From the NCBI GenBank assembly GCA_026393755.1, contig JAPKZO010000032.1, positions 1-64,000 on the forward strand: a stretch of 64,000 nucleotides of DNA. The letters run 5' to 3'. Below are positions 1-64,000 of the stretch, in pieces. Made by a program: the position numbers and the translations under genes. The DNA comes from Acidobacteriota bacterium (lineage in GTDB: Bacteria > Acidobacteriota > Vicinamibacteria > Vicinamibacterales > JAKQTR01). The notes under the pieces were generated by a model. That model was given only the letters and a program-made list of their open reading frames with translations. It had not been told where the DNA came from and did no database searches. Every line of letters starts with the position of its first letter. The stretch's first letter is position 1.

Positions 1-142
1 ATACGCACAATATAGGGCTACCAACCCGATCTGTCAAGCCATATTTAGTGACTACATTATGCGCCCACAAAACCTACGGAAAGATACAGGTTTCGGCCAG
101 AAAGTATGCAATCAGTTACTGTCGACAGCGCGGAACTTCAGC

Positions 143-2593
<2,451 letters not shown>

Positions 2594-2619
2594 CCGCAAC
2601 CCTCGCTTCTGGCAGGGGC

Positions 2620-2640
2620 GGGACGCGCCATTGGCGTCCC
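2620..2640. repeat. Short inverted repeat just upstream of lon
   Basis: GGGACGC and GCGTCCC form a 7-bp perfect stem around a 7-nt loop, 27 bp upstream of the lon start. It could be an operator or a leader hairpin. It does not match the CIRCE heat-shock operator. Confidence 0.3.
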
Positions 2641-2658
2641 CGGCCGCAGTCGAAACAG

Positions 2659-2703
2659 AAAAAGATTCGGCGGGTTCCGGCCCGCGAGGGCCGACAACCC
2701 GCC
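2659..2703 (-). terminator. Rho-independent terminator after the dksA-like gene
   Basis: On the minus strand GGCGGGTT pairs with AACCCGCC (8 bp, 2669-2676 with 2696-2703). An inner CGGCCC/GGGCCG stem closes on a four-base GNRA-type loop. The stem is followed by a T-rich run (five T at 2659-2663, then CTGTTT). It lies 16 bp past the stop of the zinc-finger gene and before lon, which makes the two genes separate transcription units. Confidence 0.8.
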
Positions 2704-2718
2704 TGAAGAATGCCGCAG

Positions 2719-3174
2719 TCAGTTGGAGATGTCAAAGAAGAGCGACGAGGAGGCTGATCGCTGCGCCATCAGCCGCTCGCGATGCATCGCGTTCTCACGT
2801 GCCTGCTCGCAATCCTTACAGCGCACCGCGAACGGCAGGGCGCGCAGGCGCTGCTGGGCGATCTCGTCGCCGCACTCGAAGCAATCGCCGTACGCTCCTT
2901 CTTCAAGCCTGGACAGCGCTTCGTTGATCTTGGTCAGCGTCTCGGCCTTCATCTGGATCAGCGCGAACTCGATGTCCTCCTGAATGTCCGCCTCGGAGCT
3001 CTCGCCATCGTCGAGAACTCCGCCTGTCTTGCCGTGCGAACCCTCGGTCCGGACGCCGCGAATCTTCTCGTGCACTTCGCTCATGATTTCACGACGGCGG
3101 TCTTCGAGCATGCGCTTCAGCTCGCCGTAACGATCGCTTTTGGTGCCCTTCACGGTTGCGCCATTGGTAGCCAT
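2719..3174 (-). CDS. DksA/TraR-family C4 zinc-finger protein
   Basis: Protein of 151 aa. An N-terminal helical region carries acidic stretches (GVLDDGESSEADIQED) and the C-terminal half has a four-Cys zinc finger (CFEC, then CKDC after 17 residues). This is the DksA/TraR architecture: the coiled coil enters the RNA polymerase secondary channel and modulates promoters, often together with ppGpp. The ATG at 3174 has an AAAGGAG Shine-Dalgarno about 11 nt upstream. The gene is a single unit with its own promoter (3252-3280) and terminator (2659-2703). A bifunctional rel gene lies 1.2 kb away, which fits a stringent-response role. I do not name it dksA because short TraR/YocK-type relatives share the same finger. 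Confidence 0.88.
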   Translation of the reverse strand: MATNGATVKGTKSDRYGELKRMLEDRRREIMSEVHEKIRGVRTEGSHGKTGGVLDDGESSEADIQEDIEFALIQMKAETLTKINEALSRLEEGAYGDCFECGDEIAQQRLRALPFAVRCKDCEQARENAMHRERLMAQRSASSSLFFDISN

Positions 3175-3251
3175 GGTGTCCGACGCTCCTTTCGCGTCAT
3201 CCTGGGACGTCAGCGTCTCTATGCCAGCAACACCCTTGCAAAGAATCTGCC

Positions 3252-3280
3252 ATTCTAGCCGGGTGGCTCGGTACTGTCAA
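3252..3280 (-). promoter_or_regulatory. Sigma70-type promoter of the dksA-like gene
   Basis: Read on the minus strand, TTGACA (3275-3280) is followed by a 17-bp spacer and TAGAAT (3252-3257). The -35 is a perfect match, the spacing is ideal and the -10 matches 5 of 6. The start site would be near 3245, giving a leader of about 70 nt before the ATG at 3174. Confidence 0.8.
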
Positions 3281-3775
3281 TCCCCATCTGCCATCCGGTG
3301 GTCCGTGGCGCGCTCACTCCCGCCCGGCCGTCAGCACCTTCCACGTCAGCCCTGCCTGAGCCCAATCCATCAGCAGCCACAACCAATTGATAACACATGC
3401 CTTATAGCACTACGCTTCGCGCGGACCAATTGCGCCTGCTGACCACGTTAACTCATTAGACGCCGGAGATCCGGCGACGGTTCGACAATCCGATCTAAAT
3501 TGTCGGAGTAAGATGGGCTGCCAGGAGGAGTGACCTTGGAAGGGGACGTGTGGCATCTCCGCCACATGCGCGTGGCAGGTGTGCGCGGTGGTGTTTCTTG
3601 AATCTGACCGCAGCGCCGCGCCAGCACGGTGGCGCGACGCGGTCCGCAGCGGGAGACGAGGCATCACGGACGGGTCGCCCCGTCGGAATCAGCTCGAAGT
3701 CGTGGTATGATTGGGGATTCCGCCCTGTCTGATTGGGGGTCATGAGGACCCTTCGGAGGCGGCAGGTGATGATGT
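3281..3775. other. Intergenic region upstream of rpmB, no clear gene
   Basis: About 495 bp without a convincing gene. It holds two small inverted repeats: CGCCGGA/TCCGGCG near 3461-3476, and CGACAAT/ATTGTCG near 3483-3505 separated by about 9 nt. A strong Shine-Dalgarno-like AGGAGGAG near 3524 could serve only a 20-25 codon reading frame. A TATGAT hexamer at 3706-3711 could be the -10 of rpmB, but I see no good -35 for it. Confidence 0.4.
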
Positions 3776-3967
3776 ATGGCAAGAAGATGTGAAGTGTGCG
3801 GCAAGGGCCCGGTGATGGGCCGCAAGGTCAGTCACGCCCATAATGTCTCCGCACGGTGGTTCGAGCCGAACCTGCAGACGGTCCGCGCCTCGGTCAACGG
3901 TGGCGTCAAGCGGATGCGCGTGTGCACGCGGTGCCTGCGCTCGAACAAAGTCGTCAAGGCCGCCTGA
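3776..3967 (+). CDS. rpmB: 50S ribosomal protein L28
   Basis: Protein of 63 aa. It has the L28 signature SHAHNV near residue 19 and [14 protein letters not shown] near the C-terminus. Two Cys pairs (CEVC at 5-8 and CTRC at 50-53) make this the zinc-ribbon-bearing form; zinc-independent L28 paralogues lack these Cys. It is a structural protein of the large subunit. It is followed 3 bp later by ridA and is probably co-transcribed with it. Confidence 0.95.
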
Positions 3968-3970
3968 GCC

Positions 3971-4357
3971 ATGCGCAAAGCCATCAGCACCACCGACGCG
4001 CCGCAGGCGATTGGTCCCTACTCCCAGGCCATCCGGGCCGGCACTCTCCTTTTTGCGTCCGGCCAGATTCCCATCGACCCGGTCTCCGGGGCCGTGGTGG
4101 CCGGTGATATCGCCGCGCAGACGCGCAGGGTCTTCGACAATATCGCCGGCGTGTTGAAGGCGGCCGGCGGGTCGTTCGAGCAGGTCGTCAAGACGACGGT
4201 ATTTTTGGCCGACATGAATGACTTCGCGGCGATGAACGCGGTCTACAGCGAGTACTTCAACCAGCCTGCGCCTGCGCGTTCGACGGTCCAGGTCGCGCGG
4301 CTTCCGCGCGATGTGCGCGTCGAAATCGAGATTGTGGCCGATCTGTCGGGCTGCTAG
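3971..4357 (+). CDS. ridA: RidA family reactive enamine/imine deaminase
   Basis: Protein of 128 aa, typical of the RidA/YER057c/UK114 family. It hydrolyses reactive 2-aminoacrylate-type enamines and imines formed by PLP enzymes, protecting those enzymes. Conserved stretches are GPYSQAI near residue 15, FASGQIPIDP near 28 and the C-terminal RSTVQVARLPRDVRVEIEIVA region, which contains the Arg that binds the substrate carboxylate. It starts 3 bp after rpmB. Its stop codon overlaps the stop of the convergent rel gene, both within the same CTAG. Confidence 0.93.
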   Translation: MRKAISTTDAPQAIGPYSQAIRAGTLLFASGQIPIDPVSGAVVAGDIAAQTRRVFDNIAGVLKAAGGSFEQVVKTTVFLADMNDFAAMNAVYSEYFNQPAPARSTVQVARLPRDVRVEIEIVADLSGC

Positions 4358-6537
4358 AGCGTCGCCTGCCCGCTGCTGGTTGGCACAGCCCTGGCCCGGT
4401 CGACGGCAATCACGCCCTTGACGCTCTTGAGCGCCTTGATCACCTTCTCCAGGTGCTTCATGTCGCTGATTTCCACAGTGACCTTGATCCAGCCCCGCTG
4501 AGGCTCGTCGGTGCGAGCCTCGATGTCGATGATGTTCGTGTTGACGCCGGTAATCCGCGCGCTGACCTCCGCAATGATCCCTTTCCGGTCCTCGACCGAC
4601 ACGGTCAGCCTGACGGTATAGCGCCCCGCGCCCTGGCCCTTGTCCCACTCGACGTCAATCCGGCGCTCCGGGTCGTACAGCAGGTTGGTCACGTTGGGGC
4701 AGGTGGCGGCGTGCACGGACACGCCCTTGCCGCGTGTGATGTAGCCCACGATTTTCTCCCCGCGAATCGGATTGCAGCAGCGGGCCCGGACCACGAGAAG
4801 GTCGTCGGCGCCAAGCACCTTAATCTGGTCGCCTCCCAAGCCGATCGCCCGCTTCACCGCCGCGGTCACGGCCGACTCGCGCTGTTCCTTGAGCGCACCA
4901 TCCGGGACGGCCTTGGTGAGGACCTGCCTGGCTCCCACCTTGCCGTACCCGATTGCCGCGAACAGTTCCTCCGCCGCCTGCGCACCCCATTCCGGAGCGA
5001 TCCGGTCGAGGGTGTCCTCGTCGAACAAGGTCTTCAGGTTGACGCCGTAACGCCGGGCCTCCTTCTCGAGCAGCTTCCGCCCGAGATCGACGGCCCGCTC
5101 ATTCTCCTCCCCGTGCAGGAACTGCCTGATTTTGTTTCGAGCGCGGGTGGTGACAACGTAGTTCAGCCAGTCGCGGCTGGGTTTGTGTTTGGGACTGGTG
5201 ACAATCTCGATGATGTCGCCGTTCCTGAGCCGCGTGCGCAGCGGCATCATCTTGCCGTTGATGCGCGCGCCGATGCACCGGTGGCCGACGTCGGTGTGAA
5301 TCGTGTACGCGAAATCGATGATTGACGAATCGCGGGGAAGGGCCTTGACCTGGCCCTTCGGCGTGAAGGTGTAAACCTCTCCCGGATACAGATCGACCTT
5401 GAGATTCTGGATGAACTCCTGCGGATCTCTCACTTCCTGCTGCCACTCGAGCATCTGCCGCAGCCACTGGAAGTACCGCTCGTCGTTGGCGGCGCCGACC
5501 CGGCCTTCTTTGTACTTCCAGTGCGAGGCGATTCCCTCCTCGGCCTGACGGTGCATTTCCTCGGTCCGGATCTGCACCTCGAACGCGATCCCGAGCGCAC
5601 TGATGACGGACGTGTGAAGCGACTGGTATCCGTTGGGCCGCGGCATCGCAATGAAGTCCTTGATGCGGCCGGGCACCGGGGGCCACGCATGATGAATGAT
5701 TCCGAGGCTGGCATAGCAGTCCTTGACGGTCTTGGTGATGATGCGGATCGCCAGGAAATCGTACACCTGTTCGAGTTCGATCTTCTGGCGCTTCAGCTTC
5801 TCGTTGATGCTGTACAGCCGCTTGATCCGGCCGTCGATCGAGACGATCGGAATGTCGGCCTCGCGAATCTTGGCGTCCACGGTGCGGACCAGCTCCTCAA
5901 CCAGGCCCTCGGTCGCCTTGCGGCGCCTTTCCACGCGGGCCTTGAGCGCCGCGTAGGCTGCCGGCTCCAGGTGCCGGAACGACAGATCCTCGAGTTCGTT
6001 CTTCAGCCGGCTCATCCCGAGGCGATTGGCGATCGGCGCGTAGATGTCGAGGGTTTCCTGCGCGATCACGACCCGGCGGTCCTCGGGCATGTGTTGGAGC
6101 GTCCGCATGTTGTGCAGGCGGTCGGCGAGCTTCACCAGGATGACCCGGATGTCGTCGATCATCGCCAGGAGCATCTTGCGGAAGTTCTCCGCCTGGCGTT
6201 CGGCGCTGGACGAGAACGGGATGGCGCCGATCTTGGTCACGCCTTCGACCAGGTGCGCGACTTCCGGGCCAAACAGCTCCTGGATGCGTTCGACCGTGGT
6301 CAGGGTGTCTTCGACGACGTCGTGCAGCAGGCCCGCAATGATGGCCGCCGGATCAAGCTTCAGATCCGCCAGAAAGTAGGCGACTTCGAGCGGATGGACC
6401 AGGTAGGGCTCCCCCGATCGGCGAACCTGGCCCTTGTGCGCAAATGCCGAGAAGACGTACGCCCGCCGCAGTTGCTCGACGTCGGCCTCCGGAATATAGG
6501 CCTGGGCTCGTTCGACCAGATCTTCGAATCGAATCAT
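4354..6537 (-). CDS. rel: Bifunctional (p)ppGpp synthetase/hydrolase (Rel/SpoT type)
   Basis: Protein of 727 aa with the full long-RSH layout. An HD hydrolase domain (GLLHDVVEDT near residue 72) is followed by a synthetase domain with PGRIKDFIA near 291 and EVQIRTEEMHRQAE near 330. Then come a TGS domain (about 380-440), a conserved-Cys region around RCCNPIRGEKI and a C-terminal ACT domain (about 640-720). The RxKD form (RIKD) in the synthetase loop is the version found in bifunctional Rel/SpoT enzymes rather than EXDD of RelA. HD residues are intact, so both making and degrading ppGpp is expected. It is convergent with ridA, sharing the CTAG stop overlap. Confidence 0.95.
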   Translation of the reverse strand: MIRFEDLVERAQAYIPEADVEQLRRAYVFSAFAHKGQVRRSGEPYLVHPLEVAYFLADLKLDPAAIIAGLLHDVVEDTLTTVERIQELFGPEVAHLVEGVTKIGAIPFSSSAERQAENFRKMLLAMIDDIRVILVKLADRLHNMRTLQHMPEDRRVVIAQETLDIYAPIANRLGMSRLKNELEDLSFRHLEPAAYAALKARVERRRKATEGLVEELVRTVDAKIREADIPIVSIDGRIKRLYSINEKLKRQKIELEQVYDFLAIRIITKTVKDCYASLGIIHHAWPPVPGRIKDFIAMPRPNGYQSLHTSVISALGIAFEVQIRTEEMHRQAEEGIASHWKYKEGRVGAANDERYFQWLRQMLEWQQEVRDPQEFIQNLKVDLYPGEVYTFTPKGQVKALPRDSSIIDFAYTIHTDVGHRCIGARINGKMMPLRTRLRNGDIIEIVTSPKHKPSRDWLNYVVTTRARNKIRQFLHGEENERAVDLGRKLLEKEARRYGVNLKTLFDEDTLDRIAPEWGAQAAEELFAAIGYGKVGARQVLTKAVPDGALKEQRESAVTAAVKRAIGLGGDQIKVLGADDLLVVRARCCNPIRGEKIVGYITRGKGVSVHAATCPNVTNLLYDPERRIDVEWDKGQGAGRYTVRLTVSVEDRKGIIAEVSARITGVNTNIIDIEARTDEPQRGWIKVTVEISDMKHLEKVIKALKSVKGVIAVDRARAVPTSSGQATL

Positions 6538-6674
6538 GGCGGATGGTGTCTAATTGTTGACAGGAATATGTGAACCCGTCTCGGCACCATCATAGGGATC
6601 GGTTCGGCGGGCGGTCAAGGAATGAGGGTTTCCGGCCCAATCGGTCGAGGCGAGGGTCGCTCGCGCGCCGCAGT

Positions 6675-6750
6675 CTTGTCCGCCGCCGCGCGAAGCGCTA
6701 TGGCGAGACCCCGACGAAGCTGGACGAGCGAAGTCGGGGCGAAGGCGGGT
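6675..6750. repeat. Dispersed ~75-bp repeat, copy 1
   Basis: Starts CTTGTCCGCCGCC and ends GGGGCGAAGGCGGG. Nearly the same sequence occurs at 21929-22003, and a decayed copy at 29448-29520. The termini are roughly complementary (TGTCCGCC against GGCGGG) and internal GCGCTA and AGCGAAGTCGGGG blocks are shared. It has no coding potential and looks like a REP/MITE-type intergenic element. Confidence 0.75.
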
Positions 6751-6753
6751 TGC

Positions 6754-6783
6754 TTGACTCACATGTTTTCGGTTCATTATACT
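6754..6783 (+). promoter_or_regulatory. Sigma70-type promoter of the TPR lipoprotein gene
   Basis: TTGACT (6754-6759), an 18-bp spacer, then TATACT (6778-6783); each hexamer matches 5 of 6. The leader would be about 140 nt to the ATG at 6929. The promoter begins 4 bp past the end of the dispersed repeat. Confidence 0.65.
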
Positions 6784-6928
6784 GGCCCGGCTCGGGGGTT
6801 TGGCCTTTCGGCGACTGTGAGAGCGCCTGGCCCTCTGGACGGCTGGTCTCAATTCGATTTGTTCTAATTCTGATGGCCGGTTCCGGCCGATTCAAGCCGC
6901 GCCGCGCGCGTCTGGTAAGGGGGACACA

Positions 6929-7879
6929 ATGTTGAGGGGATTCTGGCGGGGCGCATCACTGGCGATTCTCGCGGGGCTGGCCCTGTCGCTGGTTGCGTGC
7001 AGCCAGTACAATAAACTTCAGGCGGTCTCGAAGTTCAAGGACGGCAACGCGCAGTACCGACTGCAAGAGTACAAGAAGGCGGCCAAACTGTACGAGGAGG
7101 CGGTCGCCGCCGACCCCGAGATTCAGTTCGCGTACTTCTTCCTGGCCAGCAGTTACGACAACATGTACAAGCCGGCTCGGAAGGGTGAGAAGGAAAACGA
7201 CGAGTACCTGACCAAGGCCATCGAGTACTACAAGAAGTCCGCCGAAGTGGAGAAGGACCCGACCTACAAGAAACGGGCGATGGAATTCCTCGTGGCCGCG
7301 TACGGACCCGACAAGATGAACGATCCCTCACAGCAGCTGCCGATCGTCGAAAAGATGATCCAGACTGACCCGCAGGACACCTCCAGCTACTTCCAGCTCG
7401 CCAAGATCCACGAGGACGCGGGTGAGTACGACAAGGCCGAGGCCGTCCTGCTGAAAGCCAAGGAAGCCCGGCCAAACGACCCGAACGTCTTCCTCCAGCT
7501 GGGCGGGTTCTACAATCGGCAGGAAGAATTCGGCAAGACCATCGAGGCGCTGACGCAGCGGGCGACGATTGAGCCGAACAACCCGGAGGCCTACTACACG
7601 ATCGCGACCTACTACTGGGACAAGGCCTATCGCGACTTCCGCCTCAAGGAACCGGAGAAGAAGCAGTTTGTCAGCCAGGGTATGACGGCGATCGACAAGG
7701 CGCTCCAGCTCAAGCCGGACTACATGGAGGCGATTACCTACAAGGGGCTGTTGCTCCGCCTCCAGGCCACGTTCGAGAAGGACGCCGCCAGGCAGTCGGC
7801 GTTGCTCAAGGAAGCTGAGAAGCTCCAGAACGAGGCCAAGGAGCTGCAGAAGAAGAAGCTGGCTGGCGTTACCAAGTAG
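6929..7879 (+). CDS. TPR-repeat lipoprotein
   Basis: Protein of 316 aa. The N-terminus is a lipoprotein signal: charged MLRGFWRG, a hydrophobic core, then the lipobox LVAC with the lipidated Cys at position 24. The rest consists of tetratricopeptide repeats (for example NAQYRLQEYKKAAKLYEEAV, and later PNDPNVFLQLGGFYNRQEE), ending in a Lys-rich helix. It should be a membrane-anchored periplasmic scaffold. The substrate or partner cannot be told from sequence. It is transcribed alone from its own promoter, and the tonB-exbBD cluster lies downstream in the opposite direction. Confidence 0.85.
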   Translation: MLRGFWRGASLAILAGLALSLVACSQYNKLQAVSKFKDGNAQYRLQEYKKAAKLYEEAVAADPEIQFAYFFLASSYDNMYKPARKGEKENDEYLTKAIEYYKKSAEVEKDPTYKKRAMEFLVAAYGPDKMNDPSQQLPIVEKMIQTDPQDTSSYFQLAKIHEDAGEYDKAEAVLLKAKEARPNDPNVFLQLGGFYNRQEEFGKTIEALTQRATIEPNNPEAYYTIATYYWDKAYRDFRLKEPEKKQFVSQGMTAIDKALQLKPDYMEAITYKGLLLRLQATFEKDAARQSALLKEAEKLQNEAKELQKKKLAGVTK

Positions 7880-8190
7880 AGACGCCGGCCAAACCCACTG
7901 ACGACCTCCTGGGGCCGTCTCAGCCGGTGGCTGGGGCGGCCCTTGGGCTGTACAGGGGGTTTGGCTCAGGAGGCCTTGATGGGGCGCACAGGGGCCGTTT
8001 CGCGAAGCGCCACGGCACCTCTCGGTCCGTCGGGCTGCCGTTCGTCTCCCCGACCGTCTATGGTTCGGGCACGGCATGCCGTGCCCCTACGCGTGCTTCT
8101 TGCTTCTTCCGGTCCCGTACAAACGTACGGCCGACCAACCCGCGCGAGGCGGGTCAGCCGGCCGATATTGAGGCGCCGATGGGACGGGGC
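7880..8190. other. Intergenic region between convergent TPR lipoprotein and exbD genes
   Basis: About 310 bp without a gene. It contains the perfect 20-bp palindrome at 8067-8086, a TTGCTTCTT-rich stretch just after it, and a short CCGTAC/GTACGG inverted repeat near 8115-8131. No T-tailed terminator is evident on either strand. Confidence 0.5.
8067..8086. repeat. 20-bp perfect palindrome, family B, copy 1
   Basis: GGGCACGGCATGCCGTGCCC is a perfect palindrome. The same sequence is at 47491-47510, and a one-mismatch copy is at 33261-33280. All three are intergenic and close to a gene end or promoter. Confidence 0.85.
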
Positions 8191-8657
8191 CTAGCCGCCG
8201 GTGGCCACGCCAGCCGCCTGGCGCATCCCCTCGGTGACGATGCCGACCTTCTCGACACCCGCGCCCTTGGCGGCGTCGATGACGTCGGTGATGTCACCGT
8301 AGCGCAACCGTCCGTCGCCCACGATGAACATCGTCTTGTCCTTGCGCTGCTCGAAGATGTTGCGCAGGCGGGTCTCCAACTCCCCGATGCTGACGTCCTG
8401 CTTGTTCACCGAGATGCGCCGGTCCGCGGTGTACTCGAGAACGATCTGGCTGCTCGGCTCATTGATCTCGGTCTTGCTCTTGGTATCGAGCGGCAGATTG
8501 ATGTCGAGGCCCTTCTGCGTCAGCGGCAGCGCCGCCATGAAGATAATCAGCAGCACGAGGAGCACGTCGATCAGCGGCGTGACGTTCATGTCCGCGCTCG
8601 CCGTCAGTGCCTTCGACTTGACGTTCTCCTCTGCGCCGAAATGCTTGTGGTGTGCCA

Positions 8658-8658
<1 letters not shown>
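8191..8658 (-). CDS. exbD: ExbD/TolR family biopolymer transporter (second copy)
   Basis: Protein of 155 aa with the ExbD/TolR fold. A short cytoplasmic N-terminus leads into the motif NVTPLIDVLLVLLIIFM, which contains the transmembrane Asp needed for proton coupling; a periplasmic domain follows. It works with ExbB as part of the inner-membrane motor that energises TonB. The ATG at 8658 overlaps the stop of the preceding exbD as TGATG, so the two are translationally coupled. It is the last gene of tonB-exbB-exbD-exbD. Pairing two different ExbD subunits is known in other phyla and may give a hetero-oligomeric channel. Confidence 0.92.
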
Positions 8659-9089
<431 letters not shown>

Positions 9090-9183
9090 AGTGACCGTCT
9101 CCTCTGTCTAACTCCCGCATCTGCCCGCCCGAGCCCTCCGCGACCCCGCACCGGGGCCTGGCAGGAGACCGAGACGTGCGTGA

Positions 9184-9861
9184 CTAGGCGGTCTTCTTGA
9201 TGAAGTAGTCCACCAGCTCCGACGAGGAGTTGTCCATTTCGACGTTGAAGTACTCGATCCGGCCCGTCAGGTAGTTATAGAACCACACCGCCGGGATGGC
9301 CACGACGAGTCCGAGCGCGGTCTCGACCAGCGCTTCCGAGATGCCGGCCGACACGGACCCGAGACCGCCGGAGCCGGTAGCCGCGATGCCCTGGAACGCC
9401 GTGATGATGCCGATGACGGTGCCGAGCAGCCCGACGAAGGGTGCGGTGGCGCCGATGGTCGCCAGCGCCGCGACGCCGCGCTTCAGGTCGGAGGCGGTCA
9501 GGGCCGAGGCGCGCTGGATGGCGCGGCGCACGGTGTCAACCACGTCTTCGCGGCTCAGCGCGGTCCCGCCAGTCGTGTCCGCCTGGTACTGGTACTCGTT
9601 CAAGCCGGCCAGCACGACCTTCGCCAGGTGGCTGTACCGGAATTCCTTCTTCTGCGACAGCGCCAGCGCTTCCTTCAGGCGGCCTTCCTTGAGGTGCTTC
9701 GCCACCTGTGGTGCGTACAGCTTGGACTGTTTGCGTGCCTGCAGGAACGTATAGAAACGCTCGATGGCCACGCCGAACGAGATCATCGACATGATGAACA
9801 AGATCCACGCAATGGCCTTCGCGAACATGCCCATCTGGTTCCACATATCAATCAGGTTCAT
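9184..9861 (-). CDS. exbB: ExbB/TolQ/MotA family proton-channel protein
   Basis: Protein of 225 aa with three predicted membrane helices: residues about 12-35, a pair of segments around GVAALATIGATAPFVGLLGTVIG, and ALGLVVAIPAVWFYNYL. The GLLGTVIGIITAF stretch is the MotA/TolQ/ExbB signature. It forms the pentameric channel that houses ExbD and uses the proton gradient to drive TonB. It sits between tonB and the two exbD genes in one operon. Confidence 0.94.
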   Translation of the reverse strand: MNLIDMWNQMGMFAKAIAWILFIMSMISFGVAIERFYTFLQARKQSKLYAPQVAKHLKEGRLKEALALSQKKEFRYSHLAKVVLAGLNEYQYQADTTGGTALSREDVVDTVRRAIQRASALTASDLKRGVAALATIGATAPFVGLLGTVIGIITAFQGIAATGSGGLGSVSAGISEALVETALGLVVAIPAVWFYNYLTGRIEYFNVEMDNSSSELVDYFIKKTA

Positions 9862-9966
9862 GTCTCTCCATCCTCCAGAAAACGAACGATGTTACCTGCC
9901 ACTGTTCTCCGGGGCGCCGGCAGAAACGGCCCCCTCACCCGCGTCAGTCGACACGACCGACAGGGC

Positions 9967-10683
9967 CTACTGCAGCGTGAAGTTCACCGTCACCGTCATG
10001 ATGACCGGTACCGGCACGCCGTTGAGCAGCGTCGGCGTGAACTCCCACTGGCGCACCGCCTCGAGCGCGGCCTGATCGAGCAACGCGATTGATCGCAACA
10101 CACGAGCGTCTTTCACCTTGCCATCCGGTCCGATCGTCGCCTCGATGATGACGACGCCCTGCACGCGCGCCGACTGGGCGATACTCGGGTAGATGGGCTT
10201 GACGTCCTTGACCTTGGTCGGAGGACGGATGTTGCCGCCTACGCGAACCGGCGCCTGCGGTGGCGGCGGTGGCGGTGGCGCTTCCGCAAGACCGCCGACG
10301 ACGCCGCCAACGACGCCGCCGGGAATTCCGCCTTCAACCCCGCCGGTCACCCCGCCCTCGGGGGCTAAGATGCCGGTCTCAGGCTTGATCTCAGACGGCG
10401 CCGTCACCGGCGCGGCCGCCGGGTTCACTTCCAGTATGGGCTTCGGCGCCGCTGCCGCCGGCGGTGGCGGCGGTGGCGGTGGTGGCGGTGGCGGCGGCGG
10501 AGCCGCTACAAACGCCATCATGCCCGGGATGCTCGGCAGCACGTCGGCCGCCATCAACGGGATGATCACCACAAGCGCAATAATCAGCGTGTGGACGAAG
10601 ATCGAGAGCGGAACGGTGTACCACTTCCGACTCCCGAGTGTGATTGAGGGGTTCGTGACGTCCCCGAACATATCGCGTGGCAC
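9967..10683 (-). CDS. tonB: TonB energy transducer
   Basis: Protein of 238 aa. A single membrane anchor (FVHTLIIALVVIIPLMA, about 29-45) is followed by a run of 13 consecutive Pro and more Pro/Ala-rich sequence spanning the periplasm. The C-terminal TonB domain contains YPSIAQSARVQGVVIIEATIG and ends in a QWEFTP-type motif. It transfers energy from ExbBD to outer-membrane receptors. A Gly/Val-rich stretch of about 25 residues in the linker (VTGGVEGGIPGGVVGG) is unusual. No TonB-dependent receptor lies in the window. It is the first gene of the operon, with a strong promoter upstream. Confidence 0.92.
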   Translation of the reverse strand: MPRDMFGDVTNPSITLGSRKWYTVPLSIFVHTLIIALVVIIPLMAADVLPSIPGMMAFVAAPPPPPPPPPPPPPPAAAAPKPILEVNPAAAPVTAPSEIKPETGILAPEGGVTGGVEGGIPGGVVGGVVGGLAEAPPPPPPPQAPVRVGGNIRPPTKVKDVKPIYPSIAQSARVQGVVIIEATIGPDGKVKDARVLRSIALLDQAALEAVRQWEFTPTLLNGVPVPVIMTVTVNFTLQ

Positions 10684-11033
10684 CGGTCTGTCCTCCTAAC
10701 CTCTTCGACTCACCCAGTTGACGAAGTCCTTCGATTCACACCCTTGCCTGCGAATTCGTTCACTCAGGCCTTCGTGCTGAGCGAGCATGTTTCGCGGCAT
10801 CGCCTCGCAAGAACACCAAACCGCCATTACGAGTCGAAGCACGAAGGCGGCCGATTATAGCCAGAGCGTCTTGAGGGTGTCAATGAATCCGTCCCTCACC
10901 GTGATTCTGCCTGGCTCCAGACGACCGCCCTGAAAGATTAGACACCAAACAACCGAAATCGGCTATCCGCCAGAAATCCCACGGGTCTGGCGTCTTTCAC
11001 CAGCCTCGATCGCTCCCCGACGTTGATCTGCCC
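10684..11033. other. Intergenic region holding the tonB operon promoter and leader
   Basis: About 350 bp between the tonB start and the hppA stop. Besides the promoter at 10854-10883 it holds an 11-bp perfect inverted repeat: GCCTTCGTGCT at 10768-10778 and AGCACGAAGGC at 10838-10848. That repeat would fold the first part of the tonB leader. No clear terminator for hppA was found. Confidence 0.5.
10854..10883 (-). promoter_or_regulatory. Consensus sigma70 promoter of tonB-exbB-exbD-exbD
   Basis: On the minus strand a perfect TTGACA (10878-10883) is followed by an 18-bp spacer and a perfect TATAAT (10854-10859). The start site near 10847 gives a leader of about 165 nt to the tonB ATG at 10683. 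No Fur-like operator is obvious over it. Confidence 0.85.
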
Positions 11034-13529
<2,496 letters not shown>

Positions 13530-13555
13530 GTTCTTCGCCTCCAGGCCTGACGTCC

Positions 13556-14365
13556 TCAGCCAACCAGCCACCACCCCAATACCAGGGACGCCACCACCAG
13601 CCGGTACCACGCGAACGCCACCAGCGAGTGGCTGGTCAGGTACTTCAAGAAGTACTTGATTGCCGCGTAGCCCACGACGGCCGAGGTGATCATGCCAACG
13701 AAAAAGATCCCGGCGTCGTCGCGGCCCATCCCGGTCTTGAGCAGATGCAACCCTTCATGGCCCGCCGCCGCCAGGATCGCCGGCACGCCCAGCAGGAACG
13801 AGAACCGGGCGGCGCCCTCGCGGGTCAACCCCAGGAACATGCCCATGGTGATCGTCGCGCCCGATCTCGAGACGCCCGGCACCAGCGCCACCGTCTGCGC
13901 GATGCCAATCGCCAGCCCCTCGCCAGCCGTCAAGGACTCGTCGGCGCGGCTGCGCGATCCGACGCGCTCAACCCAGAAGAACAGCAACGCTCCGAGCGCC
14001 AGCGACACAGACGCCACCAGGGGCGTGCGAAGCTGCTCCTCGATCCGGCCCGCAACCAGCAATCCGACCACCATCACGGGCAGGGTGCCGAGCACCACCA
14101 GTTGAAGCCGTCGCGCCGCCCCCTCTGGGGCTCGCTGGAACACGCCCGCGGCGGCAGCCGCCATCGCGACCAGGTCCCGGCGGAAGAAGACCACCACGGC
14201 GACCAGCGTGCCGACGTGGCAGGCCACGTCGAACGCCATTCCAAGCCGATCGGGGTCCACGCCGAACACCAGCCGGGCCAGAATCAGGTGCGCCGAACTC
14301 GAGACGGGAAGAAACTCCGTCAGGCCTTGCACGACTCCGAGCAGTATCGCTACAACTACAAGCAA
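13556..14365 (-). CDS. uppP: Undecaprenyl-diphosphate phosphatase
   Basis: Integral membrane protein of 269 aa (BacA/UppP family). It dephosphorylates undecaprenyl diphosphate to recycle the lipid carrier for peptidoglycan and surface glycans. Both family motifs are intact: QGLTEFLPVSSSAHL near residue 13 and PGVSRSGATITMG near 165. The start is a TTG at 14365: an in-frame stop lies five codons upstream, with no ATG or GTG between, and a GAGG lies about 10 nt ahead. It probably forms an operon with hppA, 26 bp downstream. Because PPi is a by-product of polymer synthesis, the pairing is metabolically sensible. Confidence 0.94.
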   Translation of the reverse strand: MLVVVAILLGVVQGLTEFLPVSSSAHLILARLVFGVDPDRLGMAFDVACHVGTLVAVVVFFRRDLVAMAAAAAGVFQRAPEGAARRLQLVVLGTLPVMVVGLLVAGRIEEQLRTPLVASVSLALGALLFFWVERVGSRSRADESLTAGEGLAIGIAQTVALVPGVSRSGATITMGMFLGLTREGAARFSFLLGVPAILAAAGHEGLHLLKTGMGRDDAGIFFVGMITSAVVGYAAIKYFLKYLTSHSLVAFAWYRLVVASLVLGWWLVG

Positions 14366-14424
14366 CCGGATTCCGCCTCAGGGACCAGCGCGGCGACGCC
14401 TAGTCCTGCCTGTTGTCTTTCGTC

Positions 14425-14488
14425 ATTCCGGCGACTTGTCCCGCTGTAGCCCCGGAACGATGTGGGGGCGAAGGCGGAACGCCGGAAT
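14425..14488. repeat. Nested palindromic repeat between secF and uppP
   Basis: The outer arms ATTCCGGCG (14425-14433) and CGCCGGAAT (14480-14488) are a perfect 9-bp inverted repeat, resembling the common CATTCCGGC REP arm. Inside lies CTTGTCC near the left and GGGGGCGAAGGCGG near the right, the same ends as the ~75-bp dispersed repeat found at 6675 and 21929. Confidence 0.7.
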
Positions 14489-14510
14489 CCAGCCACGCAG
14501 AACCGAGCTG

Positions 14511-15500
14511 TTACGCACGGTCCCGCTTGTTGTTCTTCTTCTTCGGCCCAGGGTCGACGGAGACCGACGGGGCGACTGGCACCTTCGGCGCGCGCTTGCC
14601 ACGCCAGAACGTGACGATGGCGGCGGCGATGAACACGCTCGAATAAGTGCCCGTGATCGTGCCGACGATCATGGTGAACGCAAAGCCCTTGAGCACCTCT
14701 CCGCCCCAGATATACAGGGCAATGACGCTCATGAGCACGGTGCCGGCGGTGATGATGGTTCGATTCAACGTCTGATTGACGGATCGGTTCACCACCTCGT
14801 CAATCGCGTCACGACGCATCCCCCTGAGGTTTTCCCGAACTCGATCGAAGATCACGATCGTGTCGTTGGTCGAGTAGCCGGTCACCGTCAGAATGGCCGC
14901 GATGACATTGAGCGACATGTCGTAGCGGAAAAACGCCAGGAAGGCCAGCGTCACGAGCAGGTCGTGGAACGTCGCGACAACGGCCCCGACGCCGAAGCTC
15001 AGCCTGAACCGGAAGCCGATGTACACCAGCAATCCCGCCAGCGAGAGCACCGTCGCCCAGAAGCCCTTCTGGGTCAACTCCCGGCCGACGATCGGGCCGA
15101 CCACCTGCGAACCAACCTGTGTGAACCCACCCAGGTTCGCATCCTTGACCGCCTTCACGACCTCGTCAGCCGTCCTGGTGAGGCTGGTGCCCTGCTCTTC
15201 GCCCGAATGGGGCAGCCGCACCATCACCTGGCGCTGCGATTCGTCGCCGTAGCGCTGGACCACGATGTTCTGCCCGCCGCCGCCGACCTTCTCGGCATCG
15301 AGGGCCGATCGCACCTGTTCGATGCTCGGGGTCTGGTCGAACTTGAGGATGACGATGGTGCCGCCGGAGAATTCGACACCGAGGGCCAAACCCTTGGTGG
15401 CGATGACGCCGATGCCCGCCGCGATGACAATCCACGACAGGATCAGCGCGTGCCAGCGCCATCTGAGGAAGTTGTAGTTCGGATTATGGAAGATCTGCAT
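14511..15500 (-). CDS. secF: Protein translocase subunit SecF
   Basis: Protein of 329 aa. A first membrane helix near residues 17-36 is followed by GLALGVEFSGGT, the SecF signature, then a periplasmic P1 domain and five more helices. The RND-type helices contain TVTGYSTNDTIVIFDRVREN near 205. With SecD it uses the proton gradient to pull secreted proteins out of the Sec channel on the periplasmic side. It follows secD by 18 bp. The C-terminus is Lys/Arg-rich. Confidence 0.96.
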   Translation of the reverse strand: MQIFHNPNYNFLRWRWHALILSWIVIAAGIGVIATKGLALGVEFSGGTIVILKFDQTPSIEQVRSALDAEKVGGGGQNIVVQRYGDESQRQVMVRLPHSGEEQGTSLTRTADEVVKAVKDANLGGFTQVGSQVVGPIVGRELTQKGFWATVLSLAGLLVYIGFRFRLSFGVGAVVATFHDLLVTLAFLAFFRYDMSLNVIAAILTVTGYSTNDTIVIFDRVRENLRGMRRDAIDEVVNRSVNQTLNRTIITAGTVLMSVIALYIWGGEVLKGFAFTMIVGTITGTYSSVFIAAAIVTFWRGKRAPKVPVAPSVSVDPGPKKKNNKRDRA

Positions 15501-15518
15501 GGTGCCAGCCGTTGTTCG

Positions 15519-17102
15519 CTAGATGCTCAGCGTCTGGACCTTTCGGCCCGACAGAACCAGCTCGAAAATCGTCTTCGAGACAAATGTGGACGTAAACAGG
15601 TTGGCCACCAACCCGATCGACAACGTGGTGGCAAACCCGCGGATCGGACCGGTGCCGAACTGGAACAGGAAGGCCGCCGAAATCAGCGACGCGATGTGCG
15701 TATCGAGCAGGGTGAGGAAGACCCGGCTGAAGCCCGCATCGAGCGCCTGACGCACGCCCCGCTTCGCGGCGAGTTCCTCCTTGATGCGCTCGAAGATCAG
15801 CACGTTCGAATCCACGCCGATGCCCATCGTCAGCACGAAGCCCGCGATGCCCGGCAACGTCATGGTCGCCCCGAGATAGGCCATCAGCCCGAGCAGGATC
15901 GTGAGGTTGAAGCACAACACCACGATCGCGTTGATGCCTGACAGCTTGTAGTAGACCAGCATGAACAGCATGATCAGCAACAAGCCCACCGCTGATGCGA
16001 TGACGCCGGACCGGATCGAGTCGGCACCGAGCGTCGGGCCGACCGTGTTCTTTTCGAGGTACGTGAGCGACGCCGGCAGCGCGCCCGACCGCAGCACGAG
16101 CGAGAGATCCTGGACCTCCTGCTGCGTGAAGGCGCCGCCTGAGATGCGGCCCTCGTCGGTGATCCGGCTTTCAATGTTCGGCGCCGACTGGACCCGCCCG
16201 TCCAGGATGATCGCCAGGCGGCGGCCGATATTCTCGCCGGTCGCCTTGCCGAATTTCCGGGCGCCGTCCTGATTCAGCGAGAAACTGACCGCCGGCCGGC
16301 CAGTCTCGTCGATGGTCGGCTTGGCGTTCCGCAGGTCGCGCCCCGTCACCACCGCGACTTTCCGGACCAGATAGAACACCGTCTCGGCCCGCTCACCGCG
16401 CTGCGACGAATCGCCCACGCCGGGCACGACTTCCATGTTGTTGGGAATCGCCCCGCTGCGAGACTGGAGCAGATTCTCCTTGGTCCCGGCGGGACCGTCT
16501 TCGACGATCTTCAGCTCGAGCAGCGCCGTCGACCGGATGATCTCCTCTGCGCGCGCCACCTCGGTGATCCCCGGCAGTTCAACGATGATCTGGTCGTTGT
16601 TGGTGCCCGTCTGCGCGATCACCGGCTCGGCCACGCCCAGCTCGTTCACGCGCCGTTCGATGGTCTGCCGCGCCTGGGTCACCGCGTCTTCACGCAACTG
16701 CACGACCACGTTCGGCTTCATCGTGAAGGTGTAAGTGCCGCCGACGCCGGATTCCCGGTTGTAGGAGGCCTGCACTTCGTTGGCCGCCTCGCGGAACGCG
16801 CCGTCCTGATTCTGCGGGATGCCCTCAACCTTGAACTGCATCGGGGGCATCACCGTGAAGACCGCGCTGGAAATCCCCTTGCCGTCCACCGTCTCCCGCA
16901 GCTGCTCCATGGTGGTCTCTGTATCGAGACGCAGGGCGTCGTCGGTGTTGACGCGGAGCACGAGGTGCACGCCACCTTTGAGGTCAAGCCCCAGCTTCAG
17001 CCGGATGCCTTCGAAGGGATACGGGTAGAGCGGATAAAAAAACCAGGCCGCGGCGACGAGCACCACGAGCGAGGTCAGCACCCTCATGCGCTGGTTCTTC
17101 AT
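15519..17102 (-). CDS. secD: Protein translocase subunit SecD
   Basis: Protein of 527 aa. An N-terminal helix (LTSLVVLVAAAWFFYPLYP) is followed by GLDLKGGVHLVL (the D1 motif), the large periplasmic P1 region and five C-terminal helices with GFVLTMGIGVDSNVLIFERIKEE. It partners SecF and YajC in the SecDF-YajC complex. The gap after yajC is only 4 bp, so it is co-transcribed with tgt-yajC. Confidence 0.96.
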   Translation of the reverse strand: MKNQRMRVLTSLVVLVAAAWFFYPLYPYPFEGIRLKLGLDLKGGVHLVLRVNTDDALRLDTETTMEQLRETVDGKGISSAVFTVMPPMQFKVEGIPQNQDGAFREAANEVQASYNRESGVGGTYTFTMKPNVVVQLREDAVTQARQTIERRVNELGVAEPVIAQTGTNNDQIIVELPGITEVARAEEIIRSTALLELKIVEDGPAGTKENLLQSRSGAIPNNMEVVPGVGDSSQRGERAETVFYLVRKVAVVTGRDLRNAKPTIDETGRPAVSFSLNQDGARKFGKATGENIGRRLAIILDGRVQSAPNIESRITDEGRISGGAFTQQEVQDLSLVLRSGALPASLTYLEKNTVGPTLGADSIRSGVIASAVGLLLIMLFMLVYYKLSGINAIVVLCFNLTILLGLMAYLGATMTLPGIAGFVLTMGIGVDSNVLIFERIKEELAAKRGVRQALDAGFSRVFLTLLDTHIASLISAAFLFQFGTGPIRGFATTLSIGLVANLFTSTFVSKTIFELVLSGRKVQTLSI

Positions 17103-17106
17103 ATGT

Positions 17107-19872
<2,766 letters not shown>

Positions 19873-19876
<4 letters not shown>

Positions 19877-21423
19877 TCACTCGCGGCCAGACCCGATGGG
19901 TCGTCGCAGCGCTCGCGCTGACGATCGCGTCGATTGCCGGCGGCCATGCGGCCATGGCGCCGATCAAGGGGCTGACGAACGCGCAAGGCCTGGCGCGGGC
20001 CTACAACCTGGTTTACGACGCGGACTTCAAAGCGGCCGAGGTTGAATTGGCCCGCGCCTGCGGACCCGCGCCGAGCGAAGCGTGCGATGTCGTTCGCGCA
20101 GCGTCCCTCTGGTGGCAGATCTATCTCGACCTGGACAATCACAGCCTCGATGACACGTTCCTCGCGCGGGTGGCCGAGACGATCCGGCGGTGCGACCAGT
20201 GGACCTCGCGTGAGCCCGAACGGGCGGAGGCGTGGTTCTACCTGGGTGCCGCCTACGGCTCGCGCGTGCAGTATCACGCGCAGCGATTCCAGTTTCTGGC
20301 CGCCGCACGCGACGGCAAGCGCATCAAGAACGCGCTCGAGAAGGCGCTCTCGCTCGACAGCCAGATTCAGGACGCCAATTTCGGCATCGGCATGTACGAG
20401 TACTACGCCGACACCGCTCCGGCCGTGTTCAAGTTTCTCCGATGGCTGCTGCTGCTGCCCGGAGGCGACAAGGTCAACGGCCTGCGACAGATGGTCCAGA
20501 CCAGGAACCAGGGTGTGCTGCTGAAGAGCGATGCCGCGTATCAGCTGCATTTCATCTATCTCTGGTACGAGAAGAACCCGGACGGCGCCCTGGAGCTGCT
20601 CGAAGAATTGCGAGCCCGCCATCCGCACAATCCGATGTTCCTGCTGAATGTCGCGCAGCTGCACGAGATCTACCGGAGCGATCGGATCGCCGCGCTCGAG
20701 GCGTATCGCTCACTGGTGGACGGGGCACGCGGCGGCAGTCTCCGGGAGGCCGAACTGGCGGAAACATGGGGCCGCCTCGGCGCCGCCGATCAGTTGGACG
20801 CGCTGGCCGAGTCCGATCGGGCCGTCGACGAGCTCCGCCTCGTCCTCGAGCGCCGGCCCGCGAAACCGTTCGGCGCGATCGCCAGGGCGCACTTGGGACT
20901 TGGCCGCGCGTACGATCGGCTCGGGTGGCGCGACAAGGCTGTTGCGGAGTTTGTGGCCGCGCGGGTCACTGCGCCGCCTGACGATCCGCTCGAAGTCCGC
21001 AAGGCGGCCAGCGACGGGTTGTCCCGAACACCAGACGCGCGCACGACCGAGGCGTACCGGCTCTCACTCGAAGGATGGCGCAGCTTCGAACGGGGCGCGC
21101 TCGGTGAAGCCGCCCGGCAACTCGATCGCGCGGTTGCCCTCAGGCCTGGCGACGGCGTCCATCGATTCCGGCGGGGCCGCGTGCTGGAAGCCACCGGGGA
21201 TCGGGCTCGCGCGCTGGTGGATTTCGAACAGGCCCTGAAGGCGCGGCCGGCGCCGCCGGCGCCGTTTGTCGCCGGTTCGTTCGCCGGGTGCGGCCGGCTG
21301 TACGAAGCGGCAGGCGATCGCGCGCGCGCCATCTCGAACTACACGTGGGCCACGCGCGTCGGCGGGGCCGACGCGTCGACCCGCGCTGCGGCCACGCAAG
21401 CGCTGGCCCGCCTTCGCCGCTAG
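19873..21423 (+). CDS. Secreted TPR-repeat protein of unknown function
   Basis: Protein of 516 aa. An N-terminal signal (VVAALALTIASIAGGHAAMA) is followed by helical repeats. Those near the C-terminus (ALGEAARQLDRAVALRPGDGVHRFRRGRVLEATGDRARALVDFEQAL) are clear TPRs. It is probably periplasmic or membrane-associated. Start and ddl stop overlap (ATGA), so it is co-translated with a cell-wall enzyme. No catalytic motif is seen and I cannot name a partner. Confidence 0.8.
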
Positions 21424-21490
21424 CGCCGCATTTCCCTCGCGCTGAGCGTGATGCATCGGAAGAATTTGATCGCCCTCCGTCACTTTGTGC

Positions 21491-21518
21491 TTGACATCGT
21501 ATTTTTCTCACCCATAAT
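21491..21518 (+). promoter_or_regulatory. Strong sigma70-type promoter of the first 17-residue peptide gene
   Basis: A perfect TTGACA (21491-21496) is followed by a 16-bp AT-rich spacer and CATAAT (21513-21518). The expected leader is about 87 nt. It is one of the most AT-rich stretches in the window, which suggests high expression. Confidence 0.75.
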
Positions 21519-21611
21519 CTACATATTGTATGAGCCTGGATTGCTCAGCCCAGTGCTTGTGATCGTTCGAAGACGGTAACCAGCTGGGCAGCTACAATCC
21601 TAGGAGGACAA

Positions 21612-21665
21612 ATGGCGAAGAAGACTGCGAAGAAGGCCACCAAGAAGGCGGCCAAGAAGCGCTAA
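21612..21665 (+). CDS. 17-residue lysine-rich peptide, copy 1
   Basis: Encodes MAKKTAKKATKKAAKKR: four xKKx tetrads with eight Lys and one Arg. AGGAGG (21602-21607) lies 4 nt before the ATG, a strong promoter lies upstream and a textbook terminator follows 16 bp after the stop. The sequence resembles the Lys/Ala tails of histone H1-like bacterial proteins, so binding to DNA, RNA or another polyanion is a reasonable inference, not a demonstrated role. An identical peptide is encoded at 21773 with seven synonymous codon changes. Too short for routine gene callers. Confidence 0.8.
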   Translation: MAKKTAKKATKKAAKKR

Positions 21666-21681
21666 GCGCTTCACTCGATCA

Positions 21682-21707
21682 CGGGGGTGGCTTCACCCCC
21701 GTTTTTT
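21682..21707 (+). terminator. Rho-independent terminator after peptide gene 1
   Basis: CGGGGGTG (21682-21689) pairs with CACCCCCG (21694-21701) around a GCTT loop and is followed by six T. It ends the short transcript starting near 21525. Confidence 0.93.
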
Positions 21708-21772
21708 GCGTCCAACCTCCCGGCAGACGGGAGTTCCTGCTCACACGATAAACGCCGAAGGGGGGGATGAAG

Positions 21773-21826
21773 ATGGCGAAGAAGACCGCAAAGAAAGCGA
21801 CGAAGAAGGCCGCGAAGAAGCGCTAG
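21773..21826 (+). CDS. 17-residue lysine-rich peptide, copy 2
   Basis: Encodes the same MAKKTAKKATKKAAKKR as the gene at 21612. The codons differ at seven positions, all synonymous, and the stop is TAG instead of TAA. A purine run (GAAGGGGGGG) precedes the start; an in-frame ATG two codons earlier (21767) could add Met-Lys. No convincing promoter is seen between the first terminator and this gene, so it may rely on readthrough or an unrecognised promoter. A terminator follows 22 bp downstream. Confidence 0.78.
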   Translation: MAKKTAKKATKKAAKKR

Positions 21827-21848
21827 GCCTTGTTGAGTCGTGAACGCG

Positions 21849-21878
21849 AGGGGGCGGCAGTCGCCCCCTTTGTTTTTT
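21849..21878 (+). terminator. Rho-independent terminator after peptide gene 2
   Basis: AGGGGGCG (21849-21856) pairs with CGCCCCCT (21862-21869) around a 5-nt loop, followed by TTG and six T. It is independent in sequence from the first terminator, apart from the G-rich stem style. Confidence 0.9.
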
Positions 21879-21928
21879 CCGGCCGCATGATCTCAATGCA
21901 CATTCGCACGGCCGGGACCCGTCGTAGC

Positions 21929-22003
21929 CTTGTCCGCCTCCGCGCCAAGCGCTACGGCCGGACCTCGACGAAGCTCGAAGAGCGACGTCGGGGCGAAGGC
22001 GGG
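21929..22003. repeat. Dispersed ~75-bp repeat, copy 2
   Basis: Starts CTTGTCCGCCTCCGCG and ends GTCGGGGCGAAGGCGGG. It is clearly homologous along its whole length to 6675-6750. It ends just before the stop codon of the HEAT/cyclophilin gene (minus strand). Confidence 0.78.
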
Positions 22004-22005
22004 CC

Positions 22006-24183
22006 TCATTTCACTGTCAGTTCGATCCCGTCCCACGTCTTCACGCGGCGGATGACGTCCCACTGCTGCAGCCGATCCACGCACTCCATGCCGGCAACGA
22101 CGTGACCAAACACGGTGTAGCGCCCATCCAGGTGCGGCTGCGGAGAGTGCGTGATGAAGAACTGGCTGCCACCGGTATCCGCCCAGTCGAGCGCCATGCC
22201 CACCGTGCCGCGCAGGAACGGGCGCTCGTTCAATTCGTCACGAATCGTGTAGCCCGGGCTTCCCTCGCCGTCGCCGCGCGGGTCGCCGTCCTGCACGACG
22301 AAGTTCGCGACCACGCGATGAATGGCCACACCTGAAAAGGCGCCACTGCGCGCCAGGGCGAGGAAGTTCGCCGCCGTCAGCGGGGCATCCAGCACAGCCA
22401 GTTCGATTTCGATCGTGCCCTTGTCGGTCTCGAGAAACACGTGAGGCGACACGGGCGGCGACACGAGCGACGGCGATGCGTAGTAATCGGTCGACGGCCC
22501 CGGAGCCGGGCGGATGGCCGCGCTGAGGTCGGAGGCCGGATCGAGATCGCGCGCGAGGGCGAGCGCCCTCACGCGCACGGCCCAGTCGCGGTCGCCGAGC
22601 GCTTGCTTCAACACCGGCATGACGGCGCCGGATCCGTACTTGGTGAGCGCGCCGAGTGCCGCCGTTCTCGCCTGGTACATGCCGTCGCCCAGGCCGGCGC
22701 GGTACGCCTCGGCCAGGGCCGCGTCCCCGCCCTGAAGCTTCATCTCCCCGATGGCGGTGGCCGCAGCCGCCCGGACCATCACATCCTCGTGCTTCAGCAG
22801 GCGAAGCAGGGTCGGTCCGAGATCGGGTGGATGCAACCTGGCGAGCGCCTCGACGACCGCAGGGATCACGCGCGCGTCCCGATCCCCGAGCATCACGGTC
22901 AGACGCGGCACAGCGACCGCGGGATCCAGCGTCGCGACGATCGACGCGAGAGCGGCGCGGACGCTCCAGTGCGGGTCGGCGTCGAGACTCGAGAGCACCA
23001 TGAGGAACGTGTCCGGATCGACCTGCCGCATCGCACGCAAGGCCGCCGCGCGCATCGAGGGCCAGGGATCTGCGGCCAGCTCGATCAGACGATCGATCGA
23101 GCCGCCACCGCCAAGCGCACCCAGCGCCGCAACGGTCTCGAGCCGGAGGTTGGGGTCGAGGAGGGGTGTCTGCAGCAGCCCTCGAATGACGGTTGCGCTT
23201 TCCGGCGCGCCCAACTGCCCGAGCGCCCGGATCGCCGCCACGGCGGCTCGAGGATCCTGCTGCCAGCCCTGGGCCCGCAAGGCGAGCGCGGCTACGGCCC
23301 GGCCGTCCTTAATGGTCTGCAAGCCTCGCGCGGCGAACGCGCGGGTCAGACTGCCGCTGCCGCCGAGCCACGTCATCAGCGCGGGCACGAATCGCTTGTC
23401 GTCGGTGCGCGACAACGCGTACGCGACCGGCCACCACCGCGCCCGAGGCTGTCCTGCCGCATCCAGCACGACCGACGCGAGGGCGTCGTAAGCCTTCAGC
23501 CTCGCCAGTGCGTAAATGCCCAACCGAAACGCGTCGACGCCCGGTAACTGCGGGTCAGTCAGGTCGTCCGGATCGAGCGTCGCCACCGAACTGGCCGCCA
23601 ACTGCCGGGCCGCCATGGCGGCAACGGCCGGCGCGGACGCGGCATCTCCGACGAGGCCCAGCGCCTCAGCGGCGCGACCCTGCACCAGCGGCGACGGGTC
23701 GCCCAGCGCCGTCCGGAGGGGTTCGATCGCGGCGCGCTGCCCGATCAGGCCGAGCGCAAACGCCGCCATCTGCCTGACCTCTGGCTCCGCATCGGAGGCC
23801 AGAATCTTCGCGAGCGGCGCGACGCCTTCCACGAGTCCGACGCGGCCGATCGCGAGCGCGGCGCGCCGTCGCACCCGTCCCTCACCGTCGCCGAGCAACC
23901 GCACCAGGTCTGGCGACGCGACAACCACCGGGGACGCAGCGATTGTGCGGCCAGCCTTGCGGCCGGTCGCGCGGGGGGGCGGTGCCGGGGCAGCCGGAGC
24001 GGGCGGCGGCGGATCGCGCAGGATCCGCTGATCTTCGAGCCTCAGCATCCACGCGAGTTTCTGTTCGTACGTCGGTGGTGCCAACGGCCCGGCCGGCTGC
24101 GCGGACGCGGGGACCGCGGCCATCGCCCACCATATCGCCACGGCGGCGACAGCGCCGATGTGACACCGGCGACGATCGCGCAC
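22006..24183 (-). CDS. Secreted HEAT-repeat protein fused to a cyclophilin-type peptidyl-prolyl isomerase
   Basis: Protein of about 725 aa if the GTG at 24183 is used; the frame stays open further upstream but that part is Arg-rich and does not look coding. A signal segment (AVAAVAIWWAMAAVPASAQ) is followed by a Pro/Ala linker. Many HEAT repeats span about 90-560 (for example DGEGRVRRRAALAIGRVG, EPEVRQMAAFALGLIG, DPSPLVQGRAAEALGLVG). The C-terminal 145 residues are a bacterial cyclophilin with FSGVAIHRVVANFVVQDGDP, GGSQFFITHSPQPHLDG and YTVFGHVVAGMECVD. It should act in the periplasm as a scaffolded prolyl isomerase/chaperone. The start codon is uncertain. Confidence 0.85.
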   Translation of the reverse strand: MRDRRRCHIGAVAAVAIWWAMAAVPASAQPAGPLAPPTYEQKLAWMLRLEDQRILRDPPPPAPAAPAPPPRATGRKAGRTIAASPVVVASPDLVRLLGDGEGRVRRRAALAIGRVGLVEGVAPLAKILASDAEPEVRQMAAFALGLIGQRAAIEPLRTALGDPSPLVQGRAAEALGLVGDAASAPAVAAMAARQLAASSVATLDPDDLTDPQLPGVDAFRLGIYALARLKAYDALASVVLDAAGQPRARWWPVAYALSRTDDKRFVPALMTWLGGSGSLTRAFAARGLQTIKDGRAVAALALRAQGWQQDPRAAVAAIRALGQLGAPESATVIRGLLQTPLLDPNLRLETVAALGALGGGGSIDRLIELAADPWPSMRAAALRAMRQVDPDTFLMVLSSLDADPHWSVRAALASIVATLDPAVAVPRLTVMLGDRDARVIPAVVEALARLHPPDLGPTLLRLLKHEDVMVRAAAATAIGEMKLQGGDAALAEAYRAGLGDGMYQARTAALGALTKYGSGAVMPVLKQALGDRDWAVRVRALALARDLDPASDLSAAIRPAPGPSTDYYASPSLVSPPVSPHVFLETDKGTIEIELAVLDAPLTAANFLALARSGAFSGVAIHRVVANFVVQDGDPRGDGEGSPGYTIRDELNERPFLRGTVGMALDWADTGGSQFFITHSPQPHLDGRYTVFGHVVAGMECVDRLQQWDVIRRVKTWDGIELTVK

Positions 24184-24368
24184 GGGCGCGCGGCCGCTAG
24201 CAGCCCGTGGTGGAAGTCGGTCGTCGCATCGAGACCGTCGATGCGCCCGGATCGCAAGGCGCGAAACGCGAGAATATCGGGAATATTCGAGCGTTGAGCA
24301 ACGCGGCGAGGCGGGATGCAGCGTCGGTCGAATGCAGACTGACTTCCACCACGGGCTGCTAGGGGCGT

Positions 24369-25478
24369 TCACAACCTGAACTCCACCCGGCGCAGCGTGG
24401 CCTGTTCGAGCCGGTCATCGACGACGTGGACGCCAGTCCCGGGACCATCGGGCACCTGGATCATCCCGTCAGGTCGCACTTCGATTCCGGGCTCGATCAA
24501 ATCGGGCTGGTAGTACCGCCGGCTGGCCGCCACGTCTCCCGGCAGCGAGAAGTTCGGCAAGGTCGACAGATGAAGGTTGTGGGCGCGCCCGATGCCGGCC
24601 TCGAGCATCCCGCCGTGCCAGACCGGCACGTGTCTCGCCGCACACAGGTCGTGGAGCCGGATCGACTCGGCGTGTCCGCCGACGCGTCCCGGCTTGATGT
24701 TGATGATGCGGCAGGCCTCGGCATCGAGTGCGTCGCGCCCGGCGCGGACCGAGTGGATCGATTCGTCCAGACAAATCGCGGTGGTCAGGTGCCGCTGGAG
24801 CGCGGCGTGATCCGCGATGTCGTCATAGTCGAGGGGCTGTTCGATCATCATCAGGTTGTACTGATCCAACCTGGCCAGGTGGCCGGCGTCTTCGAGACAA
24901 TAGGCGGCGTTGGCGTCCACCATCAGCGGGATCGGGCCGAAGCGATCGCGGATCATCGCCACAACTTCCACATCCCACCCCGGTTTCACCTTGATCTTGA
25001 TCCGGCGGTAGCCGTCGGCCAGTTCGGCAGCCACGCGCTCGGCCAGCTGTTCGAGCGAATCCTGGATGCCGATCGAGACGCCGGCGGCAATCTCGGTTCG
25101 AGTGCCTCCGAGCACCTCTCTCAGCGGCACCCCCTGCTGGCGTGCAAACAGATCCCACGAAGCCATTTCGATGGCGGCCTTGGCCATCTGATGGCCCCGC
25201 ACGCGGTGCATCGACGCGAAGACTTCCCGCGGATGCGCAAAGGGGACGCCCAGGACCAGCGGCACGAGGAACTCGCCGATGATCTGCCACGCGGTCTCGG
25301 TCGTTTCGGCGCTGTAGTACGGGTTGTCGTCAGCCACGCACTCGCCGTATCCGAACGCCCCTTCGCCATCGAGTCTCGTGACGAGGAACGTCCGGTCGTA
25401 GACCCGGCCGAAGCTGGTTTCGAAGAAACGTACCAGCGGCAGCCGTACCAGTCGCAGTTCAATGTGTTCGATTTTCAC
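24369..25478 (-). CDS. menC: Enolase-superfamily enzyme, o-succinylbenzoate synthase/N-acylamino acid racemase type
   Basis: Protein of 369 aa. It has the MLE/MenC subgroup fold: an N-terminal capping domain and a barrel with KIKVKPG (Lys-x-Lys catalytic pair near 162), metal ligands in LMVDANAAY, MIEQPLDYDD and CLDESIHS, and the second-side Lys in IINIKPGRVGG. Members make o-succinylbenzoate for menaquinone or racemise N-acylamino acids, and sequence alone does not separate the two. No other men gene is nearby, so the symbol is tentative. The GTG at 25478 is chosen because the frame has no ATG near the start of the conserved region. It is divergent from the kinase gene at 25539. Confidence 0.82.
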   Translation of the reverse strand: MKIEHIELRLVRLPLVRFFETSFGRVYDRTFLVTRLDGEGAFGYGECVADDNPYYSAETTETAWQIIGEFLVPLVLGVPFAHPREVFASMHRVRGHQMAKAAIEMASWDLFARQQGVPLREVLGGTRTEIAAGVSIGIQDSLEQLAERVAAELADGYRRIKIKVKPGWDVEVVAMIRDRFGPIPLMVDANAAYCLEDAGHLARLDQYNLMMIEQPLDYDDIADHAALQRHLTTAICLDESIHSVRAGRDALDAEACRIINIKPGRVGGHAESIRLHDLCAARHVPVWHGGMLEAGIGRAHNLHLSTLPNFSLPGDVAASRRYYQPDLIEPGIEVRPDGMIQVPDGPGTGVHVVDDRLEQATLRRVEFRL

Positions 25479-25499
25479 AGTAGTGTATGTTACCGCGCC

Positions 25500-25529
25500 T
25501 TGCTTCACCCACAACGCGGTCGGTATACT
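25500..25529 (+). promoter_or_regulatory. Possible promoter of the deoxynucleoside kinase gene
   Basis: TTGCTT (25500-25505), an 18-bp spacer and TATACT (25524-25529). The -10 is good and the -35 weak. The start site would fall within a few bases of the TTG start codon at 25539, giving an almost leaderless transcript. Confidence 0.4.
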
Positions 25530-25538
25530 CGGCCAGAG

Positions 25539-26180
25539 TTGGACTACCGTTACCTGGCCATTGAGGGCCCCATCGGCGTCGGCAAGTCGGCGCTGGCCGA
25601 ACGGCTGGCGGCACGCGTGGACGCCACGGCGATCCTCGAAGACACCGAGAATCCGTTTCTCGGGGACTTCTACCAGGACCGGCCGGGCGCTGCGTTCCAG
25701 ACGCAGCTGTTCTTCCTGCTGAACCGTCACCGGCAGCTGTCCGGGCTGCGTCAGGCTGAGCTGTTCAGCCAAGTCACTATCTGCGACTACCTGTTCGAGC
25801 GGGACCGCATCTACGCGTACCTGGCCCTGAACGACAACGAGCTGTTCATTTACCAGCGGCTCTACGAACTGCTGGCGCGCGACATCCCACGCCCGGATCT
25901 GGTGGTCTACCTGCAGGCACCGACCGACGTGTTGACCAGGCGCCTCAAGGAGCGTAGCCGCGACCCCGAGCAGCAGACCTTCCGGCCCGATCCGGACTAC
26001 GTGAAGGGGTTGAACGAAGCCTATCAGCACTTCTTCTTCCACTACACGACGACACCCCTGCTGGTTGTGGAGACGTCGCAGATCGACTTCGGCCGGAGCG
26101 ACGAAGCGGTCGACGACCTGGTCCGGCAGATCAAGACACTCGGCCGCGGCACGCAGTACTACGTGCCACGGACGTCTTGA
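25539..26180 (+). CDS. Deoxynucleoside kinase (dCK/dGK family)
   Basis: Protein of 213 aa starting at TTG (no ATG or GTG exists in frame before the conserved region). It has P-loop GPIGVGKS near residue 11, the ERDR-type motif in DYLFERDRIYAYLALND near 80, and an Arg-rich lid (RRLKERSRDPEQQTF). The family phosphorylates deoxynucleosides for salvage; bacterial members are often deoxyadenosine/deoxyguanosine kinases. It is read divergently from menC. The nearest downstream gene on the same strand is accD, 95 bp away. Confidence 0.87.
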   Translation: MDYRYLAIEGPIGVGKSALAERLAARVDATAILEDTENPFLGDFYQDRPGAAFQTQLFFLLNRHRQLSGLRQAELFSQVTICDYLFERDRIYAYLALNDNELFIYQRLYELLARDIPRPDLVVYLQAPTDVLTRRLKERSRDPEQQTFRPDPDYVKGLNEAYQHFFFHYTTTPLLVVETSQIDFGRSDEAVDDLVRQIKTLGRGTQYYVPRTS

Positions 26181-26206
26181 CGGACGGAAGCAAGAGGCAG
26201 GAAGTA

Positions 26207-26250
26207 AGAAGCAAGAATGCTCCGTGCTCCTTGCTTCTGACACGCGTGTC
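26207..26250. repeat. Inverted repeats upstream of accD
   Basis: AGAAGCAAG (26207-26215) and CTTGCTTCT (26230-26238) are perfect 9-bp arms around a 14-nt loop. Immediately after lies the 12-bp palindrome GACACGCGTGTC (26239-26250), 25 bp before the accD ATG. The first could end the kinase transcript, though it has no T tail. The second could be an operator for accD. Confidence 0.45.
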
Positions 26251-26275
26251 GCCGTTTTGATAAGCTGTCACGTGA

Positions 26276-27139
26276 ATGCCCTGGTTCAAGAAGGACAAGA
26301 AGTCGCCGATCGCCGCCACGAAGGACACGACGGTCCGCGTCCCGGAAGGCCTGTGGGTCAAGTGTCCGTCGTGCAGCCAGGTCATCTATAACAAGGATCT
26401 GCAGACCAACCTGCACGTCTGCGGCAAGTGCGGGCATCATTTTCGCCTGACGGCGGCCGAGCGGCTGCGGTCGCTGTTCGACGGGGAGTGGGAGGAGTAC
26501 GACTCCGACTTGATGTCGACCGACCCGCTGGTGTTCACCGACACGAAGCCCTATCGCGAGAGGCTGTTGTCCTCGATGAAGGCCACGGGGCGGCGAGACG
26601 CGGTCGTGACGGCACGGGGCCTGCTCGACGGGATTCCCGTCCACATTGCGGCGATGGAGTACGGGTTCATCGGCGGCAGCATGGGCGTGGTCGTCGGCGA
26701 GAAGATCACGCGCGCAATCGAGCGCGCTCTGGCCGAGCGCTCGGCCGTCATCATCGTCTCCTGCTCGGGCGGCGCGCGCATGATGGAGGGCGCGCTGTCC
26801 CTGATGCAGATGGCCAAGGTTTCCGCGGCGCTCGCGCGCCTCGACCGCGCCGGGCTGCCGTACATCTCGGTGCTCACCGATCCAACCACCGGGGGCGTCA
26901 CGGCGAGCTTCGCGATGCTGGGGGACCTGAATATCGCCGAGCCCAAAGCGCTCATCGGTTTCGCGGGGCCGCGCGTGATTGAACAGACGATCCGCCAGAA
27001 ACTGCCCGAAGGGTTTCAGCGCAGCGAATTCCTCATCGAACACGGCATGCTCGACGTCGTCGTGGATCGGCGCGAACTCAAGGCCACCATTGCCCGGGCG
27101 CTGCGGTTCATGAGGGCGGGTGAGAAGAAGCCGGTGTGA
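26276..27139 (+). CDS. accD: Acetyl-CoA carboxylase carboxyltransferase beta subunit
   Basis: Protein of 287 aa. The N-terminal four-Cys zinc ribbon (CPSC near 31, CGKC near 50) is followed by the carboxyltransferase crotonase fold with IIVSCSGGARMMEGALSLMQMAK and YISVLTDPTTGGVTASFAMLGD. It pairs with AccA to transfer carboxyl from biotin to acetyl-CoA, the first step in fatty-acid synthesis. Its stop overlaps the folC start (GTGA), an arrangement conserved in many bacteria. Confidence 0.96.
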   Translation: MPWFKKDKKSPIAATKDTTVRVPEGLWVKCPSCSQVIYNKDLQTNLHVCGKCGHHFRLTAAERLRSLFDGEWEEYDSDLMSTDPLVFTDTKPYRERLLSSMKATGRRDAVVTARGLLDGIPVHIAAMEYGFIGGSMGVVVGEKITRAIERALAERSAVIIVSCSGGARMMEGALSLMQMAKVSAALARLDRAGLPYISVLTDPTTGGVTASFAMLGDLNIAEPKALIGFAGPRVIEQTIRQKLPEGFQRSEFLIEHGMLDVVVDRRELKATIARALRFMRAGEKKPV

Positions 27140-28431
27140 ATCTTGAATATCTCTTCGGCCTCGAGTTTCACGGTCACAAGTTCGGCCTCGACAACATCAC
27201 AGCTCTGACCGAGGCTCTGGGACGGCCCCAGGCCGCTTACCGCACCGTCTGTGTCGCGGGCACCAACGGCAAAGGGTCGGCCTCGGCCATGGTCGCCCGG
27301 GCACTCACGGCGGCAGGACATCGAACGGGCCTGTATACGTCTCCGCACCTGGTCTCGCTCGGCGAGCGGTTCGTCGTCGACGGCGAGATGGTGACCGACG
27401 CCGAGGTGGCTGCCTCGCTCGATGAGGTGCGCGCCGCCGTCGATCGCCTGCTCGAACAGGGCGGCCTGCCCGCCCAGCCCACGTTCTTCGAAGTCGCCAC
27501 CTCGATGGCCCTGATCCTGTTCCGCCGGCGTTCGGTCGACATCGCCGTGCTGGAGGTCGGCCTCGGCGGACGCCTCGATGCCACGACCGTGGCGACGCCG
27601 GTGGCCGGCGCGATTACCACGATCGATCTCGATCATCAGGCGCTGCTTGGCGATACGATTCGAGCCATTGCCGCCGAGAAGGCGGGCATCATCAAGCCAG
27701 GCATGGCCGTCGTGTGCGGCGAACGCAAGCGGGAGGCAATCGAGGTCATCGATGAGGTCTGCCGGCGTCAGGGGGCGTCGCTCGTCAAGGCATGGGAAGG
27801 GGTGGACGTGTCTGCCTCATCTGCGTCCGGATTGACGACGGTACGCCTGAGAACGCCGGAGCGATCATACGGTCCGTGCACGCTGGCCCTGCGCGGCACT
27901 CATCAAGTCGCCAACGCGGTGGTGGCCGTGCGGCTCCTCGAGGCGCTGGATGCGGCCGGTATCCCGGTGCCGCCGCGCGCGGTCGTCGATGGCCTCACGA
28001 AGGTCCGGTGGCGCGGCCGGCTCGAACTGGTATCGTTCGAAGACGGGCGCCAGGTGCTGCTCGACGCCGCACACAATCCGGCCGGGGCCGAATGCCTCGG
28101 CGCCTACCTCCGGGACGCCTATCCCGAGGGCCTGCCGCTGGTATTCGGTGCGATGCGGGACAAGGACATCACAGGCATGCTGCGCGCGCTGCTCCCCCGC
28201 GCGACGCGGATCATCCTGACGTCCCCGCCATCGCCGCGCGCCGCGCCTCCAGGCGACCTCGGCGCGCTGGTCTCGCGCCTTGCGCCCGAACTGCCTGTCG
28301 AGATCGAACCCGATCCGTCCAAGGCGATCGCCTGCGCGTTCCAGTTCGCGCGGGTCATCTGCGTGGCCGGTTCGATCTACCTGCTGGGGGCGATCGTGCC
28401 CACGCTTCCACGGTCGTCACGGACGGACTGA
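27136..28431 (+). CDS. folC: Bifunctional dihydrofolate synthase/folylpolyglutamate synthase
   Basis: Protein of 431 aa, Mur-ligase fold. It has P-loop AGTNGKGSASAMVA near residue 40, TGLYTSPHLVSLGERF near 67, the magnesium-site segment LDATTV near 150 and the C-terminal domain LDAAHNPAGAECLGAYL near 310. It adds glutamate to dihydropteroate and to tetrahydrofolates. The GTG start overlaps the accD stop. No terminator is evident before the next gene 60 bp downstream. Confidence 0.95.
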   Translation: MNLEYLFGLEFHGHKFGLDNITALTEALGRPQAAYRTVCVAGTNGKGSASAMVARALTAAGHRTGLYTSPHLVSLGERFVVDGEMVTDAEVAASLDEVRAAVDRLLEQGGLPAQPTFFEVATSMALILFRRRSVDIAVLEVGLGGRLDATTVATPVAGAITTIDLDHQALLGDTIRAIAAEKAGIIKPGMAVVCGERKREAIEVIDEVCRRQGASLVKAWEGVDVSASSASGLTTVRLRTPERSYGPCTLALRGTHQVANAVVAVRLLEALDAAGIPVPPRAVVDGLTKVRWRGRLELVSFEDGRQVLLDAAHNPAGAECLGAYLRDAYPEGLPLVFGAMRDKDITGMLRALLPRATRIILTSPPSPRAAPPGDLGALVSRLAPELPVEIEPDPSKAIACAFQFARVICVAGSIYLLGAIVPTLPRSSRTD

Positions 28432-28491
28432 CGAATAGAAGGGAACCTTCCGGCGCGCAACAGCGGGACGGCCGGGTTACTATGGTTCTCA

Positions 28492-29346
28492 GTGCTGGCA
28501 CTCCAGAACACGATCTCCGGCTTCTCTCGAGCCATGTACAGCAACTGGCTGTGGCACCGGCCGCTTCAGTTGCTGATTGACGCGGGCGAAGGACTGCAAC
28601 TGGCCCTCGGCCAGCGGGTGTGGGCACCGGACATCGTCGCGATCACGCACGGCCACGCGGACCACCTGCTGGGCCTTCCTGGGTTCATCGCCTCGCGTCG
28701 CTTCAGCAAGGGTGCGCAGGACAAGCCTCTTACGATTCTGTATCCCGAGGGCTCGGCGGCAGTCGAGACTATCCACGACCTGGCGGGCCGCCTCTGGCCG
28801 CACGAGCAGTTCCCGGTGACGTGGATCGGTATGAAGGCCGGCGACGAGCATCGGTGCGGCCGAACGCTCGTGCTGCAGTCGTTCGCGTCCCGTCACGGCA
28901 TGTCCGAGCTGACGCTGGGATATCGCGTCCTCGACCTGCGCCGGCATCTCAGGGCCGAGTTCGCGGGACTGCCCGAATCCGACGTGCGCGAGCGAGTCCG
29001 CACGATGGGCCGCGAGGCCGTCATGGAGGAGTACCGCCACGTGGTCTTTGCGCACACTGGCGACAGCATGCCGATTCCAGCCGACCTGGTGGCCAAGGCC
29101 GATCTGCTCGTCCACGACGCGACGTTTCTCGACGGAGACGATCGCAAGTGGGACATCCACGCCACGGTCGGCGAAGCGCTCGCTGTCGGGCGGGCGGCCG
29201 GCGTCGGCTGCCTGCTCCTGTACCATTTATCAATCCGCTACGAGCGGAACGAAGCCGTTCGCCGGCTGCGTGCGCTGGTCGCGGAGTCAGGCTTCTCCGG
29301 GGATTGCTGGCTGCTCGACGATGGGCGGCTGATTAGTCTTCGATAG
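28492..29346 (+). CDS. Metallo-beta-lactamase-fold hydrolase, RNase Z-like
   Basis: Protein of 284 aa starting at GTG. IDAGEGLQ near residue 29 and ITHGHADHLLGLPGFIASRRFS near 49 match the RNase Z pattern (FDCGEGTQ and the HxHxDH zinc site). Further ligands lie in SFASRHGMSELTLGYRV, VFAHTGDSMPI and HDATFLD, and near the C-terminus in LLYHLSIRY. RNase Z trims tRNA 3' ends. The usual first strand (LTFLGTGSAVP-like) is missing, so it is either shortened by about 20 residues at the N-terminus or a related MBL hydrolase. Calling it rnz is likely but not certain. Confidence 0.8.
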   Translation: MLALQNTISGFSRAMYSNWLWHRPLQLLIDAGEGLQLALGQRVWAPDIVAITHGHADHLLGLPGFIASRRFSKGAQDKPLTILYPEGSAAVETIHDLAGRLWPHEQFPVTWIGMKAGDEHRCGRTLVLQSFASRHGMSELTLGYRVLDLRRHLRAEFAGLPESDVRERVRTMGREAVMEEYRHVVFAHTGDSMPIPADLVAKADLLVHDATFLDGDDRKWDIHATVGEALAVGRAAGVGCLLLYHLSIRYERNEAVRRLRALVAESGFSGDCWLLDDGRLISLR

Positions 29347-29743
29347 CCGAATCTGGCGGCGGCAAGAGAAGGGGGCCGGTATGCAGAAATGCTCGATCAC
29401 GCATACCTGTATCGCCACGATCCGGCGTGGCCATGCTCCCGGTGTGGCTGTCCGCATCCGCGCCAGAGCGCTACGGCGAGCCCGCGACCGCAGCTCAACG
29501 AGCGAAGTCGGGGCGGGGGTGCTTTCCGGCCGTAATCTCCGGCGTTTGTCCCCCTGCTGCCGGGGTGTTGCTCGGAGCCGAATCCGCACTTTCGGACATG
29601 AATATCCGCACTTTTTCCCAGCAAATCAGGGCATCAACCCGATTGAGGAAATTGGCGCGCTGCCGTACATTATGTCTAGAAGCTGAGAGCGAGAGACGGA
29701 ACAGAGAGCAACGAACCGGCACTTATATAGAAAGAAGGACATC
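29347..29743. other. Intergenic region with a decayed repeat and possible promoter
   Basis: About 400 bp without a recognisable gene. It holds the third copy of the ~75-bp repeat (29448-29520). A possible promoter, TTGAGG with a 17-bp spacer and TACATT, lies around 29643-29670, upstream of the small membrane protein gene. An ATATAG-rich stretch and an AGAAGGA Shine-Dalgarno directly precede that gene. Confidence 0.4.
29448..29520. repeat. Dispersed ~75-bp repeat, decayed copy 3
   Basis: Shares GCTGTCCGC-TCCGCGCCA, AGCGCTACGGCGAG and AACGAGCGAAGTCGGGGCGGGGG with copies 1 and 2 but has several substitutions and small gaps. Confidence 0.65.
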
Positions 29744-30115
29744 ATGGCACACGAAGGCGGCACCAAGGTCAACTACGGGTTCTACTGGAGCGCCAGGGCG
29801 TGGGACATGGCAATGATCCCCGCCGAGGGCGGTCTCCTGCCGGGCGGGTCGGATCGGCGCTACGCCCGAATCCCGACCTTCCTGTTCCTGCTGATGGCTC
29901 CCTTCATGGGCGCTCTCTACGTGGTGTTCCTGCCCTTCGTGGGCTTCGCGATGCTGGCCGGGTACGCCGCCCGCGGTGTCAAGCGGCTTGCGACCGACGG
30001 CTTCATGAACATCGCGGTGGCGGTGAGCCCGCACTGGGCGCCGGGAGAGGCGTACCTGGCGGGCCGGCGGAAGGCGAAGGCCGACAAGCTCGCGGCGCGC
30101 AGGAAGACAGTCTGA
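29744..30115 (+). CDS. Small membrane protein of unknown function
   Basis: Protein of 123 aa with AGAAGGA 6 nt before the ATG. The centre is a long hydrophobic stretch (IPTFLFLLMAPFMGALYVVFLPFVGFAMLAGYAA), probably two close helices. It is flanked by a polar N-terminus (GFYWSARAWDMAMIPAEGG) and a basic C-terminus (RRKAKADKLAARRK). I do not recognise a family. It lies alone between an RNase Z-like gene and the M16 peptidase operon. Codon use is like that of its neighbours and the Shine-Dalgarno is good, so it is likely real. Confidence 0.75.
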   Translation: MAHEGGTKVNYGFYWSARAWDMAMIPAEGGLLPGGSDRRYARIPTFLFLLMAPFMGALYVVFLPFVGFAMLAGYAARGVKRLATDGFMNIAVAVSPHWAPGEAYLAGRRKAKADKLAARRKTV

Positions 30116-30243
30116 GCGACGCCGCATCAAGAACGGGCGGTGTGTGGCGGAAGGATGCCGGATGGGGGCCCGGCACCTGGACGCCTGCACCGCCCGGAGT
30201 CGTTTTGGGGCTTCGCGCGCGCACCTCACCGCACCGCCGTATA

Positions 30244-30249
30244 TATAAT
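30244..30249 (+). promoter_or_regulatory. -10 element of the M16 peptidase operon
   Basis: TATAAT within GTATATATAATC, 39 bp before the GTG start. No good -35 lies at standard spacing, so activator dependence or an extended AT-rich -10 is possible. Confidence 0.5.
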
Positions 30250-30288
30250 CGTCACGTACGCTCCCCCTTCCCAAGGAGAACAGCCATC

Positions 30289-31728
30289 GTGCTCACTACC
30301 AGTCGGCGGATCGCCGGACTTGGCCTGCTGGCTCTGGCCTGTCTCGCGGCGGCGCAACGCCCGCCCGCCCGAGACGCCGGCGCCGCCACAGACACCATCA
30401 AGATCCCGTTTGAAACCTACACGCTCGCCGATGGATTGACCGTCATTCTGTCGGTCGACCATACGACACCGACCGTCGCGGTCAATGTCTGGTATCACGT
30501 CGGATCGAAGAACGAGGTGCCCGGGCGCACGGGATTCGCGCACCTGTTCGAGCACGTGATGTTCACCGGCTCCGGCCATGTGCCGTACGGGCTGCACGAC
30601 AGGCTGACCGAAGGCGTCGGCGGCAACAACAACGGGACCACCTCGAACGATCGCACGACGTACTTCGAGACGGTTCCCTCCAACTACCTGGAATCGGCGC
30701 TGTGGATCGAAGCCGACCGCATGGGCTTCCTTCTCGACACGCTCGATCTCGCCAAATTGAATGCACAGCGCGACATCGTCAAGAACGAGCGCCGCCAGGG
30801 CGTGGACAATCAACCCTACGGGCTGGCGTCCGAGATCCTGTCGCACGCGACGTACCCGGAATCGCACCCGTATTCGTGGGATGTCATCGGCAGCATGGCT
30901 GATCTGTCTGCGGCGTCCGAAGAGGACGTCAAAAACTTCTTCCGCCTCTACTACGCGCCCAACAATGCGTTTCTGGCGATTACCGGCGATTTTGAGCCGG
31001 CGCGGGCGAAGGCGTGGGTTGCGAAGTACTTTACGGACATCCACAGAGGCAAGCCCGTCACGCGGCCCGCGGTGAACCCGGTGCGGCTCGCCGGCGAGCA
31101 GCACCTGGTGTACGAGGACAAGGTGCAGGTCCCGCGCCTGTACATCCAGTGGCCGACGGTTGGCGAGAGGAGCGACGACCAGTTTGCGCTCGATGTGATG
31201 GGAGCCATCCTGTCGGGCCCCCGCACGGCCCGATTGACCAAGGCGCTCGTGTACGACAGGCAGGCGGCGGCATCGGTCGGTGCGTACCAGAACTCGAACG
31301 AGGATGTCGGCGAGTTCGCGGTGATCATCACGCCGCGTCCGGGGAACTCTCTTACCGATATCGAGGCGCAGGTGGACGCCATCATCGCCGCGTTCAAGAA
31401 GGACGGCCCCACTGCTGACGAGATCAAGCGCGCGGCGGCGGGCCTCGAGTTGTCTTACCTGCGCGGGCTCGAATCGAATCTCGGCAAGGCCATGACGCTC
31501 TGCGACGGCGCGGGCTTCCACGGGGATGCCGGGTACTTCAAGGCGCAGTACAGGAAGTACCTGACCGTGACAGGCGCCGACGTGACGCGGGTGGCCAACA
31601 CGTACCTGACTGCCGGCCGTGTCGTGTTGAGCATCGTGCCAGTCGGCAAGGCCGACGAGGCCTCGAAGCCTGGTCAGAGCAGGAAGGTCACGGCCGACAA
31701 TCTGCCTCGCGCGGAGGTGCAGCGATGA
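30289..31728 (+). CDS. M16 family zinc peptidase, catalytic subunit
   Basis: Protein of 479 aa with a signal segment (GLGLLALACLAAA). The inverted zinc motif HLFEH (HxxEH) lies near residue 85 and the third ligand Glu in IVKNERRQG about 75 residues later, so it is catalytically competent. Size and layout match M16B peptidases of about 450 aa, which act as dimers, often with an inactive partner. The GTG at 30289 has AAGGAG 10 nt upstream. Its stop overlaps the start of the second M16 gene (ATGA), so the pair is co-translated and probably forms a periplasmic heterodimer that degrades peptides. Confidence 0.9.
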   Translation: MLTTSRRIAGLGLLALACLAAAQRPPARDAGAATDTIKIPFETYTLADGLTVILSVDHTTPTVAVNVWYHVGSKNEVPGRTGFAHLFEHVMFTGSGHVPYGLHDRLTEGVGGNNNGTTSNDRTTYFETVPSNYLESALWIEADRMGFLLDTLDLAKLNAQRDIVKNERRQGVDNQPYGLASEILSHATYPESHPYSWDVIGSMADLSAASEEDVKNFFRLYYAPNNAFLAITGDFEPARAKAWVAKYFTDIHRGKPVTRPAVNPVRLAGEQHLVYEDKVQVPRLYIQWPTVGERSDDQFALDVMGAILSGPRTARLTKALVYDRQAAASVGAYQNSNEDVGEFAVIITPRPGNSLTDIEAQVDAIIAAFKKDGPTADEIKRAAAGLELSYLRGLESNLGKAMTLCDGAGFHGDAGYFKAQYRKYLTVTGADVTRVANTYLTAGRVVLSIVPVGKADEASKPGQSRKVTADNLPRAEVQR

Positions 31729-33260
31729 AGACGCTACTCGCCCGGTTCACACGCAGCTCAATCGCCATCGCCGCGCTGGTCATGCTGTCCAACGGGATGG
31801 CGCCGGTCGGCGCGCAGCAGACGGGACTCAAGCCCCCGCCAGCGCGGCCTGCCGCGACGACACCAACGCAGGCGGCGCCCGTCCTGGATCGCACGAAGAT
31901 CCCGCCAGCCGGCCGGACGCCCGTGCTGCGCGTGCCGACGTGGACCAGGTCGGCGCTGGCCAACGGCGCGGAACTGATCGTGTCGGAGCGACACGGCCTG
32001 CCGCTCGTGTCGTTCTCGCTGACGATTCTCGGCGGCTCGGCGCAGGACGAAGCGCCGAACCGGCGCGGCCTCGCGGGCCTGACCGCCGCGATGCTCAGCG
32101 AAGGCACGAAGACGCGCGACGGCGAGGCGCTGTCGAACGCTCTGCAGATGCTCGGCACGACGGTCGCAGTCGGGATCGGCGCAGAATCGGGATCGATGAG
32201 TTTTGTCTCGACGAGCGGGAAGTTCGGCGCCACGCTCGACATCCTCGCCGACATGCTGCTCAACTCCACCTTCCCCGCCGACGCGCTCGAGCGGCTCCGC
32301 GCCCAGCGACTGGTCAGCCTGACACAGGCGCGGTCGCAGCCCGGGTCCATCGCCAGAAACGTGTTTCCGATGACGATCTACGGACACGCGCATCCGTTCG
32401 GAGCGGTCGCCACCGAGGCCACCCTCAAGGCCATTACGCGAGACGATGTGGTCGCGCTGCACAAGGCGTACTTTCAGCCCGGCAGAGCGGTCATCATCGT
32501 GACGGGTGACGTGGCGGCGGCGACGGTCAGGACCACGGTCGAGAAGGCGCTCGCCGCGTGGCCGGCCGGCGGGTCGAGGCCCGCGTTCGCCTACCCATCG
32601 CTCCCGAAGCCGGCGGCAACCGCCATCTACCTCGTGGACAAGCCGGGAGCGGCCCAATCGACGTTTGCCATTGGCCTGCCCGGCCCCGCGCGCCACACGA
32701 AGGACTACTACGCGCTTCAAGTGATGAATACGATGCTGGGAGGGCTTTTCCAGTCGCGGCTCAACGCCAACATTCGCGAGGAGAAGGGCCTGAGCTACGG
32801 CGTCGGCTCATCGTTCGGCTTCGGCCATGGGCCAGGAGCGTTTCGTGCCGGGGGCGACATCATCTCGGCCAAGTCCGACGTGGCGTTGATTGAATTCATG
32901 AAGGAACTGCGGGGCATCGGCGGCGCCCGTCCCGTCACGGACGAGGAACTGAAGACTGCCAAGGACGCGCTGGTCCAGAGCCTTCCGGAGGAGTTCGCGT
33001 CCATCAGCGGCATCAATGGGTCGATTCGAGAACTGGCCGTCGATGGCCTGCCCGACACCTACTACCACCAGTTCGGCGCGGCGGTCGGCGCGGTGACTGC
33101 CGCCGACGTCGTGCGCGTCGCGAGACAGTACATCGATCTCGATCACCTCGCGATTGTGATCGTCGGGGACCGGGCTACCATCGAGGGCCCGCTCAAGGCG
33201 ACCGGCATCGCTCCGATTGTCAACCTGGACATCGACGGCAATGTGGTGAAGATGAAGTAG
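31725..33260 (+). CDS. M16 family peptidase-like protein, non-catalytic subunit
   Basis: Protein of 511 aa with a signal peptide (SSIAIAALVMLSNGMAPVGA) and a Pro/Ala linker. The M16 fold is clear: GLTAAMLSEGTKTRDGEALSNALQ stands where HxxEH should be, so the zinc site is absent. The substrate-binding Arg/Tyr segment NIREEKGLSYGVGSSF near residue 352 is kept. This active/inactive split is the known M16B heterodimer pattern. Immediately downstream is the family B palindrome. Confidence 0.9.
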   Translation: MKTLLARFTRSSIAIAALVMLSNGMAPVGAQQTGLKPPPARPAATTPTQAAPVLDRTKIPPAGRTPVLRVPTWTRSALANGAELIVSERHGLPLVSFSLTILGGSAQDEAPNRRGLAGLTAAMLSEGTKTRDGEALSNALQMLGTTVAVGIGAESGSMSFVSTSGKFGATLDILADMLLNSTFPADALERLRAQRLVSLTQARSQPGSIARNVFPMTIYGHAHPFGAVATEATLKAITRDDVVALHKAYFQPGRAVIIVTGDVAAATVRTTVEKALAAWPAGGSRPAFAYPSLPKPAATAIYLVDKPGAAQSTFAIGLPGPARHTKDYYALQVMNTMLGGLFQSRLNANIREEKGLSYGVGSSFGFGHGPGAFRAGGDIISAKSDVALIEFMKELRGIGGARPVTDEELKTAKDALVQSLPEEFASISGINGSIRELAVDGLPDTYYHQFGAAVGAVTAADVVRVARQYIDLDHLAIVIVGDRATIEGPLKATGIAPIVNLDIDGNVVKMK

Positions 33261-33280
33261 GGGCACGGCATGCCGTACCC
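33261..33280. repeat. 20-bp palindrome, family B, copy 2 (one mismatch)
   Basis: GGGCACGGCATGCCGTACCC starts directly after the stop codon of the second M16 gene. One base differs from the perfect copies at 8067 and 47491. It could act as a 3' stabilising hairpin. Confidence 0.8.
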
Positions 33281-33332
33281 CTACAGCCGGCAGGCGCACT
33301 CGGCGATTTGAGGCGGAGCTTCGCGATCGACA

Positions 33333-34154
33333 TCAGACGCCCGGCTTGCGGCCGCGGATGAAGCCGCTGTAGAAGCGCTCGTCGACAAGCGGCGCGATTA
33401 GGTCGATGTCGATGCCGTGGCCCTCGAGGAACTCGCGCGCATCCGCTGCGCGGTAGACGCGGGTGGGCTCGATCGACACATCAACGAAGCCCGCCCGGCC
33501 CAGTTTCGCCAGGTAGTCCGACTCGTCGAGCGCGCCCGCGAGGCAGCCAATCCACAGTTCCACGTTGCGGCGGATCGCGGCAGGGATCTCGCCCCGAACC
33601 ACGACATCAGAGACCGCAAAGCGGCCGCCCGGCTTGAGCACCCGGAAGGCCTCGGCGAGGACCTTGTCCTTGTCGGCCGACAGGTTGATCACGCAATTCG
33701 AGATGATCACGTCGACCGAGTGGTCCGGCAGCGGGATCTGCTCAATCTCCCCTTTCAGAAACTCCACATTGGTGGCGCCGGCCTTCTGTTGATTGGTGCG
33801 GGCCAGGGCGAGCATTTCATCGGTCATGTCCAGGCCGTAGGCCTTGCCCGTCGGCCCGACGCGTCTCGCCGACAGCAGCACGTCGATGCCACCGCCGGAT
33901 CCGAGATCGAGCACGACCTCTCCCGGGTTCAACTGCGCGAGCAGCGTCGGGTTGCCGCATCCGAGTGAGGCGATCACAGCGTCGGCCGGCAGCCCACGGG
34001 TCTGTTCTCCGCCGTACAGGTTGGCGGTAATCGGATCGACGGCTCCCAGCGGGGCCGGGCCGCATCCGCAGCCGCAACTTCCGGCGTTACCGCTGACGAC
34101 GCGCAGCGCCGCCTGGCCGTACTTTTCTTTCACAACGTCCTTGATGTTCGACAT
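33333..34154 (-). CDS. arsM: Arsenite S-adenosylmethionine methyltransferase
   Basis: Protein of 273 aa. It has SAM-binding VVLDLGSGGGIDVLLSARRVG near residue 80 and conserved Cys residues in SCGCGCGP, ASLGCGNP, ISNCVINLS and WIGCLAGAL, the ArsM pattern for binding As(III). It methylates arsenite to less harmful or volatile forms in the cytoplasm. The ATG at 34154 has AAGGAG about 8 nt upstream; the frame is open further but the added residues are not conserved. No arsR, arsB or arsC gene is close, so it stands alone. Confidence 0.93.
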   Translation of the reverse strand: MSNIKDVVKEKYGQAALRVVSGNAGSCGCGCGPAPLGAVDPITANLYGGEQTRGLPADAVIASLGCGNPTLLAQLNPGEVVLDLGSGGGIDVLLSARRVGPTGKAYGLDMTDEMLALARTNQQKAGATNVEFLKGEIEQIPLPDHSVDVIISNCVINLSADKDKVLAEAFRVLKPGGRFAVSDVVVRGEIPAAIRRNVELWIGCLAGALDESDYLAKLGRAGFVDVSIEPTRVYRAADAREFLEGHGIDIDLIAPLVDERFYSGFIRGRKPGV

Positions 34155-34198
34155 GATGATGCTCCTTGGTGGGCGTGGGTGGGGCCCGGCCTGGGGTG

Positions 34199-34253
34199 AA
34201 CAGGGGTCGGGACACATGTCATACGTGACCCGAGCATGTGCCCGACCCCTGTT
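34199..34253. repeat. Long inverted repeat upstream of arsM
   Basis: AACAGGGGTCGGG (34199-34211) and CCCGACCCCTGTT (34241-34253) are perfect 13-bp arms. Inside, CACATG and CATGTG extend the stem after a one-base bulge. It looks like a REP-type element. It sits in the probable arsM leader. Confidence 0.75.
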
Positions 34254-34273
34254 CATCAACATTGATTGGAATT

Positions 34274-34288
34274 ATAGATCTATGTCAA
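34274..34288 (-). promoter_or_regulatory. Possible arsM promoter/operator
   Basis: The minus strand has a perfect TTGACA (34283-34288) overlapped by the 10-bp palindrome ATAGATCTAT (34274-34283), in an AT-rich island of an otherwise GC-rich gap. Palindromes of this kind next to a -35 are typical of ArsR-family operators, but the matching -10 is poor and no arsR is nearby. Confidence 0.35.
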
Positions 34289-34410
34289 CCGGAACTCCTG
34301 GACCGGCCAGACACACCCTCTTGCCGGGCCCGTGGGACGCCGAAGCCAGGGGCGACGGGCGCCTCTGTCCGGTTGGCGGGGTGCGCCCTCCGTGGTAACC
34401 TTCGAAACGC

Positions 34411-36741
34411 ATGAATCGACTCCTGTTGGCGACGCTGTCGGCGCTCGCGCTGGCCGCGTCACCCGCGCTCGCGCGACAGGTCCAGCCGCCTGTCCCATCG
34501 GTGCCCGGCATCAATTCGAACCTCCAGTGGCACGCCGAGCGCCTCGGCGACAACCACTGGAAGTTGATAGGCGATGTCGAGGTGGAAAAGGACAACGTCA
34601 AGATCTCCGCCGACGAGATGGAGATCTTCACCGACAAGGATCTGCTCACCGCCAAGGGAAACGTGACGCTCACCACGCTCACGGAGCGGATTTCCGCCGA
34701 ATCGCTCGAATTCAATACGCGGACCAAGCTAGGCGTCTTCCACCATGCGTCAGGCAGTTCCCAGATCGAGGACAACCCCAGGAAGCCCAGAAACCAGTTC
34801 GGCGCGCAGGAGACCGAGGTCCTCTTCTACGGTGAGACGATCGAGAAGATCGGCTACCGCAAGTACCGGATCACCAAGGGCGGCTTCACGACCTGCGTGC
34901 AGGCCAACCCGCGCTGGATGCTCACGTCCAGTTCGGTGGTGGTCAACGTCAACCACTACGCGATGCTTCGAAACGCGGTGGTCAAAGTCAAGGGCGTGCC
35001 GGTGCTCTACCTGCCGGTCGTCTATTACCCGATCAACAAGGAGGACCGCGCGACCGGGATCCTTCTGCCTGTATACGGCACGTCGTCGTTGCGGGGCCAG
35101 ACGCTCAGCAACGCGTTTTTCTGGGCCTTCGGCCGAAGCCAGGATGCCACCTTCATGGTGGACTGGTTCTCGAAGACCGGATACGGTTTCGGAACCGAGT
35201 ATCGCCGCGTCGCCAGCGGAGGTTCAAGCAGCAACCTGCGCTTCTACCGCCTCAACGAGAGGGCCATCGCGTATACGAGCCCGGTCACCGGAACGCAGGT
35301 GTCAACGGCCGGACGCCAGAGTTTCCAGCTGCAAGGTTCGGCCTTCCAGAATCTGCCGCTCAACCTGAAGGCCAGGGCGCGGCTCGACTATTTCTCGAGC
35401 GTCTCGGTCCAGCAGACCTACAGCACCGACGTGCTCAACGCGACGATGAACACGCGGTACTACGGCGGGGGCATCAACGGCAACTGGGGTTCCTACGGGG
35501 CCGCCGTGACGTTCGACCGGTCCGAGACCTTCTACAATTCCACGCAATCGACGGTCACCGGGGCGACCCCGCGCTTTTCGCTGTCGCGCAAGGAACAGCC
35601 GCTGTTCGGGTCCCCCCTCTACTTCGGCCTCGGCGGCGAGTTCGCAGGCCTGGTCCGCGAGACGGTGACCACCGACGCGGCGGGCATCCGGACGGCGCTG
35701 GACACGGGGCTGTCACGCATCGACGTCGGGCCCAGCATCCGGTTTCCATTCACGCGCTGGCCGTTTTTCACCGTCAATTCGTCGTTGGGCTGGCGGTTCA
35801 CCAGGTGGAATCAGAGTCTCAACGCGTCGGGCGTTCAGGTGCAGGAGCCGATCGATCGCACGTACTTCAACATGTCGGCGCAGTTTGTCGGGCCGGTGTT
35901 CAATCGCGTCTGGAGCACACCGGGCGGCCGGTACGCCGAGAAGATCAAGCACACGATTGAGCCGTGGTTCACCGTCCAGCGGCTGACCTCGATCGACAAC
36001 TTCGATCAGATCGTCAAGATCGACGGGACCGACACCATCGTCGGCGGTTCCACGCAGGTTCAGTTCGGCCTGAGAAACCGCTTCTACGCGAAGCGGAAGA
36101 TCGGCGGGGTGGCCGCACAGAGCCGGCAGGTGCTCAGCGTAGGGATTCAACAGACCTACTACACCGATGCGCGCGCGTCCCAGTACGACCCGGCGTACAC
36201 GTCGAGCCTGTACGTGCCCGTGGCCCGGCCGCAGAAGATGTCGCCGATTTCGCTCGACGCGGCGGTGTCCCCCACCGACAACCTGAGCGCGACGTTCCGA
36301 ACCGAGTACAACACGTACGCGAGCACGTTTCTGTCATTCAGCGCGGCGGGCACATTCAGGCTCAGCGATTGGCTGGTCACCTCGACCGGCTGGAACAAGC
36401 GGAACTTCGGACCCTCTGGGGTCGGCCTCGCCGCCATCAGCCACTATCTCAACCACGACACGTCGCTGAGTTTCAACAAGAACCGGCTGGGCGGCCACGT
36501 CTCGTTCAACTGGGACCTCGAGCACAACACGTTTCTGCAGCGCCGGTTCGTCGGCTTCTACAACGCGCAGTGCTGTGGTGTGATCGTGGAGTATCAGACG
36601 TTCGACTTCAGCGGGCTCTACCTTGGCGGCTATAATCCCCGCGTCACGAAGGACCACCGCTGGAACGTGGCCATCACGCTGGCAGGCATCGGCACGTTTT
36701 CCAACATCTTCGGGGCGCTGGGCGGCGGCACGACCCGATAG
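34411..36741 (+). CDS. lptD: LPS-assembly outer-membrane protein LptD
   Basis: Protein of 776 aa. A signal peptide (LLLATLSALALAASPALA) is followed by an OstA/LptA-like periplasmic jellyroll (about 40-170) and a large beta-barrel. Cys residues sit where LptD forms its inter-domain disulfides: FTTCVQANPRW near 162 and the CC pair in NAQCCGVIVEYQ near 710. It receives LPS from LptA and inserts it into the outer leaflet. Its presence shows a true LPS outer membrane. The nucleotide-sugar genes that follow on the same strand fit LPS glycan synthesis. Confidence 0.94.
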   Translation: MNRLLLATLSALALAASPALARQVQPPVPSVPGINSNLQWHAERLGDNHWKLIGDVEVEKDNVKISADEMEIFTDKDLLTAKGNVTLTTLTERISAESLEFNTRTKLGVFHHASGSSQIEDNPRKPRNQFGAQETEVLFYGETIEKIGYRKYRITKGGFTTCVQANPRWMLTSSSVVVNVNHYAMLRNAVVKVKGVPVLYLPVVYYPINKEDRATGILLPVYGTSSLRGQTLSNAFFWAFGRSQDATFMVDWFSKTGYGFGTEYRRVASGGSSSNLRFYRLNERAIAYTSPVTGTQVSTAGRQSFQLQGSAFQNLPLNLKARARLDYFSSVSVQQTYSTDVLNATMNTRYYGGGINGNWGSYGAAVTFDRSETFYNSTQSTVTGATPRFSLSRKEQPLFGSPLYFGLGGEFAGLVRETVTTDAAGIRTALDTGLSRIDVGPSIRFPFTRWPFFTVNSSLGWRFTRWNQSLNASGVQVQEPIDRTYFNMSAQFVGPVFNRVWSTPGGRYAEKIKHTIEPWFTVQRLTSIDNFDQIVKIDGTDTIVGGSTQVQFGLRNRFYAKRKIGGVAAQSRQVLSVGIQQTYYTDARASQYDPAYTSSLYVPVARPQKMSPISLDAAVSPTDNLSATFRTEYNTYASTFLSFSAAGTFRLSDWLVTSTGWNKRNFGPSGVGLAAISHYLNHDTSLSFNKNRLGGHVSFNWDLEHNTFLQRRFVGFYNAQCCGVIVEYQTFDFSGLYLGGYNPRVTKDHRWNVAITLAGIGTFSNIFGALGGGTTR

Positions 36742-36785
36742 CCTTGCGCCGGGGCGACCCGCCTTCAACCTGGAAGGAACACACC

Positions 36786-37283
36786 GTGGCTGAACCCGCG
36801 AAGTACTCGGAACCAGGCGTCAAGTCGCCGCGCATCGCCGGCGTCCTCGTGAAACCCCTGAAGTTGATTGCGGACGAACGCGGCTACCTGCTCGAGATGC
36901 TGCGCGCCGACGATCCCTTCTTCACCAAGTTCGGCCAGACCTACATCTCGGCCACCTACCCGGGCGTCGTCAAGGCGTGGCACTACCACACGGTGCAGGT
37001 GGACCACTTCGTCTGCATTGCGGGCATGGTCAAGCTGGTGCTGTACGACTCGCGCACGGATTCGCCCACCTACCGAGCCATCAACGAGTTCTGCCTGGGC
37101 GATCAGAATCGCAGCCTGGTGGTGGTGCCGAATCTGGTGTACCACGGCTGGAAGACCATCGGCCCGGAGATGTCGCTGGTGGTGAACATCCCGACCGAGG
37201 TGTACCGATACGACAATCCTGACGAGTATCGCGCGGAGCCCCATGGCGTGCTGCCGTACGACTGGACGCGCAAGGACGGGTAG
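36786..37283 (+). CDS. dTDP-4-dehydrorhamnose 3,5-epimerase-like protein
   Basis: Protein of 165 aa, cupin fold of the RmlC family. WHYHTVQVDHFVCIAGMVKLVLYD and LVYHGWKTIG carry the His residues expected at the active site. It would epimerise a 4-keto-6-deoxy sugar nucleotide. The GTG at 36786 is preceded by GAAGGA 7 nt upstream; the frame extends 14 codons further without conservation. It is followed by rmlB 52 bp later. Some RmlC-like proteins have other sugar substrates, so I leave the symbol blank. Confidence 0.85.
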   Translation: MAEPAKYSEPGVKSPRIAGVLVKPLKLIADERGYLLEMLRADDPFFTKFGQTYISATYPGVVKAWHYHTVQVDHFVCIAGMVKLVLYDSRTDSPTYRAINEFCLGDQNRSLVVVPNLVYHGWKTIGPEMSLVVNIPTEVYRYDNPDEYRAEPHGVLPYDWTRKDG

Positions 37284-37335
37284 GGGGCAGGCTAGATTCG
37301 GGGGTCGGGGTTCGGGCACAGAGGGACGGCTGAGC

Positions 37336-38355
37336 ATGATTGAGGTTCTGGTGACGGGCGGCGCCGGGTTCATCGGCAGCAATTTCGTCCGGTATGCGCT
37401 TCGCACGCACCCGGACTGGCGGGTGACGACGCTCGACAAGTTGACGTACTGCGGGCGACTCGAGAATTTGCGGGACGTGATGGCCGATCCGCGCCATCGG
37501 TTCGTCCAGGGAGACATCGGCGACGAACTCGTGTCGGCGCCTCTGGTCAAGGCGTCGGAGATCGTCGTGCACTTCGCGGCCGAGACCCACGTGGATCGAT
37601 CGCTGCAGAGCGCGGGCGCCTTTATTCGCACGGATGTTCTCGGGACGTTTGTGCTGCTCGAAGCGGCGCGCCAGGCGCCCCGTCTGCGGCGTTTCGTGCA
37701 GATCTCGACCGATGAGGTCTACGGCTCCGTGCCCACCGGCGCATCAAAGGAAACCGACGAACTGCGACCGCGCAACCCGTATTCGGCGAGCAAGGCCGGC
37801 GCCGACCGGCTGGCCTACAGCTATTGGGCCACCTATCACGTACCGGTCGTCATCACGCGGGCGTCGAACAATTACGGCCCCAACCAGTTTCCCGAGAAGG
37901 TCATTCCGCTGTTCATCACCAACGCCCTCGAGGATCGCGGCCTGCCGCTCTACGGTGACGGCCTGAACGTGAGGGACTGGCTCCACGTCGACGATCACTG
38001 CCGCGGCATCGATCTGCTCCTGGAGAAGGGCGAACCCGGCGAGGTCTATAACATCGGCGGCGGCAACGAGGTTCCCAATGTCGAGCTGACGAGGCAAATC
38101 CTCCAGTTGGCCGGCAGACCGGCGACACTCATCACGCCGGTGGCCGACCGCGTGGGCCACGATCGCCGGTATGCGCTCGACACGACGAAGCTCAAGGGCT
38201 TTGGATGGACGCCGCAGGTGGCCTTTGCCGACGGGCTTCGCGCCACCGTCGACTGGTATCGCGACAATCGCTGGTGGTGGGAGCCGATTACCCACCACGA
38301 TCCGGCTTTCCAGTCCTACTACCAGGCCCAGTATGAAACGCGCCGTGGTGCCTGA
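37336..38355 (+). CDS. rmlB: dTDP-glucose 4,6-dehydratase
   Basis: Protein of 339 aa, extended SDR. It has the NAD motif VTGGAGFIGSNFVR at the N-terminus, STDEVYGS near 122, and the catalytic YSASK near 148. HFAAETHVDRS and NNYGPNQFPEKVIP are typical of RmlB. It converts dTDP-glucose to dTDP-4-keto-6-deoxyglucose, the substrate of the RmlC-like gene just upstream. Together they feed rhamnose or another 6-deoxyhexose into surface glycans. Confidence 0.93.
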   Translation: MIEVLVTGGAGFIGSNFVRYALRTHPDWRVTTLDKLTYCGRLENLRDVMADPRHRFVQGDIGDELVSAPLVKASEIVVHFAAETHVDRSLQSAGAFIRTDVLGTFVLLEAARQAPRLRRFVQISTDEVYGSVPTGASKETDELRPRNPYSASKAGADRLAYSYWATYHVPVVITRASNNYGPNQFPEKVIPLFITNALEDRGLPLYGDGLNVRDWLHVDDHCRGIDLLLEKGEPGEVYNIGGGNEVPNVELTRQILQLAGRPATLITPVADRVGHDRRYALDTTKLKGFGWTPQVAFADGLRATVDWYRDNRWWWEPITHHDPAFQSYYQAQYETRRGA

Positions 38356-38423
38356 GTGCGCCGATTCCCGAATGCGGCCACAACGATTCGACGCGCGGTG
38401 CGCGTGACGGAGGCGGAGCACCC

Positions 38424-39374
38424 ATGAGCGGTCGCCAGATCGTCCTGATCACCGGCGCCGCCGGATTCGCCGGCAGCCACCTGCTCGACGTCCTGCTGCC
38501 GCGCGACTGCCGCGTGGTCGGGTGGAGGCGTCCTGGCATCGGCGCCGAGGTCCAGGCGCGGTACCCCGGGGTGGAATGGCTCGAAATCGAGTTGCTCGAT
38601 CGCGATGTCGTGCGGCGGGCCATCGCGGGCCTCGCGCCCGACGTGATCTACCATCTGGCGGGCGCGCCGCACGCGGGCCAGTCATGGGGAGCGTCCGCGG
38701 ACACCCTGGCCATCAACGTGCTGGCGACGCACCCCCTGATCGAGGGCATTCGCGCGGCCGGACTGCGGACACGAGTCGTCATCCCGAGTTCGGCGTATGT
38801 CTACCGGCCGGCCGACCATGCGCTCAGTGAAGACGATCCGCTCGAGCCGGCCAATCCGTACGCCATCAGCAAGATCGCCACCGAGTTGGCTGCCCGGCGG
38901 GCCACCCTCCACGACGGGATCCCTGTGGTCGTCGCGCGATCGTTCAATCATCTCGGGCCACGCCAGGACGCGTCGTTCTTCGGCTCCGCGGTCGCGCGCC
39001 AGATTGCCCGGATCGAGGCGGGCCTGACCGATCCGGTCATTCGCGTCGGCAATCTCGACGCCCGCCGCGACTTCACCGACGTGCGTGACACGGTGCGGGC
39101 GTACGTGGCTCTGGCCGAGCGCGGTCAGCCCGGACGCATCTACAACGTTTGCTCCGGTCACGCGCGAGTCATGCGCGATTTGCTCGACGGCTTGATCGCC
39201 CTCGCGCGCGTGCCGGTCAACGTGCAGCAGGATCCGGATCGGCTCCGGCCAAACGACACGCCGCTGCTGTTGGGCGATCCGTCGCGGATGACGAGTGAGA
39301 TCGGCTGGAAACCGGAGATTCCGTTTGAAGTGACCCTGCGCGATCTGCTCGACTACTGGCGCGAAACCAGCTGA
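38424..39374 (+). CDS. NAD(P)-dependent sugar-nucleotide epimerase/reductase (GDP-4-keto-6-deoxymannose reductase-like)
   Basis: Protein of 316 aa, extended SDR. It has ITGAAGFAGSHLLDVL at the N-terminus, catalytic PYAISK near 149 and SFNHLGPRQ near 173. NLDARRDFTDVRDTVRAY near 210 and the C-terminal DPDRLRPNDTPLLLGDPSRM resemble Rmd and Gmd-type enzymes. It probably acts on a GDP- or dTDP-linked 4-keto sugar. It is in the same direction as rmlB, 68 bp after it, and 7 bp before the next SDR. Confidence 0.82.
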   Translation: MSGRQIVLITGAAGFAGSHLLDVLLPRDCRVVGWRRPGIGAEVQARYPGVEWLEIELLDRDVVRRAIAGLAPDVIYHLAGAPHAGQSWGASADTLAINVLATHPLIEGIRAAGLRTRVVIPSSAYVYRPADHALSEDDPLEPANPYAISKIATELAARRATLHDGIPVVVARSFNHLGPRQDASFFGSAVARQIARIEAGLTDPVIRVGNLDARRDFTDVRDTVRAYVALAERGQPGRIYNVCSGHARVMRDLLDGLIALARVPVNVQQDPDRLRPNDTPLLLGDPSRMTSEIGWKPEIPFEVTLRDLLDYWRETS

Positions 39375-39381
39375 GGCCCAC

Positions 39382-40350
39382 GTGCAAGTCCTCGTCACCG
39401 GAAGCACTGGATATCTCGGGCGGGCCATCGTCGGCGCCCTCCGGCAGTCTGGGCATACCGTGGTCGCCTACGGCCGATCGGCCTCCACCAGCGGACTGGC
39501 GGTCACCACCATCGACGGCGATATCCGTGACGCCGCTGGAGTGGTGCGGGCAGCGCGTGGCTGCGACGCCATCATCCACGCCGCGGCACTGGTGGCCGTG
39601 TGGCGCCAACGGGCCAGTGAATTCGACGAGATCAACGTCGGCGGCCTGGCCAACGTGCTCGGGGCAGCGCGCCAGCACGGCATCCCGCGCATCGTCTACA
39701 CCTCGTCGTTTCTTGCACGGCCTCGCGAAGGCTACGGGGGTGTCCCGGCCTGGAACGACTATCAGCGAACAAAGGCCCTGGCCTCCCAGGCAGCCGACCG
39801 GGCAGTGGACCGGGGGGTGCCGCTCATCTGTCTATATCCCGGCGTCATCTACGGCCCCGGACGCAAGACTGATGGCAACCTGGTGGGACGAATGATTGCG
39901 GATCATCTGGCAGGCCGGCTGCCCGGACTGGTGGGGAGCAGGCGCATCTGGTCGTTTGCGTATGTGGATGATGTCGCCGCTGCGCACGTGGCCGCGATCG
40001 AACGGGGCCAGATTGGAGGCCGCTACTGTCTCGGCGGCGAGAACGCTCCACAGATGCGCGCGTTTGACCTCCTCCGCGAGATCACGGGACGACCGCTGCC
40101 GCGCCGCCTGCCTGGCTGGCTGGTGTCGCCGGCGGCGCTCGTCGATGAACTGCTGGCCACCTGGCTGGGCAGGACGCCGCAATTGACGACCGGCACGCTC
40201 GAGATCCTCCTTCATGACTGGCCGCTCGACAGCACTCGGGCCGTCCAGGATCTGGGGTATCGCGTGACACCGCTGCGGGACGGCATTGCGAAGATCGTGT
40301 CGTCGCTGGAATCGGAACGCGCCGCGGTCCAGGGAGTATCGGCGTCATGA
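39382..40350 (+). CDS. NAD-dependent epimerase/dehydratase, DFR-like SDR
   Basis: Protein of 322 aa starting at GTG. It has VTGSTGYLGRAIVGAL at the N-terminus, HAAALVAVW near 68, YTSSFLARP near 108 and catalytic YQRTK near 128. PGVIYGPGRKTDGN and SFAYVDDVAAAH match the dihydroflavonol-reductase-like branch, which includes hopanoid-associated epimerases and lipid-related reductases. The substrate is unknown. Its stop overlaps the start of the DUF92 fusion gene (ATGA), which ties it to isoprenoid rather than purely sugar metabolism. Confidence 0.85.
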   Translation: MQVLVTGSTGYLGRAIVGALRQSGHTVVAYGRSASTSGLAVTTIDGDIRDAAGVVRAARGCDAIIHAAALVAVWRQRASEFDEINVGGLANVLGAARQHGIPRIVYTSSFLARPREGYGGVPAWNDYQRTKALASQAADRAVDRGVPLICLYPGVIYGPGRKTDGNLVGRMIADHLAGRLPGLVGSRRIWSFAYVDDVAAAHVAAIERGQIGGRYCLGGENAPQMRAFDLLREITGRPLPRRLPGWLVSPAALVDELLATWLGRTPQLTTGTLEILLHDWPLDSTRAVQDLGYRVTPLRDGIAKIVSSLESERAAVQGVSAS

Positions 40351-41687
40351 CGCTCGGCTATTCGGAGACCCGGCGGAAGTTGCTGCATGTCGGCATGGGC
40401 GGGTTTGCGCTGGCGCTGCGCGCACTGACATGGCAGCAGGCCGCGCTCTGCGCCATCGCCGCGCTTCTTTTCAATCTGTTCGTGCTGCCGAGGATCTCAG
40501 GCCTCGCGCTCAATCGACCGGTTGATCAGGCGCGAGGGTACCCGATCGGCATCCTGCTCTATCCGCTCTCGGTTCTGCTGTTGATCCTGGCGTTTCCGTC
40601 GCGACTCGACTATGTCGCTGCCGCGTGGGGCATCCTGGCATTCGGGGACGGCGCCGCGACGATCGTCGGCCGCGCGTGGGGGCGCCACCCCGTGCCGTGG
40701 CAGCCGGAGAAGTCCCTCGAAGGCGTCGCCGCGTTCCTCGTCTTCGGAGGCGCCGCGGGCGTGATGCTGGCGTGGTGGACGGCCCCCGCCGTCAGCCCGC
40801 GACCGCCCATCGAGTTCATCATCGTGGCGCCCTTGCTGGCGGTGGTCGCCGCGGGACTGGCCGAGACGGTGCCCATCCAACTGGATGACAACCTGACCGT
40901 CCCGGCTGTCGCGGGCGCGACACTGTGGCTGCTGGGACTGGTCACCGCGGACGTGTGGACGGTGACGCAGGCGGCGGTCTGGCAGCAGATGCCGATGGCG
41001 CTCGCGGTCAATTCGGTTGCGGCGCTGGGCGGATGGCGCGCCGGCACGGTCCGCATGTCGGGGATGATGATTGGCTGGTCGATCGGCGTCATCGTGTACG
41101 GTTGCGTTGGCCTGGCGGGGTGGACGCTGCTCTTCGTGACCTTCCTCGCGGCAGCTGTGTCGTCGAGGCTCGGCCTGCGGAAGAAGTCGCTGCTTGGAAT
41201 CGCCGAGGAACGCGGCGGGCATCGCGGGGGAGGCAACGCGTTTGCGAACACGGGGCTGGCGGCTGTGGCGGCGCTGGCGGCTGTCCTCACGCCCTACCAC
41301 GACGCGGCCCTGCTCGCGTTTGTCAGCGTCCTGGCGACGGGCGGCAGCGACACCGTGGCCAGCGAAATTGGAAAGGCGTGGGGCGGCAAGACGTACCTGG
41401 TGACGACGTTCTCTTCGGTGCGCCCGGGGACGCCAGGGGCCATGTCGCTTGAAGGCACCGTGACTGGCGTGGTGGCCGCGGTCGGGCTGGCGCTGCTCGG
41501 CGTCTGGCTCCATGTGCTTCCGATGTCGCTCGTCTGGGCCGTCGTCGGAGGCGCCATCGCCGGGTCGCTGGTGGAGAGTGCGCTGGCTGCGACGCTCGAG
41601 GCGTCGGGAATTGTCAACAACGACGTGCTGAATTTCCTGAACACCGCCACGGGCGCCATCGTGGCGCTTGTGCTGATGAGGATGTGA
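40347..41687 (+). CDS. Fused prenol kinase (SEC59/VTE5-like) and DUF92 (VTE6-like) membrane protein
   Basis: Protein of 446 aa with about a dozen membrane helices. The N-terminal half has RKLLHVGMGG at residue 9 and GDGAATIVGRAWGRHPVPWQPEKSLEG near 103, the nucleotide-binding motif of dolichol and phytol kinases. The C-terminal half is DUF92/TMEM19, with NTGLAAVAALAA, ATGGSDTVASEIGKAWGGKT and PGTPGAMSLEGTVTG. In plants VTE5 makes phytyl phosphate and VTE6 (DUF92) makes phytyl diphosphate, so one polypeptide may carry out both steps on a prenol. It overlaps the upstream SDR and the downstream UbiA gene. The domain calls are firm; the reaction is inferred. Confidence 0.85.
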   Translation: MTLGYSETRRKLLHVGMGGFALALRALTWQQAALCAIAALLFNLFVLPRISGLALNRPVDQARGYPIGILLYPLSVLLLILAFPSRLDYVAAAWGILAFGDGAATIVGRAWGRHPVPWQPEKSLEGVAAFLVFGGAAGVMLAWWTAPAVSPRPPIEFIIVAPLLAVVAAGLAETVPIQLDDNLTVPAVAGATLWLLGLVTADVWTVTQAAVWQQMPMALAVNSVAALGGWRAGTVRMSGMMIGWSIGVIVYGCVGLAGWTLLFVTFLAAAVSSRLGLRKKSLLGIAEERGGHRGGGNAFANTGLAAVAALAAVLTPYHDAALLAFVSVLATGGSDTVASEIGKAWGGKTYLVTTFSSVRPGTPGAMSLEGTVTGVVAAVGLALLGVWLHVLPMSLVWAVVGGAIAGSLVESALAATLEASGIVNNDVLNFLNTATGAIVALVLMRM

Positions 41688-42604
41688 TGACGGGTTCGGA
41701 CCGGATGCGCACGGTCGTGGATTTCGCCCGGCCGTTCACGTTGATCGCGCCGGCGCTCGGATTCGTGTCCGCCGCGGCAACCGCGATTGGCGCGCGACCT
41801 GGCGAGGTGTGGAGTTGGTCGCTGGTGGTGCCGCCCATCCTCGGGGCGATCATGGCGGCCGTGCTGAACGTGGCTTCAAACGGCCTCAACCAGATCTTCG
41901 ATTTCGAGATCGATCGGATCAACAAGCCGAAGCGACCGCTGCCGAGCGGACGGATGGGATTGGGCGAGGCGTGGGGCATCACGCTGGTGAGTTTTGCGGT
42001 GGCGTTCGTCCTCGCGTGGTTCGTGGCGCCGGGCGGCCGACACGAGTGCTTCTGGATGGTGCTGGCAGCCGCGTTCATCACGACGCTCTACTCCGTGCCC
42101 CCGTTCCGCACGAAGCGGCTGGGCATCTGGGCCAACGTGACGATTGCGATCCCTCGCGGCGTTCTGCTGAAAGTCGCGGGCTGGTCGGCGGTGAAGACCG
42201 CGGCCGGGTTCGAGCCGTGGTACCTGGGGGCGATCTTCGGGCTGTTCCTGCTCGGCGCGACAACGACGAAGGATTTCGCCGATATGAAAGGCGACGCCCG
42301 CGGCGGATGCCGGACGCTGCCGATTCGGTATGGCGTGACTCGGGCGGCGTGGATGATCTCGCCCTCGTTCGTGCTGCCGTTTCTGATGATCCCGGCGGGC
42401 GCGTGGATGGGCGTTCTCACCGGCAATTTCTGGCTGCTACAGGGGCTGGGCCTGCTGATGACGGCCTACGGCCTGTACGTCTGCTACCTGATGCTGCGAC
42501 AGCCCGACACGCTCGCGGTCGAGGAAAACCACGTGTCGTGGGCGCACATGTACCGCATGATGTTTGTCGCCCAGATCGGCTTCGCGCTGGCGTACCTGCT
42601 GTGA
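41687..42604 (+). CDS. UbiA family prenyltransferase
   Basis: Protein of 305 aa with eight or nine helices. The first Asp-rich motif is NGLNQIFDFEIDRINKPKRPLPSG near residue 60 (NxxxDxxxD) and the second is KDFADMKGDARGGCRTLP near 190. It transfers a prenyl chain from its diphosphate to an aromatic or other acceptor in the membrane. It resembles the ChlG/homogentisate-prenyltransferase/DGGGP-synthase branch more than UbiA proper, but the acceptor cannot be told. The ATG at 41687 overlaps the DUF92 stop as TGATG, so it is translationally coupled to the predicted prenyl-diphosphate maker. Confidence 0.88.
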   Translation: MTGSDRMRTVVDFARPFTLIAPALGFVSAAATAIGARPGEVWSWSLVVPPILGAIMAAVLNVASNGLNQIFDFEIDRINKPKRPLPSGRMGLGEAWGITLVSFAVAFVLAWFVAPGGRHECFWMVLAAAFITTLYSVPPFRTKRLGIWANVTIAIPRGVLLKVAGWSAVKTAAGFEPWYLGAIFGLFLLGATTTKDFADMKGDARGGCRTLPIRYGVTRAAWMISPSFVLPFLMIPAGAWMGVLTGNFWLLQGLGLLMTAYGLYVCYLMLRQPDTLAVEENHVSWAHMYRMMFVAQIGFALAYLL

Positions 42605-42613
42605 GCCGTATTT

Positions 42614-42671
42614 GGGGCCAGGCCCCGTTTCTTGCGGGCGGGCCGAGAGAACAGAAATGGGGCCTGGCCCC
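42614..42671. repeat. Inverted pair of GGGGCC-N-GGCCCC palindromes
   Basis: GGGGCC-A-GGCCCC (42614-42626) and GGGGCC-T-GGCCCC (42659-42671) lie in opposite orientation, flanked by TTT and GAAAT. They fill the 69-bp gap between the convergent ubiA and htpX genes and may serve as a bidirectional terminator. The same core is found twice within tgt. Confidence 0.85.
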
Positions 42672-42673
42672 AA

Positions 42674-43507
42674 CTACTGGCCGAGCAGCGCGCGGATGCG
42701 CGACTCGGTGGGCGGATGCGTGCTGAACAGCGACATCATGCCCGACACGGTGAACGGCTTGATGATGAACATGTGCGCGGTGGCCGCATTGGCATCGAGC
42801 GGGATCCGCTTCGACGCGACTTCGAGCTTCTTGAGTGCGTCCACCAGGCCGTAGGGCGAGCCGGCAATCTCCGCCCCGCCGGCGTCCGCGCCGTACTCAC
42901 GGGATCGCGAGATGGCCGACTGGATCAGGATGGCCGCCAGCGGCGCGAGGATGATCGTCGCCAGCAGCGCGATGGGGTTCGAGCCTTCGCGATCGTCGCT
43001 CCGGCCTCCCCCGAAAAACGCCGCCCAGCGCGCCATGTTCGCGATCATCATGATCGCGGCGGCCAGCGTGGCCGCAATCGAACTGATCAGGATGTCGCGA
43101 TTCTTGACGTGCGTCAGCTCGTGACCGATGACGCCTTCCAGTTCTCGATCATCGAGGATGCCCAGGATGCCCTCGGTGGCCGCCACGGCCGCATGAGACG
43201 GATCGCGTCCGGTCGCGAACGCGTTGGGCGAGGGATCCGGGATCACGTACACCTTCGGCATCGGCAGGTTCGCGCGCTGCGCCAGCCGCGCCACGGTCTG
43301 GTAGAGCCGGTGTTCGGGCCCGACCGGCTGAGCCTTGTACATTCGCAGGACGATCTTGTCGGAGAACCAGTACGAGCCGAAATTCATGATGACGGCAAAG
43401 CCAAACGCGATGACGAGGCCGCCTCCCCCGCCGAGCATCTCGCCGATCACCATGAGCACGCCGCTCAGAAGGCCTAGCAGGAGTGTGGTCTTGAATGTGT
43501 TTCCCAT
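42674..43507 (-). CDS. htpX: HtpX family membrane metalloprotease
   Basis: Protein of 277 aa. Two N-terminal helices are followed by NAFATGRDPSHAAVAATEGIL near 95, the zinc motif HELTH near 129, two more helices, and SREYGADAGGAEIAG near 207 supplying the third ligand Glu. It degrades damaged inner-membrane proteins, sharing tasks with FtsH. Upstream is the M20 peptidase gene, ended by its own hairpin. Confidence 0.95.
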   Translation of the reverse strand: MGNTFKTTLLLGLLSGVLMVIGEMLGGGGGLVIAFGFAVIMNFGSYWFSDKIVLRMYKAQPVGPEHRLYQTVARLAQRANLPMPKVYVIPDPSPNAFATGRDPSHAAVAATEGILGILDDRELEGVIGHELTHVKNRDILISSIAATLAAAIMMIANMARWAAFFGGGRSDDREGSNPIALLATIILAPLAAILIQSAISRSREYGADAGGAEIAGSPYGLVDALKKLEVASKRIPLDANAATAHMFIIKPFTVSGMMSLFSTHPPTESRIRALLGQ

Positions 43508-43612
43508 ATGTGTATCCGCATGAAAGCCGTCGCAGTTCCAGCTCAGTGCTTCGACTCGGAACTAGGATAGCGCATTCTCACGCCGCAATCCGGTCAGCGA
43601 CCTCGCTCAGCA

Positions 43613-43665
43613 CTAAGTCCTGAGGGAATGAGTTCGCCACCGAACTCGTGAATCGAAGGACTTAG
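43613..43665. repeat. Nested hairpin at the 3' end of the M20 peptidase gene
   Basis: CTAAGTCCT (43613-43621) pairs with AGGACTTAG (43657-43665). Inside, GAGTTCG pairs with CGAACTC around a 4-nt loop (43630-43647). The right arm contains the M20 stop codon. There is no T tail, so it is more likely a 3'-end protecting or REP-type structure than a classical terminator. Confidence 0.6.
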
Positions 43666-44798
43666 CGCGCCAGGATCCGTTCGATCAAACCGGCGATCAG
43701 GGCGGCGCGCCACGGCAACTGGCCAAGATCGACGTGCTCGTCAAGTCCGTGGGCGCCAGCGCCGACGGCGCCGAGGCCATCTAATGTTGGGACGTCCAGA
43801 GCCGCCGTGAAGTTTCCGTCGGATCCGCCGCCGGTTGAGCCTTCGCCCAGTGTTCGCCCAAGGCCAGCCGCAACGGCCTGCGCCTGGCGAAACAGCGCCT
43901 CGACCACCGGTGTCCGCTCGAATGGAGGCCGATCCAGGCCGCCTGTCACGCTGAGGACGGCTCCAGGGATCTGCGGCCGAAGCGCCTGCATCGCGCGGGT
44001 CACGCGGTCGGCGTCTTCAAGGGTCGCCGCGCGCACGTCGATAAGCGCCTCAGCCTCTGCCGGAATGACATTGCCGCGGGTGCCGCCCCGCACGATGCCG
44101 ACACTGAGCGTGGTCCCGCCGGCAGGATCCTGCAGCGATTCGATGGCCAGGATCTGCCGGGCCAGCTCCCGAATGGCACTGATGCCGCGTTCGGGCTCGA
44201 TCCCCGCGTGCGCGGGTCTGCCTGTCACGCGCAGGTGGAACTCGCCGCAGCCCTTGCGTGCGGTCTTGAGGGCGCCGCCAGGCAGCGATGGCTCGAGCAC
44301 GAGCACGGCGTCGGAGAGCCGGGCCTCGTTTTCAATGATGCTCCGCGAGGTGGCACTGCCGGTTTCCTCGTCGCTCGTCAGCAACACCCTCACCCGGCCG
44401 CGCAGTTCGGACGCCGAGTCCTGCAGTGCGCGCATCGCGAGCAGCGCGATCACGATTCCGGCTTTCATGTCGAACACGCCGGGGCCAAAGAGCACATCAG
44501 CCTTGTGCCGCAGCGGCCGCCGTTCCAGTTCGCCCACCGGCCAGACGGTATCGAGGTGTCCGAGTATCAGAATCTGGCGCGCGCCGGAACCGAACTCAGC
44601 CAACAGGTGGTCGCCCGCCGCCTCGCACGCCAGCACGCGCACGCTGCCGCCGACCCGTCTGATCATCCGAGCGACTTCCCTCCCACAGGCGTCGACCGCC
44701 GCCTTGTCGCCGGTCGGCGACTCAAGACGCACGAGCGCCTCGACGGCCTCCGTCGCCCAGGGCAACTCCGCCGCACAGAATGTCAGGTGGCTGTCCAT
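43662..44798 (-). CDS. M20 family metallopeptidase (carboxypeptidase G2-like)
   Basis: Protein of 378 aa. Zinc ligands and catalytic residues are visible: ILGHLDTVWP (His and Asp) near 75, GPGVFDMKAG near 99, SDEETGS with the catalytic Glu near 131, and the C-terminal His in GAGAHGLDEHVDLG. The dimerisation domain lies between. CPG2-like enzymes remove C-terminal glutamate or hydrolyse acyl-amino acids. There is no signal peptide, so it is cytoplasmic. The ATG at 44798 has no Shine-Dalgarno and lies exactly 18 bp from the start of the divergent gene. Confidence 0.9.
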   Translation of the reverse strand: MDSHLTFCAAELPWATEAVEALVRLESPTGDKAAVDACGREVARMIRRVGGSVRVLACEAAGDHLLAEFGSGARQILILGHLDTVWPVGELERRPLRHKADVLFGPGVFDMKAGIVIALLAMRALQDSASELRGRVRVLLTSDEETGSATSRSIIENEARLSDAVLVLEPSLPGGALKTARKGCGEFHLRVTGRPAHAGIEPERGISAIRELARQILAIESLQDPAGGTTLSVGIVRGGTRGNVIPAEAEALIDVRAATLEDADRVTRAMQALRPQIPGAVLSVTGGLDRPPFERTPVVEALFRQAQAVAAGLGRTLGEGSTGGGSDGNFTAALDVPTLDGLGAVGAGAHGLDEHVDLGQLPWRAALIAGLIERILAR

Positions 44799-44815
44799 GT
44801 CTATATAATGATCCC
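44799..44815. promoter_or_regulatory. Overlapping divergent -10 elements between two apparently leaderless genes
   Basis: Only 17 bp separate the two ATGs. On the plus strand TATAAT (44804-44809) is followed by a 6-nt discriminator and then the ATG at 44816. On the minus strand CATTAT (44805-44810) is followed by a 6-nt discriminator and the ATG at 44798. Both start sites would coincide with the start codons, 18 bp apart. Confidence 0.6.
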
Positions 44816-45463
44816 ATGTTCCGCCTTCGGTACGTGAGCGGCGTTCTGGTATGTGTGGCGCTTCTGGCGATGGCCGGGCAGGCTCAGGCCCAGCCGCCTG
44901 TGGCCAAACCTCAGCCGCCACCAGCCGGCGCCACTCCAGCGCCGGCCAAGCCCGTCGCGCCTGCAACCGGCGCGCAGGCTCAACAGCCGGGTCCGGCGAA
45001 ACCAGCGGCGGCAGCAACGACCGCGCCGGCTCAGACATCGGCTCCAGCCGTTCCCAAGATTCAGCCCGCCACCGACGCCGCGACGGAGGCACAGCCGACC
45101 GAAACGCAACTCGGCGTGAGGCTGTATCCGGGCGCCACATTCCTCGGCTCGTACGACGCCGGACGCGGCCAGCGCTTCTACCTGTTCGGCGTACAGCAGA
45201 CATTCTCGAACACGGTGACGTTCTACAAGACCGATCTAGGCAAAGGCGAACTGGTGTTCGAGGCGCCGCCGATCCACATGTTTGACGTCGGCAAGTTCCG
45301 GGAAGAGACGATGGCGTTTCCGCCAAGCGTGACGATCAAGGACTACACGTGGGGAGAAGCGCCAGGCTACCCGAACCCCAAGCCTGGCGCGACGCCGGCG
45401 ACGTTTCCGACGGTGATTCAGATCGTGCCGCAGCCAGCCACAGCCGCCGGTCCAATCCGCTAG
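44816..45463 (+). CDS. Secreted Pro/Ala-rich protein of unknown function
   Basis: Protein of 215 aa. A signal peptide (VSGVLVCVALLAMAGQAQA) is followed by a low-complexity Pro/Ala/Gln linker (about 25-90). A compact C-terminal domain begins QLGVRLYPGATFLGSYDAGRGQRFYLFG and includes VTFYKTDLGKGELVFEAPPIHMFDVGKF. No family is recognised with confidence. A similar domain order (secreted, linker, small beta-rich domain) suggests a periplasmic binding or envelope role. It lacks a Shine-Dalgarno and starts at the predicted transcription start. A perfect 14-bp palindrome (ATCCGCTAGCGGAT, 45455-45468) covers its stop codon. Confidence 0.78.
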   Translation: MFRLRYVSGVLVCVALLAMAGQAQAQPPVAKPQPPPAGATPAPAKPVAPATGAQAQQPGPAKPAAAATTAPAQTSAPAVPKIQPATDAATEAQPTETQLGVRLYPGATFLGSYDAGRGQRFYLFGVQQTFSNTVTFYKTDLGKGELVFEAPPIHMFDVGKFREETMAFPPSVTIKDYTWGEAPGYPNPKPGATPATFPTVIQIVPQPATAAGPIR

Positions 45464-45475
45464 CGGATCGCCGGT

Positions 45476-47335
<1,860 letters not shown>

Positions 47336-47381
47336 TCAACCTGGAGCCTGATGGTGACGGAGAACGGACGAGGCGGGATGC

Positions 47382-47455
47382 CGCGCTCCCTCCGCCGGTC
47401 TCAACCGGATCAGGTTCCAAGGGTGTATCTCAATCCCAGAGGGATACCCCTGACG
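47382..47455 (-). ncRNA. TPP riboswitch (THI element) of thiC
   Basis: Read on the minus strand it carries the conserved blocks in order: AGGGGTATCC, TGAGATACACCC, GGAACCTGATCCGG and ACCGGCGGAGGGA. These are the P2/P3 pyrimidine-sensor and P4/P5 diphosphate-sensor elements. The usual CTGAGA reads TTGAGA here. Binding of thiamin diphosphate would switch off thiC. Confidence 0.93.
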
Positions 47456-47464
47456 GCTATGGGC

Positions 47465-47470
47465 ACTATA
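47465..47470 (-). promoter_or_regulatory. Candidate -10 element for the thiC transcript
   Basis: TATAGT on the minus strand, about 10 bp before the riboswitch. No good -35 is present. The family B palindrome lies 20 bp further upstream, over the expected -35 region. Confidence 0.4.
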
Positions 47471-47490
47471 CCACGCGGGATTCTGGGGTC

Positions 47491-47510
47491 GGGCACGGCA
47501 TGCCGTGCCC
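47491..47510. repeat. 20-bp perfect palindrome, family B, copy 3
   Basis: GGGCACGGCATGCCGTGCCC, identical to 8067-8086. It sits at roughly -35 relative to the candidate thiC -10. Confidence 0.85.
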
Positions 47511-47625
47511 GCCTCAGCCTGCCGTCACCAACTCATCCAGCGTCTTCCGCACGTGCTGAGGTGATCGCGCCTGGCAGTAGGGTCATTGATCGTGACGGCC
47601 GCCTTGACGGCCAGCTTTACCTTGA

Positions 47626-47638
47626 TTGACAATTGTAA
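47626..47638. promoter_or_regulatory. Probable operator of the toxin-antitoxin operon
   Basis: TTGACAATTGTAA is a near-perfect palindrome (TTnACAATTGTnAA) abutting the AAAGGAGG Shine-Dalgarno of the antitoxin gene. AbrB-type antitoxins usually bind such palindromes to repress their own operon. Confidence 0.55.
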
Positions 47639-47649
47639 AGGAGGCCATG

Positions 47650-47868
47650 ATGCCAGAGGTGACCATGTCGAGCAAGAACCAGATTGTCGTGCCGCGGGGG
47701 GCTCGTGAAGCGCTCCGGCTCAAGCCGGGCTCGAAGCTCGAAGTGTTGGTTCAGGGGGACAGCCTGGTTGTGATGCGGGTTCCACGCAATCCGGCCAGAG
47801 CTCTTGCGGGATCGCTGCGTGGCACCTACCCGTCCGGGTACCTCGTGCGCGAACGAGAAAGCTGGTGA
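47650..47868 (+). CDS. vapB: AbrB/MazE-type antitoxin
   Basis: Protein of 72 aa. The N-terminal SpoVT/AbrB swapped-hairpin domain (VTMSSKNQIVVPRGAREALRLKPG, LEVLVQGDSLVVMRV) binds DNA. The C-terminal tail (ALAGSLRGTYPSGYLVRERESW) would wrap the toxin. Of two adjacent ATGs, the one at 47650 is better spaced from AAAGGAGG. Its stop overlaps the toxin start as GTGA. Confidence 0.88.
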   Translation: MPEVTMSSKNQIVVPRGAREALRLKPGSKLEVLVQGDSLVVMRVPRNPARALAGSLRGTYPSGYLVRERESW

Positions 47869-48332
47869 GCGGTCCAGCCCGCCTTGGGGCATTTCTCGCC
47901 CGCCACCGCAGGATCGGGGTGGACACGGCACCGCTGGTCTACCACCTGGAAGGCGATCCTCGGTACCTCGAAGCCACGACGGCCCTGTTCACGTGGCTGC
48001 AGGGCCAGGGCGCCAGCGCCGTGACCTCAACGCTGACTCTGACCGAACTGCTCGTGCAGCCGTACCGGATGAAGGACCGTCACCGCGCGGCCGTCGCATT
48101 TGCGGCGACGGCCCTCCTGAGGCACCTGGAGTGGGTGCCACCCACCTTGGGCATCGCGGATCGGGCAGCGCGGCTCCGAGCCGAGCATCGCCTGCGCACG
48201 CCGGACGCCATCCAGATCGCCACGGCGATCGTTGGCGGGGCAACCGGGTTTGTCACCAACGATTTCGATTTCAGACGCGTCGCTGGCCTCGAGGTGCTCG
48301 TCCTCGACGATCTATCAGGTGGTTCGGCTTGA
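47865..48332 (+). CDS. vapC: PIN-domain toxin (VapC family)
   Basis: Protein of 155 aa starting at GTG. Acidic residues of the PIN ribonuclease site are in place: GVDTAPLVYHLEG near 18, LTLTELLVQP near 60, TPDAIQIATA near 111 and VTNDFDFRR near 129. VapC toxins cleave specific tRNAs or rRNA when free of antitoxin. It is directly coupled to the AbrB-type antitoxin gene, and a SEC-C gene follows 24 bp later. Confidence 0.9.
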   Translation: MSGPARLGAFLARHRRIGVDTAPLVYHLEGDPRYLEATTALFTWLQGQGASAVTSTLTLTELLVQPYRMKDRHRAAVAFAATALLRHLEWVPPTLGIADRAARLRAEHRLRTPDAIQIATAIVGGATGFVTNDFDFRRVAGLEVLVLDDLSGGSA

Positions 48333-48356
48333 TTCCCGAACGTCAGGAGGTCATCG

Positions 48357-49814
48357 ATGTCGGTCGGCCGAAATGACCCATGTCCGTGCGGCAGCGGGCG
48401 CAAGTACAAGCAGTGCTGCCTGTCGAACCAAGAACTGGGCGAGGTCAGGTGGCGGGCATGGCGCGAGGCCGAGGGCGTCGTAGTCCCGGCGGTCCTGGAG
48501 TTCGCCGGTGACACCTGGGGCGAATCGTTTCTGGAGCACGCATTCGAGCAGTTCTTCTCCGGCTCCCCGGACCCGGAGGATCCGCTGACGCACGGCCAGT
48601 GGGATCAACTCTTCCTGCCCTGGTTCGCGTTCGATTTCATCCCAAGGCCCAGCACGCTCCGGCGATCAGCCAAGTCCTGGCCCAGGACCACGCTCGCCGA
48701 AGCGTACCTGGGCGCGCACGGCCAACATCTGCCGCCGATGGAAACACGGGCGCTCCGGGCGGGGGCAGAGGCGCCACTCAGCTTTATGGTGGTGACGTCG
48801 GTTCAGCCTGGTCAGTCAATCGACGTGAAGGACATCCTGAGCGGGGACGTCCATCACGTGGTGGAACGGAGCGCTTCGACGAGTCTTCTGGCCGGACACG
48901 TGGTTCTCGCCCGCGTGATCGCGGACGGCGATCTTGCAATCATGTCCGGGCTGGGACCATTCCCGCTGTCTCCGACGAGCCATCAGACGGTGATCGACTA
49001 CCGGGAGGCCGTCCTCCGCCCGCGTGGACCCGTCAACCGGGCCAGCGTGAAGGCCGCCGCCCCGGAGATCCTTGCGCTCTACCACCGACTGGCTCACGAA
49101 GCGCTGCACCCTGCGTCGCCACGACTTCAAAACACCGACGGCGATCCGCTGGCACCGACGACGCTGGAATTCAAGGTGCGGTGCAGCGTGCGCGAAGCGT
49201 TCGACCGCCTCAAGACGCTGACCCTCTCGAACGACGACGACGAACTGCTGGCGGACGCATCGTGGTCGGACACGGGTGAGTTGACCACCGTCGAACTGGT
49301 CTGGAGCAAGCGCGGGAATAGGCTGCACCGTCACTGGGACAACACGACGCTTGGCAACCTCGCGTTGTCGCCCGGCGGGTTGCGCGTGTCGGTCAATTCG
49401 ACGAAACGGGCCCGGAAGATCCGGCGCCTCGTTGAGAAGTATCTGGGCAGCGATGGACTGTTCCTGCGGGAGACGATTGAATCGGTTGACGCTCTCCTCG
49501 AAGCCGCGAAGGTCGGCGGCGGTTCGGACGATCCTGCTGACGCCGGCCAGGGCATTGAGGACACGCCAGAGGGCCGGGCCATCCTCGCCGAAATGGGCCG
49601 GCGTCACTGGGAGGCCTGGTTCGACGGGAAGATTCCAGCTCTCGGCGGCGTCACCCCGCGCGAGGCCGCGAAGACACGGCTCGGCTGCGAACGTCTGGAA
49701 GCTCTCCTGGCCGAGTACGCATGGAGAAGCGAAGCTGGGCCGCGCAGCTCTATCGAGCCCGACGTGGCATGGTTGCGAGAGCAATTGGGTCTGCCGGGCG
49801 GAAAGGCCGGCTGA
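48357..49814 (+). CDS. SEC-C motif protein of unknown function
   Basis: Protein of 485 aa. The N-terminus is a SEC-C zinc-binding motif ([17 protein letters not shown], as at the end of SecA). The central 350 residues are of unknown function. A C-terminal segment [46 protein letters not shown] resembles the MbcA/ParS-type module seen in many SEC-C proteins. AGGAGG lies 6 nt before the ATG. It may be transcribed with the vapBC pair. Function is unknown; a link to protein quality control is only suggested by the SEC-C motif. Confidence 0.8.
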
Positions 49815-49851
49815 TCGGCGAACCCTTGGGAGCTTTCGTGGTTCGCTCGCG

Positions 49852-51789
49852 CTAGTTCGGAGTCTCCAGCGCCATCCGCACCTTGGCGGCCAGGTCTGCC
49901 GTGGAGAAGGGCTTCTGGATGAAATGCGCGCCTTCATCCAGCACGCCGTGGTTGGCGATCACGTCTCCCGTGTATCCCGACATGAACAGGCGCTTGAGTC
50001 CTGGATGCCGGGCCGCCAGATTCATCGCCAGGGCCTGACCGTCCATCTCGGGCATGATTACGTCAGTGATGAGCAGGCCGATCTCGCCCGTGTGTGCCCT
50101 GGCCAGACGGAGAGCTTCCCGTGGCGTGCCAGCCGCCAACACCGTGTAGCCCCAGTATTCAAGCATCCTCTGCGTCAGCGTCAGGATGGACCGCTCGTCC
50201 TCCACCAGCAGGATCGTCTCCTGGCCGTGCAGGAGGGGCCTGGCCGCGCCGTCGATCGGGGCCGATTCAGACACGCCCGCATAGCGAGGCAGGTAGATCG
50301 TGAACGTGGTTCCGCGCCCGGGCTTGCTGACGAGATCGATGTAGCCGTGGTTCTGTTTGACTGCGCCGTACACCGTGGCCAGCCCGAGGCCCGTGCCCTT
50401 GCCGCTCTCTTTGGTCGTAAAGAACGGCTCGAACGCGTGGGCCAGCGTTTCCTCGTCCATGCCGCAGCCGTTGTCGCTCACCTCGAGCCGTACATACTGG
50501 CCTGGGACGCACCCCGCGTGCATGGCGCAGTAGTGCTCGTCGAGCATGCTGTTTCCGGTGCCGACAGTCAGCGTGCCGACCCCTGCGATGGCGTCGCGCG
50601 CGTTGACGCACAGGTTCGCCAGGATCTGGTCGGTCTGCGACGGGTCGATGTTGACCAGCCACAGATCCGCGCCCGGCCGCCACTGAAGATCGATGTCCTC
50701 GCCGATGAGCCGGCGTAGCATCGTGACCATGCCCGCAACCATCTCGTTCAGGTCCAGGACTCTGGGCGAGACGGTCTGTTTGCGGGCGAACGCGAGCAGC
50801 TGACGGGTCAGGGCGGCAGAGCGAGCGGCCGCCGCGCGGATTTCCTCGAGGTCTGCATAGAGCGGCTGCGCCGGGTCTACCTGCCCGAGCGCCAGCTCTG
50901 CATGCCCAAGGATCACGCCTAGCATGTTGTTGAAATCGTGGGCCACCCCTCCCGCCAACCGGCCCACCGATTCCATCTTCTGGGCCTGCTGCAGCTGGAC
51001 TTCGAGCCTGGCTTTTTCGGCCTCCGCCTGCTTGCGCCCGGTGATGTCCCGATCAACGCCGCGGTAGCCGGTGTACCGCCCTTCCTCGTCAAACGTGGCC
51101 ACGCCATTCGTGAGCAGACACACGCGGTCGCCGCTTTTCGTGATATTCCAGTTCTCGAGGTCGGTGATCGGGGCTCTGCGGGCGGCGATGTCCGAGAAGA
51201 TTGCCCCGATTCTCCGGCCTTCGTCCGGCGTCATGAAATCGAACGGCGTCTTGCCGATGGTCTCTCCGAACATCTCGATCCCGCTCGGCGAACTGTAGGT
51301 GTAGACGCCGTTCTCGTCCACCTCCCACACCCATTCCCCCAGGCTGGACGTGATATCTCTCAACCGCCTCTCGCTCTCCCGCAGCGCCGATTCGGCGAGC
51401 CTCCGTGCCCTGCGCTCGGCGGCGTCCCGCAATTCCCGCTGGACGGCAGAGCCCAACCGCGCCGGCCGGTCCTTCATCAGATAGTCGTTCGCGCCGGCTT
51501 TGAGAGCTTCGACAGCGGTCTCTTCGCCGACGGTGCCCGAGACGATAATGATCGGAATGTCCGGCCCGCGCGCTTTCAACAACTCCACAGCCCGCAGGCC
51601 GTTGAACTGTGGCAGCTTGTAGTCGCTCAGGACGATCTCCCAACCGTTGCCGAGCTCGGCCAGGTAGTCCGATTCCGTCTCGACGCGTTTCCACTCTGGT
51701 TCGTAGCCTGCGCGCCGCAGTTCGCGCAACATCAGTTCTGCGTCTGGCGGTCGGTCTTCGACGACGAGCACGCGGATGGGTTCGTTCAT
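49852..51789 (-). CDS. Hybrid sensor histidine kinase (REC-PAS-HisKA-HATPase-REC)
   Basis: Protein of 645 aa, cytoplasmic. An N-terminal receiver ([20 protein letters not shown] with the phospho-Asp near 57) is followed by a PAS domain (about 140-265), HisKA with phospho-His in GGVAHDFNN near 296, and HATPase with [17 protein letters not shown] and GKGTGLGL. A second receiver follows ([26 protein letters not shown]). It lacks membrane helices. It is the last gene of the signalling locus, 16 bp after the Rcp1-like receiver gene. Confidence 0.93.
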
Positions 51790-51805
51790 GGCCGGGGCCT
51801 GAGGA

Positions 51806-52264
51806 TCACGTGCTCGAGACGGGCTCGGGCCGTTGATTCAGCAACAACCAGTACATACCCAGGTGCGCCACCGCTTCGGAGAAGTTCTCGAAGTCCACTG
51901 GCTTGACGATGTAGCTGTTCACGCCAAGCCGGTAGCTTTGCACCATGTCCTGTTCTTCGCGCGAAGAGGTCAACACGACCACCGGAATGATCTTCGTCCG
52001 GTCGTCGCCCTTGAGCCGGCGCAGTACTTCCAACCCGTCTACTTTTGGCAGTTTCAGGTCCAACAGAATGACCTTCGGCGTATGGGTGTGTGCGGACAAC
52101 GCACCGGTTGTCGCGCCGAAAAGGTAGTCGAGCGCTTCCGCCCCGTCCTTAACCCACGTGAGATGGTTGGCCAGGTTGCGCTTCTTGAGCGCCCGTACGG
52201 TCATTTCCGCATCGTGTGGGTTGTCTTCGACCAGCAGGAGTTCCACGCCGTTTTCGGTAGTCAT
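51806..52264 (-). CDS. Single-domain response regulator (Rcp1-like)
   Basis: Protein of 152 aa, receiver only. [14 protein letters not shown], the phospho-Asp in [13 protein letters not shown] near 68, [11 protein letters not shown] and the Lys in YIVKPVDF complete the site. The spacing and the [16 protein letters not shown] block resemble Rcp1/CheY-like regulators that serve phytochrome-type kinases. Its ATG overlaps the stop of the six-PAS kinase gene (ATGA), so the kinase is the likely partner. Confidence 0.93.
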
Positions 52265-55200
52265 TGTTGTTCCTTCATATTGGGCAGCGAGAACGAGAAG
52301 ACGGCGCCTTCGTTGACGTTCGCCTCGGCCCAGATGCGTCCGCCGTGGCGTTGGACGACGCGTTGAGCCAGGGCCAGCCCGACGCCGGTCCCTTCAAACT
52401 CGTCTGAGGAGTGCAGCCGTTGAAAGACGCCGAACAGTTTGTGCGCGTACCTCATGTCGAATCCGACGCCGTTGTCCTTCACGTAGTAGACGTCCTGCTC
52501 GTCTTCGCGGCGACTCCCGATCTCGATCACCGCAGGATTTCGAGGCCTCGTGAACTTGATGGCGTTGGAGAGGAGATTGCCCAGCACCACGCGCAGCATG
52601 GCCCGGTCGCCCTGGGTCGGCGGCAGCGGCTTCAGCTCCAACTGCAAGGCTCGTTCCGGGGCCTGAGCCGCCTGTTCGTCGAAGACGGCCTGGGCCATGT
52701 CCGTCATATCAATGTCTAGAGCTTCCATGTTCTGGCGTCCCAGGCGCGAGAAGACGAGCAAGTCATCAATCAAGTGTCCCATGCGTTGGGTTTCGCTGGA
52801 GATGACGCCGAGCAGCCGCTGGCCCTCTGCGTCGAGATGGCTCTCGTAGTCTTCTTTCAGAATCCGGCCGAAACCATCAATCGCCCGCAGCGGCGCACGC
52901 AGGTCGTGCGAGACGGAGTAACTGAACGCCTCCAGGTCCTTGTTGGAGGCTTCCAGTTGGGCGGTGCGACCGCGCACGCGCTGCTCCAGTTCGGCATTGA
53001 GCGTGCGAACTTCCTCCTCCACCTGCTTCATTGGCTCCACGTCCGTGTTCGTCCCAAACCACTGCACCACCTGCCCGGACGCATCCCTGATCGGTTGCAC
53101 GCGCGTCAAGAAGGTACGGAAGCGCCCATCCGCGCCGCGCAACGGAAATTGCATTTCGAACGGTTTGCCGGACGCGATCGAGCCCGTCCAATTGTGCATG
53201 ACCTGCGGAAGGACATCCGGATCGTGCACGCTCTGCCAGCCCCACCCTTCCATCTGTTCCGGAGTGGTGTTGGTATATTCATACCAGCGTTGGTTGTACC
53301 AGAAGATGAAGCCGTCCGCCTTGGCGATCCAGGCCAGTTGGGGCATGGCATTCGCCATCGTCCGGAATTGCTCCTCACTGGTGCGCACCGCCAGTTCCAA
53401 CCGTTTGTGATCAGTGATGTCGTGGAACGATCCCCCCAATTGCGGCGAGCTCCCCAGTGCGCTGATCAAATGGCCTCGGGCCAGGCAGATCCGTTTCTCG
53501 CCGTCCTGGCGGGTCATGGCAATCTCCATCTCGAACGGCGTGCCATTGGTGATGGTTTCTGCGATCGCGGCCTCGAGGCGACGCAGATCGTCAGGGTTAT
53601 AGTATTTTGAACATGCCGCAAGCGACGGGGCTCTTCCGCCAGGGGCCAGCCCGAAGATGCGGAACAGTTCATCAGACCAGATCACGCTGTCCTTCGCCAC
53701 ATCCCATTCCCAACTGCCCAAATGCGCAATCTGCCCCGTTCGGGCCAGCATGTCCGTGCGCTTCCGCAACTCGTTCTCGGCGCTCTTGCGCTCGGTGATG
53801 TCCTGGCCTTGCGCAATGGTCGCCACCGGCGTGGTGCCATCCTCCCCGAATATCGTCGCAGAGTTCCAGATGACGGTGCGGACAGCCCCATCGAGACGGC
53901 GAATGGGGATATCGACCGTCTCCCACCGCTCGCCTCCGGTCGTCCCGCTGATGAGCGCCATCGCGTCGGCCACCCGGTCCGGCGGGAACAGGATGTCGAG
54001 AGGGCCGCCAATGACGTCCTCCGCGCGTCGCCCGGTCAGGGATTCGAAGGCGTGGTTGAAACGGGTGATTCGGAACTCAGGGCTCCAGACGATGATGGGA
54101 GCGTTCGCGTGGTCGAACAGGTTTTCCAGGAATTCACTCGTTTCCCGCAACTCGTTCTCGGCGCTCTTGCGCTCGGTGATGTCCGTGATCGAGCCAATCA
54201 TGCGAAGCGGTTCGCCATCCGGGGTCCGGGCGGCGGCGCCCCGCGCCGACCACCAGCGATAGACCCCGTCTTTTCGCCGGACACGATACTCGGTGACATA
54301 GGGCGTGCGCTTATCGACGTGGGCTTGAACCTCGGCCATCGTCCGCTCGATGTCATCCGGATGCACCGACTGCGCCCAACCGTCCAGCGTTCGCGGGAAC
54401 TCCCCCGGCTCGTAGCCAAGCATCTCGTCGACGTGTCCCAGCCACTGGACGCTCTGCTTCAGATCCCATTCATAGAGCACGTCGTTTGCCGTCTCGGCAG
54501 CAATGCGGAACCGCTCCTCGCTGGCGCGTAGCGCCTCGTCGGCCCGCTTGCGTTCGGTGACGTCGCGGAAGATGCCGAGCAGGCAATCACGCTGCCGGAA
54601 ACGGACCACCCCGCCACCAATGTCGGCATAGAACACCGTGCCGTCCTTGCGCCGCATGGGCGCATTGGGGACCAAGCTCACGGCCCCGCGGGCCAGTGTC
54701 TCAAACTGCGTGAGCATGGTGGGTAGATCGGCGGCGGTGTGAAGATCCCGCACGGACAACTGGAGGATCTCGTCTTCCGAGTAACCCATCTGTCGCTGCA
54801 TTTGCCGGTTGGAGAGCGTGATGCGTGTGGTTTCCGCATCCGCCAGCATCATGCCGTCGGTGGCCTGGTCAAACAGAATGCGGAACTGTTGGGCGCTCTC
54901 GCGCAGAGCCTCATCGGCCTGCTGCCGCTCGGTGATGTCGATACAGGTTCCAACCCACTCCTGAACGCTTCCGTCTGCTCTCACGACGGGGAAACTCCGT
55001 GCCAGGAAATGCCGGTACACGCCGTCGTGCCTGCGCAGGCGGTATTCCACCTCATAGGAACTCCTGGTGGCCACCGCTTCATTCCACACCCGCACCGTGC
55101 GCGCCAGGTCATCCGGATGGAGGGCCTTCGCCCATCCCGAGCCTCTGGTCTCCTCATAGGTCTGACCGGTGAATCTCCTGAGCGACGGAACATCCTCTAC

Positions 55201-56592
55201 GACTGCACCGTCAGCATTCGTCACCCATCCAATCTGACCTGTCACGTCAGTGTAGGACCGATAGCGTGCCTCGCTGGCACGTAACGCTTCCTCCCCGCGC
55301 TTGCGCTCGATCGAAGCGCGGTTGACGCTCCACAGCGCCCCCAGAAACATCGCCAAGCTGGCGATCGTGCCGGAGGAGACGACGGCCTGGGACAATCGAA
55401 TGACGCCGACCGCTTCACGTTCGCGCCTTTGGAGCAACTGGCGCTCCTCACTCTCCAGCTGTTCGAGGGTCAACGTGACCGTGTCCATCAGGCGTTGGCC
55501 GGTGCCGGACTCTACGCGTTGAGCGGATGAGTCGGCGTTCGTGCGGCGGGTTTCAAGTGTCTGCTGCCACCACTGGAGAGCATCCGTGACCTGTGGTTCC
55601 AGTCGGGCGAGGCGTCCCTGTTGGGACGGATTGTCCGCCGTGAGCCCGCGCAGCGCCGTCATTTCTTCGTGGCAGCGGTTCGCAGCCGCGAGATAGGAAG
55701 TCGCGAACCGCTCCTCTCCGGTGATGATATAGCCGCGGGTGCTGCTTTGGGCCTGGACCACGTTGCTGCGGAATCGCGCGAGGCCTAGCTGCACCTGCTC
55801 GGTGTGCGCGACCCGGCCCTCGATCTCGGCCGTCCGCACAAGACCTCTGCTGAGGTTGAGCCCGATGAACGCCATCAGCGCGAGTCCGGCGGCAAACGTC
55901 GCGGTCGTCTTGCCACCGAGCGACCAGCCCACGACGCCCGGCCGCCAGGCCATGGATGCGACCGCCAGCCCCAACACTACGAGCAGCACGGCCGTGGGAA
56001 TGGCCATCACGGTATAGCCCCACCAGCCGTACGCCCCGAGCATGGGCGTGAGATACGACAGCATCGCCGCCAGCGGAATCGTCGCCACAAGCGTACCGAA
56101 TGTCCCCGTCGTGATCAGATTCCAGCGTGATGGGCGCGGGCGGCCCAGCAGCCATGAGGCCGCCGCCAGGAGGACGAAACACAATGCCGTGTCGGGTGCC
56201 ATCCGGCCCGGATGCGACGTACCCACGGACGCGACGGGCTCCTGGCCGAACCACTGATCAAGACCGGGATTCCAACCCGAGGCGTATTCAGCGAGTGTGA
56301 ACAGCCCGATCAGTCCGGCCACCAGTGCGCAGAGTCCCCCCAGCCGGGAAAAGAGGGTTGAGAGCCGAGGGTCGAGCGTCGACATCGAGCGGGAGGCGAA
56401 GAGCAGCGCAATCCCCACCAGGACGAACGCGACCGCCGTATTCGGCTTCATCGACACCTGGCCCGGCAGCATGCTACTCAGCGGGGCGATGTCGAGAACC
56501 CAGCCAACCGACACCAAGCCACCGACGACGATGGCCAGCCCACCGGCCAGTTGGACGCCTCGCCCGGCAGACGCCGCGTTCGCGTCTGTCAT
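52261..56592 (-). CDS. Large membrane sensor histidine kinase with CHASE3 and six PAS domains
   Basis: Protein of 1443 aa. About seven membrane helices (residues 14-250) are followed by a CHASE3-like region (about 255-395), another helix (400-425) and six PAS/PAC units, most ending in a D(I/V)TERK-type motif. Then come a coiled coil, a HisKA domain with [19 protein letters not shown] and a HATPase with [34 protein letters not shown] and GTGVGLAL. The kinase core is of the phytochrome-like family. The signal is unknown. The gene overlaps its neighbours on both sides (ATGA). A 40-nt identical DNA repeat encodes the linkers after PAS3 and PAS4. Confidence 0.93.
53764..54184. repeat. Identical 40-bp direct repeat within the six-PAS kinase gene
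   Basis: The sequence at 53764-53803 is identical to 54145-54184, 381 bp apart. It encodes the [13 protein letters not shown] linker that follows two successive PAS domains. Exact identity suggests recent duplication or gene conversion of a PAS unit, although the PAS bodies themselves have diverged. Confidence 0.85.
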
Positions 56593-57023
56593 GGTCGCAT
56601 CTCCTCCGTGCTGCTGGTGCGGCTTGAAAACAGCTGCGCGATGGCGCCGGGCAGTTCGTCGCGCAACGCGCTCTTCGAAATGAACCCGTCGGCCCCAGCC
56701 GTGATGCTGGTGGCTCTCAATTCCGCGGAATCGTGGAGGGTGATTATGATGACATGCACGCCCGGGAACTCGGTGCGAATCGTCCGCGTGGCCTCCAGGC
56801 CGTTGAGCCTCGGCATCGTGATGTCCATCAACACCAGGTCTGGCCGCGCGCTGGCCACCAGGGCCAGGGCCTGCATGCCGTCTTCTGCAGTGCCCACGAG
56901 TTCGACGCTCGGCAGTCGCTCCAGGAACTGTCGGGCGGCATTCAGGAACTCGGGGGAATCGTCGACGATGAGGGTGCGAATGCCCTGGGGCGCATCGGCA
57001 ACGTCGTGAGCAGCGTCATTCAT
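56589..57023 (-). CDS. Receiver-domain response regulator without output domain
   Basis: Protein of 144 aa. TLIVDDSPEFLNAARQFLE, phospho-Asp in LVLMDITMPRLNG near 67, VIIITLHDS and the Lys in GFISKSALRDEL form a NarL-like receiver, but no helix-turn-helix follows. The ATG at 57023 is chosen because AGAAGG lies about 8 nt upstream; the frame is open 27 codons further without family similarity. Its stop overlaps the start of the six-PAS kinase gene. Confidence 0.88.
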   Translation of the reverse strand: MNDAAHDVADAPQGIRTLIVDDSPEFLNAARQFLERLPSVELVGTAEDGMQALALVASARPDLVLMDITMPRLNGLEATRTIRTEFPGVHVIIITLHDSAELRATSITAGADGFISKSALRDELPGAIAQLFSSRTSSTEEMRP

Positions 57024-57090
57024 GGTCGGCCTTCTGTCGAACAGAGCCAAGCATGGCGCGCGCGGCATCGATAGGAAACTGTAACGATTG

Positions 57091-57110
57091 CCTAGGGAGA
57101 ACACCCTAGG
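57091..57110. promoter_or_regulatory. Inverted repeat between two response-regulator genes
   Basis: CCTAGGG and CCCTAGG are perfect 7-bp arms around a 6-nt spacer, in the 98-bp gap between the NarL-type gene and the receiver-only gene. The position is suited to control of the downstream receiver/kinase genes. No T tail follows on either strand, so an operator is more likely than a terminator. Confidence 0.5.
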
Positions 57111-57121
57111 AGCGATCGGGC

Positions 57122-57778
57122 CTACGGCTGCACAATCTTGTTGCGCACGGCGTACATCACCAACTCGCTGACCGAGTGCAGATCAAGCTTGCGCATGATG
57201 TTGGCCCGGTGGGCGTCGGCGGTCTTCACGCTGAGGGTCAACAGGCGCGCGATGTCTTTGCTCGACCGTCCCTCGGCGATGAGCTGGACGATCTCGCGCT
57301 CGCGCGGCGTGAGCCGGTCGGCGCAGGCGCCCATCGTGCCGGGATGCTGGTCGGGGTGCAGGAGCGCGTCGAGCGCGCGCGGGGGGAGATGCCCGCCAAA
57401 GAACGGCTGGTGCTGGGCCAGCGCGTCCACGGCGGCGACGAGGTGGCTCTTCGCCTCGGTCTTCAAGACAAACCCGTGCGCGCCAGCCGCCAACACTTCG
57501 CGCGCCAGCGTCTCGGAATCATGCATCGTCAGGATGAGCACTTCGGTGGCGGGCAGTGCGTGGCGGATCTGGCGGGTGGCTTCGAGGCCGTTCAACTCCG
57601 GCATGCTGAAATCGAGTACCACCACGTGCGGCTTCAGCGTCAGCGCTTGCGCGACCGCTTCCCGGCCGGTGGCGGCCTCGCCGCAGACCTTGAAATCGGC
57701 CCGCGCCGCGAGCAGGGCTTTCAGGCCCTCACGCACGACGTCGTGATCGTCGGCGATCAGGATTCGGACGGTGTTCAT
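57122..57778 (-). CDS. NarL/FixJ family response regulator
   Basis: Protein of 218 aa. The receiver (ILIADDHDVVREGL, phospho-Asp in VVLDFSMPELNG near 56, LTMHDS, Lys in GFVLKTEAK) is joined to a LuxR-type helix-turn-helix (LTPREREIVQLIAEGRSSKDIARLLTLSVKTADAHRANIMRKLDLHSVSELVMYAVR). It binds DNA when phosphorylated. The ATG overlaps the stop of the HisKA_3 kinase gene (ATGA), which is its likely partner. It may bind the inverted repeat just downstream. Confidence 0.95.
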   Translation of the reverse strand: MNTVRILIADDHDVVREGLKALLAARADFKVCGEAATGREAVAQALTLKPHVVVLDFSMPELNGLEATRQIRHALPATEVLILTMHDSETLAREVLAAGAHGFVLKTEAKSHLVAAVDALAQHQPFFGGHLPPRALDALLHPDQHPGTMGACADRLTPREREIVQLIAEGRSSKDIARLLTLSVKTADAHRANIMRKLDLHSVSELVMYAVRNKIVQP

Positions 57779-58878
57779 GTCGGTTCCTGTCGGCGTGGTA
57801 TCGTCGCGCGCACCGTCGTGCCTTGCGCATCAGACTCGATTTCCAGCCGTCCGCCGAGCAACCGCAACCGCTCCCGCATCCCCGCGATGCCGACGCTGGT
57901 GTCACCTCGCTTCCGCTGGATGGCCCGGACGATTTCTGGAGACATGCCTCGGCCTTGGTCGCGCACCTCCAGCATCACTTGCTCCGCATCGGCCGAGAGG
58001 AGGATGCGTGCGGTGGAAGTGCCGGAGTGCCGGTGGACGTTCGCGAGGCCTTCCTGCACGACGCGGAACAGGGCGATCTCAATCTCGTCGGACAATCGTT
58101 CGACGCCGGGCGGTGCGTCGAGCGCCACCTGCACGCCGCTTCGCTTCGTGAAGCCGTCGATGTAGTCGCTGATCGCGGCGGCCAGCCCCAGTTCGTCGAG
58201 CAGTGGCGGATGCAACAGGTACGAGAACGTGCGGATTTCCTGTGCGCATTGCTCGACGAGGGCCGTGCAATCGGCGAACATCTTCCTGGCGGTGCCTGTC
58301 GGGGCGCCAGTGGTGTCCTGAAGCAGCCCGACGGTCATGCTCAACGCGGCCAGTTTCTGGCCGGTAGAATCGTGCAACTCGCGGCCGATTCGGCGGCGCT
58401 CGACGTCCTCGGCGCGGCTTAACTGCAACAAGAGGTCGCGCAGCGACCTCTCCGCCTGCTTGCGTTCGGTGATGTCGCGCATGAAGACCACAAGCTTGTC
58501 CCGGCGCCCTCCCAGAAGATTGACACTGGCTTCGATGTCGATCTCTCGTCCGTCCTTGCGCCGATGCCGGGTCTCAAAGCGCGCATATCCCGTTTCCACA
58601 ATCCGCTGGATCCGCGCTCGAATCACCTCGTCACTGTCAATCGCCTCAATGTCTTTCACGCCCATCTTCAGCAATTCGTCGCGGCCATAGCCGATCATCT
58701 GGCAATACGAATCATTCGTGTCCAGGAATCGACCATCTCGATCGACCAGATAATACCCATCGATTGTCGTCCGAAGAAGGGTCTCAATTTCCTCCTGCGC
58801 CTGCTTGCGCTCCGTGATGTCATTAAACAGGATGGCGACGTGGCGGTCTTCCGGCCGGCCGACACGGAAGGCGTACAT
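57775..58878 (-). CDS. C-terminal part of a split NarX-type sensor kinase (PAS-HisKA_3-HATPase)
   Basis: Reading frame of 367 aa. It opens in the middle of a PAS domain (YAFRVGRPEDRHVAILFNDITERK), followed by a full PAS (about 32-145) and HisKA_3 with phospho-His in RRIGRELHDSTGQKLAAL. The HATPase has VVQEGLANVHRHSG, DQGRGM and GIAGMRERLRLLGG. Its start overlaps the end of the upstream frame by 56 nt. The missing PAS start is encoded in the other frame, so this is the second half of one ancestral gene. Translation could restart at the ATG at 58878, leaving a kinase core without its sensor. Confidence 0.85.
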   Translation of the reverse strand: MYAFRVGRPEDRHVAILFNDITERKQAQEEIETLLRTTIDGYYLVDRDGRFLDTNDSYCQMIGYGRDELLKMGVKDIEAIDSDEVIRARIQRIVETGYARFETRHRRKDGREIDIEASVNLLGGRRDKLVVFMRDITERKQAERSLRDLLLQLSRAEDVERRRIGRELHDSTGQKLAALSMTVGLLQDTTGAPTGTARKMFADCTALVEQCAQEIRTFSYLLHPPLLDELGLAAAISDYIDGFTKRSGVQVALDAPPGVERLSDEIEIALFRVVQEGLANVHRHSGTSTARILLSADAEQVMLEVRDQGRGMSPEIVRAIQRKRGDTSVGIAGMRERLRLLGGRLEIESDAQGTTVRATIPRRQEPT

Positions 58879-60835
58879 TCACAAAGCGGGCCGGTTGACC
58901 CGTGAGCGCGATCTTCCCGTAGATCGCAAACCAATGCTCCTCGTGCTTGGGGGCAAGGTCACGCATCCTCTTGCCTAGCGCGTCGATCAGTCCTGTCTGT
59001 TTCTCGAACGACGGATTGATCTCCAGAAAACGGTAGTCGATCGACTTATCGTGTTCGTCGAAGATCACCGCGACGATGCAGAAGCCCTCGTCAATCGCAT
59101 CGAACAGCGTACGGTATCGGTGTTCAGACTTGGACAGCGCCTCGGCCGCGTGCGCCTGTCCCTTGTAGAACCGCACGCTTTGCTCTCGCCAGACCAGACC
59201 CAGCGAGGCCCCTGCGCCGAGCACCAGGGCGCCCATAAGCAAGACGGTCAGCCACAGCCGCTCGCGCAGCGGCGCGTAGACTTCCGCCGTGTCCATGCGG
59301 GCCACCAGTGCCCACGGCGAATTCGGAACGGTGCGCAGGGCCGCCACAACGGGCACGCCTCGGTAGTCGAGGCCTTCCGTGATGCCCTGTCGGCCCAGGG
59401 CCGCCTGAACGGCGGGCATGGTTGCGCGGCTCAAGGGCGAGCGGAGATTCAGCGCGGTGTTGGTCTGGAAGCGAAGTTCATTCAGGAAGACGGCGTCGTT
59501 GCCCTCCTTGCGGACGAGCAGCGTCTCGGCGGTCCGGTTGGGCGTTGGCCAGCGCGAGATGAAGGGATAGACGTAAGTGGCCGGATCAATGCGCAGCACG
59601 AGCACACCCAGCGGGCGGTCGCCAGCGGCTTCGTCGCGGAGCGGGACAAGGACGGACAGATAGACGCGTTGATCTTGTTCGTGCCGGTAGAAGTCCTGAA
59701 AGATGACCTGGTTCGATCGCAGAATCTCCGGCACGCGAGCCATCAGCACGGATGTGACCGCCTGCGACGAGTCAGGAGCTGACATTCGGAGCACGCCAGT
59801 GGCATCGAGGAGAAAGACCCGGTCATACTGGTAGTGACTCTGGTAGGCACCGATCCACGCGCGAAGCTGCTGGTGCGCGTTGGCGTCCTCCGGCCGTCCC
59901 AGAAATCGCCGCACCAGGTCAGAGAACGAAGCGTTCCGGTGCAGGACGGCGCCATCCCCCAGCCGCTCCTTGCGATACTGCTCCAGTTGGCCGACCTTCA
60001 GATCGGCGATGACGGAAAGCTGGCGCTCGACTTCGGCGCGGTATCGCTGCTCGTAATTCCGGTAATAGATGTAGCCGGTGGCGACGATGCCTGCCGAGAG
60101 CAAAACGAGAATCGAGACCAGCGTCAGTGCCGTCCTGAATCCGCTTGGGCGAGATTCGTCTGACTGTCCGGCCGGCCAGCCGGCCAAGGCCAGGAGCGCA
60201 ACACCCAGCGTCGTGAACGCCAGGATGGTGTTGAGCGCCGGCGGGATGTAGCGGCCGCCGTAGAGCAACGGTGCGCCGAACAGATACGCCAGCAGGAAGA
60301 CGAAGCACATCCCCAGAAGCACGCCCGCCAATCCAAGGGCCAGAACGGCGCGCCAGCGCGTGGGGGCGGCCGACAACCGCGACAGCGAGGCCAGAAACGA
60401 GACGCTGGCGACCAGGAAGCAGAAGGCGGTCACTGGTGACATGTGTCCGATGGGCGCCCCGCCAATGGTTCCGGTGATACTCGCTCCGGCGTGTTCACCC
60501 GCCCAGTTAATCCCCAGGTAGCTCAGCGCGAACAAGACGAGCGCGACCAGCATCCCCACGCAGGCTGCCGCGACGCTCGTCCGAAAAGCCCGTCGGCCGA
60601 GCGGCGGCCGGGCGCGCACGCAGATGGCCTCTCCATACAGGAGAAACAGCACTGCCGTGCTCGGCGCCATCGGTATCAAGCCCGCTCCGAAGCCGGCCAG
60701 CACCGGCGGTCCCAGAACCCATCCCACAAGCGCGAGCAGACCAATGGCCGCGGTGATTGCGCCCGCGGCCAGAACGCCGACAATCACGACGACGCTGCGG
60801 CTGATGTCGTGATCAGCTGGTGTCTGCGAGTTCAT
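58823..60835 (-). pseudogene. N-terminal part of the split sensor kinase (membrane sensor, Cache domain, start of PAS)
   Basis: Reading frame of 670 aa. About eight N-terminal helices (residues 14-235, MASE-like) are followed by a further helix, a double-Cache-type periplasmic domain (about 260-500) and another helix (AVLVLGAGASLGLVW-like segment). The start of a PAS domain ends FAIYGKIALTGQPARFVN. After RFVN the frame runs out of register into a short non-family tail (VRLPCRPAGRPPRRHPV). The continuing PAS lies in another frame from 58878. About 12 residues are missing at the join compared with the usual RFVNEA...WFDVYAFRVG pattern, so a deletion that is not a multiple of three is the likely cause. 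Confidence 0.75.
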
Positions 60836-60950
60836 AGTGGCGCTCGCGTAGGCGTGGGGGCAACGAAGGCTCTGGCGTGGAGTCTATCCCAGAAGGCGCA
60901 GGAGCACTCGCCGTTCTCGCCCGCGGTGGGGGCCCAGACCGTGGCTCTTC

Positions 60951-62138
60951 CTACGCCAGCTTCCGGAGGATGAAGCACTTGAGGTAGTACGTCTCCGGCA
61001 CGCCGAGCAAGACGGGATGATCGCGCGCCTGCATGCGCTTCTCGATGACGACGACGCGGGCGCGGGCGTCGATGGAGGCCTCGTAGACGATCTGGCCGAA
61101 CGTGGCCTCGTCGATGTTGTACGAGCAACTGCAGGTGACCAGCGTGCCGCCTGGCTTCAGGATCTTCAGCGCCCGCAGGTTGATTTCCTTGTAGCCCGCG
61201 TACGCCTTCTCGACCGCGTCCTTGCTCTTGGCGAACGCGGGCGGATCAAGCACCACCATGTCGTAGCGCTCTCCCGCCCGATCGAGGCGCCGCAGCTCGT
61301 CGAACACGTTCACGCACTGCGCCTCGATGTTCGCGAGCTTGTTGCGGGCGGCGTTGCGCGTAATGTGGCCGACGGCTTCCTCCGATACGTCGAGCGCCGT
61401 CACCTGATCGCAGCGATCGGCCAGCTGGAGCGCGAAAGCGCCGTGGTAGCTGAAGCAATCGAGCAGGCGGCCGTGGGCGTACTGGCGCGCGGCAATCCGG
61501 TTCTCGCGCTGATCGAGAAAGAGCCCCGTCTTCTGCCCGTGCCAGAGGTCCACGTCGTGCTCGATGCGGCCCTCGCGAACCGTCACGAGCGGCGGCACCT
61601 CGCCGGCGAGCAGCGTCACCCCCTGGTCGAGTCCCTCAAGTTGGCGCACGCGCACATCGTGCCGCGCCAGGATGCCGGCCGGGGCCAGCGCGTCCTGCAG
61701 CATCTCCACCAGGCGAGGCAGCAGCCGCTCGGTCCCCTGCGAGAGCGCCTGCACCACCAGGTGGCGGTCGTACTGATCGACCACGAGCGACGGCATCAGG
61801 TCCGCCTCGCCGTGGACGAGCCTGAAAGCCGTTCCATCAATCGCGAGTTGCCGGCGAAAGTCAATGGCCGCGTCAAGCCTCGCACGCCACAGGTCGAGCC
61901 CGGCCGGCGCTTCGCCGATTGTGAGCAGACGCAGCGCGATCTGCGACTTGTCGCTGAAGAGCGCGCGGCCGAGGATCCGGCCACGGGGGGTCATAACGAC
62001 CACCGTGTCGCCGCCCTGCGCCCGCACATCCGCGACATCCGTGCGGTAGATCCACGGATGTCCGGCGCGACCGCGATCTTCGCCGCGGGCGGTGACAACG
62101 ACGCTGGGTTCGGCTGGGTGGCTCACGGTACCCATCAT
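60951..62138 (-). CDS. rlmI: 23S rRNA (cytosine(1962)-C(5))-methyltransferase, RlmI family
   Basis: Protein of about 395 aa. An N-terminal PUA-like domain (HPWIYRTDVADV) is followed by a Rossmann methyltransferase with LLDCFSYHGAFALQLA near 225, VVLDPPAFAKSKDAVEKAYAGYKEIN near 295 and the catalytic-Cys region TLVTCSCSYN near 335. It methylates C5 of a cytosine in 23S rRNA. Two adjacent ATGs (62138 and 62135) are possible and no Shine-Dalgarno is seen. It is divergent from rpiB, 53 bp apart. Confidence 0.92.
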   Translation of the reverse strand: MMGTVSHPAEPSVVVTARGEDRGRAGHPWIYRTDVADVRAQGGDTVVVMTPRGRILGRALFSDKSQIALRLLTIGEAPAGLDLWRARLDAAIDFRRQLAIDGTAFRLVHGEADLMPSLVVDQYDRHLVVQALSQGTERLLPRLVEMLQDALAPAGILARHDVRVRQLEGLDQGVTLLAGEVPPLVTVREGRIEHDVDLWHGQKTGLFLDQRENRIAARQYAHGRLLDCFSYHGAFALQLADRCDQVTALDVSEEAVGHITRNAARNKLANIEAQCVNVFDELRRLDRAGERYDMVVLDPPAFAKSKDAVEKAYAGYKEINLRALKILKPGGTLVTCSCSYNIDEATFGQIVYEASIDARARVVVIEKRMQARDHPVLLGVPETYYLKCFILRKLA

Positions 62139-62191
62139 GACAGAAAGGAGACCGGGTTTTCTCGGGGAGCCGAGCAAATCAGGTAAGATCC

Positions 62192-62647
62192 ATGATTGTG
62201 CGCATCGCGATTGGTTCCGACCATGGCGGCTTCGAGCTCAAGCAACACATCAAGCAGTTGCTGGCCGAGTTGAACGTCCCATTCGAGGACCTCGGCACGT
62301 TCACTCCGGATCCGGCCGACTACCCCGACATCGCGGTTCTGGTGGCCAGAGGCGTCGCCAGCGGCTCGTACGAGCAGGGCATCCTGATATGCGGCACCGG
62401 CATCGGCATGTCGATTGCGGCCAACAAGATCCCGGGCATCCGGGCGGCGCTGGTCACCGACATTGAAACCGCCCGCCTGAGCCGTCAACATAACGACGCC
62501 AACATCATGACGATCGGCGGGCGCACGACGCGGGTCGATCGCGCCCGCGACATCGTCCGCGCGTTTCTCGAGACTGGATTCGACGGGGGCGGCCGCCACA
62601 GCCGCCGCGTGGACAAGATCTCAGCCCTCGACTGCAAGGACTCATAA
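62192..62647 (+). CDS. rpiB: Ribose-5-phosphate isomerase B
   Basis: Protein of 151 aa, RpiB/LacAB family. [16 protein letters not shown] at the N-terminus, DYPDIAV near 49 and [16 protein letters not shown] with the catalytic Cys near 69 are intact. It interconverts ribose 5-phosphate and ribulose 5-phosphate. AGGTAAG precedes the ATG. It is followed by glyA after 2 bp; the rpiB-glyA pair is common in bacteria. Confidence 0.95.
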
Positions 62648-62649
62648 CG

Positions 62650-63927
62650 ATGGATACCAGCGCGCTCGTCGCGGCTCATCGCCGCTCGCTCCGAGACACC
62701 GACCCCGACATCGCACAGGCCATCTGCGATGAAACGGACCGCCAGACGTCTGGCCTCGAGTTGATCGCCTCGGAGAACTTCGTCAGCAGCGCGGTACTTG
62801 AGGCGGCCGGATCGGTGTTCACCAACAAGTATGCTGAGGGCTATCCGGGCCGCCGGTACTACGGCGGCTGCGAGCACGCGGACGTCGTCGAGCGCCTCGC
62901 CATCGATCGCGCCAAGGCGCTGTTCGGCGCGGATCATGCCAACGTGCAGCCCCACTCGGGGGCGCAGGCCAACATGTCGGTGTACTTCACCCTGCTGAAG
63001 CCCGGAGACACGGTCCTCGGCATGAACCTGTCGCACGGCGGCCACCTGACGCATGGCCATCCCCTGAACTTCTCCGGCAAGCTCTACAACATCGTCGCCT
63101 ACGGCGTGCGCAAGGAGGACGAGCGGCTCGACTACGACGAACTCGAGCGGCTCGCCATGGAGCACAAGCCGAAGATGATCATGGTTGGCGCGAGCGCCTA
63201 TCCGCGCGTGATTGATTTTCCGCGCATTCGGACGATCGCTGATCGGTCCGGCGCCGTGATGGTGACCGACATGGCGCACATCGCCGGGCTGGTGGCGGCC
63301 GGCGTCCACCCCAGCCCCGTGCCGCATTCGGACTTTGTCACCACCACGACACACAAGACGCTACGCGGCCCCCGTGCCGGCATGGTGCTGTGCCGGGCCC
63401 AGTACGCGAAGGACCTCGACAGGAGCGTGTTCCCCGGCGTGCAGGGCGGCCCGCTGGTCCACATCATCGCGGCCAAGGCCGTGTGCTTCAAGGAAGCAGC
63501 CGAACCCGCGTTTGCCGTCTACCAGAAGCAGACCGTCGCCAACGCCGCACGACTGGCCGCCGTCATCGCATCGCACGGCTTCAGGATCGTCTCCGGCGGC
63601 ACGGACAACCACCTGATGCTGGTCGACGTGTTCTCCAAGGGTGTCACCGGCAAGGCGGCGACCGCCGCGCTTGGCAAAGCCGGCATCACCGTCAACCAGA
63701 ACACGATCCCGTTCGACCAGAATCCGCCGCTCGTCGCCAGCGGCATCCGCATCGGCACGCCCGCCTTGACGACGCGCGGTATGGCGGAGGCCGAGATGGA
63801 CGTCGTGGGCGACCTGATCGCCCGCGTGCTGGCCGCCCCCGAAGACGGGCACGTGCACTCGATGGTCAGGGCCGAAGTGGAAGTGCTGTGCAGGACATTC
63901 CCGCTGTATCCAGACAAGCGGATCTAG
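62650..63927 (+). CDS. glyA: Serine hydroxymethyltransferase
   Basis: Protein of 425 aa, PLP enzyme of fold type [32 protein letters not shown] near residue 37 and [17 protein letters not shown] near 232 with the PLP-binding Lys are intact. It converts serine plus tetrahydrofolate to glycine plus methylene-THF, feeding the folate pool that FolC retains. It lies in an operon with rpiB. The next gene appears to begin within its last 40 bases in another frame. Confidence 0.97.
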
Positions 63928-64000
63928 AAGCCGCGGTCGATCGCGTTTTCGCCGGCGACGGCCCTCTGGCGCGAGCCCTCTCGGAATTTGAACCGCGGGA
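63888..64000 (+). CDS. 5' end of a probable DinG-family ATP-dependent helicase (partial)
   Basis: A frame open to the window end reads from a GTG at 63888: [20 protein letters not shown] then [17 protein letters not shown]. The pattern of a short acidic helix followed by FG.DGPLA.ALP.FEPR is typical of the start of DinG/YoaA-like superfamily 2 helicases, just before their PGQ motif. It overlaps the glyA end by 40 nt. The start codon and identity are tentative because only about 37 codons are visible. Confidence 0.45.

Follow-up and report, generated by a model that had tools for sequence, protein, structure and literature searches.

A conserved locus of tiny lysine-rich micro-ORFs behind a structured 5' leader in the Vicinamibacterales

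The ribosomal protein bTHX (PF17070) is a very short basic peptide, like those described here, although the composition of the latter is nearly only K, A, G, T and R. Bacterial pseudoknot 5' leaders include preQ1-II, SAM-II and ribosomal protein leaders, and in these, as in the leader reported below, a hairpin loop pairs downstream near the ribosome binding site. The Chlamydia histone H1-like protein Hc2 (PF07382, NF038052) shares with our peptides a repetitive, basic, Lys/Ala-rich sequence and a length that varies with repeat number, but at 165-237 aa (PMC2848022) it is far longer. The KPAA-repeat C-terminal domains of AlgP and PhaF from Pseudomonas, for which in vitro DNA binding and association with polyphosphate granules have been reported (PMC9239181), likewise form a Lys-rich, H1-like tail, but that tail is carried on a folded N-terminal domain, whereas here a tail-like peptide without the KPAA repeat is the whole protein. 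A partial search of the literature returned no prior description of either these peptides or their leader.

The window that we analysed is a stretch of 64,000 nucleotides, part of contig 32 of an Acidobacteriota genome (G000), and carries two adjacent micro-ORFs, A and B (Table 1). The initial annotation had described them as tandem genes for an identical peptide with silent codon changes only, and this holds in full: 7 of the 17 codons differ, all seven changes are silent with none replacing a residue, and the stop codons differ too. Seven silent changes out of seven would have a probability of ~1e-5 under random substitution, and NG86 counting gives 7 synonymous differences over 10.7 sites and 0 nonsynonymous over 37.3 sites. 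The 17-mer contains eight Lys and one Arg, for a net charge of about +9. Each copy also has, as had been proposed, its own Shine-Dalgarno sequence (AGGAGG for A, the run AAGGGGGGG for B) and a hairpin with a T run after it; an extra in-frame ATG 5' of the B start (MKMAKK...), overlapping the Shine-Dalgarno sequence of B, is a minor caveat. Because the window holds 3 terminator-like hairpins with a T run vs 1.1 expected, the weight of these hairpins comes mainly from their conservation.

The near-consensus promoter previously assigned to the first copy, TTGACA-16-CATAAT at 21491-21518, agrees with the consensus at 11 of 12 sigma-70 positions (shuffled sequences give a mean of 0.1 such sites) and is near-invariant among relatives, and the sequence CTACATCT, close to the predicted transcript start, is conserved as well. 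When the window is compared with genome G001, the alignment is good between TCACTTTGTGC and the T run that follows B and poor on either side, and the hairpins, Shine-Dalgarno sequences and ORFs are its best-conserved parts. No promoter of its own is recognisable for B; since the transcription unit has only one promoter-like site, B is probably reached by read-through past the terminator of A. Elsewhere in the window, a near-palindrome, AAGGGGCCAGGCCCCTTT, occurs twice, 36 bases apart (18065-18119), inside an ORF resembling tRNA-guanine transglycosylase, where it is read as EKGARPL repeats; the pair has the look of an in-frame insertion of a repeat element.

Table 1. Features of the micro-ORF locus and of the leader copy at ftsZ (positions in the window unless a contig is named)
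Feature	Position	Strand	Details
Promoter	21480..21530	+	TTTGTGCTTGACA-16-CATAATCTACAT; spacer and first transcribed region also conserved
Structured 5' leader	21519..21611	+	Covariance model R1 match G000:C32:21518-21614, sole match in genome
Leader helix P1	21536..21553 (21536-21539 with 21550-21553)	+	87% of cells paired
Pseudoknot helix	21543-21549 with 21583-21589	+	GCTCAGC with GCTGGGC; 89.5% of cells paired; two-sided changes at three pairs
Shine-Dalgarno of A	21602..21607	+	AGGAGG, read from sequence; kept in relatives
Micro-ORF A	21612..21665	+	Encodes MAKKTAKKATKKAAKKR; stop TAA
Terminator of A	21681..21707	+	ACGGGGGTGGCTTCACCCCCGT and T run; hairpin 21681-21702; conserved in G001
Shine-Dalgarno of B	21758..21767	+	Extended, G-rich, AAGGGGGGGA; relatives have AAGGGGGGATA-type
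Micro-ORF B	21773..21826	+	Encodes MAKKTAKKATKKAAKKR; stop TAG
Terminator of B	21848..21880	+	GAGGGGGCGGCAGTCGCCCCCTT and T run; hairpin 21848-21870; conserved in G001
Convergent neighbour	22006..24372	-	HEAT-repeat / cyclophilin-type peptidyl-prolyl isomerase; ORF, named from its sequence
ftsZ leader copy	G035:C2:92998-93091		Also in G052, G517, G518

The only other genome of the genus encodes the exact peptide twice, and the 3 further family members sampled encode it once or twice each; near matches are present in other families. Two further routes were followed. One located the locus independently of the peptide, using the convergent isomerase gene, itself outside the system, as a synteny anchor in order-level relatives and reading the adjacent DNA. 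In 54 of the 56 genomes inspected at the orthologous locus, 1-3 K-rich micro-ORFs lie beside the same convergent cyclophilin gene (two in 30 genomes, one in 23, three in 1); the two empty loci are those of G022 and G049, and every other inspected locus keeps at least one copy. Copy A is degraded in G024, G034, G051 and G059, where its ATG is changed to ACG, and absent in other lineages, while B is degraded in the cultured isolate Luteitalea sp. TBR-22 (G019); genomes with A only and with B only both occur. In G012 (L070) the block of promoter, A and B has flipped with respect to its surroundings but is intact, and in G002 (L095 / L005) a 52-residue KKAAVKKAAPKK repeat protein ending in GCKAC stands in place of copy B.

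The other route relied on the promoter and the earliest transcribed bases alone, which were scanned against a genome collection of 84,980 species. This returned 89 contigs, mostly labelled Acidobacteria or Vicinamibacterales, with micro-ORFs downstream in 89/89; the sets from the two routes share genomes and are not independent species samples. Metagenome-assembled genomes labelled Cyanobacteria, Woeseiaceae, Acidimicrobiia and Bifidobacterium breve (L105, L107, L124, L132) also carry this order-specific locus and are probably mislabelled or contaminated assemblies. Within the class, the promoter pattern is found in 118 of 162 genomes of the order, always once each, and in 0 of 31 genomes from other orders; a covariance model of the leader matches 123 of the 162, one per genome apart from family f14, and none of the same 31. 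Four phylum-wide pattern matches outside the order were not lysine-rich and were set aside as chance, and a plasmid search with the locus of G007 gave no match. The initial annotation had made its proposal depend on the peptide and its terminators being conserved in close relatives; both are, and on this count the proposal was not refuted.

The locus is not universal in the order: one group of f8 genomes is without promoter, leader and peptide, so that it is dispensable there. These three elements were not found in the f8 genera g19, g31, g38, g265 and g267, high-quality genomes included, and the locus may have been lost there, or never gained if these genera branch first. Looser KKR patterns found no match in genomes without the locus, and a search with the 65-aa variant returned nothing elsewhere in G000 or in the locus-less genomes, though low-complexity queries are insensitive, and this one also missed the known 52-aa protein of G002.

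The 143 ORFs on the 89 promoter-found contigs define a family of simple construction, with a MAK start in 141, a KKR end in 127 and a composition of 49% K and 27% A in which acidic residues are almost absent and lysine is encoded by 1263 AAG vs 149 AAA codons. Most peptides are 14-20 aa long, the full range being 14-65 (14-60 within the 143-ORF set, 65 in G011), and of the 139 ORFs that could be tested, 122 have a terminator-like hairpin and T run directly downstream. Variants with Gly pairs, with Ala/Thr or with 65 residues retain only charge, MAKK start and KKR end, and the Gly-rich forms (MAKKGGKKKGGKKR) make it less likely that a helix or an exact binding surface is needed.

The protein-level constraint that had been claimed from the A/B pair extends to the relatives, where the proposed check on selection shows silent changes in excess in orthologues and paralogues alike: pN/pS is 0.20 within A, 0.09 within B and 0.09 between A and B of one genome, values pooled from non-independent pairwise counts and thus good for direction but imprecise as magnitudes. 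This substitution pattern indicates that the micro-ORF peptides are under purifying selection. The two peptides are identical in 16 of 55 two-copy genomes vs 1.4% of between-genome A/B pairs, and the identical pairs within a genome always differ in 3-8 codons. One explanation attributes this identity to gene conversion and shared descent and not to selection for a particular peptide, and the mean A/B similarity of 0.75 within genomes vs 0.41 when shuffled is what conversion would yield. We nevertheless consider it rather unlikely: among identical peptides the fraction of differing codons is 0.36 for A/B within a genome, close to the 0.34 between genomes and above the 0.11 for A-A and 0.17 for B-B comparisons, and pN/pS is low among A copies and among B copies too. 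The within-genome codon difference equals that between genomes and so gives no support to recent conversion; by the same codon differences A and B seem to be old lines that have evolved separately while their peptides agree lineage by lineage. Their likeness could be kept either by selection or by conversions older than each clade.

Upstream of A, the conserved sequence continues into a leader. Across 45 leaders, a helix P1 (GGTGG/CCACC) and a pseudoknot, in which the loop GCTCAGC pairs with GCTGAGC shortly before the Shine-Dalgarno sequence, leave 88.5% of cells paired. Two-sided changes number 13 vs 3.3 in shuffles (0/500), a control inflated by sequence kinship and applied to a structure proposed by hand from the same sequences. 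When the structure is slid along the alignment, paired cells fall to 28-46%, and the pseudoknot pairing score of 750 exceeds all 200 between-genome partner swaps (mean 699, maximum 729). Some genomes use other pairs in the pseudoknot, such as GCTCAGG/CCTGAGC (L127) and TCAATC/GATTGA (L136). Nested folding with RNAalifold missed the pseudoknot, giving -0.16 kcal/mol and five near-invariant pairs. Neither gathering thresholds nor loose E-values produced a credible Rfam match for the leader region; in another part of the window (47369-47461, minus strand) a TPP riboswitch aptamer (RF00059) scores 62 bits.

In genus g25, promoter and leader occur a second time, in the interval from ftsA to ftsZ, and this copy stops immediately ahead of the ftsZ start codon, which suggests that promoter and leader work as a portable expression module. 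A weak second leader match also occurs in G519 (E = 0.008, in sequence with Ns), and no co-oriented gene was seen nearby. The leader differs from the known pseudoknot leaders both in having no Rfam match and in having ftsZ, in one genus, as the only other type of downstream gene.

We propose to read the locus as an expression cassette that is specific to the order, holds a fixed place on the chromosome and makes a tiny disordered polycation. The strong conserved promoter would give a transcript with a 5' hairpin and pseudoknot followed by one or two micro-ORFs; every micro-ORF has a good ribosome site, and most are closed by a terminator of their own. The peptide would be selected for charge, MAKK start and KKR end and not for exact sequence or length, and it would most likely act as an abundant, counter-ion-like ligand of a polyanion, whether nucleoid DNA, RNA or ribosome, or polyphosphate, working like a free histone H1, Hc2 or AlgP tail. 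As an overall explanation, a cassette for an abundant disordered polycation that binds a polyanion is the reading that we moderately favour. Judging from composition, binding is most plausibly by charge; because low-complexity basic peptides resemble many unrelated ones, composition says little about the target, and we would not favour DNA over RNA or polyphosphate.

The likeness to H1 tails suggested in the initial annotation is one of composition. The 17-mers are too short for a profile scan, and only the long variants match Hc2 profiles, with best scores of 21.5 bits against a cut-off of 40 (Pfam) and 19.4 against 135 (NCBIfam); the 52- and 65-aa variants reach E-values of about 1e-3 to 1e-4 with such profiles, below gathering cut-offs. 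Because these scores fall far below the cut-offs, we say that the peptide may work like Hc2 or H1 tails and claim no family membership.

The chief alternative for the target would be the ribosome, with the peptide serving, in the manner of bTHX or bS22, as a small basic protein of the ribosome or a factor associated with it. Its size and charge, the MAK start and KKR end, the strong promoter and the terminators would all suit such a role, the leader could be an autoregulatory one of the ribosomal-protein type, and Thx itself is missing from the relatives, its profile matching 0 of 20 genomes, own genome included, while the Thermus control was found. However, few bacteria have Thx in any case (1 of 14 control genomes), which leaves its absence here with little weight; the peptides have no sequence relation to it, and neither a length range of 14-65 aa nor a group of genomes without the locus is what one would usually see for a ribosomal protein that occupies a defined site. 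We regard this assignment as unlikely.

It is also conceivable, if distinctly improbable, that the structured leader is itself the main product, a regulatory RNA, with the micro-ORFs in the subordinate role that a dual-function sRNA would give them. Conservation of the leader equals or exceeds that of the ORFs, its pseudoknot covaries, one genus has a copy of it at ftsZ, and it is still present in those genomes of f5, f10 and f11 whose ORF A is missing or begins with ACG in place of ATG. Nonetheless, a K-rich ORF follows the promoter in 89/89 matches, the pN/pS of 0.09-0.20 would not be expected of a by-product, and at ftsZ the leader again precedes a coding gene, which fits a 5' UTR better than an independent sRNA. 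A short Lys-rich ORF closely followed by a terminator, with A upstream of B, is also the classical layout of attenuation, where Lys codons would respond to charged tRNA-Lys and so govern the terminator and the gene beyond it. We reject this as highly improbable: downstream of the last copy there is no gene in the same orientation, its neighbour being convergent; moreover, genomes with A only and B only exist, B is the only gene that A could control, and A is absent where B is single. That the ORFs are chance products of low-complexity DNA, as their very short and repetitive sequences might suggest, is refuted with near certainty by order-wide conservation of start, end, Shine-Dalgarno sequence, terminators and synteny combined with silent-site turnover.

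Returning to the polycation cassette, a more specific and quite tentative version, which we put forward as a possibility, would have the order carry a genetically encoded micro-histone that resembles a polyamine and may be the shortest of all dedicated H1-type proteins. In this version the cassette is duplicated, a previously undescribed pseudoknot leader would set its output, perhaps with feedback by the peptide, and the leader would have been recruited to control ftsZ in one lineage.

Proteins of fewer than 20 residues have rarely been shown to be under selection, and order-wide turnover at silent sites shows such selection here without experiment. The Vicinamibacterales are abundant in soil and have few cultured members, and these micro-ORFs may rank among the most conserved lineage-specific genes of the order. 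Peptides of 14-65 residues at a single locus, together with copy losses and a group of genomes without the locus, amount to a natural series on what is required of a polycation, in which the f8 genera would be possible natural knockouts. The leader, for its part, may be a new regulatory RNA, one that has been put to a second, independent use at ftsZ.
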